From Streptomyces coeruleorubidus (GTDB lineage: Bacteria > Actinomycetota > Actinomycetes > Streptomycetales > Streptomycetaceae), in NCBI RefSeq assembly GCF_028885415.1, contig NZ_CP118527.1:3596001-3660000 (forward strand): a stretch of DNA of 64,000 nucleotides. The letters are read 5' to 3'. Position 1 is the stretch's first letter. Every line of letters begins with the position of its first letter. The position numbers were made by a program, and so were the translations under genes. Below the pieces are notes generated by a model. It searched no databases. It was not told the origin of the DNA and saw nothing but the letters and a program-made list of their open reading frames with translations. Shown in pieces: positions 1 to 64,000 of this stretch.

Positions 1-135
1 GAGCAGCCTTTCCTTGATGTCAGTGGTGCTGTCGGTGCCGGTGGCCTCCGGCTCGGCGGCGGTGGCCGCTCCGGCCGTGCTCAACGTGCCTATGAGCACC
101 GTGAGCGCCAGCAGCCATCTGAGCGCCTTGCGCAT
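1..135 (-). CDS. Secreted protein, N-terminal fragment (cut by window edge)
   Basis: Only the first 45 codons are inside the window. The product begins MRKALRWLLALTVL and continues into a small-residue stretch (STAGAATAA), a classical Sec signal peptide with a likely cleavage site near residue 27. The mature protein starts with an acidic, threonine-rich segment leading into DIKERLL. The ATG at 135 was chosen because GGGGAG lies about 6 bases upstream; an in-frame GTG at 141 is the alternative. From memory, DIK-R-L after such a signal resembles secreted S37-type tripeptidyl aminopeptidases of Streptomyces, but too little is visible to assign that function. Confidence 0.6.
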   Translation of the reverse strand, partial: MRKALRWLLALTVLIGTLSTAGAATAAEPEATGTDSTTDIKERLL

Positions 136-231
136 GCGCACTCCCCTGTGAGACAGATGTGCGCCGGAAGCTAGCGGACCAACTCCCCTCAGCACCAGGG
201 GACATGGGGATAACCCTCTATGCGCCGGGGG

Positions 232-627
232 TCAGCACAGGATCCAGCCGGAGCTGAACGACCCCCACCCCACCCTGCCCTTCAGCCATACGCAGCGGCG
301 CCCGGCGTGCACCATCACCGGGCCCGCGTGGTAGGAGTACCGGCCTTCGTCGACGACCGGGCGGTTGCCGCGTGCCTGCACGCTCACCGACATCTTCCGC
401 TTCACGCCGGGCTTCTTGGTGAGGGTCACGGCGCAGACGTAGCCGCCGCGCTTGTAGACGAGCACGGTTCCGGTGGAGAACTGCAGCGTGCGGACCTTGC
501 GGCCGGGACAGTAGGTGGCGGAGGCGGCGGCCTGCGCCTCGCCCGGCGCCGCCACGGCGAGCAGGCCGGAGGCGGTCAGCACGGCCAGGCCGAGGGCGAG
601 CCGCCGGCGTATCGCTCCACTGTCCAC
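232..627 (-). CDS. Small secreted hypothetical protein
   Basis: A 131-residue protein with an N-terminal signal peptide: RRR, then an LALGLAVLTASGLLAVAA hydrophobic core and cleavage around AQA. The mature part, about 100 residues, has four cysteines, two of them near the ends (TYC and WILC), plus many basic residues, suggesting a disulfide-stabilised extracellular domain. The GTG at 627 is preferred over the ATG at 648 because GGGAGG sits 6 bases before it. The family is not recognised. It lies alone between the secreted protein at the left edge and the ABC exporter, both on the same strand, with gaps large enough for its own promoter. Confidence 0.6.
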   Translation of the reverse strand: MDSGAIRRRLALGLAVLTASGLLAVAAPGEAQAAASATYCPGRKVRTLQFSTGTVLVYKRGGYVCAVTLTKKPGVKRKMSVSVQARGNRPVVDEGRYSYHAGPVMVHAGRRCVWLKGRVGWGSFSSGWILC

Positions 628-738
628 TGTCGTCCTCCCGTACCGCATCGTGCGCGACCATCGGCGTACGGGTGTACGGACGCATGACGTATGTCGGACG
701 GTTGCACGAGCGTCACGCAGACGCCGGTCGCCCGGGTC

Positions 739-3700
739 TCAGCGGGACGCGCCGACCGGCTCCTCCGGCTCCGCGGCCCCGATGAACGTCCGCCACAGCT
801 CGGCGTACCGCCCGCCGCGCGCGAGCAGCTCCTCGTGCGTGCCGTCCTCGGCGACCCGGCCGTGGTCCATGACGACGACCCGGTCGGCGCGGGCGGCGGT
901 GGTGAGGCGGTGGGCGACGACGAGTGTGGTGCGGCGGCCCGCCAGGCGGTCGGTCGCCTGGTTGACCTGGGCCTCCGTGGCCAGGTCGAGGGCGGCCGTC
1001 GCCTCGTCGAGCAGCAGGACGTCCGGGTCGACCAGTTCGGCGCGGGCCAGGGCGATGAGCTGCCGCTGTCCGGCGGAGAGGTTGCGGCCGCGCTCGGCGA
1101 CCTCGTGGAGGTAGCCGCCCTCCAGGGTGGCGATCATCTCGTGCGCGCCGACCGCCCGGGCCGCCGCCTCGACCTCGGCGTCGGTGGCGTCGGGGCGGCC
1201 GTAGGCGATGGCGTCGCGGACGGTGCCCTGGAAGAGGTACGCCTCCTGCGGGACGACTCCGAGACGGTGCCGGTACGAGGTGATGTCGAGGGCGCGCAGA
1301 TCGGTGCCGTCGACGGTGACCCGGCCGCCGGTCGGGTCGTAGAAGCGGGCCACGAGCTTGACGAGGGTCGACTTGCCGGCCCCGGTCTCGCCGACGAACG
1401 CGACGGTCTGCCCGGCGGGGATGCGCAGGTCGACGCCGCCGAGGGCCTCTTCGTCGTCACCGTAGGCGAAGTGCACGTCCTCGAACGCGATCTCGCCGCG
1501 CAGGGACAGCACTTCGCGGGGCTCGTCGGCGGACTTCGTCGACGTCGGCTCCTGGAGCAGTTCCTGGATGCGGCCCAGCGAGACGGACGCCTGCTGGTAG
1601 CCGTCGAAGACCTGGGACAGCTGTTGCACGGGAGCGAAGAACAGGTCGATGTAGAGCAGGTAGGCCACCAGCGAGCCGATCGCCAGTGTCCCGTCGTCGA
1701 CCCGCGCCCCGCCCACGATCAGCACGGCCGCCGCCGCCACCGACGACAGGAACTGCACGAAGGGGAAGTACACGGAGATCAGCCACTGGCCCCGGATGCG
1801 CGCTTGGCGGTAGCTGTCGCTGTGCCCGGCGAACCGCCGCCCGCCGTCCCGCTCGCGCCGGAAGGCCTGCACGATCCGCAGCCCGGACACCGACTCCTGG
1901 AGGTCGGCGTTGACCACCGACACCCGTTCGCGGGCCAGTTCGTAGGCCTTCACGCTCGCCCGGCGGAAGAAGAACGTGGCGATGATCAGCGGCGGCAGGG
2001 TCGCGAAGACGACGAGTGCGAGCTCCACGTCGATGACCAGCAGGGCGATCATGATGCCGAAGAAGGTGACGACCGAGACGAAGGCGGTGACCAGGCCCGT
2101 CTGCAGGAACGTCGACAGCGCGTCGACATCGGTCGTCATCCGGGTCATGATCCGGCCGGTCAGCTCCCGCTCGTAGTAGTCCAGCCCGAGGCGCTGGAGC
2201 TGGGAGAAGATCTTCAGCCGGAGCGAGTACAGCACCCGCTCGCCGGTGCGTCCGGTCATCCGGATCTCGCCGACCTGGGCCGCCCACTGCACGGCCACCG
2301 TCAGCAGCGCGAGCAGCGACGCCGCCCACACGGCGCCGAGCGCGGCCTGGGTGACGCCGGAGTCGATGCCGTGCCGGATCATGATCGGCAGCAGCAGGCC
2401 CATGCCCGCGTCGACGGCGACCAGGCCGAGGCTGACCAGCAGCGGCAGTCCGAAGCCGCGCAGCAGCCGGCGCAGGCCGTAGGACTCCTCCGGCTGGACG
2501 GCCTGCTTCTCGTCGACGTCGGGGGCGTCGGTGGCCGGGGGCAGCGCCTCCACCTGGGCGAGGAGCTCGGGGGTGGCGGGGCTCTCGGCGAGGGCGAGGT
2601 CCTTGCGCTCGCGGTCGCCGGTCCACAGCCGTGGGGTGACCCCGCGCTCGGCGTCGAACTCGGCGTCCAGCTCGTCCCGGACGGAGGTGTCCTCCTGGGG
2701 GCAGGCCGGCTGGGTGTGGCCCGGGGAGACCGCGCCCAGCTCGTCGGGGTCGGTGAGCAGGCGCCGGTAGAGGGCGGAGCGCCGCTGGAGTTCGTCGTGG
2801 GTGCCGATGTCGGCGAGGCGGCCGCCGTCCAGGACGGCGATGCGGTCGGCGAGGTTCAGGGTGGAGCGGCGGTGGGCGATCAGCAGGGTGGTGCGGCCCC
2901 GCATGACCTCCTTCAGGGCCTCGTGGATCTCGTGCTCGACCCGGGCGTCCACGGCGGAGGTGGCGTCGTCCAGGACCAGCAGGCGCGGGTCGCTGAGGAT
3001 GGCGCGGGCGAGGGCGACGCGCTGGCGCTGGCCGCCGGAGAGGGTGAGGCCGTGCTCGCCGACGGTGGTGTCGTAGCCGTCGGGCAGCTCGCTGATGAAC
3101 CGGTCCGCCTGGGCGGCGCGGGCGGCCTGCTCGATCTCCTCCTGGGTGGCGTCCGAGCGGCCGTAGGCGATGTTGTTGCGGACCGTGTCGGAGAAGAGGA
3201 AGGAGTCCTCCGGGACCAGCCCGATCGCGGCCCTGAGCGACTCCAGGGTCAGTTCGCGCACGTCGTGGCCGCCGACGAGGACGGCACCGCGGGTGACGTC
3301 GTAGAAGCGCGGCAGCAGCAGGGAGACCGTGGACTTGCCGGAGCCGGAGGAGCCGACGACGGCGAGAGTCTCGCCGGGGCGGATCTCGAAGGAGAGCCCG
3401 TCGAGGACGGGGCTGGTTTTGCCGTGGGCGCCGTCGTAGCCGAAGGAGACGTCGTCGAACTCGACGGTGGCGGGGGCGTCGGCGGGCAGTTCCTTGCGGC
3501 CGTCCTCGAGGGACGGCTCGGTGTCGATCAGCTCCAGGACGCGCTCGGTGCCCGCGCGGGCCTGCTGGCCGACGGTGAGGACCATGGCGAGCATGCGGAC
3601 CGGGCCGACCAGCTGGGCGAGGTAGGTCGAGAAGGCGACGAACGTGCCGAGCGTGATGTGCCCGCCCACCGCGAGCCAGCCGCCGAGCGCCAGCATCGCG

Positions 3701-4470
3701 ACCTGGCCGAGGGCGGGGACGGCCTGGAGGGCCGGGGTGTAGACGGAGTTCAGGCGGATGGTGCGCAGCCGCCCGGCGAAGAGGCGGCGGCTGACGTCCC
3801 TGAGCTTGCCGGTCTCCTGCTCCTCCTGCCCGAAGCCCTTCACCACGCGGACACCGCTGACGGCACCGTCGACCACGCCGGCGACGGCGGCGGCCTGGGC
3901 CTGGGCGTACCAGGTGGAGGGGTGCAGCCGGGTGCGGCTGCGCTTGGCGATCCACCACAGGGCGGGGGCGACGGCCAGGGCGACCAGGGTCAGCGGCAGC
4001 GACAGCCACGCCATGATCACCAGGGAGATCAGGAACAGCAGGAAGTTCCCGATGGTCATCGGGAGCATGAACAGCAGGCCCTGGATGAGCTGGAGGTCGC
4101 TGGTGGCCCGGCCGACGACCTGGCCGGTGGACAGCTCGTCCTGGCGGCGGCCGTCGAGCCGGGTGATCGTGCCGTACATCTCCGTCCGCAGGTCGTGCTG
4201 GACGTCGAGGGCGAGGCGGCCGCCGTAGTAGCGGCGGATGTAGGTGAGGACGTAGACGACCAGTGCGGCGGCGATGAGGAGGCCGGCCCAGGTGGTCATC
4301 GAGCGGGTGTGGTCACTGATGACGTCGTCGATGATCACCTTGGTGATCAGCGGGACGAGGGCCATGACCGCCATGCCGGCCAGGGAGGAGCCGAGGGCGA
4401 GCACGACGTCCTTCGGGTGGCGCCATGCGTAGGCCCACAGTCGTCGTGCCCATCCCCGTTGCGGTGTCAC
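739..4470 (-). CDS. Fused heterodimeric-type ABC exporter (TMD-NBD-TMD-NBD)
   Basis: A single chain of about 1243 residues carries two complete half-exporters. Each half has a six-helix membrane domain followed by a nucleotide-binding domain. Walker A motifs are GSSGSGKS (about residue 373) and GETGAGKS (about 1025); signatures are LSGGQ (about 473) and LSAGQ (about 1131). The first Walker B ends LVLDDATSA, with Asp in place of the catalytic Glu. The second ends LLLDEATAA. One degenerate and one canonical ATP site is typical of asymmetric exporters such as TM287/288, which are normally two genes. GTG 4470 is preferred to ATG 4512 because GGAGG lies 8 bases upstream. Substrate unknown; drug, lipid or peptide export are all possible. 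Divergent from the acyl-CoA dehydrogenase gene. Confidence 0.85.
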   Translation of the reverse strand: MTPQRGWARRLWAYAWRHPKDVVLALGSSLAGMAVMALVPLITKVIIDDVISDHTRSMTTWAGLLIAAALVVYVLTYIRRYYGGRLALDVQHDLRTEMYGTITRLDGRRQDELSTGQVVGRATSDLQLIQGLLFMLPMTIGNFLLFLISLVIMAWLSLPLTLVALAVAPALWWIAKRSRTRLHPSTWYAQAQAAAVAGVVDGAVSGVRVVKGFGQEEQETGKLRDVSRRLFAGRLRTIRLNSVYTPALQAVPALGQVAMLALGGWLAVGGHITLGTFVAFSTYLAQLVGPVRMLAMVLTVGQQARAGTERVLELIDTEPSLEDGRKELPADAPATVEFDDVSFGYDGAHGKTSPVLDGLSFEIRPGETLAVVGSSGSGKSTVSLLLPRFYDVTRGAVLVGGHDVRELTLESLRAAIGLVPEDSFLFSDTVRNNIAYGRSDATQEEIEQAARAAQADRFISELPDGYDTTVGEHGLTLSGGQRQRVALARAILSDPRLLVLDDATSAVDARVEHEIHEALKEVMRGRTTLLIAHRRSTLNLADRIAVLDGGRLADIGTHDELQRRSALYRRLLTDPDELGAVSPGHTQPACPQEDTSVRDELDAEFDAERGVTPRLWTGDRERKDLALAESPATPELLAQVEALPPATDAPDVDEKQAVQPEESYGLRRLLRGFGLPLLVSLGLVAVDAGMGLLLPIMIRHGIDSGVTQAALGAVWAASLLALLTVAVQWAAQVGEIRMTGRTGERVLYSLRLKIFSQLQRLGLDYYERELTGRIMTRMTTDVDALSTFLQTGLVTAFVSVVTFFGIMIALLVIDVELALVVFATLPPLIIATFFFRRASVKAYELARERVSVVNADLQESVSGLRIVQAFRRERDGGRRFAGHSDSYRQARIRGQWLISVYFPFVQFLSSVAAAAVLIVGGARVDDGTLAIGSLVAYLLYIDLFFAPVQQLSQVFDGYQQASVSLGRIQELLQEPTSTKSADEPREVLSLRGEIAFEDVHFAYGDDEEALGGVDLRIPAGQTVAFVGETGAGKSTLVKLVARFYDPTGGRVTVDGTDLRALDITSYRHRLGVVPQEAYLFQGTVRDAIAYGRPDATDAEVEAAARAVGAHEMIATLEGGYLHEVAERGRNLSAGQRQLIALARAELVDPDVLLLDEATAALDLATEAQVNQATDRLAGRRTTLVVAHRLTTAARADRVVVMDHGRVAEDGTHEELLARGGRYAELWRTFIGAAEPEEPVGASR

Positions 4471-4581
4471 TCCGGTGCCCTCCGATCGTCCTGGTCTGCC
4501 GGAAGGCACCAACGCCGTGGGAGGCCGTTTTCATCCCGCGGCGTGACGAGCGTTACCCCGCCCCCACCCTGGACGGTGATT

Positions 4582-4597
4582 GATACTCGCCGGTATC
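4582..4597. promoter_or_regulatory. Inverted repeat GATAC-N6-GTATC in divergent promoter
   Basis: GATAC at 4582-4586 and GTATC at 4593-4597 form a perfect interrupted palindrome. It lies between the ABC exporter gene and the acyl-CoA dehydrogenase gene, about 50 bases before the latter's start. It could be a regulator site; no specific regulator is recognised. Confidence 0.3.
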
Positions 4598-4605
4598 TTG
4601 GCATG

Positions 4606-4617
4606 AGCAAGCGCTTA
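4606..4617. promoter_or_regulatory. Palindrome around AAGCGCTT before acyl-CoA dehydrogenase
   Basis: AGCAAGCGCTTA at 4606-4617 contains the perfect palindrome AAGCGCTT. It lies 29 bases before the GTG start at 4646. CAAG-NN-CTTG-like palindromes are used by TetR regulators of actinobacterial lipid catabolism such as KstR2, so this is a plausible acyl-CoA-responsive operator. No matching regulator gene is adjacent. Confidence 0.35.
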
Positions 4618-4645
4618 GACAGCTGAGGTCCCTGGAGGTGGCGGC

Positions 4646-5803
4646 GTGCGCCGTACGGTGTTCAACGAGGATCACGAGGCGTTCCGGGAGACCCTGCGCG
4701 CCTTCATCGAGGCCGAGGTCGTACCGGTGTACGACGAGTGGTTCGCGGCGGGCCAGGCGCCCCGCGACTTCTACTACAAGCTCGGTGAGCTGGGCATCTT
4801 CGGGATCAACGTCCCCGAGGAGTTCGGCGGCGCGGGCCTGGAGAGCCACAAGTTCGAGGCCGTGCTCTACGAGGAGACCGCTCGCGCGGGCGTCCAGTTC
4901 GGCGGCTCCGGCGTGCACGTGCTGCTCGCCCTCCCCTACATCAAGATGCTCGCCACCGACGAGCAGAAGAAGCGCTACCTGCCGAAGTTCGTCACCGGCG
5001 AGGAGATGTGGGCCATCGCGATGACGGAGCCGGGCACCGGTTCCGACCTCGCGGGCATGAAGTCCACCGCCAAGCTGAGTGAGGACGGCACGCACTACGT
5101 CCTCAACGGCGCCAAGACCTTCATCACCGGCGGTGTGCACGCCGACCGCGTGATCGTCTGCGCCCGGACGGCCGCCCCGACCGCCGAGGACCGCCGGCAC
5201 GGCATCTCCCTCTTCGCCGTGGACACCAAGTCCGAGGGCTACTCGGTCGGCCGCAAGCTCGACAAGCTCGGCCTGAAGACCTCCGACACCGCCGAGCTGG
5301 CGTTCGTCGACGTCAAGGTGCCCGTCGAGGACCTCCTCGGCGAGGAGAACAAGGGCTTCTACTACCTCGGCCACAACCTGGCCTCCGAGCGCTGGGGCAT
5401 CGCCTTCGGCGCCTACGCCCAGGCCAAGGCCGCCGTCCGGTTCGCCAAGCAGTACGTGCAGGAGCGCACGGTCTTCGGCAAGCCGGTCGCCCACTTCCAG
5501 AACACCAAGTTCGAGCTGGCCGCCTGCCAGGCCGAGGTGGACGCGGCCGAGGCCGTCGCCGACCGCGCGACCGAGGCCCTCGACGCCGGTGAGCTCACCC
5601 CCGCCGAGGCCGCCTCCGCGAAGCTGTTCTGCACCGAGGTCGCCCACCGCGTCATCGACCGCTGCCTCCAGCTGCACGGCGGCTACGGCTACATGAACGA
5701 GTACCCGATCGCCCGCCTGTACGCGGACAACCGCGTCAACCGCATCTACGGCGGCACCAGCGAGATCATGAAGTCGATCATCGCCAAGGACATGGGCCTG
5801 TAA
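4646..5803 (+). CDS. Acyl-CoA dehydrogenase
   Basis: A 385-residue FAD enzyme that introduces a trans-2 double bond into acyl-CoA and passes electrons to ETF. It has the usual N-terminal helical, middle beta and C-terminal helical domains. Visible signatures are AMTEPGTGSD in the flavin region, the C-terminal HGGYGYMNEYP block and YGGTSEI. At the position where medium-chain enzymes carry the catalytic Glu before GT (YEGT), this protein has Gly. The base is more likely Glu248 in LASERW, the isovaleryl/long-chain arrangement. GTG 4646 has GGAGG 7 bases upstream. The following thioesterase starts 34 bases after the stop, so co-transcription is likely. Chain-length preference cannot be read from the sequence. 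Confidence 0.9.
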   Translation: MRRTVFNEDHEAFRETLRAFIEAEVVPVYDEWFAAGQAPRDFYYKLGELGIFGINVPEEFGGAGLESHKFEAVLYEETARAGVQFGGSGVHVLLALPYIKMLATDEQKKRYLPKFVTGEEMWAIAMTEPGTGSDLAGMKSTAKLSEDGTHYVLNGAKTFITGGVHADRVIVCARTAAPTAEDRRHGISLFAVDTKSEGYSVGRKLDKLGLKTSDTAELAFVDVKVPVEDLLGEENKGFYYLGHNLASERWGIAFGAYAQAKAAVRFAKQYVQERTVFGKPVAHFQNTKFELAACQAEVDAAEAVADRATEALDAGELTPAEAASAKLFCTEVAHRVIDRCLQLHGGYGYMNEYPIARLYADNRVNRIYGGTSEIMKSIIAKDMGL

Positions 5804-5837
5804 GCCGACCGCAATCAGTGGCCGGTACAACAGTCCC

Positions 5838-6719
5838 ATGAGTCAGGCACTACAGGACCTCCTCGATCTGCTCGACCTGGAGCAGATCGAGGAGGACATC
5901 TTCCGCGGCCGGTCCCGGTCCGCCGTCGTCCCGCGCGTCTTCGGCGGGCAGGTCGCGGCCCAGGCGCTCGTCGCCGCCGGGCGGACGGTCCCCGAGGACC
6001 GGCCCGCGCACTCGCTGCACGCGTACTTCCTGCGCCCCGGCGATCCCGGCGCGCCCATCGTCTACACCGTCGACCGGATCCGCGACGGCCGCTCCTTCAC
6101 CACCCGCCGCGTGGTCGCCGTCCAGCACGGCAAGCCGATCTTCCACCTCTCGGCGTCCTTCCAGGTGTACGAGGACGGGCTGGACCATCAGGAGCGCATG
6201 CCGGACGCGCCCGATCCCGTCGCGCTGCCCACCGGTGAGGAACGGCTGCGCGGCTACGGCCATCTCGACCCGGCGGTCGTGGAGAAGTTCCTCGAGGCCC
6301 GGGCCGCCGTCGATCTGCGCTACGTCGACGAGCCGCCGTACGGGAAGTTCGGCGAACCACGCGAGCCGCACTCCCAGGTCTGGTTCCGGACCAACGGCAA
6401 GCTGGCCGACGATCCGCTGCTGCACGTCGTCCTCGCCACCTACGTCTCCGACATGACGCTCCTCGACTCCGTGCTGCTCGCGCACGGGCGGGGCGGCTGG
6501 GCCGTCGGGGACGTCGTCGGGGCTTCGCTGGACCACGCGATGTGGTTCCACCGGCCGTTCCGCGCCGACGAGTGGCTGCTCTACGACCAGGAGTCCCCGT
6601 CCGCGTACGGCGGTCGGGGACTGGGGCAGGCCCGGATATACACGCAGGACGGGCGGCTGGCCATCACGGTGATCCAGGAGGGCGTGGTCCGCGTCCCGCG
6701 CGAGCCGGGCACTAGCTGA
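5838..6719 (+). CDS. tesB: Acyl-CoA thioesterase II (TesB family)
   Basis: A 293-residue protein with tandem hot-dog folds typical of TesB, which hydrolyses acyl-CoA to free acid and CoA. The N-terminal half contains RVFGGQVAAQAL and the HSLHAYFLRPGD block. The C-terminal half contains SDMTLLD and LDHAMWFHRPF, which hold the TesB catalytic region (Asp, Thr and Gln in the family). Length matches the usual 285-300 residues. It follows the acyl-CoA dehydrogenase at short spacing, so the pair may tune acyl-CoA levels. It overlaps the convergent phosphatase-like gene by 8 bases at the 3' ends. Confidence 0.9.
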   Translation: MSQALQDLLDLLDLEQIEEDIFRGRSRSAVVPRVFGGQVAAQALVAAGRTVPEDRPAHSLHAYFLRPGDPGAPIVYTVDRIRDGRSFTTRRVVAVQHGKPIFHLSASFQVYEDGLDHQERMPDAPDPVALPTGEERLRGYGHLDPAVVEKFLEARAAVDLRYVDEPPYGKFGEPREPHSQVWFRTNGKLADDPLLHVVLATYVSDMTLLDSVLLAHGRGGWAVGDVVGASLDHAMWFHRPFRADEWLLYDQESPSAYGGRGLGQARIYTQDGRLAITVIQEGVVRVPREPGTS

Positions 6720-7509
6720 GGCCCGCCTCCGCCAGGAGGTACGCCGTCATCGGGTCGTAGTGGCGGGGGCTGACCACGTGGTCGTCGAGGGGCACCGTCA
6801 CCTGCACGGTGCCCTCGGCCTCGGCGAGGAAGAGGGCCGGGTCGTTGGAGTCGGCGTAGCCGACGGAGTCCACGCCGTGCTGTCCCGCGTAGCCCGCCCA
6901 GCCGTGGTCGGCGACGACCAGGTCGGGCAGCGGGCGGCCCTCGCGCTCCAGGGCGGTCAGGATGGCCTTCATCGGCTCGCCCGAGTGGGTGTGCCACAGG
7001 GTGGCGCCGTGCTCCAGGACCGCCACGTCCGCGAACTGCATGACGTAGCCCTCCTCCGTCGTCAGTCCGTCGGGGATGACGACGATCTCGCAGCCGGCCG
7101 CGCGCAGGGCGGACGCGGTCGCGCGGTGCACGTCGAGCAGGCCGCCGGGGTGACCGGTGGCGAACAGGACCCGCTGCTGCCCGTCCGCCGCCTTGCGCAG
7201 CCGGCCGGCGAGCCGGTCCAGGGCCGCGACGGTCAGCTCGGGGTCGATGGTGTCCTGTCCGTACCGGTACTCGGGGTCGTCGTTCACGCCGACCCGTTCC
7301 GCCATCACCGCGAGGACGTCCTGCTCGTCGCTCCAGCGGTCGCCGAGTTCCAGGCCGAACCAGTAGTGGCGGTCGGCGTTCGCCAGCTTGCGGTAGTGGG
7401 AGAGGTTGTTCTCGCGGGGGGTGGCGACATCGCCCGCGATGCGCGTCCTGACGAGGTGGTCGACGAGTTCGGCGCGGCTGGGTGTCCCGGGTATCGGCAT
7501 GGCTCCCAT
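6712..7509 (-). CDS. Actinobacterial phosphatase-like protein
   Basis: About 265 residues. It resembles a conserved actinobacterial family annotated as phosphatase (the Pfam 'Phosphatase' family, from memory). Notable segments are FATGHPGGLLDVHR, IPDGLTTEEGY, WHTHSGEPM and VVADHGWAGYAG; the conserved His and Asp residues suggest a metal-dependent phosphoesterase, but the substrate is not known. ATG 7509 or ATG 7500 are both possible; 7500 has GGGAG only two bases away. The longer frame from 7566 would add an atypical cysteine- and proline-rich leader. It lies downstream of the PucR regulator gene on the same strand, 84 bases apart. Confidence 0.6.
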   Translation of the reverse strand: MGAMPIPGTPSRAELVDHLVRTRIAGDVATPRENNLSHYRKLANADRHYWFGLELGDRWSDEQDVLAVMAERVGVNDDPEYRYGQDTIDPELTVAALDRLAGRLRKAADGQQRVLFATGHPGGLLDVHRATASALRAAGCEIVVIPDGLTTEEGYVMQFADVAVLEHGATLWHTHSGEPMKAILTALEREGRPLPDLVVADHGWAGYAGQHGVDSVGYADSNDPALFLAEAEGTVQVTVPLDDHVVSPRHYDPMTAYLLAEAGLS

Positions 7510-7593
7510 TGTGAGGCAGCCGACTGCGGGCGGCCCTGGCGTATCGCACGCTGGGATGTGCGTCACGTACTCAGCGGGACCCCGCTCACGTAC

Positions 7594-9111
7594 TCAGATG
7601 TGCCGCAGCGCGAACCAGAGTTCCATGCGCACGTCCGGGTCGTCGAGGTCCGCCTCCAGCAGGGCCGCGCAGCGGGCGATGCGCTGCCGCACGGTGTTGC
7701 GGTGCACGGACAGGGCGACGGCCGTGCGGTCCCAACTGCCGTGCAGGGACAGCCAGGTGCGCAGGGTCTCGGGGAGCGCGGGGTGGGCCGTGACGGGCGC
7801 GAGCAGGGTGCGGGCGTGGGCCGCCGCCTCGCCGGGCGGGACGAGGTCGGCCAGGGCGGGGCGCGGGCCGTGCCGGTGCAGCGGGGTCCGGGTGGCGCGG
7901 GCCCGGGCCAGGGCGCGGGCGGCCTGGGTGTCGGCGGCGGGCCAGTCCTTGGGGGCGACGGCGGCGCTGACGCCCAGGGTCCAGCCGGGCAGCGGGTCGG
8001 GTGCCCGGTCGGCCGGGACCAGGACCCGTACGGCGTCGCCCGCCGGGTCGACCAGGGCGGACCCGAGCGCGGCACCCAGCGCGGCGGCCGCGACGGCGTC
8101 GGGTACGCCCTCCCCGTCCGGACGGGCGTGCACGACGACCCACCGCCGCCCGTCACCGAGCAGCGGCGCGACGTCCTCGGGCGCGGCCCCCAGCAGCAGC
8201 CGCACCAGCGCCGAGGAACGGGCGGCACCCGTACCGCTCTGCTGCTCCCCGGTGAGGAGGGACAGCAGCACGGCGGCGACGGACACGATGGTGTGGTCCC
8301 CCGGCGCGCGCCCCGGGGCGGCGACCCCGAGCACGAAGCCGTGCCCGGCACCGAGGGCGTAGGCGGCGAGGTGCGTGCCGGAGACGGTGTCGGTGGCGGA
8401 GGTGGGGTGGGGGCGGTTGGGGGGAGGGGGCACCGGCAGGTTGGGGGTGGGTGCAGGCCCCCCGTCCGCCGGCCGCACCACCCCCGACAGCTCCGCCAGT
8501 GCCGAGCCCGCCTCCTCCCCTGGCTTCCGGCCCGCCCCGGCGATCTCCGTCCCCTCCGGTCCGTACAGCACGGCCCACCCGCCCAGCCGCTGGGCGAGCT
8601 GCCGGAGGACCGACGGGACCGGGTCGGGGCGGGAGGCGGCCGAGGCGAGGCTCTGCTGGGCCTCCGTGACGCGGCGGAGTTCGGACAGGCGGGCCTGGGC
8701 CATCAGCTGCCAGACCGCGCGGGCCACACCCGAGAAGGTGGTCTGCGGCGGCACCTCCAGCAGGGGCAGGCCGTGCTTCTCGCACGCCGCGACCAGCGCC
8801 CTGGGCACCGTGTCGTGCACCGGCGCCACCCCGAAGCCGAGGGCCGCGCCGCCCGCCGCCACGATCCGGGCCACGTAGTCGTCGAAGTACGTGCCCGACC
8901 CCGCCGCCTCGGGGATGTGCACGCCCGCCGTGAGCAGCAGTTCCCCGCCCAGCAGATACGGATACGGGTCCGCCATCTCCGAGGTGTGCACCCAGTGGAC
9001 GACGGTGCCGGGGTCGTCCGGAGCGGCGATCCGGCGCAGGGCCAGGTCCTCGCGGGCCAGGAGAGCGGACAGCGGGACGGGGGGCGTGGGGGGAACCGTC
9101 GAATCCGGCAT
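7594..9111 (-). CDS. PucR-family transcriptional regulator
   Basis: A 505-residue regulator with the PucR layout: an N-terminal purine-catabolism sensing domain (about 15-135, including LLLTAGVHIPE), a GAF/GGDEF-like middle region with a long Pro-rich insert, and a C-terminal helix-turn-helix (SVHRNTVRQRIARC, about 460-505). ATG 9111 was chosen because GGAGGG lies 7 bases upstream; the longer frame to 9201 lacks such a site. It is divergent from the symporter-ureohydrolase-TPP enzyme genes, so it is the likely local regulator of nitrogen-compound uptake and breakdown. PucR proteins typically respond to nitrogenous metabolites such as purines, allantoin or GABA. Confidence 0.85.
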   Translation of the reverse strand: MPDSTVPPTPPVPLSALLAREDLALRRIAAPDDPGTVVHWVHTSEMADPYPYLLGGELLLTAGVHIPEAAGSGTYFDDYVARIVAAGGAALGFGVAPVHDTVPRALVAACEKHGLPLLEVPPQTTFSGVARAVWQLMAQARLSELRRVTEAQQSLASAASRPDPVPSVLRQLAQRLGGWAVLYGPEGTEIAGAGRKPGEEAGSALAELSGVVRPADGGPAPTPNLPVPPPPNRPHPTSATDTVSGTHLAAYALGAGHGFVLGVAAPGRAPGDHTIVSVAAVLLSLLTGEQQSGTGAARSSALVRLLLGAAPEDVAPLLGDGRRWVVVHARPDGEGVPDAVAAAALGAALGSALVDPAGDAVRVLVPADRAPDPLPGWTLGVSAAVAPKDWPAADTQAARALARARATRTPLHRHGPRPALADLVPPGEAAAHARTLLAPVTAHPALPETLRTWLSLHGSWDRTAVALSVHRNTVRQRIARCAALLEADLDDPDVRMELWFALRHI

Positions 9112-9254
9112 GTGTGCGTTCCCTCCAGTCCGCGCCGCTCGAATGGATGAAACGTACACTTCGCAGTCGCTTTTCGGCCACCTAGGGTCAGTCCTCGTCA
9201 ACCGCGTCCCCCACGACCGAGCCCCGCGCCCCGTGCGTGCGCGAAGGAGGCCCC

Positions 9255-10721
9255 ATGGCCGTCGACTACCTGGTGATCGTCGTCTACCTGGCCGGCATGC
9301 TCGCCATGGGCTGGTGGGGCATGCGCCGCGCCCGGTCCAAGAGCGAGTTCCTGGTGGCCGGCCGCCGGCTCGGCCCGGCCATGTACTCCGGCACCATGGC
9401 GGCGATCGTCCTCGGCGGCGCCTCCACCATCGGCGGTGTGGGCCTCGGCTACCAGTACGGCCTGTCCGGCGCCTGGATGGTCTTCACCATCGGCCTCGGT
9501 CTGCTCGCCCTCTCCGTCTTCTTCTCCGCCCGCATCGCCCGGCTGAAGGTCTACACCGTCTCCGAGATGCTCGACCTGCGCTACGGAGGCGGCCGGGCCG
9601 GCGTCATCTCCGGTGTCGTCATGTGGGCGTACACCCTCATGCTCGCGGTGACCTCGACCATCGCCTACGCCACGATCTTCGACGTCCTGTTCGACATGAA
9701 TCGCACGCTCGCGATCGTCCTCGGCGGCTCGATCGTCGTCGCGTACTCCACCCTCGGCGGGATGTGGTCGATCACCCTGACGGACATGGTGCAGTTCGTC
9801 GTGAAGACCATCGGCGTACTGCTCCTGCTGCTGCCGATCGCCGTCGTGAAGGCGGGCGGGTTCAGTGAGATGAAGGCGCAACTGCCCACCGAGTACTTCG
9901 ACCCGCTCGGCATCGGCGGCGAGACGATCTTCACCTACGTGCTGATCTACACCTTCGGCATGCTCATCGGGCAGGACATCTGGCAGCGCGTGTTCACCGC
10001 ACGCAGCGACCGGACCGCCCGGTGGGGCGGGACGATCGCCGGTACCTACTGCCTCGCGTACGCCCTCGCCGGTGCCGTCATCGGTACGGCGGCCAAGGTG
10101 CTGTACCCGAAGCTCGGCAGCGCGGACGACGCCTTCGCGACCATCGTGAAGGAGGAACTGCCCGTCGGAGTACGGGGGTTGGTGCTGGCCGCCGCCCTGG
10201 CCGCCGTGATGTCGACGTCCTCGGGCGCGCTGATCGCCTGCGCCACCGTCGCCAACAACGACATCTGGTCCCGGCTGCGGGGCATCGGCAAGGGTTCTCC
10301 GGCCGAGGACCACGACGAGGTGAAGGGCAATCGTGCCTTCATCCTGCTCATGGGCCTCGCGGTCATCGCCACGGCCATCGCGATCGACGACGTCGTGCAG
10401 GCGCTGACCGTCGCCTACAACCTCCTCGTCGGCGGACTGCTCGTGCCGATCCTCGGCGGGCTGGTGTGGAAGCGGGGCACGGTGTACGGCGCCCTCGCCT
10501 CCGTCGTGGTCGGCGGACTCGCGGTCATAGTGCTGATGGCGACGCACGGCATCCTCGCCAACGAGCCCGTCTACTACGGCCTGCTCGCCTCGCTCGCCGC
10601 GTACGTGATCGTCTCCCTGGCCACCCCCGCCACCGACGCCGCCGTCCTCGCCGCCTGGCGCGAGCGGCTCGCCGGACGGTCCCCCGAACTCGTGTCCGAA
10701 CCGGTCACGGCTCCCCAGTAG
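9255..10721 (+). CDS. Sodium:solute symporter (SSS family)
   Basis: A 488-residue integral membrane protein with about 13 hydrophobic segments and the SSS hallmarks: LVAGRRLG near residue 30, a glycine-rich loop GGASTIGGVGLGYQYG, YSTLGGMWSITLTDMVQF in the middle, and GQDIWQRVFTARS. It imports a small organic solute with sodium. ATG 9255 follows AAGGAGG by 4 bases. Its position between a divergent PucR regulator and a ureohydrolase suggests uptake of a guanidino compound, polyamine or amino acid. Substrate assignment from context only. Confidence 0.85.
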   Translation: MAVDYLVIVVYLAGMLAMGWWGMRRARSKSEFLVAGRRLGPAMYSGTMAAIVLGGASTIGGVGLGYQYGLSGAWMVFTIGLGLLALSVFFSARIARLKVYTVSEMLDLRYGGGRAGVISGVVMWAYTLMLAVTSTIAYATIFDVLFDMNRTLAIVLGGSIVVAYSTLGGMWSITLTDMVQFVVKTIGVLLLLLPIAVVKAGGFSEMKAQLPTEYFDPLGIGGETIFTYVLIYTFGMLIGQDIWQRVFTARSDRTARWGGTIAGTYCLAYALAGAVIGTAAKVLYPKLGSADDAFATIVKEELPVGVRGLVLAAALAAVMSTSSGALIACATVANNDIWSRLRGIGKGSPAEDHDEVKGNRAFILLMGLAVIATAIAIDDVVQALTVAYNLLVGGLLVPILGGLVWKRGTVYGALASVVVGGLAVIVLMATHGILANEPVYYGLLASLAAYVIVSLATPATDAAVLAAWRERLAGRSPELVSEPVTAPQ

Positions 10722-10733
10722 AGTCGTAGAGCA

Positions 10734-10764
10734 AGCAGTACATAGCTGTAGATAGCAGTGCATA
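10734..10764. promoter_or_regulatory. Direct repeat AGCAGTACATA / AGCAGTGCATA
   Basis: AGCAGTACATA (10734-10744) and AGCAGTGCATA (10754-10764) differ at one position and are spaced 20 bases start to start. They lie in the unusually AT-rich 76-base gap between the symporter stop and the ureohydrolase start. Two turns of helix between repeats fit a dimeric activator site, and PucR is the nearest regulator. Inference only. Confidence 0.35.
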
Positions 10765-10797
10765 CGCGATGAAGCGTAGGAGAGAAGGCATTTCCTC

Positions 10798-11781
10798 ATG
10801 AGCAGCAACGAGACTCCCCGCGGGCCCGTCGACTCCTCCCGCGTCCCGCGGTACGCCGGTCCCGCGACCTTCGCCCGGCTGCCCCGGCTCGACGAGGTCG
10901 GCGGACGGGCCGACGTCGCCGTGGTGGGCGTGCCGTTCGACTCGGGTGTCTCGTACCGGCCGGGCGCCCGCTTCGGCGGCAACGCGATCCGTGAGGCGTC
11001 CCGGCTGCTGCGCCCCTACAACCCGGCACAGGACGCCTCCCCGTTCGCCCTCGCCCAGGTCGCGGACGGCGGCGACATCGCCGTGAACCCGTTCAACATC
11101 AACGAGGCCGTCGAGACCGTCGAGGCCGCCGCGGACGACCTGCTCGGCTCGGGCGCCCGCCTGATGACCCTCGGCGGCGACCACACCATCGCGCTGCCGC
11201 TGCTGCGGTCGGTGGCGAAGAAGCACGGCCCGGTGGCCCTGCTGCACTTCGACGCCCACCTCGACACCTGGGACACCTACTTCGGCGCCGAGTACACGCA
11301 CGGCACCCCGTTCCGCCGCGCGGTCGAGGAGGGCATCCTCGACACCTCCGCCCTGTCCCACGTCGGCACGCGCGGCCCGCTCTACGGCAAGCAGGACCTG
11401 ACCGACGACGAGAAGATGGGCTTCGGCATCGTCACCTCGGCGGACGTCTACCGGCGCGGCGCCGACGAGGTCGCCGACCAGCTGCGCCAGCGCATCGGCG
11501 ACCGGCCGCTGTACATCTCCATCGACATCGACTGCCTCGACCCGGCCCACGCCCCCGGCACCGGCACGCCCGAGGCCGGCGGCATGACCTCGCGCGAGCT
11601 GCTGGAGATCCTGCGCGGGCTGGCGTCCTGCAACCTCGTCTCGGCGGACGTCGTCGAGGTGGCCCCCGCGTACGATCACGCGGAGATCACATCGGTGGCC
11701 GCGTCCCACACGGCGTACGAACTGACCACGATCATGTCGCGCCAGATCGCCGCGGCCCGGAAGGACTCGGAAGCGCAGTGA
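10798..11781 (+). CDS. speB: Ureohydrolase (agmatinase / guanidinobutyrase family)
   Basis: A 327-residue binuclear-manganese ureohydrolase that splits a guanidino compound into an amine and urea. Metal-ligand motifs are complete: GGDHTI (about 125), [10 protein letters not shown] (about 150) and SIDIDCLDP (about 242). Length and motifs fit agmatinase, guanidinobutyrase and guanidinopropionase alike. The name speB follows common annotation of Streptomyces homologues. The direct GTGA overlap with a TPP-dependent decarboxylase-like gene points rather to 4-guanidinobutyrate, because an AruI-type decarboxylase feeds that pathway in pseudomonads. The SD is weak (GAGAGAAGG about 9 bases upstream). 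Confidence 0.85.
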
Positions 11782-13463
11782 CTCACGACCACGACCTGGT
11801 GCTCCGCCCGACGCCCGCCCAGACGGAGGCCGCCCTGAACTCTCCTCCCGGCCGCAACGGCGGAGACCTGGTCGTGGAGACGCTGGCCGGGCTGGGCGCC
11901 ACGACCGTCTTCGGCCTGCCCGGCCAGCACGCCCTCGGCATGTTCGACGCGCTGCGCCGCTCGGACCTCAGGTATGTCGGCCTGCGGGTGGAGAACAACG
12001 CCGGGTTCGCGGCGGACGCGTACGGCCGGATCACGGGTGAGGCGGCGCCGCTGCTGCTGTCGACGGGGCCGGGAGCGCTGACCTCGCTGGCGGCGCTCCA
12101 GGAGGCGGCGGCCGCCTCCGCGCCCGTGCTGGCGATCAGCAGCCAGGTCCCCACCGCGGGGCTCGGCGGCGGCCGCCACGGCTATCTGCACGAACTGCCC
12201 GACCAGGCGGCCTCGTTCCGGGGCGTGGTGAAGTCGGTCCACACCGTCCGCACCCAGTCACAGATCCCGTCCGCCATCGAGGCGGCCTGGAAGTCGGCGC
12301 TGAGCGCCCCGCACGGGCCGGTGTGGGTGGAGATCCCGCAGGACGTGCTGCTCGCCGAGACGGCGATCCCGGTGGTGACCGGCGGCGACGCCTTCCCCGA
12401 GGAGCTGCCGCCGCGCCCCGAACTGACCGCCGTGGCCGCCGACCTGCTGTCGAAGGCGGCCCGCCCGGCGATCATCGCGGGCGGCGGAGTGGTCCGGGCG
12501 GACGCGTCGAAGAAGCTGCGTCAGCTGGCCGAGACCCTTCAAGCGCCGGTCGTCACGACGCCGGGCGGCAAGGGCGCGTTCCCCTGGTCGCACCCGCTGT
12601 CACTCCAGTCCTGGATGGAGGACCGCCACACCACGGAGTTCCTGGAGGACGCGGACGTACTCCTCGTCGTCGGCTCGGGTCTCGGCGAACTCTCCTCGAA
12701 CTACCACACCTTCAAGCCGCGCGGCCGGGTCGTCCAGATCGAGGCCGACCTCGGCAAGCTGGAGTCCAACCACCCGGCCCTGGGCATCCACGCGGACGCC
12801 CGCCTCGCCTTGCAGGCGCTGCTGGAGACGGTCTCCGAGCGGCAGGACCCGACGGCGCCGGAGCGCGTCCGCGCGCTGCTCGCGAAGGTCGCCGAGCGCA
12901 TCGCCGCCCAGGAACTCACCCTGGAACAGGAGGTGTTGGCGTCGGTACGGAAGGCGCTCCCCGCCGACTCCCCGTCCTTCTGGGACATGACGATCCTCGC
13001 GTACTGGGCCTGGTCGGCCTTCGACGCCAAGGGCCCCAACCACATGCACTCCGCACAGGGCGCGGGCGGCCTCGGCTACGCCTTCCCGGCGGCACTCGGC
13101 GCGGCGGTGGCCGACCCGACCCGGCCGGTCCTCGCCGTCTCCGGCGACGGCGGCGCCCTGTACTCGATCGCCGAGCTGGCGACGGCCCGCCAGTACGGCC
13201 TGAACGTCACCTGGCTGATCGTCGACGACGGCGGCTACGGCATCCTGCGCGAGTACATGACCGACGCGTTCGGCGAGGCGACCGCGACGGAGCTGACCCG
13301 GCCGGACTACGTGGCACTGGCGGAGTCCTTCGGCGTCCCCGGGGTCCGTACGACCCCGGAGAACCTGGAGCAGGACCTCGCGAAGCAACTCGCGTCGCCC
13401 GGGCCCTCGGTGGTCCTGCTCCCGGCCGTGCTGCGGATGTTCGCGCCGACGCACCTGGACTGA
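11778..13463 (+). CDS. Thiamine-diphosphate-dependent enzyme (acetolactate synthase/2-ketoacid decarboxylase-like)
   Basis: A 561-residue protein with the three domains of the POX/AHAS family. The Pyr domain contains [16 protein letters not shown] and the catalytic Glu in [15 protein letters not shown]. The middle domain contains [12 protein letters not shown]. The PP domain has the ThDP/Mg motif GDGGALYS...VDDGGYG, with Asp-Asp-Gly where Asn-Asn-Gly is usual. Biosynthetic AHAS normally has a neighbouring small subunit; none is here. Its GTG start overlaps the ureohydrolase stop (GTGA), so the two are translationally coupled. A role as 2-ketoarginine decarboxylase (AruI-like) is the most economical explanation, but substrate specificity is inferred. 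Confidence 0.8.
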
Positions 13464-13561
13464 GCGGCGGCCGGTCCGACCAGGCCGTTTCTTCGCTCCT
13501 CACATGGACGGGACAGAGCGGGGCACCCGTGTACCCGTTCACCAGCGAAGGGGAGCTGATC

Positions 13562-13804
13562 ATGGTAGTCGCCACCGTCATCGTCGGGTGTGTGGTCCTG
13601 GCCGTCCTGGCCTTCCTCGTCCCCCGTCTCTCCCGCCACCCCGAACGCGGCGCGCAACGTACGCTCGGTGCCGGGGCCCGGGCCGGTGGCAAAGCGCCCG
13701 GCATTCTGGGCCGGCTCTTCAGCAAGCCCTTCCACAGCAGTTCGCGCGCGGTGAGCCGCAGCGGTTCGGCAGGTCGCCGCTCCCGCGGCCGCATGCCCTT
13801 CTGA
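13562..13804 (+). CDS. Small single-span membrane protein
   Basis: An 80-residue protein beginning MVVATVIVGCVVLAVLAFLVPRLSR, one transmembrane helix from about residue 2 to 20, followed by a strongly basic Ser/Gly/Arg tail of about 55 residues. ATG 13562 follows GGGGAG by 6 bases. Such short basic-tailed membrane proteins recur in Streptomyces genomes as a DUF family; no function is known to me. It is the last plus-strand gene before a convergent anti-sigma-factor-like kinase gene. Confidence 0.6.
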   Translation: MVVATVIVGCVVLAVLAFLVPRLSRHPERGAQRTLGAGARAGGKAPGILGRLFSKPFHSSSRAVSRSGSAGRRSRGRMPF

Positions 13805-13872
13805 CCGACGACGCGGGCCGAGCGGGGAGAATGGTCATGAACGCCGCGCCGCGGTCACCGCGTACGCCCACA

Positions 13873-13901
13873 GGGGTCACCGTCACCACGGCGGTGACCC
13901 C
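13873..13901. terminator. Hairpin between convergent genes
   Basis: GGGGTCACC (13873-13881) pairs perfectly with GGTGACCCC (13893-13901) across an 11-base loop. It sits between the stop of the small membrane protein gene and the stop of the convergent regulator gene, so a bidirectional terminator is likely. No T-run follows, as is common in Streptomyces. Confidence 0.45.
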
Positions 13902-13939
13902 GACCGTCAGGACCCGCACGGCGCACCGGTGAGCAGAAC

Positions 13940-14374
13940 TCAGTTACTGCTGCCGTCATGCCGGTCGTTGCCGGTATCGGTACCGGCGGGGCGGAAGCAT
14001 GCCGTCACCGTCTTGCCGTTCCGCTGGCACCGCATCCCCCACTCATCGGCGAGCTTCTGCACGATCGCCACTCCGCGGCCGGAGACATCCCCCGGCTCTG
14101 GTTCGCGCTGGCGCGGCAGCGTCGGGTCCTCGTCGTGGACGCTCACATGAAGGCAGTCGCCGTCCCATGTGAGGACCAGATGCGCGTCGCTGTGCGCGTG
14201 GATGTGCGCATTGGTGATCAGCTCGGACACGGCCAGCACGATGGCGTCCACCGTGTCCGGCTCCGCAGCGGTCCAGGGCAGGGACTCGAGACGCCTGCGT
14301 GTCCACTCCCGCCCGGCGCGTACTCCCTCGGACACGGGGAACGAGTGCGCCCATCCCATCGCCTTCACCGCCAC
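13940..14374 (-). CDS. ATP-binding anti-sigma regulatory protein (RsbW/SpoIIAB-type HATPase)
   Basis: A 144-residue stand-alone GHKL ATPase domain. The N box is SELITNAHIHA, the G1 box is VHDEDP, and the G2 box is SGRGVAIVQKLADEWG, followed by a short polar tail. Proteins of this size and make-up (HATPase_c_2) act as serine kinases of anti-anti-sigma proteins or as anti-sigma factors; streptomycetes have dozens. GTG 14374 follows AGGAGG by 7-8 bases; the longer frame from 14485 has no comparable site. No sigma factor or antagonist is adjacent, so its partner is unknown. Confidence 0.75.
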   Translation of the reverse strand: MAVKAMGWAHSFPVSEGVRAGREWTRRRLESLPWTAAEPDTVDAIVLAVSELITNAHIHAHSDAHLVLTWDGDCLHVSVHDEDPTLPRQREPEPGDVSGRGVAIVQKLADEWGMRCQRNGKTVTACFRPAGTDTGNDRHDGSSN

Positions 14375-14526
14375 TGCCCCGACCTCCTCTCCCTCGGCCC
14401 CACGCACGTGAATGAACCGAGTACCCGGCGCCCGCCTCAACAGACACGATGCGGTGGGCCGCCCGCGACTTTCCGGCCGGCCCACCCCACACGCCAGTTA
14501 CTTCTCGAGCACGGCTCGAACACTGC

Positions 14527-15141
14527 CTAGAGGCCGTCGCGGACCATCGCGGCGACGAGGTGGACGTGGCGGTCGGCCGCCGTGTTCGACATCTCGTTCT
14601 CGAAGTTCAGGCCGTAGGGCCAGAAGTGGCCGCCGCCGGTGGAGATCTTCGCTCCGGAGCCGTCGTACTGCTTGACCAGCGCGGTCGCCTGCCCGCCGGT
14701 CCAGGTGCCGCTGCCGCCGAGTCGGGACCAGCCCGAGCTGGTGCCCACGCCGATGGTGTGGGCGATCTCGTGCAGAGCCGTCCGCTCGGTCATGTAGCTG
14801 CGGTTGCTGCCGAAGCGGATCGTCCCGTTGATGTTGCCGTCGGCGGTGGGGACGCCCGGCTCGTAGCGGACGGTGATGGTCTTGCCCAGGTCACTGAGGT
14901 TGTTGTAGCGGGCCACCGCCGCGTTCATGGCCCGGGTGATGGCGTCGTAGGCGGTGCGCTGGTCCTCGGTGGGGTTGCTCGCCCGCACGAGGGACCAGGT
15001 GATGGTGGCCGCGGCGGCGCGTTCGCGGGCCGGGGCGGGTGCGGTGTGGGAGGCGGTCTGGGGGGTGGCGGCCTGGGCGACGGTCGGGCCGGTCAGCAGT
15101 GCGGCCGTGAGGGCGGCTATGACTGCTTTGCGTGGGCTCAT
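14527..15141 (-). CDS. Secreted zincin-type metallopeptidase-like protein
   Basis: A 204-residue protein. It has a signal peptide (MSPRKAVIAALTAALLTGPTVAQAA) and a short linker. The mature domain holds HEIAHTIGVGT, a HExxHxxGxG zinc-binding motif like that of metzincins. A downstream HFWPYGLNFENEMS segment could supply further active-site or Met-turn residues. ATG 15141 is supported by AGGAGG 7 bases upstream; the longer frame from 15213 would put 24 residues before the signal peptide. Whether it is an active protease is uncertain: the usual Asp or His third ligand is not obvious. Exported and small, comparable in size to snapalysin but with a different motif spacing. Confidence 0.65.
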   Translation of the reverse strand: MSPRKAVIAALTAALLTGPTVAQAATPQTASHTAPAPARERAAAATITWSLVRASNPTEDQRTAYDAITRAMNAAVARYNNLSDLGKTITVRYEPGVPTADGNINGTIRFGSNRSYMTERTALHEIAHTIGVGTSSGWSRLGGSGTWTGGQATALVKQYDGSGAKISTGGGHFWPYGLNFENEMSNTAADRHVHLVAAMVRDGL

Positions 15142-15339
15142 TGAGGATCCTCCTGTGGGGGTGGCCGTGACAAAGCTTGCGAAACTTCGTACGGCGTTCG
15201 GGATCTCGGACATGCGGACCCACTGTCGAATCAGCTCGGATACGACGAACCCTCGTCACTGAAGCGGCAGTTGACGCGCTGTCGACCGCAAGTATCCCGG
15301 TGGGAAAGGCGGCGTCAAGAGTTTCGGCAGGGGTCAGTG

Positions 15340-15375
15340 GAACGGCCCCCTGACCGTGGTGTCAGAGGGCCGTTC
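15340..15375. terminator. Strong hairpin in the 15.14-15.46 kb gap
   Basis: GAACGGCCCCCTGAC (15340-15354) pairs with GTCAGAGGGCCGTTC (15361-15375) with one mismatch and a 6-base loop. The surrounding 315-base stretch (15142-15456) has no gene. It also contains the promoter side of the metallopeptidase gene and the 3' end of the TnpB remnant. Confidence 0.5.
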
Positions 15376-15424
15376 GCCGGTGGGACGGGGATCAGCTGAC
15401 GTCGGACGGGTCGAGACGTTGAAG

Positions 15425-16000
15425 TGCTCTCCCGGCTGGAGCCGGGAGATTCCTGCCTACCTTGCGGTGGCGGGCTTGACGCGTTTGCGCGCCTGACGAC
15501 TGCACCTTCCGGCAGCCGGGATCGCCACGAGGCCGATCCGGTACAGGTGCAAGATGTTCCGGGCTGCGTTGAAGTCGGCGTTGCCCGACCATCCGCAGTG
15601 CGGGTTCTTGCATACGAACGTGGCCTGGTCTTCCCGGCTGCCCGGTGTGGTGAGGCCGCAGGCTGAGCAGCGCTGGGAGGTTCCGGGAGCCGGGACCTTG
15701 ACCAGGGTGCCGCCGCGCTGGGCAAGCTTGTACGTCAACATCGCGGTCGTGCGGCCCCATGCCTCCTGGCTGATGGAGCGGTTGAGACCGGCCTTGGCCT
15801 TGACGTTCCTGCCCGGCTCTTCGACGGTGCCCCGAGCGGACTTGACCATGTTCGTGATGGTGAGTGCTTCGACCACCACGACGCCGTAGGTGCGGGCGAG
15901 GTAGGTGGTGGTCTGATGCTGCCAGTCAAGGGCTCGTCGCGTGGCTTTTGCTCGGAGCTGCTTGATCTGGTCGTAGGTGTGCTGCAAGCGCGACGAGCTC
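15425..16000 (-). mobile_element. tnpB: IS200/IS605-type TnpB (OrfB) remnant
   Basis: The open frame 15457-16152 encodes, from about 16000 downward, the C-terminal half of a TnpB RNA-guided nuclease. It retains the RuvC-II Glu in VVVVEALTITN, the zinc ribbon CSACG...CKNPHCG, and the RuvC-III Asp in NADFNAARN. The N-terminal half with the RuvC-I Asp is missing, so the nuclease is dead. Upstream codons of the same frame derive from the neighbouring glycosyltransferase remnant, not from TnpB. No TnpA gene is present. The homologous N-terminus begins around HTYDQIKQLRAKATRR. Confidence 0.8.
15429..15448. ncRNA. Terminal hairpin of the TnpB element (possible omega-RNA scaffold remnant)
   Basis: CTCCCGGC (15429-15436), loop TGGA, GCCGGGAG (15441-15448): a perfect 8-bp stem just beyond the tnpB stop at 15457, at the element's right end. 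In IS200/IS605 elements this position holds the guide-RNA (omega-RNA) scaffold and the transposition hairpin. With the nuclease truncated it is probably a relic. Confidence 0.45.
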
Positions 16001-16436
16001 ACTGTCGGCACCTCCGCCCAGGCCGCCGGGCCGAGCACTGGCCCCGGAGCCACTGGTCCCGCCGGGGGCCTGCCCACTCTGCCCGTTCTGCCCACCGGGG
16101 GGCGCCTCGCCACCCGGGAAGCCGCCGCCCGGGAAGCCCCGGCCGCCACCACCCCCGCCCCCGGGCCCGCCGAAGCCGCTGCCCGTCGACGGTGAGGAAG
16201 TTCCCGGCGTCCAACGAGCCGAAGAACCAGGCCTTCCAGCTCTGCGTGCCGCTCAGCACGGCGGCGCTGTAGAAGCTGTTCAGGCTGGAGCCGGACAGGT
16301 TCCAGGAGTAGAGCACCGCCGCCAGGGCGAGGATCGCGAGCAGCACGGGGAGCGACCAGCGCGGGGCTGACCTTTCCCCCGGCGGGGGTGAGGGCGGCGC
16401 GGCGGTGCGGAGCTGGGATTCGGTGGCAGATGTCAC
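16000..16436 (-). pseudogene. Broken ArnT/PMT-like membrane glycosyltransferase
   Basis: The first ~80 codons from GTG 16436 encode a Pro/Ser-rich start, a transmembrane helix (LPVLLAILALAAVLYSW) and the family-typical NLSGSSLNSFYSAAV, WKAWFFGSLDAGNFLTVD. Immediately after NFLTVD (about 16200) the frame changes. In another frame the DNA reads GSGFGGPGGGGGGRGFPGGG and onward, the glycine-rich loop that normally lies hundreds of residues later. So an internal deletion joined the N-terminus to the linker out of frame, and the TnpB remnant follows directly. The gene would be about 700 residues when intact and cannot be functional. Confidence 0.7.
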
Positions 16437-16581
16437 CTCAGCATCGCGGACAGCCCTGGTTTGTGGCCGCTGTGCCGAAGCTGGTGCTTTCCTGTGAAAC
16501 CACACAGCGCCCGGTAACGACTCGCACAAACCTTCGCCAAGTCGCACAACCTTTACCCCGACCTGATGAGTCATGGGGTGC

Positions 16582-17433
16582 ATGACTTCTGGGATATCCC
16601 GCCGCGCGAGAGTGCTGGCGGCGGCCGTGGGTACGGGCGTGCTCGTGCCGCTCGTCGCCGCCGCCACGCCCGCCTCCGCCGCCACTCCGGCCGTGACCTG
16701 TACGTCCGCCAAGGCCGGCCTCGCCGCCAAGCTGAAGCAGGACATCAGCGCCGCGCTCGCCACCCGCAAGGGCACCGTCGCCGTCGGCCTCTACGACCGC
16801 AGCACCAACACGACCTGCACCCTGCGCGCGGGCACCGCCTACGACTCGGCCAGCGTCGTCAAGGTCACCGTCCTCGCCACGCTGCTGTGGGACGCGAAGA
16901 AGACGAACCGGTATCTCACCGACCGCGAGAACACCCTCGCCAAGGCCATGATCACCAAGTCGGACAACGCCGCGACCTCCACCCTGTGGAAGCAGCTCGG
17001 CATGACGAAGATCAGGGGCTTCCTCGCCGCCGCCGGCATGACCCAGACCAAGCCCGGCGCGAACGGCTACTGGGGCCTGACACAGATCACCGTCACCGAC
17101 GAGCAGAAGCTGCTGAAGCTCCTGACCGCCAGGAACACGGTCCTGAGCGACAACTCCCGTGCCTACATCCTCAAGCTGATGGGCCAGGTCGTCTCGTCCC
17201 AGCGCTGGGGCACGCCGTACGGAGTGCCCTCGGGCGTCACCGTGGCCGTGAAGAACGGCTGGCTGCAACGCTCCACGAACGGCTGGCGGGTGCACAGCGT
17301 CGGCGCGTTCAAGGGCGGCGGCCACGACTACATGATCACTGTGCTCACCCACGGCAACAGCACGATGAACTACGGCATCGCGACCATCCAGGCCGTGGTC
17401 AAGGTCATCCACAAGGACCTGGCCGCGAGCTGA
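16582..17433 (+). CDS. Secreted serine hydrolase, class A beta-lactamase-like fold
   Basis: A 283-residue exported protein with a signal peptide (to about AATPASAA). The penicillin-recognising motifs are SVVK (SxxK, about residue 89) and SDN (about 129). KNG (about 225) replaces the usual KTG. The omega-loop Glu of true class A beta-lactamases is not evident. It is therefore more likely a beta-lactamase-related serine hydrolase acting on cell-wall peptides than a resistance enzyme. The ATG at 16573 would add three residues; neither start has a strong SD. It faces away from the pseudogene cluster on the other strand and is followed 86 bases later by the phytase-like gene. Confidence 0.75.
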   Translation: MTSGISRRARVLAAAVGTGVLVPLVAAATPASAATPAVTCTSAKAGLAAKLKQDISAALATRKGTVAVGLYDRSTNTTCTLRAGTAYDSASVVKVTVLATLLWDAKKTNRYLTDRENTLAKAMITKSDNAATSTLWKQLGMTKIRGFLAAAGMTQTKPGANGYWGLTQITVTDEQKLLKLLTARNTVLSDNSRAYILKLMGQVVSSQRWGTPYGVPSGVTVAVKNGWLQRSTNGWRVHSVGAFKGGGHDYMITVLTHGNSTMNYGIATIQAVVKVIHKDLAAS

Positions 17434-17519
17434 CCGTCCGTCCGCGGACACCTGTTCGCAAGCCGACCCTTCACCGTGCGGCCTACCCGACGTCACCGGC
17501 CCGCCCTACGGTGACGCCC

Positions 17520-18545
17520 ATGCCCCTGAGAACCCACCTCGCCCTCCTCACCGCGGGCCTGGCGGCGGCCACGTGCCTGACCGCCGTCGGCCCCGCACAG
17601 GCGCACACCCGGCACGCCTGCTCGCCGGCCGTCTCCATCGACGGCTTCTCCGACGCGCTCGACAAGACGACGTACGAGAACACCTACGTCGGCAACTTCT
17701 CCGCGCTGGCCGTGGACCGGGACGGCTCACTGGCCGCCCTCTCCGACCGCTCGTCCCTCTTCCGCCTGGACGCGAGGACGCTGAAGCCCCGGTCCGTGGT
17801 CCCGCTCACCGACGAGAACGGCACCGCGCTCGACTCCGAGGGCCTGGCCGTCGACCGCGACGGCACGCGCCTGGTCACCTCCGAGACCGAGCCCTCCGTA
17901 CGCCGCTACTCCCGCACCGGCACGCTCCTCGACCGCCTCCCGGTCCCGGACGCCCTGCGCGTGAGCCCCGCGGGCCGCGCCCGGCCCAACGGCACGTTCG
18001 AGGGCCTGACCCTGCTGCCCGGCGGCCGCACCCTACTGGCCTCCATGGAGTACGCGCTCTCCGGCGACGACTCGACGATCGTCCGCTTCCAGACCTGGCG
18101 CAGGACGCCGCACGGCCACTTCACGCTCGGCGCCCAGTACGCCTACCGCACGGACCCCGGCCTGGGCGTCCCCGAGGTCCAGGCGACCCCCGACGGCCGC
18201 CTCCTGGTCCTGGAACGAGGCTTCACCTCCGGCGTGGGCAACACGGTCCGCCTCTACCTGGCCGACCCCCGCAAGGCGACGGACACGAGCGCCGTCGAGA
18301 CGCTACCGGCCGGCCCCGAGACCCGCCTGGTCAACAAGACCCTCCTCACCGACCTCGCGACCTGCCCCTCCCTCGGCGCAACGGCCAAACAGCCCCAGCC
18401 GAACCCCCTCCTCGACAACATCGAGGCCATGACGATCACGGGCCGGACGAAGTCCACCCTGAAGGTCCTCCTCGCCAGCGACGACAACGAGAACAAGACC
18501 CAGACGACCCGCTTCTACGCCCTCCGGGTGAGGACAACGCCCTAA
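17520..18545 (+). CDS. Secreted esterase-like/phytase-like beta-propeller protein
   Basis: A 341-residue exported protein with a signal peptide (MPLRTHLALLTAGLAAATCL...AQA). The mature region matches the 'esterase-like activity of phytase' family as I know it. It contains FSALAVDRDGSLAALSDR, DSEGLAVDRDGTRLVTSE, NGTFEGLTLLPGGRTLL and, at the end, NIEAMTITG and LLASDDNEN. These repeated D-G turns mark propeller blades with acidic, probably metal-binding, residues. The function is likely extracellular phosphoester or ester hydrolysis. The start is the ATG directly before the signal sequence; upstream codons of the frame are intergenic. Confidence 0.75.
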   Translation: MPLRTHLALLTAGLAAATCLTAVGPAQAHTRHACSPAVSIDGFSDALDKTTYENTYVGNFSALAVDRDGSLAALSDRSSLFRLDARTLKPRSVVPLTDENGTALDSEGLAVDRDGTRLVTSETEPSVRRYSRTGTLLDRLPVPDALRVSPAGRARPNGTFEGLTLLPGGRTLLASMEYALSGDDSTIVRFQTWRRTPHGHFTLGAQYAYRTDPGLGVPEVQATPDGRLLVLERGFTSGVGNTVRLYLADPRKATDTSAVETLPAGPETRLVNKTLLTDLATCPSLGATAKQPQPNPLLDNIEAMTITGRTKSTLKVLLASDDNENKTQTTRFYALRVRTTP

Positions 18546-18605
18546 ACCCACCCGGCCGTCCAAGGCGGACCCTTCCCACGACCGACACGAAGCGCACGCG
18601 TGACG

Positions 18606-18650
18606 GCTGCCCGGCCGCTCGCTCATCCGCTCTTCAAGCGGCCGGGCAGC
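18606..18650. terminator. Terminator hairpin after phytase-like gene
   Basis: GCTGCCCGGCCGCT (18606-18619) is perfectly complementary to AGCGGCCGGGCAGC (18637-18650) with a 17-base loop, 60 bases after the stop codon. Confidence 0.6.
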
Positions 18651-18779
18651 GGCTCCGGGATCCGCCGGGGGGGCCTCCACCGGAGGTGCGGGGCCTCGTC
18701 GGGGGTGCAGGGCCTCCGTCGGGCCGCCGTTGGGGGGTGCAGGGCCTCCGTCGGGAGAGCAGGGGACTAACTCCCCGCC

Positions 18780-19080
18780 GGGGCGCAGGGGCGGAGCCCC
18801 GAGGCGAGGACGGCTTCTAACGGCTTCGCGCGCGCGTGTGTGGGCAACCCCGAGGGGGCGCAGGGGGCGGAGCCCCCGCCAGGGTCCGGGGCGCAGCCCC
18901 GACACAAGCTCAGCTTCTTGTCCAACCGCGTCGGACGGGTGGGTGGGCGAAGGCCGGGGGCGCAGGGGGCGAAGCCCCCGCCGGAGTCCGGGGCGGAGCC
19001 CCGAGACGAGGGCAGCCTCATGTCCAAGCGCTTCGGGTGGGCGGGTGGGCAACCCCCGGGGTGCGGGGCGGAGCCCCGCG
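18780..19080. repeat. 102-bp-period tandem array of hairpin-forming repeats
   Basis: The 589-base gene-free stretch 18546-19134 holds imperfect tandem units containing palindromes of the form GGGGCGGAGCCCC. Copies lie at 18788-18800, 18863-18877 (with five G/C), 18888-18900, 18965-18979, 18990-19002 and 19065-19077. Two full units repeat with a 102-base period; the first and last units are partial. Units end in a TGGGCGGGTGGGCAA-like segment. Because 102 is a multiple of three, the array also looks repetitive in translation, but no gene is supported. Similar GGGGC-GAGCCCC hairpin repeats are common intergenic elements of Streptomyces. Confidence 0.7.
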
Positions 19081-19134
19081 CGGCGCCGGCCTCCTGGCCG
19101 ACAGCTAAGGGTGGGCGGGTGGGCAAACCCCCCG

Positions 19135-19731
19135 CTAAACCCCCACCGCCGCAAACGCCCCCCGAGCCATCCGATGCAGCAACTCCGCCGTAGCCCCCCG
19201 CCCGGGCAAAGACCCCGCCCTCCCCAGATGCGGCGTCGAGTTCAGCAGCCCGAACACCGAGTGCACAGCCGATCGCGCCGCAGGCTCCTCCAACCCGGGG
19301 TACACCTCCCGCACCACCCCCACCCACAGCTCCACATACTGCCGCTGAAGCTGCCGCACCATCTTCCGGTCGCTGTCCCGGAGGCGATCCAGCTCCCGAT
19401 CGTGCAGGGTGATCAGAGGCCGGTCATCGAGCGCGAAGTCGATATGCCCCTCGATCAGCGAGTCGAGGACCGCCTCCGCCCCCGCACCCCCGTCCGCCTC
19501 CGCCACCCGCCGCTTCGCCCCGGTCAGCAACTGCCCGCTGATCCCCACCAGCAGCTCCGCGAGCATCGCGTCCTTGCCCGCGAAGTGCCGGTACAGCCCG
19601 GGCCCGCTGATCCCGACAGCGGCACCTATCTCGTCGACTCCGACCCCGTGGAAGCCCCGCTCGGCGAACAGCCGCGCGGCCTCCTTGAGGATCTGCTCGC
19701 GTCGGGTGGGGGCGTCGGTTCTCGTGGCCAT
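19135..19731 (-). CDS. accR: TetR-family repressor of acyl-CoA genes (AccR-like)
   Basis: A 198-residue TetR protein. The N-terminal helix-turn-helix spans about residues 10-60 (ILKEAARLFAERGFHGVGVDEIGAAVGISGPGLYRHF), followed by an all-helical ligand domain with IDFALDDRPL and LDRLRDSDRKMV. It is divergent from the acyl-CoA carboxylase operon, and two copies of a GTTAA-N6-TTAAC-type palindrome lie between. AccR of S. avermitilis, a TetR repressor sensing short-chain acyl-CoAs, is known to bind that motif at the equivalent operon, so orthology is likely. No clear SD precedes the ATG. Confidence 0.8.
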   Translation of the reverse strand: MATRTDAPTRREQILKEAARLFAERGFHGVGVDEIGAAVGISGPGLYRHFAGKDAMLAELLVGISGQLLTGAKRRVAEADGGAGAEAVLDSLIEGHIDFALDDRPLITLHDRELDRLRDSDRKMVRQLQRQYVELWVGVVREVYPGLEEPAARSAVHSVFGLLNSTPHLGRAGSLPGRGATAELLHRMARGAFAAVGV

Positions 19732-19753
19732 GAAATCAATTCTAGACAGGGAG

Positions 19754-19769
19754 GTTAGCGCTCGTTAAC
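19754..19769. promoter_or_regulatory. AccR-type operator, copy 1
   Basis: GTTAGCGCTCGTTAAC, one mismatch from GTTAA-N6-TTAAC. Between the divergent TetR gene and accD1, 23 bases from the TetR start, so repressor binding would also autoregulate. Confidence 0.6.
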
Positions 19770-19782
19770 CTGAAGGAAATGC

Positions 19783-19798
19783 GTTAACGCTCATTAAC
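19783..19798. promoter_or_regulatory. AccR-type operator, copy 2
   Basis: GTTAACGCTCATTAAC matches GTTAA-N6-TTAAC exactly. It lies 29 bases centre to centre from copy 1 and 20 bases before the accD1 ATG, so occupancy would block the operon promoter or elongation start. Confidence 0.7.
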
Positions 19799-19817
19799 AA
19801 GGTGAGGGGACCGCAGG

Positions 19818-21434
19818 ATGCACGAGGCACCGGAGCTCACGAGCGCGGCAGACCCCGCGTCGGAGGCCTTTCGGGCCAACGAGGAGGCGCACCGCACCCT
19901 CGTGGAGGAGCTGCGCGCCAAGCTGGCCGCAGCCGCACAGGGCGGCGGTGAGAAGGCCCGCGCCCGCCACACCGCGCGCGGCAAGCTGCTCCCCCGCGAC
20001 CGCGTCGACACCCTCCTCGACCCGGGCTCGCCCTTCCTGGAGCTGGCCCCGCTCGCGGCCGACGGGATGTACGAGGGCCAGGCCCCGGCCGCCGGCGTCA
20101 TCGCCGGCATCGGCCGGGTCAGCGGCCGCGAAACCGTGATCGTCGCCAACGACGCCACGGTCAAGGGCGGCACGTATTACCCGATGACGGTCAAGAAGCA
20201 CCTCCGCGCCCAGGAGGTCGCCCTCGACAACCGCCTCCCCTGCGTCTACCTCGTGGACTCCGGCGGCGCCTTCCTCCCCATGCAGGACGAGGTCTTCCCG
20301 GACCGCGACCACTTCGGCCGGATCTTCTACAACCAGGCCCGGATGTCCGGCGCCGGCATCCCCCAGATCGCCGCCGTCCTCGGCTCGTGCACGGCCGGCG
20401 GGGCGTACGTCCCGGCGATGAGCGACGAGGCGGTGATCGTCCGCGACCAGGGCACGATCTTCCTGGGCGGACCGCCCCTGGTGAAGGCGGCCACCGGCGA
20501 GGTCGTCACGGCGGAGGAGCTGGGCGGCGGCGAGGTCCACTCCCGCGTCTCGGGCGTCACGGACCACCTCGCGGAGAACGACGCGCACGCACTCCGCATC
20601 GTCCGCACGATCGTCTCCACCCTCCCCACTCGAGGACCGCTCCCCTGGGAGGTCACGGAGCCCACGGAACCCAAGGTCGACCCCCACGGCCTCTACGGCG
20701 CCGTCCCGGTCGACTCCCGCACCCCGTACGACGTACGGGAGATCATCGCGCGCGTGGTGGACGGCTCCCGTTTCGCCGAGTTCAAGTCCGAGTTCGGCCA
20801 GACCTTGGTCACGGGCTTCGCCCGGATCCACGGCCACCCGGTGGGCATCGTCGCCAACAACGGCATCCTGTTCTCCGAGTCCGCCCAGAAGGGCGCCCAC
20901 TTCATCGAGCTGTGCGACCAGCGCGGCATCCCGCTGGTGTTCCTGCAGAACATCTCGGGGTTCATGGTCGGCCGGGACTACGAGGCGGGCGGCATCGCCA
21001 AGCACGGCGCCAAGATGGTCACGGCCGTGGCCTGCACACGCGTACCGAAGCTGACGGTCGTGGTCGGCGGCTCGTACGGCGCGGGCAACTACTCGATGTG
21101 CGGCCGGGCGTACTCCCCCCGCTTCCTGTGGATGTGGCCGAACGCCAAGATCTCCGTCATGGGCGGCGAGCAGGCCGCCTCGGTCCTCGCGACCGTCAAG
21201 CGGGACCAGCTTCAGGCGCGCGGCGAGTCCTGGCCGGCCGAGGACGAGGACGCCTTCAAGGCCCCGATCCGCGCCCAGTACGAGCGCCAGGGGAACGCCT
21301 ACTACGCGACGGCCCGCCTCTGGGACGACGGTGTGATCGACCCGCTGGACACCCGGCAGGTCCTGGGTCTGGCCCTGACCGCCTGCGCCAACGCGCCCCT
21401 GGGTGACCCCCAGTTCGGCGTCTTCCGGATGTGA
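19818..21434 (+). CDS. accD1: Acyl-CoA carboxylase, carboxyltransferase (beta) subunit
   Basis: A 538-residue carboxyltransferase of the biotin-dependent acyl-CoA carboxylase family, most like methylcrotonyl-CoA carboxylase beta (LiuB). The N-terminal crotonase-like half includes [24 protein letters not shown]. The acyl-CoA site contains [15 protein letters not shown], and the biotin-site half contains [32 protein letters not shown] and [13 protein letters not shown]. It transfers carboxyl from biotin to the acyl-CoA. First gene of a tight operon with the biotin-carrying subunit (4-base overlap region), HMG-CoA lyase and isovaleryl-CoA dehydrogenase, which identifies leucine catabolism. Confidence 0.92.
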
Positions 21435-21448
21435 GGGGACGGACGACG

Positions 21449-23365
21449 ATGTTCGAGACAGTGCTGGTGGCCAACCGGGGCGAGATCGCCGTACGGGTCA
21501 TCCGTACGCTGCGGTCGATGGGCGTGCGCTCGGTGGCCGTCTTCTCCGACGCGGACGCCGACGCCCGCCACGTCCGCGAGGCGGACACGGCGGTGCGGAT
21601 CGGACCGGCCCCGGCGTCGATGAGCTATCTGTCGGCGGAGCGCCTGCTTCAGGCGGCGGCGCGCACGGGCGCCCAGGCCGTCCACCCCGGCTACGGCTTC
21701 CTCGCCGAGAACGCCGCCTTCGCGCGCGCCTGCGCCGAGGCCGGCCTGGTCTTCATCGGCCCTCCGGCGGACGCGATCTCCCTCATGGGCGACAAGATCC
21801 GCGCCAAGGAGACGGTCCGGGCGGCCGGGGTGCCGGTCGTCCCCGGCGGACGCGACCCGGATCTGGCCGAGGCGGCCCGCGAGCTGGGCGCGCCCGTGCT
21901 GCTGAAGCCGAGCGCGGGCGGCGGCGGCAAGGGCATGCGCCTGGTGCGGGACCTGACCCGGCTGGAGGAGGAGATCGCCGCGGCCCGCCGCGAGGCCCGC
22001 GCCTCCTTCGGCGACGACACGCTCCTGGTGGAGCGCTGGATCGACCGCCCCCGCCACATCGAGATCCAGGTCCTGGCCGACGGTCACGGCCATGTCGTCC
22101 ATCTGGGCGAGCGCGAGTGCTCCCTCCAGCGCCGCCACCAGAAGATCATCGAGGAGGCGCCGAGCGTGCTCCTCGACGAGCGGACGCGCTCCGCGATGGG
22201 CGAGGCTGCGGTCCAGGCGGCCCGCTCCTGCGGCTACCGGGGGGCCGGCACAGTCGAGTTCATCGTCCCGGGCAGCGACCCGTCGTCGTACTACTTCATG
22301 GAGATGAACACCCGCCTGCAGGTGGAACACCCGGTCACGGAGCTCGTCACCGGCCTGGACCTGGTCGAGTGGCAGCTGCGGGTGGCGGCCGGCGAGCCCC
22401 TGGCCTTCGCGCAGGAGGACGTACGCCTGACGGGTCACGCGGTGGAGGCCCGCATCTGCGCCGAGGACCCCGCGCGCGGCTTCCTCCCCTCAGGCGGCAC
22501 GGTCCTGAGGCTCCGTGAACCCCAGGGCGACGGCATCCGCACCGACTCGGGCCTCACGGAGGGCACTGAGGTCGGCAGCCTCTACGACCCGATGCTCTCG
22601 AAGGTCATCGCGTACGGCCCCGACCGCGCGACGGCGCTGCGCAAGCTCCGTTCGGCCCTGGCGGAGACGGTCACGCTGGGGGTGCAGACCAACGCCGGTT
22701 TCCTGCGCCGGCTGCTCGCCCACCCGGCGGTGGTCGCCGGCGACATCGACACCGGCCTGGTCGAGCGGGAGGTCGAGGGGCTGGTCCCGACGGAGGTACC
22801 AGAAGAGGTGTACGAGGCGGCGGCGGCCGTACGTCTGGACGCGCTGACGCCCGAGCCCGGCGGCTGGACGGACCCCTTCTCGGTCCCCAGCGGCTGGCGA
22901 CTGGGCGGGGAGCGGAAACCGCCCGCCTTCCACCTCAGGGTCCAGGACCCACTGGAGTACACCCCGCGCGGCACCGGCACGGTCACGGGCGACCGGGTCT
23001 CGGTGACGCTGGACGGCGTCCGCCACACCTTCCACCGCGCCGCCGACTGGCTCGGCCGCGACGGCGACGCCTGGCACGTCCGCGACCACGACCCGGTGGC
23101 CGCGTCCCTGAGCCGCGCGGCCCACGCGGGCGCCGACTCACTGACCGCGCCCATGCCGGGCACGGTGACGGTGGTGAAGGTCGCCGTCGGCGACGAGGTG
23201 AGCGCGGGCCAGAGCCTGCTGGTGGTGGAGGCGATGAAGATGGAGCACGTCATCTCCGCCCCGCACGCCGGCAAGGTCACCGAACTGGACGTTGCCCCGG
23301 GCTCGACGGTCGCCATGGACCAGGTGCTGGCGGTCATCGCACCCCACGAGGAGGCGGAGGAATGA
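21449..23365 (+). CDS. accA1: Acyl-CoA carboxylase alpha subunit (biotin carboxylase + BCCP)
   Basis: 638 residues. The biotin carboxylase part is N-terminal (about 1-450): [16 protein letters not shown], the ATP-grasp loop [11 protein letters not shown], and [15 protein letters not shown] linker follows, then a C-terminal biotinyl domain with the attachment motif EAMKMEH about 45 residues from the end. It carboxylates its biotin with bicarbonate and ATP, then delivers it to AccD1. ATG 21449 was chosen (GAGGGGA about 9 bases upstream, overlapping the accD1 stop) over the GTG at 21431. The 3' end overlaps the HMG-CoA lyase start by ATGA. Confidence 0.92.
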
Positions 23366-24312
23366 CAGTCGACGGTCTGCCGATGGTGGTCCCGGCCCAG
23401 GACCTCCCCGCCCGCGTCCGCATCCACGAGGTGGGCGCGCGCGACGGCCTGCAGAACGAGAAGGCGACGGTCCCCACCGAGATCAAGGCGGAGTTCGTCC
23501 GCCGTCTCGCCGAAGCGGGCCTGACGACGATCGAGGCGACGAGCTTCGTCCACCCCAGGTGGGTGCCCCAACTGGCCGATGCGGAACAGCTCTACCCCCT
23601 GGTCAGCGACCTCCCGGTGGCACTGCCGGTGCTGGTCCCGAACGAACGCGGCCTGGACCGCGCCCTGGCCCTGGGCGCCCGGCGGGTGGCGGTCTTCGCC
23701 AGCGCCACGGAGTCCTTCGCCAAGGCCAACCTCAACCGCACGGTGGACGAGGCACTGGCGATGTTCGAGCCGGTGGTGAGCCGGGCGAAGGCCGCGGACG
23801 TCCACGTGCGCGGCTACCTCTCCATGTGCTTCGGCGACCCCTGGGAGGGCGAGGTCCCGGTCCCCCAGGTGGTCCGCGTCTGCACGTCCCTCCTGGACAT
23901 GGGCTGCGACGAGTTGAGCCTGGGCGACACGATCGGCGTGGCGACACCGGGCCATGTGGTCGCGCTCCTCGCCGCCCTGGACGAGGCGGGCGTCCCCCCG
24001 TCCGCCCTCGGCGTCCACTTCCACGACACGTACGGCCAGGCCCTCGCCAACACCCTCGCGGCCCTCCAGCAGGGCGTCACGACGGTCGACGCCTCCGCGG
24101 GCGGCCTGGGCGGCTGCCCGTACGCGAAGTCGGCGACCGGCAACCTGGCCACCGAAGACCTCGTGTGGATGCTGCGGGGCCTCGGCATCGACACCGGAAT
24201 CGACCTCGGCCGCCTCGTCGCCACGAGCGCGTGGATGGCCGCCCACCTGGGCCGACCCAGCCCGTCCCGCACCGTCCGAGCCCTGTCCCACGAGGACACC
24301 GAGGAGCAGTGA
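23362..24312 (+). CDS. hmgL: Hydroxymethylglutaryl-CoA lyase
   Basis: A 316-residue TIM-barrel lyase that cleaves HMG-CoA to acetoacetate and acetyl-CoA, the last step of leucine degradation. Motifs: [12 protein letters not shown] at the N-terminus with catalytic Arg-Asp, [24 protein letters not shown], the metal ligands [11 protein letters not shown], and the signature loop [15 protein letters not shown] with the catalytic Cys. ATGA overlap with the upstream subunit gene and GTGA-type closeness to the next gene indicate a single translationally coupled operon. Confidence 0.93.
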
Positions 24313-24317
24313 TCACC

Positions 24318-25478
24318 ATGGACTACCGCCTCTCCCCCGAGTTGGAGGAACTCCGCCGCACGGTGGAGGAGTTCGCACACGAGGTCGTGGCGCCGAAGAT
24401 CGGCGACCTCTACGAGCGGCACGAGTTCCCGTACGAGATCGTCCGGGAGATGGGCCGCATGGGCCTGTTCGGGCTGCCGTTCCCCGAGGAGTACGGCGGG
24501 ATGGGCGGCGACTACCTGGCCCTGGGCGTGGCCCTGGAGGAGCTGGCGAGGGTCGACTCCTCGGTGGCCATCACGCTGGAGGCCGGAGTCTCCCTGGGCG
24601 CGATGCCCGTCTACCGCTACGGCACTGAGGCGCAGAAGCGGGAGTGGCTCCCCCGCCTGTGCTCCGGCGAACTCCTGGGCGCGTTCGGCCTGACGGAACC
24701 GGACGGCGGCAGCGACGCGGGCGCGACCCGCACGACGGCCCGCCTGGACGAGTCGACGAACGAGTGGGTGATCAACGGCACGAAGTGCTTCATCACCAAC
24801 TCGGGCACGGACATCACGGGCCTGGTGACGGTCACGGCGGTCACCGGCCGCACACCGGACGGCAAGCCGCTCATCTCCTCGATCATCGTCCCCTCCGGCA
24901 CGCCGGGCTTCACGATCGCGGCCCCGTACTCGAAGGTCGGCTGGAACGCCTCGGACACCCGCGAGTTGTCCTTCTCCGACGTCCGGGTCCCGGCAGCGAA
25001 CCTGCTGGGCGAGGAGGGCCGCGGCTACGCCCAGTTCCTGCGCATCCTCGACGAGGGCCGCATCGCCATCGCGGCCCTGGCGACGGGCCTGGCACAGGGC
25101 TGCGTCGACGAATCCGTCAAGTACGCCAAGGAACGTCACGCCTTCGGCAAGCCGATCGCCGCCAACCAGGCCATCCAGTTCAAGATCGCCGACATGGAGA
25201 TGAAGGCGCACACGGCCCGCCTCGCCTGGCGTGACGCGGCAGCCCGCCTGGTGGCCGGAGACGCCTTCAAGAAGGAAGCGGCCCTGGCCAAGCTCTACTC
25301 CTCCACCATCGCCGTGGACAACGCCCGCGAAGCCACCCAGATCCACGGCGGCTACGGCTTCATGAACGAGTACCCGGTCGCCCGCATGTGGCGTGACTCC
25401 AAGATCCTCGAAATCGGCGAGGGCACGAGCGAGGTCCAGCGCATGCTGATCGCAAGGGAGTTGGGCCTGGTGAGCTGA
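24318..25478 (+). CDS. acdH: Acyl-CoA dehydrogenase, isovaleryl/short-branched type
   Basis: 386 residues with the complete acyl-CoA dehydrogenase architecture: FGLTEPDGGSDAGAT (flavin/substrate loop), CFITNSG, the HGGYGFMNEYPVARMWRDSKI block and GEGTSEVQ near the C-terminus with Glu368 as a candidate catalytic base. AcdH of S. coelicolor and S. avermitilis is known to act on branched-chain acyl-CoAs. As the last gene of the AccR-controlled operon it would oxidise isovaleryl-CoA to supply the carboxylase. A GTG at 24309, overlapping the lyase stop, is an alternative start. Confidence 0.92.
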   Translation: MDYRLSPELEELRRTVEEFAHEVVAPKIGDLYERHEFPYEIVREMGRMGLFGLPFPEEYGGMGGDYLALGVALEELARVDSSVAITLEAGVSLGAMPVYRYGTEAQKREWLPRLCSGELLGAFGLTEPDGGSDAGATRTTARLDESTNEWVINGTKCFITNSGTDITGLVTVTAVTGRTPDGKPLISSIIVPSGTPGFTIAAPYSKVGWNASDTRELSFSDVRVPAANLLGEEGRGYAQFLRILDEGRIAIAALATGLAQGCVDESVKYAKERHAFGKPIAANQAIQFKIADMEMKAHTARLAWRDAAARLVAGDAFKKEAALAKLYSSTIAVDNAREATQIHGGYGFMNEYPVARMWRDSKILEIGEGTSEVQRMLIARELGLVS

Positions 25479-25488
25479 GGCCCCGGGC

Positions 25489-25522
25489 CGGCGGCCTGCG
25501 CCGACCACGGCGCGGGCCGCCG
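25489..25522. terminator. Terminator hairpin after the acyl-CoA operon
   Basis: CGGCGGCC (25489-25496) pairs with GGCCGCCG (25515-25522), and the inner GCGCC/GGCGC extends the stem with a bulge. It lies 10 bases after the acdH stop. The following 150 bases up to 25673 are noticeably AT-richer than the neighbourhood and hold the glycosyltransferase leader. Confidence 0.55.
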
Positions 25523-25673
25523 ACCTTCCTGGAGGGAAACGCACTTCATGGGCACAGCTGCTCCATGATATCTTCACAAGACAAATGGCACGTTTCCCCG
25601 TGCACGAATAGACCAACGGCGCTGACCACGCCGGAGAACGGGGTGTGCCTCGTTTCTCCGGGGGAGCATCACG

Positions 25674-27671
25674 ATGGCCGGCCCTGCCGTTTCGGTGATT
25701 ATTGCTGCGTACAACGCAATGCCTTATCTCACGCGTTGCATCACCTCCGTCGCCGAGCAGAGCATCGGCCGGGACGCGGTGGAAGTCATCGCGGTCGACG
25801 ACGGTTCGACCGACGGCACGGGTGAGGAACTCGACCGGCTGGCCGAGGAATACCCAACGCTGTTACGGGTCTTTCACCAGAAGAATTCCGGCGGGCCGTC
25901 AGACCCCCGGAACAAAGGACTCGACCAGGCCCGGGGGAAGTTCGTCTTCTTCCTCGACGCCGACGACTACCTGGGTCCCGAGGCCCTGGAACGCATGGTG
26001 GCCATGGCCGAGGAGAACGGCACCGACGTCGTGCTCGGCAAGATGGTGGGGGTCGGCGGACGGGGAGCGCCCACCTCGATGTTCCGGCGCAACCAGCCGC
26101 GCACCGACGTCTTCTCGTCCCGCGTGTACTGGACCCTCAACCCCATGAAACTGTTCCGCCGCGACCTGCTGGAGCGACTGGAGCTGCGGTTCCCGACGGA
26201 TCTGAAGATCGGTGAGGACCAGCTGTTCGTCGGCCCGGCCTATCTCCACGCGGACGGAATCTCCGTACTCGCCGACTACGACTGCCTGTTCTGGGTCGAG
26301 CGCGAGGACAGCGGCAACATCACCCTGCGGACCGGCGGCTGCGAACCCCGCCTGCGCTTCCTGCCCCGGGTTGTCGACCTGCTCCTGGAGCATGTGCCGC
26401 CCGGCCCCGGCCGTGACCACCTGGCCCACCGCCACCTGACCGTGGAGGTGCAGCAGCTCCTCGGCCATCTGGTGCACGAGCCCCGCCCCGAGCAGGAGAA
26501 GGCCCTGGCCCGGCTCGCCGAGGTCATCGCCCCGCTGTGGCACGAGGGAATGAACGACCGGCTGTCGGCAATGGCCCGCCTGCGCCTGCACCTCGTACGG
26601 CACACCATGCTGGACGAACTGCTCGAACTGGTCCGGTTCGAGGGCGAGCTGGCCAAGAGCGGTGCAGCGACGCCCGTCCTCGCCGACGGCGGCCGCGCCT
26701 ACGCCCGCTACCCCTACCTCCGCGACCCGTCCCGCGGCATTCCCGACGCCTGCTACGACGTCACCGGCCAGCTCGGGGTGCGCCACCGCGTCACCCGCGC
26801 CGAGCTGCGCGGCACCGTGCTGCACCTGACCGGGCACGGCTACCTGCACCGGGTCGAAACCGAGGGAGTGACCACCGAACTCGTGCTGCGCGAGCGGGAC
26901 AGCGGCACGGAGCACCGGCTCCCCGTCACCCATACCGCGACACCGGGGCTCGGCAAAGAGGAGGACGAAGGCCGGTATGCGTACGAGAGGGCCGGATTCG
27001 AGGCCTCCGTCGACATCACCACCGCCGGCGACGGCGCCCCCCTTCCCGACGGGCTCTGGGACATCTACCTGGCGATCGGCGCTCAGGGCGTCTCCCGCGA
27101 CGTCCGCATCGGCAACAAGCGGGACGCCGGGGTCTGCGGAGCCGCGACGACGCACATCGTGGACAGCGGCGGCGATCCCCGTGCCGTCACGCTCTACACC
27201 ACCAAACCCCACGGCAACTTCACGCTCGACATCGGCGAACGCAAGCACCAAGTACTGCCGCAGCTGAGCCTGCGCAGCGTGCGATGGACCCCGGGCGCGC
27301 CCACGGAGCTGGAGTTCGCCGGGCGGTGCACGCTCGCCGCCTTCCCGGACGGCGTTCTCGCCGTCCACCTGGAGGACGGCCGGGGCGGCACCGCCGTCTT
27401 CCCGGCCCGCATGGCCTCGCGATCCGGCGGCGACTTCGTCGTACGAGTACCGGTCACCGAGCTGCCGGCCGGACTGTGGACAGGGCAACTGCGGCTCGGC
27501 CCCTGGTCGTCGGGCCTGCCGCCGATTCCGGCGAACGTCGCCCCCGCCAAGTGGCGGCGCCGCGGCCTCCCCTGGTACGCGAAGCCCGTGACGAACCGAG
27601 GCGCGGGCTTCGCACTCCGGGTGGCCCGCACCGACCTGGTCCGGGCGGCGACACGCCGCCTCAAGTCGTAG
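25674..27671 (+). CDS. GT2 glycosyltransferase with long C-terminal beta-rich region
   Basis: 665 residues. The N-terminal GT-A domain (about 1-230) has VSVIIAAYNAMPYL, VDDGSTDGT and the DxD-type metal motif FLDADDYL, plus KIGEDQLF. A helical middle (about 230-330) follows, then about 330 residues rich in beta-strand patterning without a TagF domain. That layout recalls wall-teichoic-acid or exopolysaccharide glycosyltransferases such as TarS/TarP, but acceptor and donor are unknown. No signal peptide or transmembrane helix, so cytoplasmic. Codon 64 is TTA, so translation depends on the bldA tRNA. ATG 25674 follows GGGGGAG by 7 bases. It separates the acyl-CoA operon from des genes, where none is expected, so acquisition is likely. 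Confidence 0.8.
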   Translation: MAGPAVSVIIAAYNAMPYLTRCITSVAEQSIGRDAVEVIAVDDGSTDGTGEELDRLAEEYPTLLRVFHQKNSGGPSDPRNKGLDQARGKFVFFLDADDYLGPEALERMVAMAEENGTDVVLGKMVGVGGRGAPTSMFRRNQPRTDVFSSRVYWTLNPMKLFRRDLLERLELRFPTDLKIGEDQLFVGPAYLHADGISVLADYDCLFWVEREDSGNITLRTGGCEPRLRFLPRVVDLLLEHVPPGPGRDHLAHRHLTVEVQQLLGHLVHEPRPEQEKALARLAEVIAPLWHEGMNDRLSAMARLRLHLVRHTMLDELLELVRFEGELAKSGAATPVLADGGRAYARYPYLRDPSRGIPDACYDVTGQLGVRHRVTRAELRGTVLHLTGHGYLHRVETEGVTTELVLRERDSGTEHRLPVTHTATPGLGKEEDEGRYAYERAGFEASVDITTAGDGAPLPDGLWDIYLAIGAQGVSRDVRIGNKRDAGVCGAATTHIVDSGGDPRAVTLYTTKPHGNFTLDIGERKHQVLPQLSLRSVRWTPGAPTELEFAGRCTLAAFPDGVLAVHLEDGRGGTAVFPARMASRSGGDFVVRVPVTELPAGLWTGQLRLGPWSSGLPPIPANVAPAKWRRRGLPWYAKPVTNRGAGFALRVARTDLVRAATRRLKS

Positions 27672-27785
27672 GCGGACTCGCCGCCGAGAAGCTCGGCGTG
27701 CGGTCTCGTGATTCGGATCACTGCCCCTGCGGACATCCCCGCCCGCTCCCCGGGCACAGATACCAGGGCCCCCCTGGACACATTC

Positions 27786-27804
27786 TGAGGTTAGGCTAAC
27801 CTAA
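27786..27804. promoter_or_regulatory. Iron box before desE
   Basis: TGAGGTTAGGCTAACCTAA, a 19-bp near-palindrome matching the DmdR1/IdeR iron-box consensus TTAGGTTAGGCTAACCTAA at all but two positions. It lies 71 bases before the desE ATG, so Fe-bound DmdR1 would repress desE in iron sufficiency. Confidence 0.9.
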
Positions 27805-27874
27805 GCCTAAATCCAGCCAACTGGCTGTCAGCCGTGCCCGCAGTGGCTCCGAACGCACGAAAGCAGACCCAGAG

Positions 27875-28918
27875 ATGTCGAACGCCACAACCGCCCGCTT
27901 CTCCCGCCGCGGCATTCTCGCCGCCGGTGGCGCTCTCGGACTCGGTGCCCTCGTGACCGCGTGTGGCAGCGAGGACTCGACGGACGGCGGCTCGGACTCC
28001 AAGGCGTCCGCCAAGTCCGGCCCGTGGGCCTTCAAGGACGACCGCGGCAAGAACGTGCAGCTCGACAAGGTCCCCGCGAACATCGTCGCCTTCACCGGCG
28101 TCGCCGCCGCCCTGTACGACTACGGCGTCTCCGTCAAGGGCGTCTTCGGCCCCACCAAGACGCAGGACGGCAAGCCCGACGTCCAGGCCGGCGACATGGA
28201 CATCAGCAAGGTGACCATCCTCGGCAACACCTGGGACCAGTTCAACGTCGAGAAGTACGCCGCCCTCGCCCCCGAGGTGCTGATCAGCACCATGTTCGAC
28301 TCGGCCGGCACCCTCTGGTACGTCCCCGAGGCCTCCAAGGACAAGATCGCCAAGCTCGCCCCGAGCGTCGGCATATCCGTCTACGACCGTCAGCTCACCG
28401 CCCCGCTCCAGCGCATGTGGGAGCTGGCCGAGTCCCTCGGCGGCGACATGAAGGCCGCGAAGGTCACCGACGCCAAGAAGCGGTTCGAGGAGGCCTCCGA
28501 GCGGCTGCGCAAGGCCGCCAAGGCACACCCCGACATCAAGGTGATGGCCGGTTCCGCGAGCCAGGAGCTCTTCTACGTCTCCGGCACCAACCTCTCCGTC
28601 GACCTGGAGTACTTCAAGGCCCTCGGCGTGAACTTCGTCGAGCCGCCGGAGAAGGCCAAGGCCGAGGGCGGCGGCTGGTTCGAGAGCCTCAGCTGGGAGA
28701 ACGTCGACAAGTACGCGGCCGACATCATCATGATGGACGACCGGTCCTCGGCGATTCAGCCGGCGAACATCACCGAGGCGACGTGGAAGAAGCTGCCGGC
28801 GGTCAAGGCCGGGCAGGTCATCTCGCGGTCGGCCGAGCCGATCCTGTCGTACGACAAGTGCGTGCCGTTGGTGGAGAACCTTGCAAAGGCCATCGAGACC
28901 GCCAAGAAGGTCAGCTGA
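27875..28918 (+). CDS. desE: Ferrioxamine-binding lipoprotein
   Basis: 347 residues. The N-terminus FSRRGILAAGGALGLGALVTAC combines a twin-Arg motif with a lipobox (LVTAC), so the mature protein starts at Cys and is membrane-anchored outside the cell. The rest is a class III periplasmic-binding-protein fold, including NIVAFTGVAAALYDYG and a long rigid helix region. DesE binds ferrioxamine for ABC-mediated uptake. The permease is encoded elsewhere. An iron box stands 71 bases upstream. S. coelicolor has the same gene at the start of the des region. Confidence 0.9.
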   Translation: MSNATTARFSRRGILAAGGALGLGALVTACGSEDSTDGGSDSKASAKSGPWAFKDDRGKNVQLDKVPANIVAFTGVAAALYDYGVSVKGVFGPTKTQDGKPDVQAGDMDISKVTILGNTWDQFNVEKYAALAPEVLISTMFDSAGTLWYVPEASKDKIAKLAPSVGISVYDRQLTAPLQRMWELAESLGGDMKAAKVTDAKKRFEEASERLRKAAKAHPDIKVMAGSASQELFYVSGTNLSVDLEYFKALGVNFVEPPEKAKAEGGGWFESLSWENVDKYAADIIMMDDRSSAIQPANITEATWKKLPAVKAGQVISRSAEPILSYDKCVPLVENLAKAIETAKKVS

Positions 28919-28948
28919 GCGCTCAGCACCGTGGGGGCTGCTCAACAC

Positions 28949-28967
28949 ATGCGGCTGCGAGCCGCAT
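28949..28967. terminator. Small hairpin after desE
   Basis: ATGCGGCT (28949-28956), loop GCG, AGCCGCAT (28960-28967), a perfect 8-bp stem 31 bases after the desE stop. It is immediately followed by a reverse copy of the GGGGCGCGGGGAAC repeat. Confidence 0.5.
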
Positions 28968-28982
28968 ATGGCTTGTCGCGCA

Positions 28983-28996
28983 GTTCCCCGCGCCCC
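28983..28996 (-). repeat. Dispersed repeat GGGGCGCGGGGAAC (reverse copy)
   Basis: The complement of GGGGCGCGGGGAACTGCGCGA lies here, between desE and desF. Other copies lie after desD and after glmS2. Confidence 0.7.
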
Positions 28997-29041
28997 TGAG
29001 GTACGCCCCGACACTGCCTGACGCCAACTCAGGAGCCCTAG

Positions 29042-29896
29042 ATGACCACCGCCGTAGCCGCCCCGTTCCGTTTCTTCTCGCTCCAGGTCGTAACGACGAG
29101 GCGGCTCGGTCCGTCCCTGGTCCGTGTCACCTTCGGCGGGCCCGATCTGCACGCCTTCCACTCCGACGGGCGTGACCAGTCGCTGTCGCTGTTCCTGCCC
29201 CACCCCGGGCAGCCCGAGCCGGTCGTTCCGCTGGAGCTCGGGGACGGGTGGTGGCAGGGCTGGCGCGAACTGCCGGACGACGTACGGGCCGTGATGCGGT
29301 CGTACACCCTGCGGGCGCTGCGCCGCGATCCGGACGAGATCGACATCGACTTCGCCCTGCACGGCATCGAGCCGGGCGCCTCGGTCCAGGCCGGCCCCGC
29401 CTCCCGCTGGGCCGCCGAGGCCGCCGCCGGAGACCGGGTCCTGCTGCTCGGCCCGGCCGTCGCCGACAACCGGGCCATCCGCTTCCGGCCACCCGAGGAC
29501 ACCGACCTCGTGGTCGTCTGGGGCGACGAGACCGCCGTACCGGCCGCCTCGGCCATCGTCGAGGCGCTGCCGGCCGGCACCCGCGCCCGGGTCTGGCTGG
29601 AGGTGCCGCACGCCGGGGACATCCAGGACCTGGCGACCGAGGCGGACGCCGAGATCACCTGGCTCGTCAGAGAAGAGATGGGCGACGAGGGCTCCCCGAT
29701 GGTCCTCGACGCGCTCCGCGACGCCCAACTGCCCCCCGCCGAGCGGCCCTACGTCTGGATCGCCGGCGAGTCCGGGTGCGTGAAGGAGCTGCGCCGGCAC
29801 TTCGTGCGAGAGCGCGGCATCGACCGCCGCCGGGTCACGTTCGTCGGCTACTGGCGCCGCGGCGTGAGCGAGGAGCAGTTGCGGGCGGAGGGCTAG
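29042..29896 (+). CDS. desF: Siderophore-interacting FAD/NAD(P)H ferric reductase
   Basis: 284 residues of the siderophore-interacting-protein family. The FAD-binding barrel carries the RSYTLR motif (RxYT type), followed by the family's short beta-rich insertion and a C-terminal NAD(P)H-binding domain with VVWGDETAVPAASA and YVWIAGESGCVKELRRHF. It releases iron from ferrioxamine by reduction in the cytoplasm. ATG 29042 follows AGGAG. No iron box is visible directly upstream; expression probably comes from readthrough of desE, 123 bases before. A second iron box lies after it, before desA. Confidence 0.85.
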   Translation: MTTAVAAPFRFFSLQVVTTRRLGPSLVRVTFGGPDLHAFHSDGRDQSLSLFLPHPGQPEPVVPLELGDGWWQGWRELPDDVRAVMRSYTLRALRRDPDEIDIDFALHGIEPGASVQAGPASRWAAEAAAGDRVLLLGPAVADNRAIRFRPPEDTDLVVVWGDETAVPAASAIVEALPAGTRARVWLEVPHAGDIQDLATEADAEITWLVREEMGDEGSPMVLDALRDAQLPPAERPYVWIAGESGCVKELRRHFVRERGIDRRRVTFVGYWRRGVSEEQLRAEG

Positions 29897-29969
29897 CCCC
29901 GGCTCCAACCCGACCGTAGTGACACGAGTGACCACAGTCACGGGAGGGCACGGTTCCGCGGAGAACAAC

Positions 29970-29988
29970 TTAGGTTAGGCTTACCTAA
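29970..29988. promoter_or_regulatory. Iron box before desABCD
   Basis: TTAGGTTAGGCTTACCTAA, one mismatch from the 19-bp DmdR1/IdeR consensus, 65 bases before the desA start. It controls the whole biosynthetic operon. Confidence 0.92.
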
Positions 29989-30052
29989 GTTGAACTCGCG
30001 GTTCAGCCCGCCCCTGTCCCGCACCGGACTGTCCCCACCGGAGGACCCCCAC

Positions 30053-31495
30053 ATGCGCTCGCACCTGCTCAACGACACCACCGCGGAGCAGTACCGCCGC
30101 TCCGTGACCGCCGGAGTCGAGCGGGTGGCCGGCAAACTCGCCACCACCGAACGGCCGTTCACCGGCGTCACCGTCGACGCCCTCGCCCCCGCCATCGACG
30201 CGATCGACCTCGACCAGCCGCTGCACGACACCGCCGCGGTGCTCGACGAGCTGGAGGACGTCTACCTCCGGGACGCGATCTACTTCCACCACCCCCGCTA
30301 CCTGGCCCACCTCAACTGCCCGGTCGTCATCCCGGCCGTGCTCGGCGAGGCCGTCCTGTCCGCCGTGAACTCCTCCCTGGACACCTGGGACCAGTCGGCC
30401 GGCGGCACCCTCATCGAGCGCAAACTGATCGACTGGACGACCGAGCGCATCGGCCTCGGCCCCGCCGCCGACGGCGTGTTCACCTCCGGGGGCACCCAGT
30501 CCAACCTCCAGGCGCTGCTGCTGGCCCGCGAGGAGGCGAAGACAGACACGCTGGCCGAACTGCGGATCTTCGCTTCCGAGGTCAGCCACTTCAGCGTGAA
30601 GAAGTCCGCGAAGCTCCTCGGGCTCGGCCAGGACTCCGTGGTCTCCATACCCGTCGACCACGACAAGCGCTTGCAGACCGTCGCCCTCGCCCGCGAGCTG
30701 GAGCGTTGCAAGGAGGACGGCCTCGTCCCCATGGCCGTCGTCGCCACCGCCGGCACCACCGACTTCGGCTCCATCGACCCGTTGCCCGAGATCGCCGAGC
30801 TGTGCGAGCAGTTCGGCACCTGGATGCACGTCGACGCCGCCTACGGCTGCGGCCTGCTCGCCTCCCTGAAGCACCGGGACCGGCTGAACGGCATCGAGCG
30901 CGCCGACTCCGTCACCGTGGACTACCACAAGTCCTTCTTCCAGCCGGTGAGTTCGTCCGCCGTGCTGGTCCGCGACGCGGCCACGCTCCGGCACGCCACG
31001 TACCACGCCGAGTACCTGAACCCGCGCCGCATGGTGGAGGAACGTATCCCCAACCAGGTGGACAAGTCCCTCCAGACCACCCGCCGCTTCGACGCCCTCA
31101 AGCTGTGGATGACCCTCAGGACCATGGGCGCCGACGGCATCGGGCAGCTCTTCGACGAGGTGTGCGAGCTGGCGCAGGAGGGCTGGCAGCTGCTTGCCGC
31201 CGACCCCCGCTTCGACGTCGTCGTCCGGCCGAGCCTGTCCACCCTGGTCTTCCGCTACATCCCGGCGTCCGTCACCGACCCCGCCGAGATCGACCGCGCC
31301 AACCTCTACGCCCGCAAGGCCCTGTTCGCCTCCGGCGACGCCATCGTCGCGGGCACCAAGGTCGGCGCCCGCCACTACCTGAAGTTCACCCTGCTCAACC
31401 CCGAGACGCAGGCGTCCGACATCGCCGCCGTCCTCGATCTGATCGCCGGCCATGCCGAGCAGTACCTGGGAGAGTCCCTTGACCGCGCGTCCTGA
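30053..31495 (+). CDS. desA: Lysine decarboxylase for desferrioxamine synthesis
   Basis: A 480-residue group II PLP decarboxylase converting L-lysine to cadaverine. The PLP lysine is Lys293 in [10 protein letters not shown]; other landmarks are [13 protein letters not shown] (phosphate-binding) and [12 protein letters not shown] (cofactor Asp). The ATG at 30053 was chosen (GGAGG upstream) rather than the frame opening at 29990, which would start within the iron-box-proximal leader. First gene of the desABCD operon; its 3' end overlaps the likely desB start. Confidence 0.94.
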
Positions 31496-32765
31496 AACCC
31501 CGTCCCCCCTTCCTGCGACTCATGACTTCGTGGGCATCGGGCTCGGCCCCTTCAACCTCGGCCTGGCCTGCCTCACCGAACCGATCGACGAACTCGACGG
31601 CGTCTTCCTGGAGTCGAAGCCCGACTTCGAGTGGCACGCGGGGATGTTCCTCGACGGCGCCCACCTCCAGACCCCGTTCATGTCGGACCTGGTCACCCTC
31701 GCCGACCCCACGTCCCCGTACTCCTTCCTGAACTACCTGAAGGAGAAGGGCCGGCTGTACTCGTTCTACATCCGCGAGAACTTCTACCCGCTGCGCGTCG
31801 AGTACGACGACTACTGCCGCTGGGCCGCGAACAGACTGAGCAGCATCCGCTTCAACACGACGGTGGCGGAGGTGACGTACGAGGACGACGTCTACCTCGT
31901 GAAGACCACCGCCGGTGACACCTACCGGGCCCGTCACCTCGTGCTCGGCACCGGCACCCCGCCCTACATCCCCGAGGCCTGCGAGAACCTGGACGGCGAC
32001 TTCATCCACAACTCCCGCTACCTGAGCCACAAGGCGGAGCTGCAGAAGAAGGACTCGATCACGCTCGTCGGCTCGGGCCAGTCGGCCGCCGAGATCTACT
32101 ACGACCTGCTCAGCGAGATCGACGTCCACGGCTACCGGCTGAACTGGGTCACCCGTTCCCCGCGCTTCTTCCCGCTGGAGTACACCAAGCTCACGCTGGA
32201 GATGACCTCGCCGGAGTACGTCGACTACTTCCGCGAGCTGCCCGAGGCTACCCGCTACCGCCTCACGGCCGAGCAGAAGGGCCTGTTCAAGGGCATCGAC
32301 GGCGACCTGATCAACGAGATCTTCGACCTGCTCTACCAGAAGAACCTCGGCGGTCCCGTGCCCACGCGCCTGCTCACCAACTCCTCCCTGACCAGCGCGA
32401 CGTACGAGAACGGCACGTACACGCTCGGTTTCCGCCACGAGGAGCAGGAGAAGGACTTCGAGCTGACCTCCCAGGGCCTGGTCCTGGCCACCGGCTACCG
32501 GTACGCCGAGCCGGAGTTCCTGAGGCCCGTGCGGGACCGCCTGGTCTACGACTCCCGGGGCAACTTCGACGTCGCCCGCAACTACGCCATCGACGTCACC
32601 GGCCGGGGGATCTTCCTCCAGAACGGCGGCGTCCACACCCACAGCATCACCAGCCCCGACCTGGGCATGGGCCCGTACCGGAACGCGTACATCATCCGCG
32701 AGCTGCTCGGCACCGAGTACTACCCGGTCGAGAAGACGATCGCGTTCCAGGAGTTCGCCGTATGA
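31479..32765 (+). CDS. desB: Cadaverine N-monooxygenase
   Basis: About 428 residues of the flavin-dependent N-hydroxylating monooxygenase family (IucD/SidA-like). It has the FAD motif [14 protein letters not shown] near the N-terminus, the NADPH motif [12 protein letters not shown] and the C-terminal [10 protein letters not shown]. It hydroxylates cadaverine to N-hydroxycadaverine. The start is uncertain: TTG 31479 has GGGAGAG just upstream and gives [12 protein letters not shown], while ATG 31452 lies deeper inside desA. Overlaps desA at its 5' end and desC (ATGA) at its 3' end. Confidence 0.9.
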
Positions 32766-33325
32766 GCACCACCGGCATCGGTACGTTCACCATCCGCCCG
32801 CTCGACCCCCTCAAGGACGCCGAGCTGCTGCACTCCTGGGTCACCCACCCCAAGGCGGCCTACTGGATGATGCAGGACGCGAAACTCCAGGACGTCGAGC
32901 GCGAGTACATGCGCATCGCGGCACACGAGCACCACCACGCCTACATCGGCCTGCACGAGGGCCGGCCGGCGTTCCTGATGGAGAAGTACGACCCCCGGTA
33001 CGTGGAGCTGACCGGGCTCTACGACCCGGAGCCAGGCGACGTCGGCATGCACTTCCTGGTCGCGCCGACCGACCGGCCGGTCCACGGCTTCACCCGGGCC
33101 GTCATCACCGCCGTGATGGACGAGCTGTTCGCCGATCCGCGCACCCGGCGGGTCGTCGTCGAGCCCGACGTGGGCAACAAGGCCGTGCACGCGCTGAACG
33201 AGGCCGTCGGCTTTGTGCCCGTCCGTGAGATCGACAAGCCGGAGAAGCGCGCGCTGCTGAGTTTCTGCACGCGCGATCGCTTCCTTAAAAGGCACAGCCT
33301 GGCCGCCCGAGGAGTAGCCGTATGA
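32762..33325 (+). CDS. desC: N-hydroxycadaverine acyltransferase
   Basis: A 187-residue GNAT-fold acyltransferase of the IucB/RhbD type. The N-terminal [18 protein letters not shown] and central [30 protein letters not shown] are typical, and the C-terminus has [18 protein letters not shown]. DesC acylates N-hydroxycadaverine with succinyl- or acetyl-CoA to give the hydroxamate building blocks. Both ends overlap neighbours by ATGA, tying its translation to desB and desD. Confidence 0.92.
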
Positions 33326-35094
33326 CCCTGTCCGACGCCGTAGCGCATCTGTCCCCCCACCGCTGGGCGCGGGCCAACCGCATCCTGATCCGCAAGGCGC
33401 TCGCCGAGTTCGCGCACGAGCGGCTCATCACGCCGGAGGCCACCGGCGACGGCGCCTACGTCGTCCGCAGCGACGACGGCCTGACCCGGTACACCTTCAC
33501 GGCCACGATCCGCGCCCTCGACCACTGGCAGGTCGACGCCGACTCGATCACCCGTCACCGGGACGGCGCCGAACTGCCGCTGGCCGCATTGGACTTCTTC
33601 ATCGAGATGCAGAAGTCCCTGGGCCTGAGCGACGACATCCTGCCCGTCTACCTGGAGGAGATCTCCTCCACCCTCTCGGGAACCTGCTACAAGCTCACCA
33701 AGCCGCGGACCACGGCCGCCGAGCTCGCGCGCGGCGACTTCCAGACCATCGAGACCTCGATGACCGAGGGCCACCCCTGCTTCGTGGCCAACAACGGCCG
33801 GCTCGGCTTCGGCATCCACGAGTACCTGTCGTACGCCCCGGAGACGGCGAGCCCGGTCCGGCTCGTCTGGCTCGCGGCACACCGCTCGCGTGCCGCGTTC
33901 ACGGCCGGTGTCGGTATCGAGTACGAGTCGTTCCTGCGCGAGGAGCTGGGCGAGGAGACCGTCGAGCGCTTCCACGGCGTCCTGCGCGACCAGGACCTGG
34001 ACCCGGCCGACTACCTCCTCATCCCCGTCCACCCCTGGCAGTGGTGGAACAAGCTCACCGTCACCTTCGCCGCCGAGGTCGCACGGGGGTACCTGGTGTG
34101 CCTGGGCGAGGGCGACGACGAGTACCTGGCCCAGCAGTCCATCCGGACGTTCTTCAACCGGTCCAGCCCCGAGAAGCACTACGTGAAGACGGCCCTGTCC
34201 GTCATCAACATGGGCTTCATGCGCGGGCTATCGGCCGCGTACATGGAGGCCACGCCGGCCATCAACGACTGGCTGGCTCAGCTGATCGAGAACGACCCGG
34301 TGCTGAAGTCCACGGGCCTGTCGATCATCCGGGAGCGGGCGGCGGTCGGCTACCGGCACCTGGAGTACGAGCAGGCGACGGACCGCTACTCGCCGTACCG
34401 CAAGATGCTCGCCGCGCTGTGGCGGGAGAGCCCGGTGCCGTCCCTGGAGGACGGCGAGTCCCTGGCCACCATGGCGTCCCTGGTCCATGTCGACCACCAG
34501 GGGGCGTCCGTCGCGGGCGCGCTGATCGAGCAGTCGGGCCTCACCCCGAAGGAGTGGCTGCGCCACTACCTCCGCGCGTACTTCACCCCCCTCCTCCACA
34601 GCTTCTACGCCTACGACCTGGTCTTCATGCCGCACGGCGAGAACGTCATCCTGGTGCTGAAGGACGGGGTGGTGCAGCGCGCGATCTACAAGGACATCGC
34701 CGAGGAGATCGCCGTCATGGACCCGGACGCGGTGCTGCCGCCGACGGTGGAGCGGCTGCGCGTGGAGGTCCCGGAGGACAAGAAACTCCTGTCGGTCTTC
34801 ACGGACGTCTTCGACTGCTTCTTCCGCTTCCTCGCGGCGAACCTCGCCTCCGAGGGCATCCTGGAGGAGGACGACTTCTGGCGCACGGTCGCGGAGGTCA
34901 CCCGCGCCTACCAGGAGTCGATGCCCTCACTCACCGACAAGTTCAAGCAGTACGACATGTTCGCCCCCGAGTTCGCGCTGTCCTGCCTCAACCGCCTCCA
35001 ACTGCGCAACAACGAACAGATGGTGGACCTGTCGGACCCGTCCGGCGCCCTCCAGTTGGTCGGCACCCTGAAGAACCCGATCGCGGAGTTCTGA
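33322..35094 (+). CDS. desD: Desferrioxamine NIS synthetase
   Basis: A 590-residue NRPS-independent siderophore synthetase (IucA/IucC family) that condenses and cyclises hydroxysuccinyl-cadaverine units using ATP to give desferrioxamine E and B. Family landmarks: GHPCFVANNGRLGFG (ATP/substrate loop), HPWQWWNK, KTALSVINMGFMRGL, and VFMPHGENVILVL with FKQYDM near the C-terminus. Last gene of desABCD; followed by a strong terminator. Confidence 0.94.
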   Translation: MTLSDAVAHLSPHRWARANRILIRKALAEFAHERLITPEATGDGAYVVRSDDGLTRYTFTATIRALDHWQVDADSITRHRDGAELPLAALDFFIEMQKSLGLSDDILPVYLEEISSTLSGTCYKLTKPRTTAAELARGDFQTIETSMTEGHPCFVANNGRLGFGIHEYLSYAPETASPVRLVWLAAHRSRAAFTAGVGIEYESFLREELGEETVERFHGVLRDQDLDPADYLLIPVHPWQWWNKLTVTFAAEVARGYLVCLGEGDDEYLAQQSIRTFFNRSSPEKHYVKTALSVINMGFMRGLSAAYMEATPAINDWLAQLIENDPVLKSTGLSIIRERAAVGYRHLEYEQATDRYSPYRKMLAALWRESPVPSLEDGESLATMASLVHVDHQGASVAGALIEQSGLTPKEWLRHYLRAYFTPLLHSFYAYDLVFMPHGENVILVLKDGVVQRAIYKDIAEEIAVMDPDAVLPPTVERLRVEVPEDKKLLSVFTDVFDCFFRFLAANLASEGILEEDDFWRTVAEVTRAYQESMPSLTDKFKQYDMFAPEFALSCLNRLQLRNNEQMVDLSDPSGALQLVGTLKNPIAEF

Positions 35095-35103
35095 CCCAAG
35101 ACA

Positions 35104-35142
35104 GACGGGCACCCCGGAGTACGGTCCTCCGGGGTGCCCGTC
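35104..35142. terminator. desABCD terminator
   Basis: GACGGGCACCCCGGAG (35104-35119) and CTCCGGGGTGCCCGTC (35127-35142) form a perfect 16-bp stem with a 7-base loop, 10 bases after the desD stop. Confidence 0.85.
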
Positions 35143-35148
35143 GTTTCA

Positions 35149-35246
35149 GGGGCGCGGGGAACGGCCCATTTTTTGGGGGCGCGGGGAACGGCCCATTCTT
35201 TTGGGGGCGCGGGGAACTGCGCAATCTTTTCAGGGGCGCGGGGAAC
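35149..35246 (+). repeat. Four tandem copies of GGGGCGCGGGGAAC
   Basis: Exact copies start at 35149, 35176, 35204 and 35233, spaced 27, 28 and 29 bases. The segments between are T-rich (such as CCCATTTTTT), and the last copies extend into AACTGCGCGA. The array fills the gap between the desD terminator and the stop of the convergent hexosaminidase gene. Confidence 0.85.
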
Positions 35247-35279
35247 TGCGCGACCAGCCCCCACGCACCCGCAGACGAA

Positions 35280-36809
35280 TCACCGCCCGTCAGAACCCCA
35301 CGGCACCTCCGGCGACCGATACCACTCGATCCCCAGGGCGTTCCACCGTTCTGCCTGCGCAGCAAGCCGCACCTTGTACCGCTCCCAGTCACGCGTCCCC
35401 GCCGCCGACCACCCCAGCTCCGCGACACCGGGCAACCGCGGAAACGCCATGTACTCGACGTGCCCGGGATTCTCGATCGCCTCCGTCCACAACGGCGCCT
35501 CGACCCCCCGCACAGCACCGGCCGGCAGCCCGGGCACATACGCCTCCGGATCCCAGTCGTAGGACCGCCGCACCTCGACATACCCCGCCCAGGACAGCCC
35601 CAGCGGCGTGTCCTTGGTGTACTTCATGTCGAGATAGACCCGGTCGGCCGGAGACAGGATCAGCCCCGTCCCGCCCTGCGCGGCCTTCACCACCTGTGCC
35701 TTCTCCTCGGCACTGGTGCTGTCCAGACCCCAGTACTGGGCGAGAACCCCCTTCGCCGGAGTCGCCCCGGTCAGCTGGTGCCAGCCGACCGCCGTCTTGC
35801 CGTACTTCGCGACGACCGGCTGCACCCGGTCCATGAACTTGACGTAGTCCTCATGGCTGGTGGAATCCGCCTCGTCGCCCCCGATGTGGAGGTACCTGCC
35901 CGGCGTGAGCGCGGCGAGCTCGCGGATCACGTCGTCCACGAAGTCGTACGTGATCTCCTTGCCGACGCACAGCGAGCTGAAGCCGACCTCGGTGCCGGTG
36001 TAGAGCGGGGGCGCGACGCCGTCGCGGTTCAGTTCGGCGTAGGAGGCGAGGGCGGCGTTGGTGTGGCCGGGCAGGTCTATCTCGGGGACGACCTCCAGGT
36101 AGCGGGAGGCGGCGTACCGCACGATCTCCTCGTACTGGGCCTTGGTGTAGTAGCCACCGGGGCCGCCGCCGACCTCCGTGGAGCCGCCGTGGGTGGCCAG
36201 GCGCGGCCAGGAGTCGATCGCGATGCGCCAGCCCTGGTCGTCGGTGAGGTGCAGATGCAGCTTGTTGATCTTGTAGAGGGCCAGCTGGTCGATGAAGCGC
36301 TTGACCTGGTCGACCGTGAAGAAGTGCCGGGAGACATCCAGCATGGCGCCGCGCCAGCCGTAGCGCGGGCTGTCCTCGACGGTGCCGCCGGCGACCGGCC
36401 AGGGGCCGGGCTGGACCGTGTCCTTCTCGACGGCCGCGGGGAGCAGCTGGCGCAGGGTCTGCACGCCGTGGAAGAGGCCGGCGGGTTCGGCCGCCGTGAC
36501 GGTGACGCCGCCCTGGCCGCTGTCGAGGCGGTAGCCCTCGGCGCCGAACGGCCCCTCGGCCAGGCGCAGCCGGATGCCGTCGGCCCCGTGGGTGGTGACG
36601 GGGAGGCGGTAGCCGGTGGAGGGGCGGAGGATCCGCGCGAGGTACTCGCCGGTGCGGCGGGTCTCGGGGGAGTCGTCAACGACTATGTGCGTGCTGCGGG
36701 TGATCTGGTACGGGGTCTCGCTCGGAGCGACCGAAGCGGGCGCGGGGACCACGTGGTCGAGCCGTGGCAGGGAACCGGGAAGGCCAGGCGTGCTGGGGTG
36801 CTGTTTCAC
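35280..36809 (-). CDS. Beta-N-acetylhexosaminidase (GH20)
   Basis: About 509 residues. An N-terminal GH20b domain (about 30-140) precedes the catalytic barrel. The Asp-Glu pair appears in LHIGGDEAD near residue 310; other family blocks are GAMLDVSRHFF, LHLHLTDDQGWR, EIDLPGHTNAALA and a C-terminal APLWTE. It removes terminal GlcNAc from chitooligosaccharides with substrate-assisted catalysis. No signal peptide follows the chosen GTG (GGAAGGG upstream), so it probably works in the cytoplasm on imported chitobiose-type sugars. A DasR-like dre site lies upstream. Confidence 0.9.
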   Translation of the reverse strand: MKQHPSTPGLPGSLPRLDHVVPAPASVAPSETPYQITRSTHIVVDDSPETRRTGEYLARILRPSTGYRLPVTTHGADGIRLRLAEGPFGAEGYRLDSGQGGVTVTAAEPAGLFHGVQTLRQLLPAAVEKDTVQPGPWPVAGGTVEDSPRYGWRGAMLDVSRHFFTVDQVKRFIDQLALYKINKLHLHLTDDQGWRIAIDSWPRLATHGGSTEVGGGPGGYYTKAQYEEIVRYAASRYLEVVPEIDLPGHTNAALASYAELNRDGVAPPLYTGTEVGFSSLCVGKEITYDFVDDVIRELAALTPGRYLHIGGDEADSTSHEDYVKFMDRVQPVVAKYGKTAVGWHQLTGATPAKGVLAQYWGLDSTSAEEKAQVVKAAQGGTGLILSPADRVYLDMKYTKDTPLGLSWAGYVEVRRSYDWDPEAYVPGLPAGAVRGVEAPLWTEAIENPGHVEYMAFPRLPGVAELGWSAAGTRDWERYKVRLAAQAERWNALGIEWYRSPEVPWGSDGR

Positions 36810-36842
36810 AAAACGGTCCCTTCCATGAGCCGGCGAACGCCA

Positions 36843-36858
36843 AAAGGTCTGGACCACT
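36843..36858. promoter_or_regulatory. Putative DasR-responsive element (dre)
   Basis: AAAGGTCTGGACCACT agrees with the dre consensus ACTGGTCTAGACCACT at 13 of 16 positions, including the GGTCT-GACC core. It lies 34 bases before the hexosaminidase start. DasR is the GlcNAc-responsive GntR regulator of chitin and aminosugar genes in Streptomyces. Confidence 0.6.
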
Positions 36859-36889
36859 CTCTCGTGAGACTGATGGAACAATCCACCCC

Positions 36890-37774
36890 ATGGCGGAAAT
36901 CATCCAGAAGGACGGCACGTGGGCCTTCGACGGCGACGCCCTGCGGCTGACCCCCGGACGGGACAAGAACGTCAGTCCGCTGCGCCGGGAGTTAGGTGAA
37001 CTGGTCGTCCCGCTGGGGGCGTTGGCAGGGATCTCCTTCGAGCAGGGCAAGAAGACGGGGCGGCTCAGGCTTCGCCTGCGCGACGGCGCCGACCCCCTGC
37101 TGCACGCCACCGGCGGCCGGCTCACCGAGCCCCACGACCCGTACCAGCTGATCGTGGAGTCCGACCGCTACGGCGTCGCCGAGTACTTCACGGACGAGGT
37201 CCGTAACGCCCTGCTCCTCGACCAGGTCCCCGCCGACCCGGTCGACGCGTACCTGCTGCCGGGCCCCTCCGTCCCGCTGTCGGTCTCCGCCGGAGACGGC
37301 ACCGCCGGCTTCGACGGCGAGCGCATACGCCTGGAGTGGAACTGGAAGACGGAGGACGCCAAGGCCGCCGCCGGTGCCCGCACGCTCGCGCTCACCGCCA
37401 TCACGGGCGTGGAGTGGCAGCCGGCGGCCGGCCTGGAGAACGGCTACCTCCGCTTCACCGTGCGGAACGCGCCCACCAAGGCCCCGCCCAAGTACGACCC
37501 CAACGCCGTGGAGCTCTGGGGCTTCAAGAAGGATCCGCTGATGGCGCTGGTCGCGGCGGCGGTCCAGGCCAGGCTTCCGCACCCGGCCCGGGCCGCCGCC
37601 GGCGACGTGGTGGACGCGCGACCGGAACTGCCTTCTCCTCCGGTCGCTTTCGCCGAGGACGATCACGACGCCCTGCTGCGCCGCCTGCGCGAGCTCGGTG
37701 AGCTGCACCGCACGGGCGTGCTGACGGACGAAGAGTTCGCGCTGGCCAAGCAGGCGATCCTCAAGCGGATGTGA
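36890..37774 (+). CDS. DUF4429-type protein with C-terminal SHOCT-like motif
   Basis: 294 residues. Two successive beta-rich modules (about 1-115 and 120-220) share a pattern: WAFDGDALRLTPG and AGFDGERIRLEWNWK. The second ends in ELWGFKKDP. The C-terminal 35 residues, LLRRLRELGELHRTGVLTDEEFALAKQAILKRM, form the SHOCT short helical motif. From memory this is the DUF4429 plus SHOCT arrangement common in Streptomyces; function unknown, possibly oligomerisation or phospholipid-related. Codon 35 is TTA, giving bldA dependence. Divergent from the hexosaminidase with a very short shared promoter region. Confidence 0.75.
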   Translation: MAEIIQKDGTWAFDGDALRLTPGRDKNVSPLRRELGELVVPLGALAGISFEQGKKTGRLRLRLRDGADPLLHATGGRLTEPHDPYQLIVESDRYGVAEYFTDEVRNALLLDQVPADPVDAYLLPGPSVPLSVSAGDGTAGFDGERIRLEWNWKTEDAKAAAGARTLALTAITGVEWQPAAGLENGYLRFTVRNAPTKAPPKYDPNAVELWGFKKDPLMALVAAAVQARLPHPARAAAGDVVDARPELPSPPVAFAEDDHDALLRRLRELGELHRTGVLTDEEFALAKQAILKRM

Positions 37775-37787
37775 CGGCCTCGGGGCG

Positions 37788-39362
37788 CTAATTCGCCCGG
37801 CGCGCCACCGTGAAGTGGTCCACCTGGTCACCGGTCTCGGCGATGCCGCGCACCGTGAGCGTGGCCAGGCGTCCCTTCGGCGCGGGGGTGACGTCCACGC
37901 GCAGGAAGGAGTAGTCGAGGTAGCGCACCCGGGACCAGGTGACGGTCTCGTTCTGCTTGCCGCCCTTGACGTTGACGAACGAGGACACGGAGTCCACGTC
38001 GTGCTCGTTGCCCTCGTACGACAGCGGGGCGCTGAACGCGTAGAGGCTGCGGCCCGCGGCACCGGCCGTCACGTACACCACGCCGTCGGTCTCGGGGTAG
38101 GCCGTGCCGCCGATCGGGAGCTTCCGGGTGACCTTGCCGTCCTTGATGACGTCGGTGCGCTCGTACTGGTGGTTGTGGCCGTTGATGACGAGGTCCACGG
38201 TGTACTTCTCGAACAGCGGCACCCACTCCTGCCGTACCCCGCCCTCGGAGGCGTGGGAGGTGGAGGTGCAGTAGGCGCAGTGGTGGAAGAAGACGACGAT
38301 GAAGTCGATGTCGCGCGCGGCCCGGTACTTCTTGAGCTGGGTCTCCAGCCACTTGGTCTGGGTGCCGCCGGAGATGCCCAGGTTGGCCGGGATCTCGAAG
38401 GAGACGTCGTTGGCGTCGAGCGAGATGACGGCCGTGTTGCCGTAGACGAAGGAGTAGACGCCCGGGAGGTTCTTCCGGTCGGGGCCGTTGTCCGGGAGGG
38501 TCCAGCGGGCCTCCTCGCCGCCGTAGCCGCTCGGCGAGTACCAGGCCTCCATGTCGTGGTTGCCGTAGGCGGGCATCCACGGGACGGACTTGGCGACGGA
38601 CTCGGTCTGGGCGAGGAACTGGTCCCACACGCGCGAGTCGAAGCCGGTGTCGTCGCTCCTGCCCTGGCCGGTCGGATCGCCGTACGCGATGTCGCCGGCG
38701 TGCAGGTGGAAGGCCGGGTTCTGGCCGAGGATCAGGCTGTTGTTGGCGAGCGCGTGGTAGCTGACGCCCTCGTCGCCGAAGGCCGTGAAGGTGAAGGGCG
38801 CCCGGTCCGCGGGGGCGGTGGTGAAGGTGCCGAGGGTGCCCAGCAGGTGGGGCTCGGCCGGGTCGAAGCCCTGGTGGCCGACGCCGTAGTAGTACGTCCG
38901 GCCCGGGCGCAGGCGGGTCAGCCGGGCGTGGACGTAGTACTGGGTGTGGTTGCCGCTCGCGCCGACACCGGCCGGTGTGAAGAGGGTGCGGACCTCGGCG
39001 TCGATCTTCCGGGAGAGGTCCGTGGGGTGGGCGCCGATCCGGATGAACGGTTTCTTGACGGCGACCGGGACCTGCCAGGAGACGGTCATCTCCGTGCGCG
39101 GGTCGGTGCCGTAGGCGAGGTGACGGCCGAAGGGCGCCACATGGGCCCCGTCGACGGTCTCGATGCCGGTCCGCCCGCTCGGAACGGCGGCCTGGGCGGT
39201 GGCGCCCGGTACGAACGCGCCACCCGCGACGGCGCCGAGCGTGACGGCGCCGCCTCTGATCATCGTGCGCCGGGAGAACCTGGCGCGCAGGTACTCGTGC
39301 TGCTCGGCCATGCTCATGCGCTCGGCGAGCCGCTCGGGTACGCCCATACGAGGAATGTCCAT
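37788..39362 (-). CDS. Tat-exported purple-acid-phosphatase-like metallophosphoesterase
   Basis: 524 residues. A twin-arginine signal (RFSRRTMIRGG followed by a hydrophobic Ala/Gly stretch ending AQA) lies after an unusually long polar N-region of about 30 residues. An N-terminal fibronectin-like domain (TEMTVSWQVP) precedes the calcineurin-like catalytic domain. Metal-ligand blocks seen are HAGDIAYGD, YGNHDMEAWY, VFFHHCAYC and NGHNHQYER. This is the plant-type purple acid phosphatase layout, releasing phosphate outside the cell. ATG 39362 is favoured over TTG 39371. It converges with the DUF4429 gene, only 13 bases between stops. Confidence 0.88.
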   Translation of the reverse strand: MDIPRMGVPERLAERMSMAEQHEYLRARFSRRTMIRGGAVTLGAVAGGAFVPGATAQAAVPSGRTGIETVDGAHVAPFGRHLAYGTDPRTEMTVSWQVPVAVKKPFIRIGAHPTDLSRKIDAEVRTLFTPAGVGASGNHTQYYVHARLTRLRPGRTYYYGVGHQGFDPAEPHLLGTLGTFTTAPADRAPFTFTAFGDEGVSYHALANNSLILGQNPAFHLHAGDIAYGDPTGQGRSDDTGFDSRVWDQFLAQTESVAKSVPWMPAYGNHDMEAWYSPSGYGGEEARWTLPDNGPDRKNLPGVYSFVYGNTAVISLDANDVSFEIPANLGISGGTQTKWLETQLKKYRAARDIDFIVVFFHHCAYCTSTSHASEGGVRQEWVPLFEKYTVDLVINGHNHQYERTDVIKDGKVTRKLPIGGTAYPETDGVVYVTAGAAGRSLYAFSAPLSYEGNEHDVDSVSSFVNVKGGKQNETVTWSRVRYLDYSFLRVDVTPAPKGRLATLTVRGIAETGDQVDHFTVARRAN

Positions 39363-39533
39363 GGCGTCCAAAAATCGACGCCTCGGGCAACGAGATACCG
39401 GCTGCCCGGTGGACGCCTCACGAACAAGCGCTCATGACGGGTTCAACGTTCCCCCAAGAGATTCCAACAGCCACCTGCCCGAAACCGGGCAGAATTCTTG
39501 CGTAAGCGTCGCCGGTGCCTCAGGATCTACCGG

Positions 39534-39791
39534 GTGCACGACGAACTCGTTGATCATCTGACGCGGTCCACCCCCCTCAACCGGGGCGAGGCGCTGCGTG
39601 TGATCCAGGACGTGCTCGCCTACTTCGACGAGACGACCGAGGAGTACGTCCGTCGCCGCCACCGCGAGCTCCAGGCCCAGGGCCTGGTGAACGCGGCGAT
39701 TTTCGAGCGGATCGAGGCGGATCTCAAATATCGCGCGGTGGCGCCGCCGGAGCTCTCGCTCCGGCAGCTGCGGCGCATCGTCTACGGCTAG
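39534..39791 (+). CDS. Conserved small protein upstream of glmS2
   Basis: 85 residues, beginning VHDELVDHLTRSTPLNRGEALRVIQDVLAYFDETTEEYVRRRHRELQAQG. It looks entirely helical and charged, with no membrane segment. The GTG at 39534 gives this start; the frame opens 36 bases earlier from TTG but that leader is very basic. It ends 12 bases before glmS2, so the two are co-transcribed. Similar small proteins precede glmS2 in other streptomycetes as far as I recall; function unknown. Confidence 0.7.
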   Translation: MHDELVDHLTRSTPLNRGEALRVIQDVLAYFDETTEEYVRRRHRELQAQGLVNAAIFERIEADLKYRAVAPPELSLRQLRRIVYG

Positions 39792-39803
39792 GAATGCGTA
39801 TAT

Positions 39804-41621
39804 ATGTGCGGAATCGTCGGTTACATCGGGAAGCGTGACGTCGCTCCCCTCCTCCTGGAGGGCCTCCAGCGCCTGGAGTACCGCGGCTACGACTCCGCGG
39901 GCATCGTCATCACGTCCCCGAAGGCCTCCGGCCTGAAAATGGTCAAGGCCAAGGGCCGCGTCCGCGATCTGGAGGCCAAGGTCCCGGCCCGCTTCAAGGG
40001 CACGACCGGCATCGCCCACACCCGCTGGGCCACCCACGGGGCCCCCTCCGACGTCAACGCCCACCCGCACCTCGACCACGAGGGCAAGGTCGCTGTCGTC
40101 CACAACGGCATCATCGACAACGCCTCCGACCTGCGCCGCAAGCTGGAGGCGGACGGCATCGAGTTCCTCTCCGAGACCGACACCGAGGTCCTCGTCCACC
40201 TCATCGCCCGCTCGCAGGCCACCAAGCTGGAGGACAAGGTCCGCGAGACCCTCCGGCTCATCGAGGGCACCTACGGCATCGCCGTGCTGCACGCCGACTT
40301 CCCCGACCGGATCGTCGTCGCCCGCAACGGCTCCCCGGTCGTCCTCGGCATCGGCGAGAAGGAGATGTTCGTCGCCTCCGACATAGCCGCGCTGGTCGCC
40401 CACACGCGCCAGATCGTCACGCTGGACGACGGCGAGATGGCCACCCTGAAGGCCGACGACTTCCGCACGTACACCACGGAGGGCACCCGCACCACCGCGG
40501 AGCCCACCACCGTGGAGTGGGAGGCGGCCTCCTACGACATGGGCGGCCACGACACCTACATGCACAAGGAGATCCACGAGCAGGCCGACGCCGTGGACCG
40601 CGTGCTGCGCGGCCGCATCGACGACCGCTTCTCCACCGTGCACCTGGGCGGCCTGAACCTCGACGCCCGCGAGGCCCGCCGGATCCGCCGCGTGAAGATC
40701 CTCGGCTGCGGCACCTCGTACCACGCGGGCATGATCGGTGCCCAGATGATCGAGGAGCTGGCCCGCATCCCCGCCGACGCCGAGCCGGCCTCGGAGTTCC
40801 GCTACCGCAACGCGGTCGTCGACCCCGACACCCTCTACATCGCCGTCTCCCAGTCCGGCGAGACCTACGACGTCCTCGCCGCCGTGCAGGAGCTCAAGCG
40901 CAAGGGCGCACGGGTCCTGGGCGTGGTGAACGTGGTCGGCTCCGCGATCGCCCGCGAGGCCGACGGCGGCATCTACGTCCACGCGGGCCCGGAGGTCTGC
41001 GTCGTCTCCACGAAGTGCTTCACGAACACCACGGTCGCCTTCGCGCTCCTCGCCCTGCACCTGGGCCGCACCCGCGACCTCTCGGTCCGCGACGGCAAGC
41101 GGATCATCGAGGGCCTGCGCAAGCTGCCCGCCCAGATCGCCGAGATCATGGAGCACGAGGAGGACGTCAAGAAGCTGGCCCTGCAGTTCGCCGAGGCCCG
41201 CTCGATGCTCTTCATCGGCCGCGTGCGGGGCTACCCGGTGGCCCGCGAGGCCTCCCTGAAGCTCAAGGAGGTCTCCTACATCCACGCCGAGGCCTACCCC
41301 GCCTCCGAGCTCAAGCACGGCCCCCTGGCCCTGATCGAGCCCGCCCTCCCGACGGTCGCGATCGTCCCCGACGACGACCTCCTGGAGAAGAACCGCGCCG
41401 CCATGGAGGAGATCAAGGCCCGCAGCGGCAAGATCCTCGCCGTGGCCCACCAGCACCAGGAGAAGGCCGACGAAACCATCGTCGTCCCCAAGAACGAGGA
41501 CGAACTCGACCCCATCCTGATGGGCATCCCCCTCCAACTCCTGGCGTACCACACGGCCCTGGCCCTGGGCAGGGACATCGACAAGCCCCGCAACCTGGCC
41601 AAGTCAGTAACGGTCGAGTAA
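39804..41621 (+). CDS. glmS2: Glutamine--fructose-6-phosphate aminotransferase
   Basis: 605 residues. The N-terminal Ntn glutaminase domain starts MCGIVGYIGKRD with Cys2 as nucleophile and includes HTRWATHGAP. Two SIS isomerase domains follow (about 285-420 and 455-595), with CGTSYHAG, SQSGETYDVL and, near the end, DIDKPRNLAKSVTVE. It makes glucosamine-6-phosphate from fructose-6-phosphate and glutamine for cell-wall precursors. Streptomycetes carry a second copy, hence glmS2. The SD is weak. A repeat copy and a terminator follow. Confidence 0.94.
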   Translation: MCGIVGYIGKRDVAPLLLEGLQRLEYRGYDSAGIVITSPKASGLKMVKAKGRVRDLEAKVPARFKGTTGIAHTRWATHGAPSDVNAHPHLDHEGKVAVVHNGIIDNASDLRRKLEADGIEFLSETDTEVLVHLIARSQATKLEDKVRETLRLIEGTYGIAVLHADFPDRIVVARNGSPVVLGIGEKEMFVASDIAALVAHTRQIVTLDDGEMATLKADDFRTYTTEGTRTTAEPTTVEWEAASYDMGGHDTYMHKEIHEQADAVDRVLRGRIDDRFSTVHLGGLNLDAREARRIRRVKILGCGTSYHAGMIGAQMIEELARIPADAEPASEFRYRNAVVDPDTLYIAVSQSGETYDVLAAVQELKRKGARVLGVVNVVGSAIAREADGGIYVHAGPEVCVVSTKCFTNTTVAFALLALHLGRTRDLSVRDGKRIIEGLRKLPAQIAEIMEHEEDVKKLALQFAEARSMLFIGRVRGYPVAREASLKLKEVSYIHAEAYPASELKHGPLALIEPALPTVAIVPDDDLLEKNRAAMEEIKARSGKILAVAHQHQEKADETIVVPKNEDELDPILMGIPLQLLAYHTALALGRDIDKPRNLAKSVTVE

Positions 41622-41635
41622 GTGCCCTTCTTTTA

Positions 41636-41649
41636 GGGGCGCGGGGAAC
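41636..41649 (+). repeat. Dispersed repeat GGGGCGCGGGGAAC
   Basis: A single copy in TTTTAGGGGCGCGGGGAACT, 15 bases after the glmS2 stop, continuing TGCGCGAGCAACCACAGCGC as in other copies. Confidence 0.75.
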
Positions 41650-41692
41650 TGCGCGAGCAACCACAGCGCACCCGCACAGGCCAAACAAGAGG

Positions 41693-41731
41693 ACGGACCC
41701 CACGCGCTGCCACCAAGCACGGGGGGTCCGT
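41693..41731 (+). terminator. glmS2 terminator
   Basis: ACGGACCCC (41693-41701) pairs with GGGGTCCGT (41723-41731) and is followed by TTTC, a rare T-tailed terminator in this GC-rich DNA. Confidence 0.7.
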
Positions 41732-41772
41732 TTTCATCACCGGGAAGCCGCCCAACCCCCCGGCCTGCGCAG

Positions 41773-42333
41773 CTAACCGGTGGCCGTCACTCCCCGGCCG
41801 GCAGCGCGTCGCGGAGGCACCGTGGGCCAGTGCGCGAGCACCGCCGTGGCCGCGTACCACGCCACTGCCCCCGCAGCCACGGCGAACCAGCCGCCCACCT
41901 TGGCGAGCCCGTCGTTACCGGCGAACTCGGCGATCGCCGCGAGCAACAGGGCGACGAAGAACAGCCCGTAGACCACCTGACCGAGCTGCTCCCCACCCGC
42001 AAGCGTCAAAGACAGCGCCACGAGGGCGAACAACAGCAGGAAGAACCCTGCCTCATTGCCGGCGGCACCCGCCGAGACGGCCCAGGTGAACCACAGCGCC
42101 CCGAGCACCGAGAACGCCGTCCCACCGGCAAAGTCCCCGTCCCGCAGGGCGATCAGCCCGGCGACGAAGAGGGCAATGCCGCCCACGTACCGGGCGATTG
42201 ACACGGCGTCAGCGGTCGACACCCCGTCGATCACAGCGGTATGCCCCAGCCCGAAGGCCAACAGGGTGATTCCCAGGGCGAGTCGACCGACCACGGTGGT
42301 GATTCCGCTTCCCGCGGAGACGTCTTTGTCCAC
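41773..42333 (-). CDS. Six-span membrane protein, acetate-transporter-like
   Basis: 186 residues with six hydrophobic helices and small polar loops. Segments such as ITLLAFGLGHTAV, RYVGGIALFVAGLIALRDGDFAGGTAFSVLGALWFTWA and FFLLLFALVALSLTLA resemble the GPR1/FUN34/YaaH acetate-uptake family. The GTG start has GGAG 6 bases upstream. It converges with glmS2. Transport of acetate or succinate is plausible; the canonical NPAPLGL motif of YaaH is not seen, so the assignment is tentative. Confidence 0.65.
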   Translation of the reverse strand: MDKDVSAGSGITTVVGRLALGITLLAFGLGHTAVIDGVSTADAVSIARYVGGIALFVAGLIALRDGDFAGGTAFSVLGALWFTWAVSAGAAGNEAGFFLLLFALVALSLTLAGGEQLGQVVYGLFFVALLLAAIAEFAGNDGLAKVGGWFAVAAGAVAWYAATAVLAHWPTVPPRRAAGRGVTATG

Positions 42334-42456
42334 GGCGGGCTCCCTTCGTGCATGTGCAGTTGTGCGGTGCCCCGTATATGCCCTTCACAAGGGCACAAAC
42401 ACCTCTACGCACGAGTAGATTTACGCGTCGCACCAGGGGAGCAAGGGAGTTGGCAC

Positions 42457-42984
42457 TCAGGGAATGACGACGACGGGCCGCTTCGCCCGCTTGGCGAGTC
42501 GCCCCGCGACGGAGCCGAAGATCCGCCCGACGATGCCGTGGGTCGACCCGACGACGATCGCGTCGGCCTCGTACTCCCGGCCGACCTCTTCGAGTTCGTG
42601 GCAGATGTCGCCGCCGCGCTCGACCAGGATCCAGGGCACCTCGGCGAGGTAGTCCGCACAGGCCAGCTCGAGACCGAGCACCTCGGTCCGGTGGTCCGGC
42701 ACGTCCACGAAGACGGGCGGCTCACAGCCGGCCCACACGGTGGTCGGCAGCCGGTTGGCGACGTGGACGATGATCAGGCCCGCCCCGGAGCGATGGGCCA
42801 TGCCGATCGCGTACGCCAGGGCGCGCTCACTGGACGTGGAGCCGTCGAAGCCGACGACGACCCCGTGCTTGAAGGCGGGGTCGCAGGAGTGGCGTGGCTC
42901 TTCCGCCGCCAGGGGCTCGGCCGCCGTGGGATCGGCGACGGGCCGCTTGCGGTCCGCGGGTTCGAAGAATTCGTGACCGGCCAT
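42457..42984 (-). CDS. Universal stress protein
   Basis: 175 residues: a 35-residue polar N-terminal extension, then one USP domain starting GVVVGFDGSTSSERALAYAIGMA and ending with the ATP-binding motif GSTHGIVGRIFGSVAGRLAKRAKRPVVV (G-2x-G-9x-G-S/N type). Probably a cytoplasmic ATP-binding stress protein. The chosen ATG lies just before the extension; the frame could open further up, but codons there look intergenic. It stands between the membrane protein gene and the divergent small membrane gene before adpA. Confidence 0.85.
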   Translation of the reverse strand: MAGHEFFEPADRKRPVADPTAAEPLAAEEPRHSCDPAFKHGVVVGFDGSTSSERALAYAIGMAHRSGAGLIIVHVANRLPTTVWAGCEPPVFVDVPDHRTEVLGLELACADYLAEVPWILVERGGDICHELEEVGREYEADAIVVGSTHGIVGRIFGSVAGRLAKRAKRPVVVIP

Positions 42985-43290
42985 GGCTGTCTCGGCGTTG
43001 TGATCCTTTATGGGTGGGACAACACTGTGCGGCGGAGCTGTGTCCGGGAATGGTCTTCCCAACCCCATACCCCCAAGGGTACGGCGGCACGCCTCCTTAG
43101 CCCAGATCCCGCCCGCCGTGCGTGCGGGTTCCAGGGAGCATGCACGAGGCGACGCCCGTAACGCAATGGTTGCTGCGCTGTACAGGCGGTTTGCACAGGA
43201 TTCACTTACCCGTGGGGATGATCCGGTCACTCAGTGACCTGCTCACCGGCCACGCGTTGAACTGCGTGAGTCACGCCACAGGGAGCACGC

Positions 43291-43623
43291 ATGCCCGGAC
43301 CTCGCCCCGCCTCCGAGGCGGATCGCGCGACCCCGCCGCCGCGGGACTCCGCGACGGAGGTGGTCCGCTGGGCGGCCTTCAGCTGCCTGCTCGTCCCGGT
43401 CGTGCTCCTCGGCTACGGCGCCTCCCTGGCCGGCGCCGTCGGTACGGCCCTCGGGCTCGCGGCCGTCACGGGCGCCTGCCGGGTCCTGCTGCGCCAGTCC
43501 GAGCGCGGCGCGGCCCGGCTGGCGGCCGAGGACCGGGCGCCCCACCGGGGCCGGCACCACCGCACCGGAACGGGCTCGCACCGTGGCGGACGGCACACTG
43601 GCGGGGATACACCGGTCGGCTGA
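43291..43623 (+). CDS. Small membrane protein before adpA
   Basis: 110 residues. A polar Pro-rich N-terminus is followed by two hydrophobic helices (FSCLLVPVVLLGYGASLAGAVGTALGLAAVTGA) and a His/Arg/Gly-rich tail (RAPHRGRHHRTGTGSHRGGRH), which may bind metal or nucleic acid. Not recognised. It lies 377 bases before adpA in the same direction. Confidence 0.5.
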   Translation: MPGPRPASEADRATPPPRDSATEVVRWAAFSCLLVPVVLLGYGASLAGAVGTALGLAAVTGACRVLLRQSERGAARLAAEDRAPHRGRHHRTGTGSHRGGRHTGGDTPVG

Positions 43624-44000
43624 CCGGTTTTCGCGCACGCGCACGCTGCTTTTCAGCCAACTTCTCACACCCGTGCATCACCCTCCCTGACGGCCCCGCA
43701 AGCCCCGTTCGACCTGCACGGAAAGGACCTCAGGGGTGCTGCGCACCCTACGCGGATTGGCCACTGCGACAAGGCGCACTTCCCTGCACGCCCCACGAGT
43801 GCAACGCTTCGTGATCGAATGCTTCACGCCAAGTTGCCAAGTCGACAATGTGCCGAGTGCCGAACCGGCCACTGCGGCGCAACGGGACACAGTAGATTCG
43901 ATCTTGACTGTCTACGGCGGGGGACTCGTGCAGGACCGAGGGGAAACGTGCAGGAGCGACACAACCGAGGAGCCGCGACCACCGAGGGGGGCTTAGCAGT
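43624..44000. promoter_or_regulatory. adpA upstream region
   Basis: A 377-base gene-free stretch with lower GC than its surroundings. The complement of 43822-43831 reads TGGCGTGAAG, nine of ten positions of the AdpA site TGGCSNGWWY, which may be an autoregulatory site. AdpA is known to control its own promoter in S. griseus. No further site is asserted. Confidence 0.35.
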
Positions 44001-45281
44001 ATGAGCCACGACTCCACTGCCGCGCCGGAAGCCGCGGCCCGGAAGCTTTCCGGGCGACGTCGCAAGGAGATCGTCGCGGTGCTGCTGTTCAGCGGCGGCC
44101 CCATCTTCGAGAGTTCCATACCGTTGTCGGTGTTCGGGATCGACCGCCAGGACGCCGGCGTTCCGCGCTACCGACTGCTGGTGTGCGGCGGCGAGGACGG
44201 CCCACTGCGGACCACAGGGGGCCTCGAACTCAGCGCACCGCATGGCCTGGAAGCGATCTCGCGCGCGGGCACGGTCGTCGTACCGGCCTGGCGTTCGATC
44301 ACTTCTCCGCCACCGGACGAGGCGCTCGACGCGCTGCGCCGGGCACACGAGGAGGGCGCCCGCATCGTCGGGCTGTGCACCGGCGCCTTCGTCCTCGCGG
44401 CGGCGGGCCTGCTGGACGGCCGACCCGCGACGACACACTGGATGTACGCGCCGACGCTGGCGAAACGCTATCCGTCGGTGCACGTCGACCCGCGGGAGCT
44501 GTTCGTCGACGACGGCGACGTGCTGACGTCGGCCGGCACGGCCGCGGGCATCGACCTGTGCCTGCACATCGTGCGCACGGACCACGGCAACGAGGCGGCA
44601 GGGGCCCTGGCCCGGCGCCTCGTCGTGCCCCCGCGCCGAAGCGGCGGCCAGGAGCGCTATCTCGACAGGTCTTTACCAGAGGAGATCGGCGCCGACCCGC
44701 TCGCCGAGGTCGTCGCCTGGGCGCTGGAGCACCTCCACGAACAGTTCGACGTGGAGACGCTGGCGGCACGCGCGTACATGAGCCGTCGTACGTTCGACCG
44801 CCGCTTCCGCTCGCTGACCGGGAGTGCCCCGCTGCAGTGGCTGATCACGCAGCGGGTCCTCCAGGCGCAGCGCCTGCTGGAGACGTCGGACTACTCGGTG
44901 GACGAGGTGGCGGGGCGCTGCGGCTTCCGGTCGCCGGTGGCCCTGCGCGGGCACTTCCGCCGCCAGCTGGGCTCGTCGCCGGCCGCCTACCGGGCGGCGT
45001 ACCGCGCCCGTCGTCCCCAGGGCGAGCGGCCGCAGGACACCGAGGCCGCCCCGGGCGGTCCGGGGTCCGGCATGCCCGGCCACGGGGGGCATGCCGGCCA
45101 GCCGGGCCAGCAGCCCGCCTCGATGCACCCGGAGCACCCCGTCCCGCTCCAGTCCCGCCGTACGGCGGCGGCGAGCGCGGTCGGATCCCTGTCCGCGTCG
45201 GCGTCGAGCGCGTCCGACAACGGGCGGGAGGCGTACGTACCGACCCGGGCGAGTCTGCCGGGGCAGCGCAGCGCGACGTGA
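44001..45281 (+). CDS. adpA: AdpA, central developmental regulator (AraC family)
   Basis: 426 residues. The N-terminal DJ-1/PfpI-like dimerisation domain (about 25-200; VLLFSGGPIFESSIPLSVFGID, GLCTGAFVLAAAGLLDG) is joined to a C-terminal AraC DNA-binding domain (about 235-330; MSRRTFDRRFRSLTGSAPLQWL, VDEVAGRCGFRSPVALRGHFRR). A Gln/Ser/Pro-rich tail ends it. Codon 225 is TTA (44673-44675), located in the linker between the domains, exactly the bldA control point known for adpA. It activates many genes for morphogenesis and secondary metabolism. ornA follows, as in other streptomycetes. Start ATG with GAGGGGGG upstream. Confidence 0.95.
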   Translation: MSHDSTAAPEAAARKLSGRRRKEIVAVLLFSGGPIFESSIPLSVFGIDRQDAGVPRYRLLVCGGEDGPLRTTGGLELSAPHGLEAISRAGTVVVPAWRSITSPPPDEALDALRRAHEEGARIVGLCTGAFVLAAAGLLDGRPATTHWMYAPTLAKRYPSVHVDPRELFVDDGDVLTSAGTAAGIDLCLHIVRTDHGNEAAGALARRLVVPPRRSGGQERYLDRSLPEEIGADPLAEVVAWALEHLHEQFDVETLAARAYMSRRTFDRRFRSLTGSAPLQWLITQRVLQAQRLLETSDYSVDEVAGRCGFRSPVALRGHFRRQLGSSPAAYRAAYRARRPQGERPQDTEAAPGGPGSGMPGHGGHAGQPGQQPASMHPEHPVPLQSRRTAAASAVGSLSASASSASDNGREAYVPTRASLPGQRSAT

Positions 45282-45294
45282 TGTGAGCCGGTGA

Positions 45295-45333
45295 CCGGGC
45301 CCGCGCGGAGGAACACCCTCCGCGCGGGCCCGG
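45295..45333. terminator. adpA terminator
   Basis: CCGGGCCCGCGCGGAGG (45295-45311), loop AACAC, CCTCCGCGCGGGCCCGG (45317-45333): a perfect 17-bp stem 13 bases after the adpA stop. Confidence 0.85.
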
Positions 45334-45443
45334 CGCTGCGTCGGAGGCAGGTGCGCCCTTGGTCACTAGCGGGTGCGCCCTTTGGCCACGAGGTCACCGC
45401 ACGGTCGGCTCAGCCCGGGACGGCTCCCCGTAAGGTGAGACAC

Positions 45444-46046
45444 ATGAACGATCGCATGGTGTGGATCGACTGCGAGATGACCGGCCTCTCGCTGTCGGAC
45501 GACGCGCTCATCGAGGTGGCCGCCCTCGTCACCGACTCCGAGCTGAACGTGCTCGGCGAGGGCGTGGACATCGTCATCCGGCCGCCGGACCGGGCGCTGG
45601 AGACGATGCCGGATGTGGTGCGTCAGATGCACACCGCGTCCGGGCTGCTCGCCGAGCTGCCGGACGGCACGACGCTGAAGGACGCCGAGGAGCAGGTCCT
45701 GACGTACGTCAGGGAGTTCGTCAAGGAGCCGGGCAAGGCCCCGCTGTGCGGCAACTCCGTCGGCACGGACCGCGGCTTCCTGCTGCGTGACATGCCGACG
45801 CTGGAGGACTACCTGCACTACCGGATCGTCGACGTGTCGTCGATCAAGGAGCTGGCCCGCCGCTGGTACCCGCGGGCGTACTTCAACAGCCCGCAGAAGA
45901 ACGGCAACCACCGCGCGCTCGCCGACATCCGCGAGTCCATCGCGGAGCTGCGCTACTACCGCGAGGCCGTCTTCGTCCCGCAGCCCGGGCCCGACTCGGA
46001 CACCGCGAAGAAGATCGCCGCGAAGCACGTGCTGCCTGCTCAGTAG
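45444..46046 (+). CDS. ornA: Oligoribonuclease
   Basis: A 200-residue DEDDh 3'-5' exonuclease that degrades 2-5-nt RNA and pGpG-type dinucleotides to mononucleotides. Metal-binding residues are Asp9 and Glu11 in WIDCEMTG, Asp in GTDRGFL, and His156/Asp161 in NHRALADI. Length equals the E. coli family size plus about 20. ATG 45444 is the only start giving the conserved N-terminus; the longer upstream frame is adpA terminator sequence. ornA mutants of Streptomyces are affected in development, consistent with its place behind adpA. Confidence 0.95.
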   Translation: MNDRMVWIDCEMTGLSLSDDALIEVAALVTDSELNVLGEGVDIVIRPPDRALETMPDVVRQMHTASGLLAELPDGTTLKDAEEQVLTYVREFVKEPGKAPLCGNSVGTDRGFLLRDMPTLEDYLHYRIVDVSSIKELARRWYPRAYFNSPQKNGNHRALADIRESIAELRYYREAVFVPQPGPDSDTAKKIAAKHVLPAQ

Positions 46047-46161
46047 CCGTGCCGGGGGCCCGCGGAGGGGCGCCGCGAAAGCCGGGCGCGAGCACCCCTT
46101 CGGACCCTGTACACTTTTTCTCGGCCGGTCGGGGAACTTACTGATCTCCAAGCCGGTCATG

Positions 46162-46234
46162 GTGGGTGTAGCTCAGCTGGTAGAGCACCTGGTTGTGGTC
46201 CAGGATGCCGCGGGTTCGAGTCCCGTCACTCACC
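46162..46234 (+). tRNA. tRNA-His (GTG anticodon)
   Basis: A 73-base cloverleaf: acceptor GTGGGTG pairs with CACTCAC (one G-U), D arm GCTCAGCTGGTAGAGC, anticodon loop GGTTGTGGTCC with GTG, T arm GCGGGTTCGAGTCCCGT, discriminator C73. A G at 46161 can serve as the extra G-1 of tRNA-His opposite C73. CCA is not encoded. Its 3' end is a typical integration site, and the DNA downstream looks like the scar of an inserted element. Confidence 0.93.
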
Positions 46235-46235
46235 C

Positions 46236-46577
46236 TTACCAAAGAGGCCGGTGACCTGCGTTGATCAGGTCACCGGCCTCTTTCGTATCCGCCGTGGCCA
46301 CACCGGTGGCCACCCGGATCTTGAGAAGCTTTCCGCCTTCCACCCAACCGCTGAGGATCTGACTTCTCTGCGCTGCGGATATCCCAGCAGGTTGATTGTT
46401 CTGCTGGTTGTTTTGCGACTGACCGTCCACCTGATTCTGCACCCAGGAGTCCTCGGAAGGGGCGCCCGAGCTGCTGTCAGAACCCAGGACCACACCGCCC
46501 AGGAAGAACGAGGCGACGGCAACGGCGACGACGCCGCCCCACAGGGCCGCCGGCCGCTTCCACCAAGGCCGCTCCAT
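46236..46577 (-). CDS. Putative membrane-anchored protein ending in the tRNA-His terminator
   Basis: 113 residues: a basic start (MERPWWKRPAALWGG), one transmembrane helix (VVAVAVASFFLGGVVLG), a Ser/Asn/Gln-rich linker and a short C-terminus. The last 15 codons are made of the perfect terminator hairpin at 46241-46283, so the C-terminus may be an accidental extension. In the same frame, codons resembling EYESDPEYQRIL precede the ATG without another start, suggesting the 5' part is eroded. Probably a relic of the inserted DNA rather than a core gene. Confidence 0.4.
   Translation of the reverse strand: MERPWWKRPAALWGGVVAVAVASFFLGGVVLGSDSSSGAPSEDSWVQNQVDGQSQNNQQNNQPAGISAAQRSQILSGWVEGGKLLKIRVATGVATADTKEAGDLINAGHRPLW
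46241..46283. terminator. Perfect 18-bp terminator after tRNA-His
   Basis: AAAGAGGCCGGTGACCTG (46241-46258), loop CGTTGAT, CAGGTCACCGGCCTCTTT (46266-46283). It has A/T tails on both sides, so it would work in both directions. Confidence 0.9.
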
Positions 46578-46654
46578 CGCCGCCAGGATGCGCTGGTACT
46601 CCGGGTCGCTCTCGTATTCCTCTCGCCGCCGGTACCAAACCCCGCTTCACGGCA

Positions 46655-46985
46655 ATCCCCCACGCGGCCGTCTTGGGTGCGGCCATCGGTGGACTCACGG
46701 CTTTCGGCACCAGTTGGTTCGGATTCCGGGCCGCGCGCCTTCAACTACAGCACCAGGAGTCGGAGGCAGCGCGCCAGCGCCGGTTCCCTCACCCAGTTCG
46801 AGACGCTTCAGGGCCACATCCGCAAGCGCCGATCAAACATCGCCATCGCGGGGCCGGACTCCGTGGTTCAGGCTGCGGGTGAGTTCGCGGACGAGGTCAG
46901 GAAGTTCAGACGTCCGCTGGACGGTTTCGCCAAGGCCGCACGGACCGCCCTTGAGGACGACGGTGAAGAGACCGGATCAGGATGA
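46655..46985 (+). pseudogene. Frameshifted small membrane/coiled-coil protein
   Basis: One frame reads AIPHAAVLGAAIGGLTAFGTSWFGFRAARLQLQHQESEAARQRR, a hydrophobic helix followed by a coiled-coil start. The natural continuation, QFETLQGHIRKRRSNIAIAG...VRKFRRPLDGFAKAARTALE, lies in another frame. The switch is near 46785. There, 13 bases between two TTC triplets appear as an insertion; removing them would restore RRFETLQ. Typical of small proteins of mobile elements. No valid start is visible. Confidence 0.5.
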
Positions 46986-47525
46986 GAGCGGGAGTTCGGC
47001 CGGCATGACGGCGTACACCGGGGAGTCCGGGAAGGGCTGACGCTCGCCGACCTTCCGGAAGCCCCAGGACTCGTATTTGGCCTGGACGCGAGGGTGTTCG
47101 GTGTCGACGAGCAGGACCACGAGGTCCTCGTCCCGCTCGTCCAGCAGGGCCCAGCTAACCAGCTCGGACACGCCCATCTTCCGGTACTTCGTCCGGACGG
47201 CCAGCTCCGAGTAGGAGAAGGTGCGGTCCTTCCCCGGGTCGGGGGCGGGCTTCAGGTGCTCGCGCCACCACTCGCGGTAGGGGGTTGACGGGGCTCCATA
47301 CGCGAAGGCCACCGCCTCGTCACCGTCGTACGCGATCACGCAGTCGAAGTCCGGGTTCTTGCCCCAGTGGTCTACGAACCAGGGGAAGCGCTGGTTGAAC
47401 TCGTCATCCATCGCATCGGCGTAGGCGTCCGCATGGATGTCGATCAGCGTCTGGCGGATCTGCGGGAGGTCCTTGTTAGTGAAGCGGCGGACGACCAGAT
47501 CAGCGGCACTCAAGATCGGCTCCAT
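46977..47525 (-). CDS. GNAT-family N-acetyltransferase
   Basis: 182 residues. After an N-terminal VVRRFTNKDLPQIRQTLIDIHADAY, the acetyl-CoA-binding core FSYSELAVRTKYRKMGVSELVSWALLDE and the late LLVDTEHPRVQAKYESWGFRKVGERQPF are characteristic of GNAT enzymes. The acceptor is unknown. Its ATG overlaps the end of the broken regulator gene by 16 bases, so they formed an operon. This regulator-plus-acetyltransferase arrangement is common in Streptomyces accessory DNA. The gene itself appears intact. Confidence 0.75.
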   Translation of the reverse strand: MEPILSAADLVVRRFTNKDLPQIRQTLIDIHADAYADAMDDEFNQRFPWFVDHWGKNPDFDCVIAYDGDEAVAFAYGAPSTPYREWWREHLKPAPDPGKDRTFSYSELAVRTKYRKMGVSELVSWALLDERDEDLVVLLVDTEHPRVQAKYESWGFRKVGERQPFPDSPVYAVMPAELPLSS

Positions 47526-48350
47526 TCGGATCGGAAGCGGTCTCCCCACTCTTGTGCGACGCCGGCGTCCGGCGCAAGGTTGATCAAGTCCCGGTAGTAG
47601 TCACCGAGCAGAGAGCGCATCCGGCCCGGGAGCGGGTGCCCCTGCATCAGTTCGAACACGGTGGATGCGGTGACGCCTGATCGATGTCCCGCTGGTGGAG
47701 TTGGGCCAGGGCGAGCCGTGCCGTGGCCAGGGCGCGGTTACGGCGGAACTGCTTGGGGATGCTGGCCAGAGCCCTGTGGGAGGCGGACTCAGCTCGTGCC
47801 GGGTCCCCGAGCCGGTCCCTGACGATCGCTGTGATGGCGGTCAGCTCGGCGCCCCCAAAGGCCACCCAGCTGGGCCGGGGCTCCTCGAAGGACGCCTTCT
47901 CCAGGGCTTCCTGGGCGTACCCCAGGGACCGTAGGGCGCCCGTACGGTCACCGAGATTCGAATGGCCCACGGCCGTTCTGGCGTGCGCGAGCGAGGCGAA
48001 CAGCGGGTCCCGCCGGGTGATGGCCGTGGCCTGGGCCGCATATCCGGCATCCACAGCCTGTGTGTGCTGGCCCCGCTGGTGGGCAAGCATCGCGTACGAG
48101 TTCCAGACCCTCAGCTCCGCCACGGTGTCTTTGGCCATCCCGGCCAGGTACAGCGCCCGGTCGAGGTGCCTCTGAGTCCGTTCGAGCTGGCGGGCATCCA
48201 GAGCAGACCACGCGGCGGTCGCGGTGTAGTCGGCTGCCAGGGAGAACAGGCGTTGCCGGATCCGCTGGGAGGCGGCCAGCTTGAGCTTGTCGAGGGCCTC
48301 CTCAGCTCCGGCCAGGGCGGCCCGCTCCAGGCCCTCGTGGCGGCGACGTG
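47510..48350 (-). pseudogene. Truncated, frameshifted XRE-type regulator with TPR-like repeats
   Basis: Reading down from about 48350, a continuous frame gives RRRHEGLERAALAGAEEALDKLKL, then helical repeats (ATAAWSALDARQLERTQRHLDRALYLAGMAKDTVAELRVWNS and onward), to LAQLHQRDIDQA. At about 47666 one base is missing and the sequence continues in the next frame as TASTVFELMQGHPLPGRMRSLLGDYYRDLINLAPDAGVAQEW, ending at 47510. This is the C-terminal about 280 residues of a helix-turn-helix/TPR regulator. The DNA-binding N-terminus is missing, replaced at about 48350 by unrelated DNA read on the other strand. Confidence 0.6.
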
Positions 48351-48478
48351 AAGAGGGATGGCACGTACATCCTGCGCGCGGTCGACTCGTTCGCCCTGAG
48401 GTGGAAGGCCCCGAGCGCCGAGAAGCTGACCGTGACCGAGCCCCGTCTGGAGCGCGTCAAGAAGGAACGAGAGGCGTA
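48340..48478 (+). pseudogene. C-terminal fragment of an unrecognised protein
   Basis: The frame reads DVKRDGTYILRAVDSFALRWKAPSAEKLTVTEPRLERVKKEREA and stops at 48476-48478. Upstream the frame runs into the opposite-strand regulator remnant without a convincing start. The next small gene begins three bases after the stop, which indicates a former operon. Family not recognised. Confidence 0.4.
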
Positions 48479-48481
48479 ACC

Positions 48482-48664
48482 ATGCACAGCAGCGCGCTCC
48501 CCTGGCTGGGCGACCTTACGGACGAGCAGGCGTACGAGTTCCTGGACGAGGTGATCACGACGGCTCAGGACGCCGGGACCCACACCGCCTTCCTCCACGC
48601 GCTCGATGTCCTCGTGGGCCAGCATGCACCGACCCCCGCACTCCCTCATGGGGTCATGCCGTAG
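48482..48664 (+). CDS. Small hypothetical protein of the inserted region
   Basis: 60 residues (MHSSALPWLGDLTDEQAYEFLDEVITTAQDAGTHTAFLHALDVLVGQH and a short tail), acidic and helical. GAGAGG lies about 8 bases before the ATG and the preceding fragment ends 3 bases upstream. Not recognised. Its size and context suggest a plasmid- or prophage-type accessory protein. Confidence 0.45.
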   Translation: MHSSALPWLGDLTDEQAYEFLDEVITTAQDAGTHTAFLHALDVLVGQHAPTPALPHGVMP

Positions 48665-48693
48665 AGGCTCCCCCGGGCCCTGTGAGGTCGAGA

Positions 48694-48728
48694 GGAGCCC
48701 CGGTCGTCTACGGACGGCCGGGGCTCCG
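48694..48728. terminator. Bidirectional terminator at the insertion's right side
   Basis: GGAGCCCCGG pairs with CCGGGGCTCC around a roughly 14-base loop, between the plus-strand small gene and the minus-strand truncated kinase gene, which converge here. Confidence 0.65.
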
Positions 48729-49001
48729 TCACAGAATGATGATCGTCCCGTCCTGCGCCATCCTCGCGTTCCACGGAAGGTTCGATTCGTCGAGGTCGTT
48801 GACCGATCCCGTCCAAGCGGGGGCGACAGGCTCGGTCGTCGCCTCCTTCACGAACCAGCGCTCCCCGTCGGCGAGCCGGACCCCGTACGACACGCAGCTC
48901 GAGTCCTGGTCGCGGAAGGCCCGGAAGACCTCGCCCACCGTGCGCAGGTACGGCTCGGTCCGAGCGACCTCGTCGATGCCCAGCAGGGGGTGCGGCGTCA
49001 C
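48729..49001 (-). pseudogene. Truncated kinase/phosphotransferase coupled to cebR
   Basis: The GTG at 49001 overlaps the cebR stop (GTGA). The first ~57 residues, TPHPLLGIDEVARTEPYLRTVGEVFRAF through VSYGVRLADGERWFVKEATTEP, look like the N-lobe of an aminoglycoside-phosphotransferase/protein-kinase-like protein with the ATP-binding Lys in WFVKEA. Instead of about 250 further residues it ends after PAWTGSVNDLDESNLPWNARMAQDGTIIIL, which does not fit a kinase. The C-terminal part was lost where foreign DNA joins. If translated the 90-residue product should be inactive. Confidence 0.6.
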
Positions 49002-50053
49002 GACGACGCTCGGGGCACCAGTTCCGTGGCCAGGACGACCTGCCGTCGGTCCAGCCCTCGGGACGCCAGGGGGCGGCGGTCGGCGACCTCGGTGAGGAGG
49101 AGGTCTATCATCCGCCGGCCCATCACCTCGATGGGCTGGCGGACGCTGGTGAGGGGCGGCTCCATGTGGCGGGCGATGGCGGAGTCGTCGTAGCCGACGA
49201 GCGCCACGTCGTCGGGGATGCGGCGCCCCGCCTCGCGCAGCGCCTGACGGGCGCCGGCCGCGGTGACGTCGGAGGCGGCGAAGACCGCGTTCAGGTCGGG
49301 ACGGCGCTCCAGCAGTGCCGCCATGGCACGGCTGCCGCCCTCCTCCGTGAAGTCGCCCGGCTCGATCAGCGCCTCGTCCACCTCGTGGCCCGCGTCGCTC
49401 AGGGCGTCGCGGTAGCCCTCGATGCGGCGCTGGGCGCCGTAGACGTCGAGGCGGCCGGTGATGTGGGCCACCCGGCGGCGGCCGCGGGACAGCAGGTGCT
49501 CGACGGCCTGGCGGGCGCCGCCGTAGTTGTCCGAGTCGACCGACGGCAGTGTCTCCGCCGCCGATCGCGGGCCGCTGATCACCGCCGGGATGTCCAGCTG
49601 GGCCAGCAGGTCGGGCAGTGGATCGTCCGCGTGGACCGAGACCAGCAGAACGCCGTCCACCCGATGGGCGGCCAGGTACTGGGCGAGGCGGCGGCGTTCG
49701 CGGTCGCCGCCCGCGAAGATCAGCAGCAGCTGCATCTCCGTGTCGGACAGCTCCGCCCCGACGCCCTTCAGAATGTCCGAGAAGTACGGCTCCGAGAAGA
49801 ACCGGGTCTCCGGCTCGGGCACGACCAGCGCGATCGCGTCCGTGCGGTTGGCGGCCAGGGCGCGGGCCGCGGTGTTCGGGACGTAGCCGAGCTCGGCGAC
49901 CGCAGCCTCGACGGCCGCCCGGGTCGCGTCGCTGACCCGGGGCGAGCCGTTGATCACCCGGGACACCGTGCCGCGGCCGACACCGGCGCGCGCCGCCACC
50001 TCTTCGAGGGTGGGCCGGCCACCGCTTCGGCCCCGCGCTCCGTGGCTTGCCAT
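48998..50053 (-). CDS. cebR: CebR, LacI-family cellobiose-responsive repressor
   Basis: 351 residues. The N-terminal LacI helix-turn-helix and hinge are PTLEEVAARAGVGRGTVSRVINGSPRVS and ALAANRTDAIALVVPEPE. A periplasmic-binding-protein-like effector domain follows. CebR is known to repress cebEFG-bglC and to be released by cellobiose/cellotriose. Matching 14-bp sites occur before cebE and at bglC. ATG 50053 has GGAG upstream; the frame also opens at 50074. Divergent from cebE. Confidence 0.92.
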   Translation of the reverse strand: MASHGARGRSGGRPTLEEVAARAGVGRGTVSRVINGSPRVSDATRAAVEAAVAELGYVPNTAARALAANRTDAIALVVPEPETRFFSEPYFSDILKGVGAELSDTEMQLLLIFAGGDRERRRLAQYLAAHRVDGVLLVSVHADDPLPDLLAQLDIPAVISGPRSAAETLPSVDSDNYGGARQAVEHLLSRGRRRVAHITGRLDVYGAQRRIEGYRDALSDAGHEVDEALIEPGDFTEEGGSRAMAALLERRPDLNAVFAASDVTAAGARQALREAGRRIPDDVALVGYDDSAIARHMEPPLTSVRQPIEVMGRRMIDLLLTEVADRRPLASRGLDRRQVVLATELVPRASS

Positions 50054-50230
50054 GGGCTCCGCCTTCCCGTCCACACCCGCACTCTGCGGCTGGCCTGGAA
50101 TTTAACAGGCTTGTCGGCTGTCTTGACCGCTGCCGAGGCCCGCCGCCCCCGGCCTTCCGCTTCCGCCGGCGAGCCGGTCCGGCTGGCTTGATACCGCCGC
50201 CCGGGGCCGCAGCGGATACCGGCCCAGGTC

Positions 50231-50251
50231 CAGTTAACGGCCCGATAACTG
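50231..50251. promoter_or_regulatory. Inverted repeat CAGTTA-N9-TAACTG in ceb intergenic region
   Basis: A perfect 6-bp inverted repeat at 50231-50236/50246-50251, about 70 bases before the CebR box. The 397-base region 50054-50450 has no gene. It holds this element, a TTGACA hexamer at 50277-50282 (a candidate -35) and the CebR box. Confidence 0.35.
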
Positions 50252-50320
50252 AACGCATCTCTCGCTGTCCGGTCCCTTGACACCCCCGCCGCGACCGGAG
50301 AACCTTCAACACATCACTGG

Positions 50321-50334
50321 TGGGAGCGCTCCCA
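50321..50334. promoter_or_regulatory. CebR box before cebE
   Basis: TGGGAGCGCTCCCA, the perfect 14-bp palindrome recognised by CebR, 117 bases before the cebE ATG and about 40 bases after a TTGACA hexamer, so binding would cover the transcription start area. Confidence 0.93.
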
Positions 50335-50450
50335 CAGTACCTGACACATACACAACCCGCACGTTCCCCGCCCGAGCCGCAGCGAGTAAAAACGGGTCCA
50401 ACAATGCAGTTGGCCGGGGGGTCGGCACGTCAGGGCAACAGGAGGACGAC

Positions 50451-51776
50451 ATGCGAGCACGCATCCGAACCGCCCGCAAGGCGATGGTCCTCGCGGCCGC
50501 CGCGTCGCTGGGCGCCGGGCTGCTGGCCGGCTGTGCCGACGACGGCAAGGACGATGGCTCCGACTCGTCGAACGGCGGCGGCAAGGGCAAGACCACGATC
50601 ACCCTGGGGCTTTTCGGCACCATGGGCTTCAAGGAAGCCGGGCTCTACAGCGAGTACGAGAAGCTCAACCCCAACATCAAGATCGCCGAGAACGTCGTCG
50701 AGCGGAACGAGAACTACTACCCGGCGCTGCTCAACCACCTCACCACCAACAGTGGTCTGCAGGACGTCCAGGCCGTCGAGGTCGGGAACATCGCCGAGAT
50801 CGTGAACACCCAGGCGGCCAAGCTCGAGGACCTCTCCAAGGTTTCGGGAGTGAACAAGAGCGACTGGCTGGATTGGAAGTGGCAGCAGGCCACGACCAAG
50901 GACAACCAGACGATCGCCCTCGGCACGGACGTCGGTCCGATGGCCATCTGCTACCGCACGGACATGTTCAAGCAGGCCGGTCTGCCCACCGACCCGGCGG
51001 AGGTCGCCAAGCTGTGGGCGGGCGACTGGGCCAAGCTCGTGGCGGCCGGTGAGCGGTACCAGGGCAAGGCCCCCAAGGGCACCACCTTCATGGACTCCCC
51101 CGGTGGTCTGCTCAACGCGATCCTGAGCAGTGAGAAGGAGAAGTTCTACGACTCCTCCGGCAAGGTCATCTACAAGACGAACCCGGCCGTCAAGAAGGCC
51201 TTCGACCTGACCGCGGAGGCCGCCGAGAAGGGCCTGCTCGGCGCACAGACGCAGTTCCAGCCGGCCTGGGACCAGACGATCGCCAACAACAAGTTCGCCG
51301 CGATGGCCTGCCCGCCGTGGATGCTGGGTTACATCAAGGGCAAGTCGAAGCCGGACGCCAAGGGCAAGTGGAACGTGGCCGTGGCGCCCCAGTCCGGCAA
51401 CTGGGGCGGCAGCTTCCTCGCGGTGCCGAAGAACGGCAAGAACGTCGAGGAGGCCAAGAAGCTGGTCGCGTGGCTGACCGCGCCCGAGCAGCAGGCGAAG
51501 CTGTTCAAGGTGCAGGGCAGCTTCCCGAGCGCGCAGGCCGCGTACGACATGCCCGAAGTGACCGGCGCCGTCAACGACATGACCGGTGACGCCCCGATCG
51601 GCAAGATCTTCTCCGAGGCCGCCAAGCAGATCCCCCTCCAGCCGATCGGCCCGAAGGACCAGATCATCCAGCAGGGTCTGACGGACAACGGCGTCATCCT
51701 CGTCACGAAGGGCAAGTCCGCGGAGGAGGCCTGGAAGACGGCGACCAAGACCATCGACAACAACCTGGACCAGTGA
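50451..51776 (+). CDS. cebE: Cellobiose/cellotriose-binding lipoprotein
   Basis: A 441-residue extracellular solute-binding protein of ABC importer family CUT1. The signal peptide ends in the lipobox LLAGC; the Asp/Ser/Gly-rich linker anchors the binding domain. Motifs typical for the cluster include ALGTDVGPMAICYRTDMFKQAG and MACPPWMLGYIKG. CebE captures cellulose breakdown products. AGGAGG lies 5 bases before ATG 50451. The next gene overlaps by GTGA. Confidence 0.93.
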   Translation: MRARIRTARKAMVLAAAASLGAGLLAGCADDGKDDGSDSSNGGGKGKTTITLGLFGTMGFKEAGLYSEYEKLNPNIKIAENVVERNENYYPALLNHLTTNSGLQDVQAVEVGNIAEIVNTQAAKLEDLSKVSGVNKSDWLDWKWQQATTKDNQTIALGTDVGPMAICYRTDMFKQAGLPTDPAEVAKLWAGDWAKLVAAGERYQGKAPKGTTFMDSPGGLLNAILSSEKEKFYDSSGKVIYKTNPAVKKAFDLTAEAAEKGLLGAQTQFQPAWDQTIANNKFAAMACPPWMLGYIKGKSKPDAKGKWNVAVAPQSGNWGGSFLAVPKNGKNVEEAKKLVAWLTAPEQQAKLFKVQGSFPSAQAAYDMPEVTGAVNDMTGDAPIGKIFSEAAKQIPLQPIGPKDQIIQQGLTDNGVILVTKGKSAEEAWKTATKTIDNNLDQ

Positions 51777-52795
51777 CCCGTATGGCCACCCGCCACGACA
51801 CCGCCGCGCCCCCCGCCAAGGAGGGGGGCGCGGCCCCGGGCCGCCCGCCCGCTGACGCCGTCCCCGAGCAGGAGCGGCGACGACGTGCCCGGCTGTCCCG
51901 CCGCTGGCAGCGGGATGTGCGCTGGAGCCCCTACGCCTTCGTCTCCCCGTTCTTCCTGCTGTTCGTCGCCTTCGGCCTGTTCCCGCTGGTCTACACGGGC
52001 TGGGCCTCGCTGCACCAGGTGGAGCTGACGGCGCCCACCGACATGAACTGGGTGGGGCTGCGCAACTACACCCGGATCTTCGACGACGACTTCTTCTGGA
52101 ACGCGGCGAAGAACACCCTGACCATCGGCATCATCTCCACCGTTCCACAGCTGCTGATGGCGATGGGCATCGCCCACATCCTCAACTACAAGCTGCGGGC
52201 CTCGACCTTCTACCGGGTCGCGATGCTCGCGCCGTACGCCACGTCGATCGCCGCCGCCTCCCTGGTGTTCGTGCTGCTCTTCGGCCGTGACTACGGCATG
52301 ATCAACTGGGCGCTGGACTTCGTCGGGGTCGACCCGGTCGACTGGCAGGGCGACAAGTGGCCCTCGCAGATCGCCGTCTCGTCGATCATCATCTGGCGCT
52401 GGACCGGCTACAACGCGCTGATCTACCTGGCCGCGATGCAGGCGATCCCGCAGGACCTGTACGAGTCGGCGGCCCTGGACGGGGCCAACCGCTGGCAGCA
52501 GTTCTTCCACGTGACACTGCCGTCGCTGCGTCCGACCATCCTGTTCACCGTGGTCGTGTCGACGATCGGGGCGAGCCAGGTCTTCGGCGAGCCGCTGCTG
52601 TTCGACGCCAACAAGGGCGCCTCCGGCGGCGCGGAGCACCAGTTCCAGACGCTCGGCCTGTACCTGTACGAGCAGGGCTGGGTCAACCAGCACCTGGGCC
52701 GTGCCTCGGCGATCGCCTGGACGATGTTCCTGATCCTGATCGTCATCGGCATCGTCAACTACGTCATCTCGCGCCGGCTGCGCGCCAGTAGTTAG
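51773..52795 (+). CDS. cebF: Cellooligosaccharide ABC permease
   Basis: A 340-residue MalF-type inner-membrane permease with six main helices. A 45-residue charged N-terminal tail precedes the first helix (YAFVSPFFLLFVAFGLFPL). The EAA loop that docks the ATPase is YESAALDGANRWQQFFHVTLPSLRP. The GTG start overlaps the cebE stop. The ATPase is not encoded here; streptomycetes use the shared MsiK for this system. Confidence 0.92.
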   Translation: MTRMATRHDTAAPPAKEGGAAPGRPPADAVPEQERRRRARLSRRWQRDVRWSPYAFVSPFFLLFVAFGLFPLVYTGWASLHQVELTAPTDMNWVGLRNYTRIFDDDFFWNAAKNTLTIGIISTVPQLLMAMGIAHILNYKLRASTFYRVAMLAPYATSIAAASLVFVLLFGRDYGMINWALDFVGVDPVDWQGDKWPSQIAVSSIIIWRWTGYNALIYLAAMQAIPQDLYESAALDGANRWQQFFHVTLPSLRPTILFTVVVSTIGASQVFGEPLLFDANKGASGGAEHQFQTLGLYLYEQGWVNQHLGRASAIAWTMFLILIVIGIVNYVISRRLRASS

Positions 52796-52806
52796 GAGTT
52801 CCGGCC

Positions 52807-53712
52807 GTGACGACGACTGTGACGCCCCCCGAGACCACGCCCGCCAAGGCGGCGAAGCGTCCGCGCCTGCCGAAGTCCGCGCGGGCCGGCGGGCAACTGC
52901 ACGGCGGCCCGATCGCGTACGCGATCCTCATCCTGTTCACCATCGTCTCGCTGTTCCCGCTGGTGTGGACGGCGATCGCCGCCTCGCGCGACAACCAGCG
53001 CCTGGCGCAGACCCCGCCGCCGTTCTGGTTCGGCTCCAACCTGTTCAACAACCTGGAGATCGCCTGGAAGGACGCCAACCTGGGCGAGGCGTTCTTCAAC
53101 ACCACGCTGGTGGCGGGGATCTCGGCGCTGACCATCGTCTGCCTGTCGACGATCGCCGGGTTCGCCTTCGCCAAGCTGCGCTTCAAGGGCCGTAACGCGC
53201 TGATGCTGATCGTGATCGGCACGATGATGGTGCCGCCGCAGCTGAGCGTGATCCCGCTGTACATGATGGTCGCCAAGCTCGACTGGACGGACCAGTTGCA
53301 GGCGGTGATCTTCCCCTCGCTGGTGAGCGCGTTCGGTGTGTTCTTCATGCGGCAGTACCTGATCCAGGCGTTGCCGGACGAGATCATCGAGGCCGCCCGG
53401 GTCGACGGGGCGAGCAGTTGGCGCGTGGTCTGGCACGTGGTGTTCCCCACCGCGCGGCCCGCGATGGCCGTGCTGGGCATGCTGATGTTCGTGCAGACCT
53501 GGAACGACTTCCTGTGGCCGTTCCTGGTCCTGACGCAGACCGGCAACCCGACCGTGCAGGTCGCGGTCGCGGGCCTGGGCCGCGGCTACACCCCCGACCA
53601 GTCCCTGATCATGGCGGGCGCGCTGCTCGGCACGCTGCCGCTGCTGCTGGTCTTCGCGATCTTCGGCAAGCAGATCGTGGGCGGCATCATGCAGGGCGCC
53701 GTCAAGGGCTGA
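52807..53712 (+). CDS. cebG: Cellooligosaccharide ABC permease
   Basis: A 301-residue MalG-type permease partner of CebF. Six helices, with the EAA loop IEAARVDGASSWRVVWHVVFPTARP and the MalG-typical FVQTWNDFLWPFLVL. GTG 52807 has GGAG upstream, 11 bases after cebF. Followed by bglC after a 105-base gap that contains the second CebR box. Confidence 0.92.
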   Translation: MTTTVTPPETTPAKAAKRPRLPKSARAGGQLHGGPIAYAILILFTIVSLFPLVWTAIAASRDNQRLAQTPPPFWFGSNLFNNLEIAWKDANLGEAFFNTTLVAGISALTIVCLSTIAGFAFAKLRFKGRNALMLIVIGTMMVPPQLSVIPLYMMVAKLDWTDQLQAVIFPSLVSAFGVFFMRQYLIQALPDEIIEAARVDGASSWRVVWHVVFPTARPAMAVLGMLMFVQTWNDFLWPFLVLTQTGNPTVQVAVAGLGRGYTPDQSLIMAGALLGTLPLLLVFAIFGKQIVGGIMQGAVKG

Positions 53713-53804
53713 CGCCCTGTTTCCAGGGGGCCGGGCCAGCGCTGCTCCGGCCCCTCCTCCCCCTCCTCCACTCCCCCTCCACCGTCGGTCTTCACGACCT
53801 CCAA

Positions 53805-53818
53805 TGGGAGCGCTTCCA
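53805..53818. promoter_or_regulatory. CebR box overlapping the bglC start
   Basis: TGGGAGCGCTTCCA, one mismatch from the CebR palindrome. Its last base is the A of the bglC ATG, so repressor bound here would act as a roadblock or on an internal promoter. Confidence 0.85.
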
Positions 53819-55254
53819 TGCCTGACTCCGAGAACCCGGCCACTGCGGTGACCTTCCCTCCCGCCTTCCTCTGGGGCGCGGCGACCTCCGCGTACCAGAT
53901 CGAGGGTGCGGTGCGGGAGGACGGCCGCACGCCGTCGATCTGGGACACCTTCAGCCATACGCCGGGCAAGACGGCCGGCGGCGACACCGGTGACATCGCT
54001 GTCGACCACTACCACCGCTACCGCGAGGACGTGGCGCTGATGGCGGAGCTGGGCCTGGGCGCCTACCGCTTCTCCGTCTCGTGGTCGCGGGTGCAGCCGA
54101 CCGGCCGGGGCCCTGCCGTGCAGAAGGGCCTGGACTTCTACCGCCGGCTGGTCGACGAGCTGCTGTCCAAGGGCATCAAGCCGGCCGTCACGCTCTACCA
54201 CTGGGATCTGCCGCAGGAGCTGGAGGACGCGGGCGGCTGGCCGGAGCGTGACACGGCGTACCGTTTCGCGGAGTACGCGCAGATCGTCGGCGAGGCGCTG
54301 GGCGACCGGGTCGAGCAGTGGATGACGCTCAACGAGCCGTGGTGCAGCGCGTTCCTGGGGTATGCCTCCGGGGTGCACGCCCCGGGCCGGACGGACCCGG
54401 CGGCGTCGCTGCGTGCAGCGCACCATCTGAACCTGGCGCACGGGCTGGGCGCGTCCGCGCTGCGGTCGGTGATGCCAGCCCGCAACTCTGTCGCGATCAG
54501 CCTCAACTCCTCCGTGGTCAGGCCGCTTTCGCAGAGCCCGGCGGACCTGGCGGCGGCCTGGAGGATCGACGACCTGGCCAACGGCGTCTTCCACGGCCCG
54601 ATCCTGCACGGCGCGTACCCGGAGTCGCTGTACGAGGCGACGGCGGAGCTCACGGACTGGGACTACGTCCTCGACGGCGACCTGGCGCTGATCAACCAGC
54701 CGCTGGACGCGCTGGGCCTCAACTACTACACGCCCGCGCTGGTCTCGGCGGCCGACCCCTCGGCGAAGGGACCGCGCGCCGACGGCCACGGCTCCAGCGC
54801 CCACTCCCCCTGGCCGGCCGCGGACGACGTCGCCTTCCACCAGACGCCCGGCGACCGCACGGAGATGGGCTGGACGATCGACCCGACCGGCCTGCACGAG
54901 CTGATCATGCGCTACACCCGGGAGGCACCGGGCCTGCCGCTGTACATCACCGAGAACGGCGCGGCCTACGACGACAAGATCGACTCGGACGGCCGGGTGC
55001 ACGATCCGGAGCGCGTCGCCTACCTGCACGGCCACCTGTCGGCGGTCCGCCGCGCGATCGCCGACGGCGCGGACGTCCGCGGCTACTTCCTGTGGTCACT
55101 GCTCGACAACTTCGAGTGGTCGTACGGCTACGGCAAGCGCTTCGGCGCGGTGTACGTGGACTACGCGACGCTCGAACGCACCCCGAAGTCCAGCGCCCAC
55201 TGGTACGGCCGGGCGGCCCGGACGGGCACGCTGCCGGAGGTGGAGGCGGTCTAG
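53818..55254 (+). CDS. bglC: Beta-glucosidase (GH1)
   Basis: A 478-residue GH1 barrel hydrolysing cellobiose and short cello-oligomers to glucose inside the cell. The acid/base is Glu173 in TLNEPW and the nucleophile Glu379 in ITENGAAY; the N-terminus has [15 protein letters not shown]. No signal peptide. Last gene of the ceb cluster; it clears the CebR inducer, giving feedback on the system. Confidence 0.94.
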
Positions 55255-55275
55255 CCACTGCGGAGGCGGGGGGAC

Positions 55276-55309
55276 GGGGCGCGGCACGATTAGGGGAGTG
55301 CCGCGCCCC
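55276..55309. terminator. Terminator between bglC and the convergent STAND gene
   Basis: GGGGCGCGGCAC (55276-55287) pairs perfectly with GTGCCGCGCCCC (55298-55309), a 12-bp stem with a 10-base loop. Confidence 0.75.
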
Positions 55310-55375
55310 ACCGCGTTTCCGCAGCCGCGGGCCACGGCGGGGGAGGGCGGGCGGAGCGGCCTGTGGGGGGCGGGG

Positions 55376-58300
55376 TCAGTTTCCGAGTCCCAGGTGGGCG
55401 AAGAGCACGTTCCGTGCGCGCAGTACGGCGGCCGGATCGAGCGCGGCGAGGACCGGGGCGGCTTCGTCCCAGCCCTCGGGGATGAGGGCTTCGGCGAGGA
55501 GGGCCCGGGCGCGGGGGATGTCCGGGCCGGACGGGGGCGGGAGGAGCAGGGCGGCGAGGCGACGGGCGGCCGGTGGGACGAGCAAGGGGCCGCCGATGAA
55601 CGGACCGGCCGTCACTTCGTCGTGCACACACGCGGTATAGGCGGCGAGGTGCGCGCATGCCTCCGCCCGTTCCCTGTCGCTCCTCGGGCGCAGGGCGATG
55701 CTCCGGGCCGTCTCGTGGTCGCCGAGTGCGGCGTGGCCCAGCGCCAGGACGGCCGTCACCCGGGTGGGCGCGGGCCACTCACCGTGCCTGTGCGCCATGG
55801 TGTCCAGGTCGTGTGCGGCGGCCGGATCGTCGGCCAGCACCGCCAGCGTGAGCATCGCCTGGTCGTGGTCCTCGAGCTCCTCGCGGCGGCTGCGGTCCGC
55901 GGCCCGGTCCCGCAGGAGCCGTCCGATGCGGGCGCCGAGCTCGGGGTCGTGGCGGCCCACGGCGACGAGGATCCGGACGAGGCGGAACACAGTCGCGTCG
56001 CGCAGGTCCGGCAGGACACTGTCCAGCCATCGCCGGGCCGGTCCCCGGGCATGCGGCCACAGTCCTTCGACCACTGCTGCCCACACGTCGTCGCGGTTGC
56101 CCGCTTCGAGCACGGCTCCCGACTTCGGGAGCTTCTCGACGACCTCGAGGACCCGCTCGGCCGCCCCCACTCCCGCCATGGCCTGAAGGGCGGTGACCAT
56201 GACGGTCTGCGACATCTGGAGGAAGTCAGGCGCGAAGGCGAGGTCGTACGCCCGTTCCGCGAAGCGCACAGCCCGGTCCCGGTCCGCACGGACCAGGGCC
56301 AGGGAGGCCACGGCACATCCCCAGGAGCGCATCATCGGCAGACCGACCGCCTCCAGGAGCCGCTCGGCGTCATCGGGTCGCCCGATCGCGGCGAGCGCGC
56401 CGGCGAAAGTGCCCAGGCCGACGTCGCGCGCGATGGAGGTGCTGGTCCCCGACGTGCGGTCCCCGTGCTCCGCGTGCCGGAGCAGGCGCAGCGACCGTTC
56501 GGGGTGGTCGGCGGCGACGTGCGCGGCGAGCGCGGCGTACGCCTCGGCCATCACCTCCCGTTCGTCGAAGTCCCCGCTGTGCAGGAGGAGTTCCTCAAGG
56601 TCGTCGGCGTGACCGGCGGCCGCGAGGAGCCGCACGGCGTGCCCGACGGTGCCGCGCCCGCTGGTGACGTACCCCCGTTGTGCTCCCTCCTGGATCGCCT
56701 TCCACGCCTGCGCCGCCCGGCCCGCGCGCGCCCACCCGATGACGATGTCCAGCCAGAGATCGCGCCGGGCCCGGATCTGCACGGGATCGGGAGCCAACAC
56801 CATGGACCCCACGAGCCGCTGGGCCTCGGCCAGTCCGCCCGTCGCCGCGAGTCCGCGTGCCACGTCCTGCAGCTGCCACACATCACGTGGCTGTGCCCGT
56901 CCGTCCAGTGCCGCCGCGGCCAGCGAGGCCAGGGCTTCGGCGTCGCCCGGGCGGGCCCCGCGCAGTGCCTGAGCGGCGACGGCGGGGAGGTTCCCCGGGT
57001 CGCCCGCGCGGCGTCGGGAGAGCTCGGTCACGAAGTCGTACAGGCGACTCGCGTCGTCGGGAGAACCGGCAGCCGCCCATGCCTCGGCGACCGTCACCAG
57101 CACCGGTACGCGATCGGTCCGGGGCCACACCGTCTCGGCCGCCCGTTCGGCCAGGCGCAGGACTTCGGCGCCGCGCACCGGGTCCCGCAGCGCCAGGGCG
57201 GTACCGAGCAGCGCCTCGACGAACGCCTCGGTGCTCTGACCGTTGGTCGGCCGCGGCAGTTCGCACAGCGCGCGCACCGCCTCGTCGGCTCGGCCGGACC
57301 GTGCCAGCGCCATGGCCAGAACTCCGTGGGCCGCCATGCAGTGCGGGTGGCCGCGGTCGCTGGATGTCTTCGCTTCCTCCCTCGTCAGCCGCACCGCCTC
57401 CCGCGCCAGTCCCACCGCCCGCCGGTCCCCCGCCTCCGCCAGCACACGCGCCACCGCGGCCAGTGCCCGCAGCCGGTCGAGCGGCTCGAAGACACTGCGG
57501 GCCAGCCCGATGGCGTGCCGCACTCGTCCCAGCCGGGCGTACACCGCCGGAATGTCCGGATGCAGGTTCTTGTTGCGCTGGGCCACCAGGTCCCCCGCCA
57601 CCGCGAGCGCCGCCAAGGCCCCCAGGTCGTCGGGAGAGACCCGCCGCACCGTCTCCCTCGCCGCCGCGATCTCCGCGAGGCACGCCGCATCGCTCCCCGT
57701 GGCCTCCCGCAGCCGGTCACGGCGCCGGGCATCGACGGCCAGGTCCGTGAGTCGGCCCGCCTCCCCGAGGAACACGAGGAGACGGCCGTACGGCTGGAGC
57801 AGGTACAGGGGGGTCTCCTCCGGCCAGCCGCGCTTGTCGTAGGAGTCCGCCCACGCGTGCAGACGCTCCAGGTAGGCGCCCAGGTCCGGCCCGAGTTCCT
57901 CCTGGGCGGTGGTGAGAAGCGTTTCGTGGGCGAAGAGATACCCGCGGGTGGAGGTGTACAGGGCCAGGTCGTCGCCGTAGCCCTCGGGTCCGCCGCCGCC
58001 TCCCATGCCGCCGACGTCACCGCGCAGCCGCAGGATCCGACCGAACGCGCTCCCCAACCGCCGACGCAGCTCATACGCCGGCTCGCCGGTGAGTTCGCGC
58101 AGGTCGTCGACCGTGAGCGTGCCGCGTGCGGCGGTGAGGAGGCCGACGAGGTCGCGCTGGAGGCGGTCGCCGGAAAGTGCTTCCCCCAGGTCGTACTTGG
58201 TCTCGTGCTCGGTGTGGCGGGAGGCGGCCGTGGCCGACAGCCCCACCGCCCGGCAGGAGCGCAGCGGGTGTCCGCCCTTGACGTCGGCCGGGAGGCCGGG

Positions 58301-59542
58301 GCCGACGCGGCTGGTGACCAGGACGCGGACGCCCGGCGGGGGGCGTTCGGGCAGGAGGGAGGCGATGCTCGTGCCGGTGCCGCCGGGGGTGAGGGACTGG
58401 TCCTCGTCCAGGCCGTCCACCACCAGGAGCAGCGTGCCGCCGTCGTGTGCCACCCGCTCCGCCGCCTGACGCAGCAGCAGCCGGCGTTCGCCGTCGCGGG
58501 CGGTCGGGGAGCCGGTGCCGCTCGGTTCGCGGCCCGCGAGGGCGGCGAGCTGGTCGATGACGGCCGCGGTGTACGCGTCGCCGTCGGACTGGCTCGCGTG
58601 GCGCGCGGTGATGAAGAACCAGACCGGTACGACTCCGCGCGGCGGATGGAGGGCGAACCACGCCGCCAGCGCCGTCTTGCCGGCCCATGGGGGCCCCTGG
58701 AGCCAGAGGTACGGTTCCGGGCCCGCGCAGAAGGAGACCAGGTCCGCGAGCTCCGTCTCCCGCTCCTTCAAAAGCTCCGGCGCGATGTCCGCGAGGTGGG
58801 CGCGGTAGACCTCCTGGATGAGGTCGAGACCGGTCGTCGGCGCGGCCGAGGTCAGTGCGCCGTGGCCGACTCCGTGCCCCAACAGCCGCTCCAGTTCCGC
58901 CCGTTGGGAGGAGTCCACGCCGTACGCCCAGCGGTCCACCCGGCTTGCGGCGATCCGGCCCGGACCGTCCCCGCGGTGGCGGCGCGTGACGACGCCGACC
59001 AGCAGGCCGCCGCTGAAGACCGCCGCGCCGGACATGCCCTCCCACGCGTCCCGCTCGGGGTCGGGGTCCTCGGCGGGCGGTGGGGTGACGCCCAGGTCCA
59101 GCGTCCCCTCACGCCGGTTGGACAGCACCGCGCAGGTCGCGTGGACGTGCTCGGCGTCCCGGAACCGCGCACCGGTGGTGTCGGTACGGAGTTTGAAGCG
59201 CGGAAAGCCCATCGCGGTGCACCGGATCACCGCGTCCTGCTCACCGACACGGCCGTACGACACCGGCGGTACGTTGCCGATGTGGCTCTCGGGAACCGCG
59301 AGCACCGCCACGTCGATCGCCGCGTGCGCCCATTCCACCGCCGCCTCGACGATCCGCTCCCCCGGCCGGTCTGCCTGGAACCGGACGCGGATGCCCGACG
59401 CGCCCTCGACGACGTGCGCAGCCGTCAAGACCCGTCCCGGCGCGACGAGATACCCCGAGCCACGGCGGCCTGCGCCGGGCAGGCCGACGATGATCTCCGC
59501 GACCCGTTCCGGCCGCAGCCCCCGGTCAGCGTTCGCCGTCAA
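55376..59542 (-). CDS. Trypsin-like protease - STAND/NACHT NTPase - helical-repeat protein
   Basis: 1388 residues in three parts. (1) N-terminal trypsin-like serine protease with a complete triad: His43 in LTAAHV, Asp77 in IDVAVLAV, Ser171 in EGMSGAAVF. (2) P-loop NTPase: Walker A GPPWAGKT (283-290, Lys289) and Walker B LLLVVDGLDE (Asp376), followed by a winged-helix-like region. (3) From about 640 to the end, Ala/Leu/Arg-rich helical repeats like TPR/HEAT solenoids. No signal peptide, so cytoplasmic. This matches NTP-dependent conflict or apoptosis-like switches: the repeats sense a trigger, the NTPase oligomerises and the protease is activated. The TTG start overlaps the small upstream gene by 17 bases. 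Trigger and substrate unknown. Confidence 0.85.
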   Translation of the reverse strand: MTANADRGLRPERVAEIIVGLPGAGRRGSGYLVAPGRVLTAAHVVEGASGIRVRFQADRPGERIVEAAVEWAHAAIDVAVLAVPESHIGNVPPVSYGRVGEQDAVIRCTAMGFPRFKLRTDTTGARFRDAEHVHATCAVLSNRREGTLDLGVTPPPAEDPDPERDAWEGMSGAAVFSGGLLVGVVTRRHRGDGPGRIAASRVDRWAYGVDSSQRAELERLLGHGVGHGALTSAAPTTGLDLIQEVYRAHLADIAPELLKERETELADLVSFCAGPEPYLWLQGPPWAGKTALAAWFALHPPRGVVPVWFFITARHASQSDGDAYTAAVIDQLAALAGREPSGTGSPTARDGERRLLLRQAAERVAHDGGTLLLVVDGLDEDQSLTPGGTGTSIASLLPERPPPGVRVLVTSRVGPGLPADVKGGHPLRSCRAVGLSATAASRHTEHETKYDLGEALSGDRLQRDLVGLLTAARGTLTVDDLRELTGEPAYELRRRLGSAFGRILRLRGDVGGMGGGGGPEGYGDDLALYTSTRGYLFAHETLLTTAQEELGPDLGAYLERLHAWADSYDKRGWPEETPLYLLQPYGRLLVFLGEAGRLTDLAVDARRRDRLREATGSDAACLAEIAAARETVRRVSPDDLGALAALAVAGDLVAQRNKNLHPDIPAVYARLGRVRHAIGLARSVFEPLDRLRALAAVARVLAEAGDRRAVGLAREAVRLTREEAKTSSDRGHPHCMAAHGVLAMALARSGRADEAVRALCELPRPTNGQSTEAFVEALLGTALALRDPVRGAEVLRLAERAAETVWPRTDRVPVLVTVAEAWAAAGSPDDASRLYDFVTELSRRRAGDPGNLPAVAAQALRGARPGDAEALASLAAAALDGRAQPRDVWQLQDVARGLAATGGLAEAQRLVGSMVLAPDPVQIRARRDLWLDIVIGWARAGRAAQAWKAIQEGAQRGYVTSGRGTVGHAVRLLAAAGHADDLEELLLHSGDFDEREVMAEAYAALAAHVAADHPERSLRLLRHAEHGDRTSGTSTSIARDVGLGTFAGALAAIGRPDDAERLLEAVGLPMMRSWGCAVASLALVRADRDRAVRFAERAYDLAFAPDFLQMSQTVMVTALQAMAGVGAAERVLEVVEKLPKSGAVLEAGNRDDVWAAVVEGLWPHARGPARRWLDSVLPDLRDATVFRLVRILVAVGRHDPELGARIGRLLRDRAADRSRREELEDHDQAMLTLAVLADDPAAAHDLDTMAHRHGEWPAPTRVTAVLALGHAALGDHETARSIALRPRSDRERAEACAHLAAYTACVHDEVTAGPFIGGPLLVPPAARRLAALLLPPPSGPDIPRARALLAEALIPEGWDEAAPVLAALDPAAVLRARNVLFAHLGLGN

Positions 59543-59837
59543 CCTCGTCGCCCGCGATCAGCACGGTCTGCGGCACGCCCCCGTCCGCCGCTACGGCTCT
59601 GGGGGTGAGGGTGAGCGTGACCCGCTGGGTCTCGGCCTGCGCGTACTTGCCGTTCGCCCCGGCGTCGACGACCCACAGCCGGACCTTGGCGTCCCCGCCC
59701 GCCTCGCGCGTGACGGCGATGGACGCCTCGACCTCCACGGGCCCCAGCTCGAAGCGCAGGATCTCCCCGTCCCCGTCGGTCAGGGCGGCGGTCAGCTGCT
59801 TTCGCAACTCCCGGACCATGTCGGCCAGTTCGATCAC
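59526..59837 (-). CDS. Trypsin-co-occurring domain protein (trypco2-like)
   Basis: 103 residues: an N-terminal helix (MIELADMVRELRKQLTAALTDG) followed by a compact beta-sandwich-like sequence (LRFELGPVEVEASIAVTREAGGDAKVRLWVVDAGA) ending in VTLTLTP. This is the pattern of the trypco2 family described in computational studies of protease-STAND conflict systems, as I recall. GTG 59837 follows GGGGGA. It overlaps the protease-NTPase gene by 17 bases, so the two products are made together and probably interact, for instance as an adaptor or inhibitor. Confidence 0.75.
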   Translation of the reverse strand: MIELADMVRELRKQLTAALTDGDGEILRFELGPVEVEASIAVTREAGGDAKVRLWVVDAGANGKYAQAETQRVTLTLTPRAVAADGGVPQTVLIAGDEVDGER

Positions 59838-59929
59838 GCGTCCCCCTCGTGCAGCGGTGCTCAGATGCTACAAGTCGGCACGGCGGCCCGGCTCCCGTAT
59901 CGCGCCACGTCGACCCGACAGCGCCGGCT

Positions 59930-61249
59930 TCATCGCGCCGTTCCCGTTCCCGACAGCAGGCGACGGGTCGTCGTCACACCCCACTCGTCCAGGGACAGCA
60001 GGCGGTCGCTGGAGGCCATCAGGCCGCCCGTGGACTCCACGTGCGCCGCCCACTGTTCGCGGGTCTCGACAGCCGGGCGGGCCATCAGGCAGTCGGGGTC
60101 GTTGATCCACAGACGGCCGTGCTGCCACTGGCGGCCGACGCCGGTGAACTCGGCCGGGTCCTGGCCGGGCTGGCTGTAGTCGTCCGCCTCCGGGCGGCGG
60201 TGCGGGGCCGTGTCGGGGCTGACGCGCATGGCGTCGAACAGGCCGATGGAGGGGAGCATCGGGGCGCCGCAGCCCAGGAGGTAGGAGTCCGGGCCGATCG
60301 CGTCGCGGATCAGGCGGATGCCGGAGCGGTAGGCCGTGAGGGGGTCGACGTCCGCGTGGCGTACGCCGTCCAGGGCGCCCGCGTACAGGAAGTCGACCTT
60401 GAAGTAGTCGTAGCCCTCGGCGCGCAGGGTGGTGAAGACCTCGGTCAGGTACGCCGCCGCGTCCGGGTGGGTGGTGTCCAGGACGCGCAGGTCGTGGCCC
60501 CAGTTGCGGCCCGCGTGGGCGAAGCCGCCGGCGGGGTCCCGGACCAGCCAGCCGGGATGTTCGGCGGCCAGTTCGCTCGCCGGGTCCACGAGGAACGGTG
60601 CCGTCCAGATGCCGGCGCGGCGGCCGCGGGAGCGGATCTTGTCGGCGATACCGGCGCGGGAGCGGAAGCGGCCGGAGAGGGTGAGCCAGTCGCCGAGGGC
60701 CTGCTGGTAGCCGTCGTCGATCTGGACGACGTCGACGGGCAGGTCGAGGGTGTCCATCGCGCGGAGGTTCTCGTGGATGTCGTCCTCGGTGACCTCCGTG
60801 AAGTACTCGTACCAGGAGCACCAGACGGTGGGCGCCGGGCGCGGGGCCGCGATGCCGAGACCGCAGGCCCAGTCGCCCAGCACCGACTGGATGTCCTCGC
60901 CCGTCCACTCCTTCACCAGGCCGTCGGCAGCGACCTCCGCGACCCCGTCCCGTACGGCGAGCCTGATCGACGGCACCTCGCGCGTCGGCTCGGCCGCCGC
61001 CCACAGCCGGACCGCCGAGCCGTCGCCGGGGTCGAGCGCCAGCAGTCCCTCGCCCTGGAAGACGCCGGCGGGGACGGTGACGCCGGGCCGGTAGCAGACC
61101 GTGGCCCAGTTGGCTCCCGTCGGGCGATACGGCGCCGCGCCGAGGAGGTAGGCGCCGCTGGGGCTCCAGGACTGCCAGCCCTCCTCGTGGACTCGGGCGT
61201 TGCGCTGGTCGACGGGCACGGAGGCCAGCGGCGTGAAGGGGTGGTGCAC
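59930..61249 (-). CDS. Alpha-galactosidase-like glycoside hydrolase (GH36/melibiase)
   Basis: 439 residues, shorter than full GH36 enzymes (about 700). The N-terminal beta domain contains EEGWQSWSPSGAY. The barrel contains CSWYEYFTEVTEDDIHENL, VDVVQIDDGYQ, and the nucleophile Asp286 in YFKVDFLY. The acid/base region is near DAMRVSPDTAPHRR, and the C-terminal end lacks the usual beta-sandwich. Alpha-galactoside hydrolysis is likely. No signal peptide, so it acts on imported sugar. It is the last gene behind the sugar ABC importer genes on the same strand, 22 bases downstream. Confidence 0.85.
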   Translation of the reverse strand: MHHPFTPLASVPVDQRNARVHEEGWQSWSPSGAYLLGAAPYRPTGANWATVCYRPGVTVPAGVFQGEGLLALDPGDGSAVRLWAAAEPTREVPSIRLAVRDGVAEVAADGLVKEWTGEDIQSVLGDWACGLGIAAPRPAPTVWCSWYEYFTEVTEDDIHENLRAMDTLDLPVDVVQIDDGYQQALGDWLTLSGRFRSRAGIADKIRSRGRRAGIWTAPFLVDPASELAAEHPGWLVRDPAGGFAHAGRNWGHDLRVLDTTHPDAAAYLTEVFTTLRAEGYDYFKVDFLYAGALDGVRHADVDPLTAYRSGIRLIRDAIGPDSYLLGCGAPMLPSIGLFDAMRVSPDTAPHRRPEADDYSQPGQDPAEFTGVGRQWQHGRLWINDPDCLMARPAVETREQWAAHVESTGGLMASSDRLLSLDEWGVTTTRRLLSGTGTAR

Positions 61250-61271
61250 GGTGATCTCTTTCGGGAAGGGT

Positions 61272-62159
61272 TCAGCCCTTGTTGGCGCCGAGCGTCAGGC
61301 CGCTGACGAACTGCCGCTGGAGGACGAAGTAGACGATCAGGGTCGGGATCGCGGTGAGCAGGGCGCCGGCGGCGACCAGGTTGGGGTCGGTGAAGTACTG
61401 GCCGGAGAGGTTGTTCAGCGCCGAGGTGATCGGCATGTTCTCGCCGGTGGAGATCAGGACGATGGCCCAGAAGAAGTCGTTGTAGATCCAGATGGACAGC
61501 AGGGTGGCCAGGGCGGCCATCGCGGGCTTGCACAGCGGCAGCACGATCTGCCAGTACAGGCGCCAGACGGAGGCGCCGTCGACGAGTGCGGCCTCGGTCA
61601 GTTCGTGCGGCAGCGAGCGCATGTAGTTGCTCAGCACGAACGCGCAGAAGCCGGACTGGAACGCCACATGGATCAGGACCAGGCCGAGCGCGGAGTCGTA
61701 GAGCTTGCCGCTCATCGTGATGCCGGGCAGGTCGATCAGCAGGTACAGCCGGTACAGCGGGGTGATGATGACCTGCTGGGGCAGCAGGTTGCCGGCCGTG
61801 AAGACCAGCAGCAGCGCCAGGTTGACGCGGAAGTCGAAGCGGCTGACGTAGAAGGCGACCATCGACGACAGCAGCAGCGTCAGCAGCACGGCCGGCACGG
61901 CGACGATCAGTGTGGTGCCGAAGTAGTGCAGCATGTCCGACTGCGTGAAGGCGTTGGTGAAGTTGTCGAAGGTCAGCTTGCTGGGCCAGGAGACGTAGCC
62001 CTTCTCGCTGGTCTCCGAGTAGGGCCGCATCGCCGCGAGCAGCGCCCACAGCAGGGGCGCCAGCCAGGCCAGCGCCGTGACGACCAGGAAGGTGTGCAGC
62101 AGGATCCGGGCGGGGCGAATGGGGGTGCGCTGCTTGTGAGCGCCGGCGACGGTGCTCAT
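61272..62159 (-). CDS. Sugar ABC permease (MalG type)
   Basis: 295 residues with six helices and the EAA loop TEAALVDGASVWRLYWQIVLPLCKP; the C-terminal half has LLSIWIYNDFFWAIVLIS, the MalG signature region. ATG 62159 overlaps the upstream permease stop (ATGA). With the partner permease and binding protein it forms a CUT1 importer; the adjacent GH36 enzyme suggests alpha-galactosides such as melibiose or raffinose. The shared ATPase (MsiK) would be encoded elsewhere. Confidence 0.9.
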   Translation of the reverse strand: MSTVAGAHKQRTPIRPARILLHTFLVVTALAWLAPLLWALLAAMRPYSETSEKGYVSWPSKLTFDNFTNAFTQSDMLHYFGTTLIVAVPAVLLTLLLSSMVAFYVSRFDFRVNLALLLVFTAGNLLPQQVIITPLYRLYLLIDLPGITMSGKLYDSALGLVLIHVAFQSGFCAFVLSNYMRSLPHELTEAALVDGASVWRLYWQIVLPLCKPAMAALATLLSIWIYNDFFWAIVLISTGENMPITSALNNLSGQYFTDPNLVAAGALLTAIPTLIVYFVLQRQFVSGLTLGANKG

Positions 62160-63139
62160 GCGCGCCGCTCCTTCCGGAAGGTGGCGATCAGGTACGGAAT
62201 GATCACCGCGAGCGAGATCACCAGCAGGACGACGGCGATGGCGGAGCCGTATCCGATCCGGCTGGACTCGCCGATGATGTTGTTGGTCACCAAAATGGAG
62301 AGCAGTTCGGTGCCCTGGGCGCCCTTGTTGAAGACGAAGACCAGGTCGAAAGCGCGCAGGGCCTCGATGATCGTGACGACCAGGACGACGGTGTTGGTCG
62401 GGCGCAGGGTCGGGAAGACGACGTTCTTGAACGTCTGCCACTCATTGGCGCCGTCCAGAGCGGAGGCCTCGCGCAGGGCGGGGTCGACGCTTTTGAGGCC
62501 GGCCAGGTACAGGATCATCATGTAGCCGGCGTGCCGCCAGGAGGCCGCGACCAGGATGGCCCAGAGGTTGAGGTCCGGGTCGCCGATCCAGTCGATGTAG
62601 TGGCCGGGCTTGTTGGCGCCGATGAGGCTGTTGATCAGGCCGGTGTCGGGGTTGTAGACCAGCTGCCAGACGAAGCCGATGACCGCCATCGACACCACGA
62701 CCGGCAGGAAGAACGCGGTCTGGTAGACGCGGCTGAAGCGGATTTGCTTGTCCAGCTGCACGGCCAGGAAAAGGCCGAAGGGCGTGGGCAGCACGATGAG
62801 CACGACGAACCAGATGACGTTGTGCTCGACGGCGGGCCAGAACTGCGGGTTGCTGGTGAACAGTTCGCGGAAGTTCTGGAGGCCCACCCACTGGATGGAG
62901 TCGAAGCCGATGCCGTTCCAGGTGGTGAAGGCCAGCGCGATGGAGGCGAGGGCCGTCAGCCACACCAGGGCGACGTGCAGGATCGTCGGCACGCCCGCCA
63001 TCAGGCCGAGCGTGAGCCGGTCGCGGCGGGTCAGCAGGCGCTTGTGCCCGTGGGGCACCTTGGCGGGCTTGGACGCGGGGGCGGGCCCCGGAGCCGGCTC
63101 GTCGGCCGTCTCCGGGACCTTGGCGGGGGTCGCAGTCAT
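62156..63139 (-). CDS. Sugar ABC permease (MalF type)
   Basis: 327 residues. An Ala/Pro-rich cytoplasmic tail of about 35 residues comes first, then six membrane helices, with the EAA loop LREASALDGANEWQTFKNVVFPTLRP and a central QTAFFLPVVVSMAVIGFVW. ATG 63139 is supported by GGAG-type purines upstream. It lies 33 bases after the solute-binding protein gene and overlaps the second permease. Confidence 0.9.
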   Translation of the reverse strand: MTATPAKVPETADEPAPGPAPASKPAKVPHGHKRLLTRRDRLTLGLMAGVPTILHVALVWLTALASIALAFTTWNGIGFDSIQWVGLQNFRELFTSNPQFWPAVEHNVIWFVVLIVLPTPFGLFLAVQLDKQIRFSRVYQTAFFLPVVVSMAVIGFVWQLVYNPDTGLINSLIGANKPGHYIDWIGDPDLNLWAILVAASWRHAGYMMILYLAGLKSVDPALREASALDGANEWQTFKNVVFPTLRPTNTVVLVVTIIEALRAFDLVFVFNKGAQGTELLSILVTNNIIGESSRIGYGSAIAVVLLVISLAVIIPYLIATFRKERRA

Positions 63140-63172
63140 GTCAGATCCGAGTCGTCGATTCTCCGTTTCCGG

Positions 63173-64000
63173 TCACGAGGAGGCGAAGATCGTCTTCTTC
63201 TGGCGCTCGATCGACGAGAGGATGCTGTCGACGTTCTTGGGGTTGCGGACGAAGTTCTGCAGCGCGGGCTGCATCACCGTGGAGGTGAAGTCCGGGCGGG
63301 AGTCGCGGTCCATGAACTGCGTCAGGCTCTTCGCGCCGGAGATCATCTCGTAGGCCTTCTTCTGCAACGGCGTGTACGAGGAGGTGTCGGCCTTGGTGGA
63401 GGCGGCCACCACGTTCGGGTCGGACTTGAGGTAGATCTGCTCGGCTTCCGGGGTGCCCAGGAACTCCAGCAGCTTGGCGGCACCCGCCTTGTTCTTCGGG
63501 GCCTTGGAGAGCATGAAACCGTCGGTCGGGGCCTCGACGGTGTCCTGCCCGAACTGCGGGTCGATCTCCGGGAAGGCGAAGAAGTCGAGGTCGTCCAGGT
63601 CGGCCTTGTTGGTGAACTGCTGGCCGACGAAGGTGCCCAGCAGATACATGCCGGCCTTCTTCGCCACCAGGGTCTGCGCCGCGTCCTGCCAGGTGCGGCC
63701 CACCGCGCCCTCCTGGTGGTAGGGCAGGATCTCCGTCCAGTGGTCGAAGACCTTGCGCACCTTGGCGTCGGTCCAGGAGGCCTTGCCCGCCATCAGCTCG
63801 ACGTGGAAGTCGTAGCCGTTGGTGCGGAAGTTGATCTGGTCGAACGTGCCCATCGCGGGCCAGGCGTCCTTGTCGCCGAAGGCGATCGGGACCAGACCGT
63901 CCTTCTGCATCCGCTTGCACAGGGCGACGAGGGCGTCCCAGGTGGTGGGGACCTCGTAGCCGTGCTGGGCGAAGACGCTCTTGCGGTAGAAGACCGCCCA
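63173..64000 (-). CDS. Sugar-binding protein of ABC importer (N-terminus outside window)
   Basis: The last 275 codons are visible; the frame runs off the right edge, beginning WAVFYRKSVFAQHGYEVPTTWDALVALC. Family CUT1 features include GTFDQINFRTNGYDFH, KAGMYLLGTFVGQQF and FAFPEIDPQFGQ. Presumably a lipoprotein like CebE, but the signal peptide is not in view. First visible gene of the second sugar-uptake operon. Confidence 0.85.
   Translation of the reverse strand, partial: WAVFYRKSVFAQHGYEVPTTWDALVALCKRMQKDGLVPIAFGDKDAWPAMGTFDQINFRTNGYDFHVELMAGKASWTDAKVRKVFDHWTEILPYHQEGAVGRTWQDAAQTLVAKKAGMYLLGTFVGQQFTNKADLDDLDFFAFPEIDPQFGQDTVEAPTDGFMLSKAPKNKAGAAKLLEFLGTPEAEQIYLKSDPNVVAASTKADTSSYTPLQKKAYEMISGAKSLTQFMDRDSRPDFTSTVMQPALQNFVRNPKNVDSILSSIERQKKTIFASS

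Follow-up and report, generated by a model that had tools for sequence, protein, structure and literature searches.

In its accessible part, one published account (PMC7159879) places Trypco1 and Trypco2 next to VMAP trypsin domains and mentions trypsin–STAND fusions in NucA operons; the available portion of another (PMC8195603) describes related peptidase and STAND systems. According to the accessible sections of PMC12799240, trypsin domains on Hachiman and AVAST proteins activate an upstream-encoded nuclease, and those of PMC13236601 state that lysis depends on the Walker residues of LypB. As far as their accessible text goes, the two published accounts that name Trypco2 in the literature searched are predictions from sequence. 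No title in that literature, most subscription papers being outside its scope, described the hypervariable two-gene form reported here, and absence from print is not claimed.

The window analysed in this study, a stretch of 64,000 nucleotides from Streptomyces coeruleorubidus, contains a two-gene unit on the minus strand between bglC (GH1) and a GH36 gene. The unit is led by a gene for a 103-aa protein (59526..59837, minus strand), which overlaps by 17 nt with a gene for a 1388-aa trypsin/NACHT–STAND/helical-repeat protein (55376..59542, minus strand; delineated from the ORF list, Pfam, PADLOC, the alignment and a structure model). The two genes are probably translationally coupled. TTG is the earliest start codon in the frame of the larger ORF and presumably its start; 10 of 12 close loci likewise show TTG at the aligned position. 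Both ORFs have codon-position GC of the Streptomyces type (third-position GC 0.89 for the 1388-aa ORF and 0.93 for the 103-aa ORF) and many homologs (474 at E ≤ 0.001 for the large protein and 102 others for the small one), and thus neither is a chance frame. The coordinates, lengths and residue numbers given in an earlier note on this DNA were correct on recheck of both ORFs. The small protein, called "trypco2-like" in that note, is a true Trypco2 by profile search (Pfam PF19631, 97.9 bits against a cut-off of 24.2), with its residues 2–79 covering positions 1–78 of the 78 in the domain. Its structure model alone was poor (pLDDT 56.3), and the Trypco2 profile gave only weak matches to PDB sequences (best E 0.074). 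The unit is real, accessory and apparently intact, and it belongs to the predicted class of Trypco/trypsin conflict systems, here built on an NLR-like chassis.

Residues 1–230 (58853..59542, minus strand) form the trypsin-family protease domain, with a Pfam match to Trypsin_2 at 28–184 (44.2 bits, cut-off 27.6). Residues 231–480 (58103..58852, minus strand) form the NACHT/STAND nucleotide-binding region, with matches at 276–412 to NPHP3_N (32.9 bits, cut-off 24.8) and NACHT (28.7 bits, cut-off 26.7). The trypsin triad (His43, Asp77 and Ser171) and the P-loop NTPase (Lys289 and Asp376) proposed in the earlier note were therefore recovered as Pfam domains with these residues at the places it had given; Lys289 lies in the P-loop GPPWAGKT, starting at 283, and Asp376 in VVDGLDE. 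From the best 120 of the 474 homologs, 112 with lengths of 1251–1499 aa were aligned and eight were dropped by length. His43 was found in 110 of the 112 (gaps in the other two), and Asp77, Ser171, Lys289 and Asp376 in all of them. The triad is ordered His, Asp, Ser with a GxSG motif, as in the trypsin family, and proteolysis is predicted from the sequence. The Walker A Lys, the Walker B Asp and the C-terminal helical repeats, found by Pfam, alignment and modelling, are those of STAND/NACHT proteins. The previous statement that active-site completeness suggests a working system is fair for the protease and the NTPase and silent on immunity. The best NCBIfam and PDB sequence matches of the protease domain were to MarP, either below the cut-off or weak.

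The alignment also bears on how the protease might be controlled. Met170, the counterpart of trypsin's Asp194, is the same in all 112 aligned homologs. Activation of the trypsinogen type by a salt bridge needs the residue at the Asp194 place, so this route would be unavailable here, and control of the protease by neighbouring domains appears more likely. Position 165, six before the catalytic Ser and presumably corresponding to trypsin Asp189, is Asp in 70 of the 112 homologs, Ser in 30, Gly in 10 and another residue in two. From this pattern, we infer an Arg/Lys-type specificity pocket in the present protease (Asp165) and other specificities among its relatives.

A confident model of residues 229–1388 (pLDDT 86.2, pTM 0.83) was helical from about residue 540 to the C-terminus, in line with the helical repeats of the earlier note, and the STAND plan proposed there agreed with the structural likeness to Avs3, MalT, CED-4, Apaf-1 and NOD2, although ORC/Cdc6 ATPases scored equal to or above most of these STAND matches. 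The repeats resemble TPR/PPR hairpins, and identity to Apaf-1, CED-4, NOD2 and the plant NLR RPP1 was 12%–15%; unlike in these four proteins, the protease is built into the same protein here. Among PADLOC models, STAND_TPR (PDLC01173) shares the STAND and repeat chassis (residues 248–1384, 1.2e-112). This model stands for a predicted ATPase that combines Xre-HTH with TPR and is linked in Streptomyces to cas1-less type I-E. Membership in STAND_TPR was rejected because the match covers residues 248–1384 only, and the N-terminus here is a trypsin domain with Trypco2 upstream, not Xre-HTH.

The VMAP/MoxR/vWA ternary systems, which contain Trypco1/2–trypsin modules, have in common with the present unit a trypsin domain with a neighbouring Trypco2 gene, as far as can be compared with the accessible part of their description (PMC7159879). 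In contrast to those systems, the switch here is a NACHT/STAND NTPase within the protease polypeptide, and neither protein has a VMAP-C domain by Pfam, which excludes it from that group. Three VMAP-C matches lie elsewhere in the genome (G000:C1:3095973, 5062702 and 7426553), 0.55 Mb or more from the unit and outside the window. AVAST type 1 (Avs1b) and protease-Hachiman likewise carry an N-terminal trypsin-family domain on an immune sensor with a partner gene immediately upstream; in the accessible account of those pairs, the partner is an MBL-fold nuclease, whereas here it is Trypco2 (PMC12799240). The protein was not assigned to Avs1b: it scored 26.3 bits against an NCBIfam cut-off of 1500, in the trypsin part only, and its upstream gene is Trypco2. 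CARD-NLR systems and LypABC, as described in the available sections of PMC13236601, also bring a trypsin-like peptidase together with an NLR-like TPR protein. The CARD-NLR systems use several proteins with a CARD-like domain, whereas the present system uses a single polypeptide, for which Pfam lists no CARD along the 1388 residues and the structure model spans 229–1388 only.

The large protein varies unevenly along its length. Mean column entropy was 1.19 bits in the trypsin domain, 1.04 in the NACHT region and 1.30 in residues 481–720 (57383..58102, minus strand), a conserved middle that the model resolves into the end of the switch, with a putative winged helix, and the first helical hairpins. 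It rose to 2.35 bits in residues 721–1320 (55583..57382, minus strand), the helical-hairpin repeats proposed as the sensor, and fell to 1.60 bits in the last 68 residues, a better conserved C-terminal cap (residues 1321–1388 and the stop, 55376..55582, minus strand; mean identity to the query 0.54–0.60). When 15 repeats, chosen by eye on their turn Gly, a choice that itself raises conservation at the anchor, were aligned on this residue, positions −7, −5, −4, −3, 0, +5 and +8 had 1.1–1.75 bits, and positions −15 to −9 and +12 to +21 had 2.3–3.1 bits. The repeats keep their scaffold while the other positions vary. These hypervariable repeats on a kept scaffold are new here and were absent from the earlier note. 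Pfam listed no lectin-type domain, as found in sensors of diversity-generating retroelements, for either protein.

Comparison of closely related loci supported this contrast. In the cleanest pair, the present locus and that of genome G152, synonymous divergence (pS, given throughout as uncorrected proportions) was 0.25–0.32 for the 1388-aa protein and 0.28 for bglC. The pN/pS ratios along the five parts were 0.36, 0.36, 0.32, 0.64 and 0.45, reaching 0.74 at the most variable sites. By these ratios, the putative repeat sensor is evolving about twice as fast as the parts before it, which does not imply positive selection. In S. lomondensis (L035), bglC is 95% identical (pS 0.13) and GH36 91% identical (pS 0.18), whereas pS reaches 0.41–0.48 for the large protein at the same bglC–GH36 site and 0.24 for Trypco2. 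The large-protein value, far above the flanks, suggests that the receptor allele was replaced in S. lomondensis; the excess could also reflect an independent insertion or a differing codon constraint. In each of the 12 close loci with both features, pS was lower for Trypco2 (0.24–0.44) than for the accompanying trypsin domain. Thus, Trypco2 and the receptor need not be replaced together.

The unit is accessory. Full-length-type relatives were found in at least 18 of 392 Streptomyces genomes (two candidates scored per genome; matches that begin no later than query residue 14 and reach at least residue 700). Among these 18, G246 carries an internal stop. GH36 was found in 54 of the 392 genomes, and any Trypco2 in 96 of 150. 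The presence/absence comparison across Streptomyces proposed in the earlier note therefore did not reveal a universal housekeeping gene at this locus. Empty sites pointed in the same direction: in two relatives with similar flanks, G123 (GH1 97%, GH36 93%) and G196 (95%, 89%), the 3′ end of GH36 comes directly after the bglC terminator hairpin. A housekeeping gene at the bglC locus was dismissed on these two grounds, and the position of the unit as an island inserted in the bglC–GH36 interval, as previously proposed, was verified. Based on blastn against these two genomes, the insertion extends approximately over 55310..59950; the match ends at the empty sites are 78 (G123) and 67 (G196) positions apart, and exact words common to both insertion ends are at most 8 bases. 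G021 keeps a remnant of the unit: over 14 kb, Trypco2 (80%) and residues 1–73 of its large partner were the only parts found. Beyond the chromosomal loci, 22 plasmids matched at 1e-20, one of which, typed as mobilizable, has most of the large protein (87%) and a trypco2 gene; none of 50,697 phage records had a match. The length of the bglC–GH36 interval itself varies among species from < 100 bp to several kb. A defence hotspot in this interval was considered and rejected: the four interval proteins checked elsewhere were two GH42 beta-galactosidases (L149 and L117) and two proteins with no Pfam match above the cut-off (L142 and L139). The 40 bglC-downstream regions inspected were hand-picked among the GH1-matched genomes, mostly without the unit, and are not a random sample.

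From the position of the unit, the protease could be envisaged to have a housekeeping or regulatory task at the sugar locus, such as control of ceb/bglC or of the GH36 importer. In 11 of 24 distinct loci (the present one and 23 others of the full-length type; L073 and L037, being one contig, were counted once), the unit is found no more than 2.6 kb from bglC. However, the remaining 13 loci lie elsewhere, the sugar genes remain at the empty sites, and the unit is far rarer than close GH1 matches, which occur in 355 of the 392 genomes (E ≤ 1e-190; not all of these need be bglC orthologs). Expression signals also spoke against this role. A conserved element, ACTTGTAGCATCTGAGCACC...GGGGGA, lies ahead of the Trypco2 start (59838..59876, minus strand), and in 15 of 19 sequences, at bglC and elsewhere, a box resembling GTAGCATC and a ribosome site resembling GGGGGA were recognised by eye before Trypco2. 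The element is likely a promoter −10 box and ribosome site; a scan for sigma-70 promoters and terminators gave no match. The box also occurs at loci away from bglC, so that a promoter of its own probably travels with the unit. CebR-like boxes, which we take to be the CebR operator motif TGGGAGCGCTCCCA, occur at 50321 and 53805, the second with one mismatch and directly before bglC. With up to two mismatches allowed, these were the only ones, and none was found in the two-gene unit. A sugar-locus function is therefore considered highly improbable.

Gene content provided the main information on Trypco2. It adjoins 19 of the 23 distinct full-length-type loci; at the other four (L071, L084, L085 and L087), the triad is present and Trypco2 occurs elsewhere in each genome. 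All three trypsin-only relatives examined (L091, L098 and L103) have Trypco2, with trypsin domains 59%–66% and Trypco2 proteins 53%–64% identical to ours. The remainder of L091 is NB-ARC with TPR, that of L098 is nSTAND1 with HEAT below the cut-off by Pfam, and L103 matches residues 2–293 of the 1388-aa protein only. In contrast, a Trypco2 match was found at none of the 16 NACHT-only relatives examined (17 of 31 were fetched and 16 had a tblastn match; L108 had neither this match nor Trypco2). Distance-matrix correlations over 13 close loci were 0.58 for trypsin–Trypco2, 0.44 for trypsin–NACHT, 0.36 for trypsin–middle and 0.81 for NACHT–middle. Over 19 full-length loci, the NACHT region (0.91), the middle (0.90) and the trypsin domain (0.89) tracked Trypco2 distances equally, and the case for co-travel of Trypco2 and trypsin therefore rests mainly on the gene-content pattern. 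By this pattern, Trypco2 tends to follow the trypsin domain, although it is missing beside the four full-length loci. It is portable and not obligatory. The earlier note had mentioned neither this co-travel nor the loci that depart from it.

Relatives with other architectures were also observed. The genome of the window has a second Trypco2 (G000:C1:3051042-3051272; L088:5701-9287), followed by a trypsin–NACHT protein of 1083 aa and a GH43 gene. This protein retains the triad, has Thr where position 165 falls and gives a HEAT match just below the cut-off. L089:7360-10656 and L090:8340-11657 encode caspase–HATPase–trypsin–NACHT fusions in which the catalytic Ser is Ala, with no Trypco2 match nearby; the effector role has apparently been taken over by the caspase. 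Six NACHT-repeat relatives without trypsin (L096, L099, L100, L101, L105 and L107) have a small ORF of 129–169 aa just upstream. These six ORFs had no Pfam match above the cut-off and are possibly other partner families. Ten N-termini of NACHT-only relatives gave the NTPase domain or nothing by Pfam, and no Xre-HTH.

The contribution of Trypco2 could be explained in several ways. As a substrate or pro-effector of the trypsin domain, it would occupy the position that the gated nuclease has in protease-Hachiman and AVAST type 1. Its gene directly precedes that of the protease, an arrangement shared with the nuclease gene of those systems, the trypsin domain matches the PADLOC models of Avs1b and LmuA, and the occurrence of Trypco2 beside all three trypsin-only relatives and none of the 16 NACHT-only ones examined fits this role. 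However, the protein has only 103 aa with no further recognisable domain by Pfam, and it is missing beside four loci that all have the triad. Moreover, among 31 Trypco2 loci with short flanks (L001 and L004–L033), a trypsin ORF is visible in 24 (one being the G021 remnant), and the other seven comprise two with an EAD2–VMAP protein (L011 and L013), one with a caspase gene on the other strand (L009) and the loci L014, L015, L031 and L033. The Trypco2 relatives of these three loci are 53%–59% identical to ours. A substrate role is thus possible but rather doubtful. An inhibitor or antitoxin that keeps the protease silent would suit a small protein encoded upstream of a potentially harmful protease, in overlapping frames and usually adjacent. 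Nevertheless, G152 and three more divergent loci have an intact protease with no adjacent Trypco2, for which the copies elsewhere in those four genomes might provide rescue in trans, and G021 retains Trypco2 with only residues 1–73 of its partner found. We regard this role, too, as possible but rather doubtful. Most likely, Trypco2 would serve the peptidase module as a small adaptor or cofactor, acting in docking, gating or substrate presentation, and would not be an obligatory cis-acting antitoxin.

Overall, the unit is probably an NLR-like conflict switch that is complete in itself and has a protease as its effector. It would be a minimal variant among the predicted Trypco/trypsin systems, and a role in immunity is likely. 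The hypervariable helical solenoid would bind an invader-derived ligand, upon which the NACHT/STAND module could exchange nucleotide and oligomerise. Clustering might then switch on the N-terminal trypsin domains, whose target would be a partner protein or one of the cell's own, with death or growth arrest of the infected hyphal compartment as the outcome. A developmental or self-recognition switch, serving mycelial programmed death or strain allorecognition and not antiviral defence, would also accommodate a hypervariable, allele-like receptor at one locus of a multicellular bacterium, and the accessible part of PMC7159879 predicts proteins of such a plan in multicellular prokaryotes. However, the best VIA-align match was the antiviral protein Avs3, and we consider this function unlikely. 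A more speculative extension of the proposed conflict switch is that it represents a counterpart of polymorphic plant NLRs. One Streptomyces site would hold allele-like, protease-armed receptors with diverging sensor repeats and a conserved switch and effector, whole alleles (beyond flank divergence) would recombine between conserved ends, and Trypco2 would be a portable helper that accompanies trypsin on four sensor chassis.

The two-gene version, with its single switch protein, would be a simple setting in which to study Trypco2 function and the protease substrate, and the hypervariable solenoid may offer natural receptor alleles for mapping recognition by bacterial NLR-like sensors. The most valuable aspects are the hypervariable, allele-like candidate sensor and a Trypco2 that is portable and non-obligatory.
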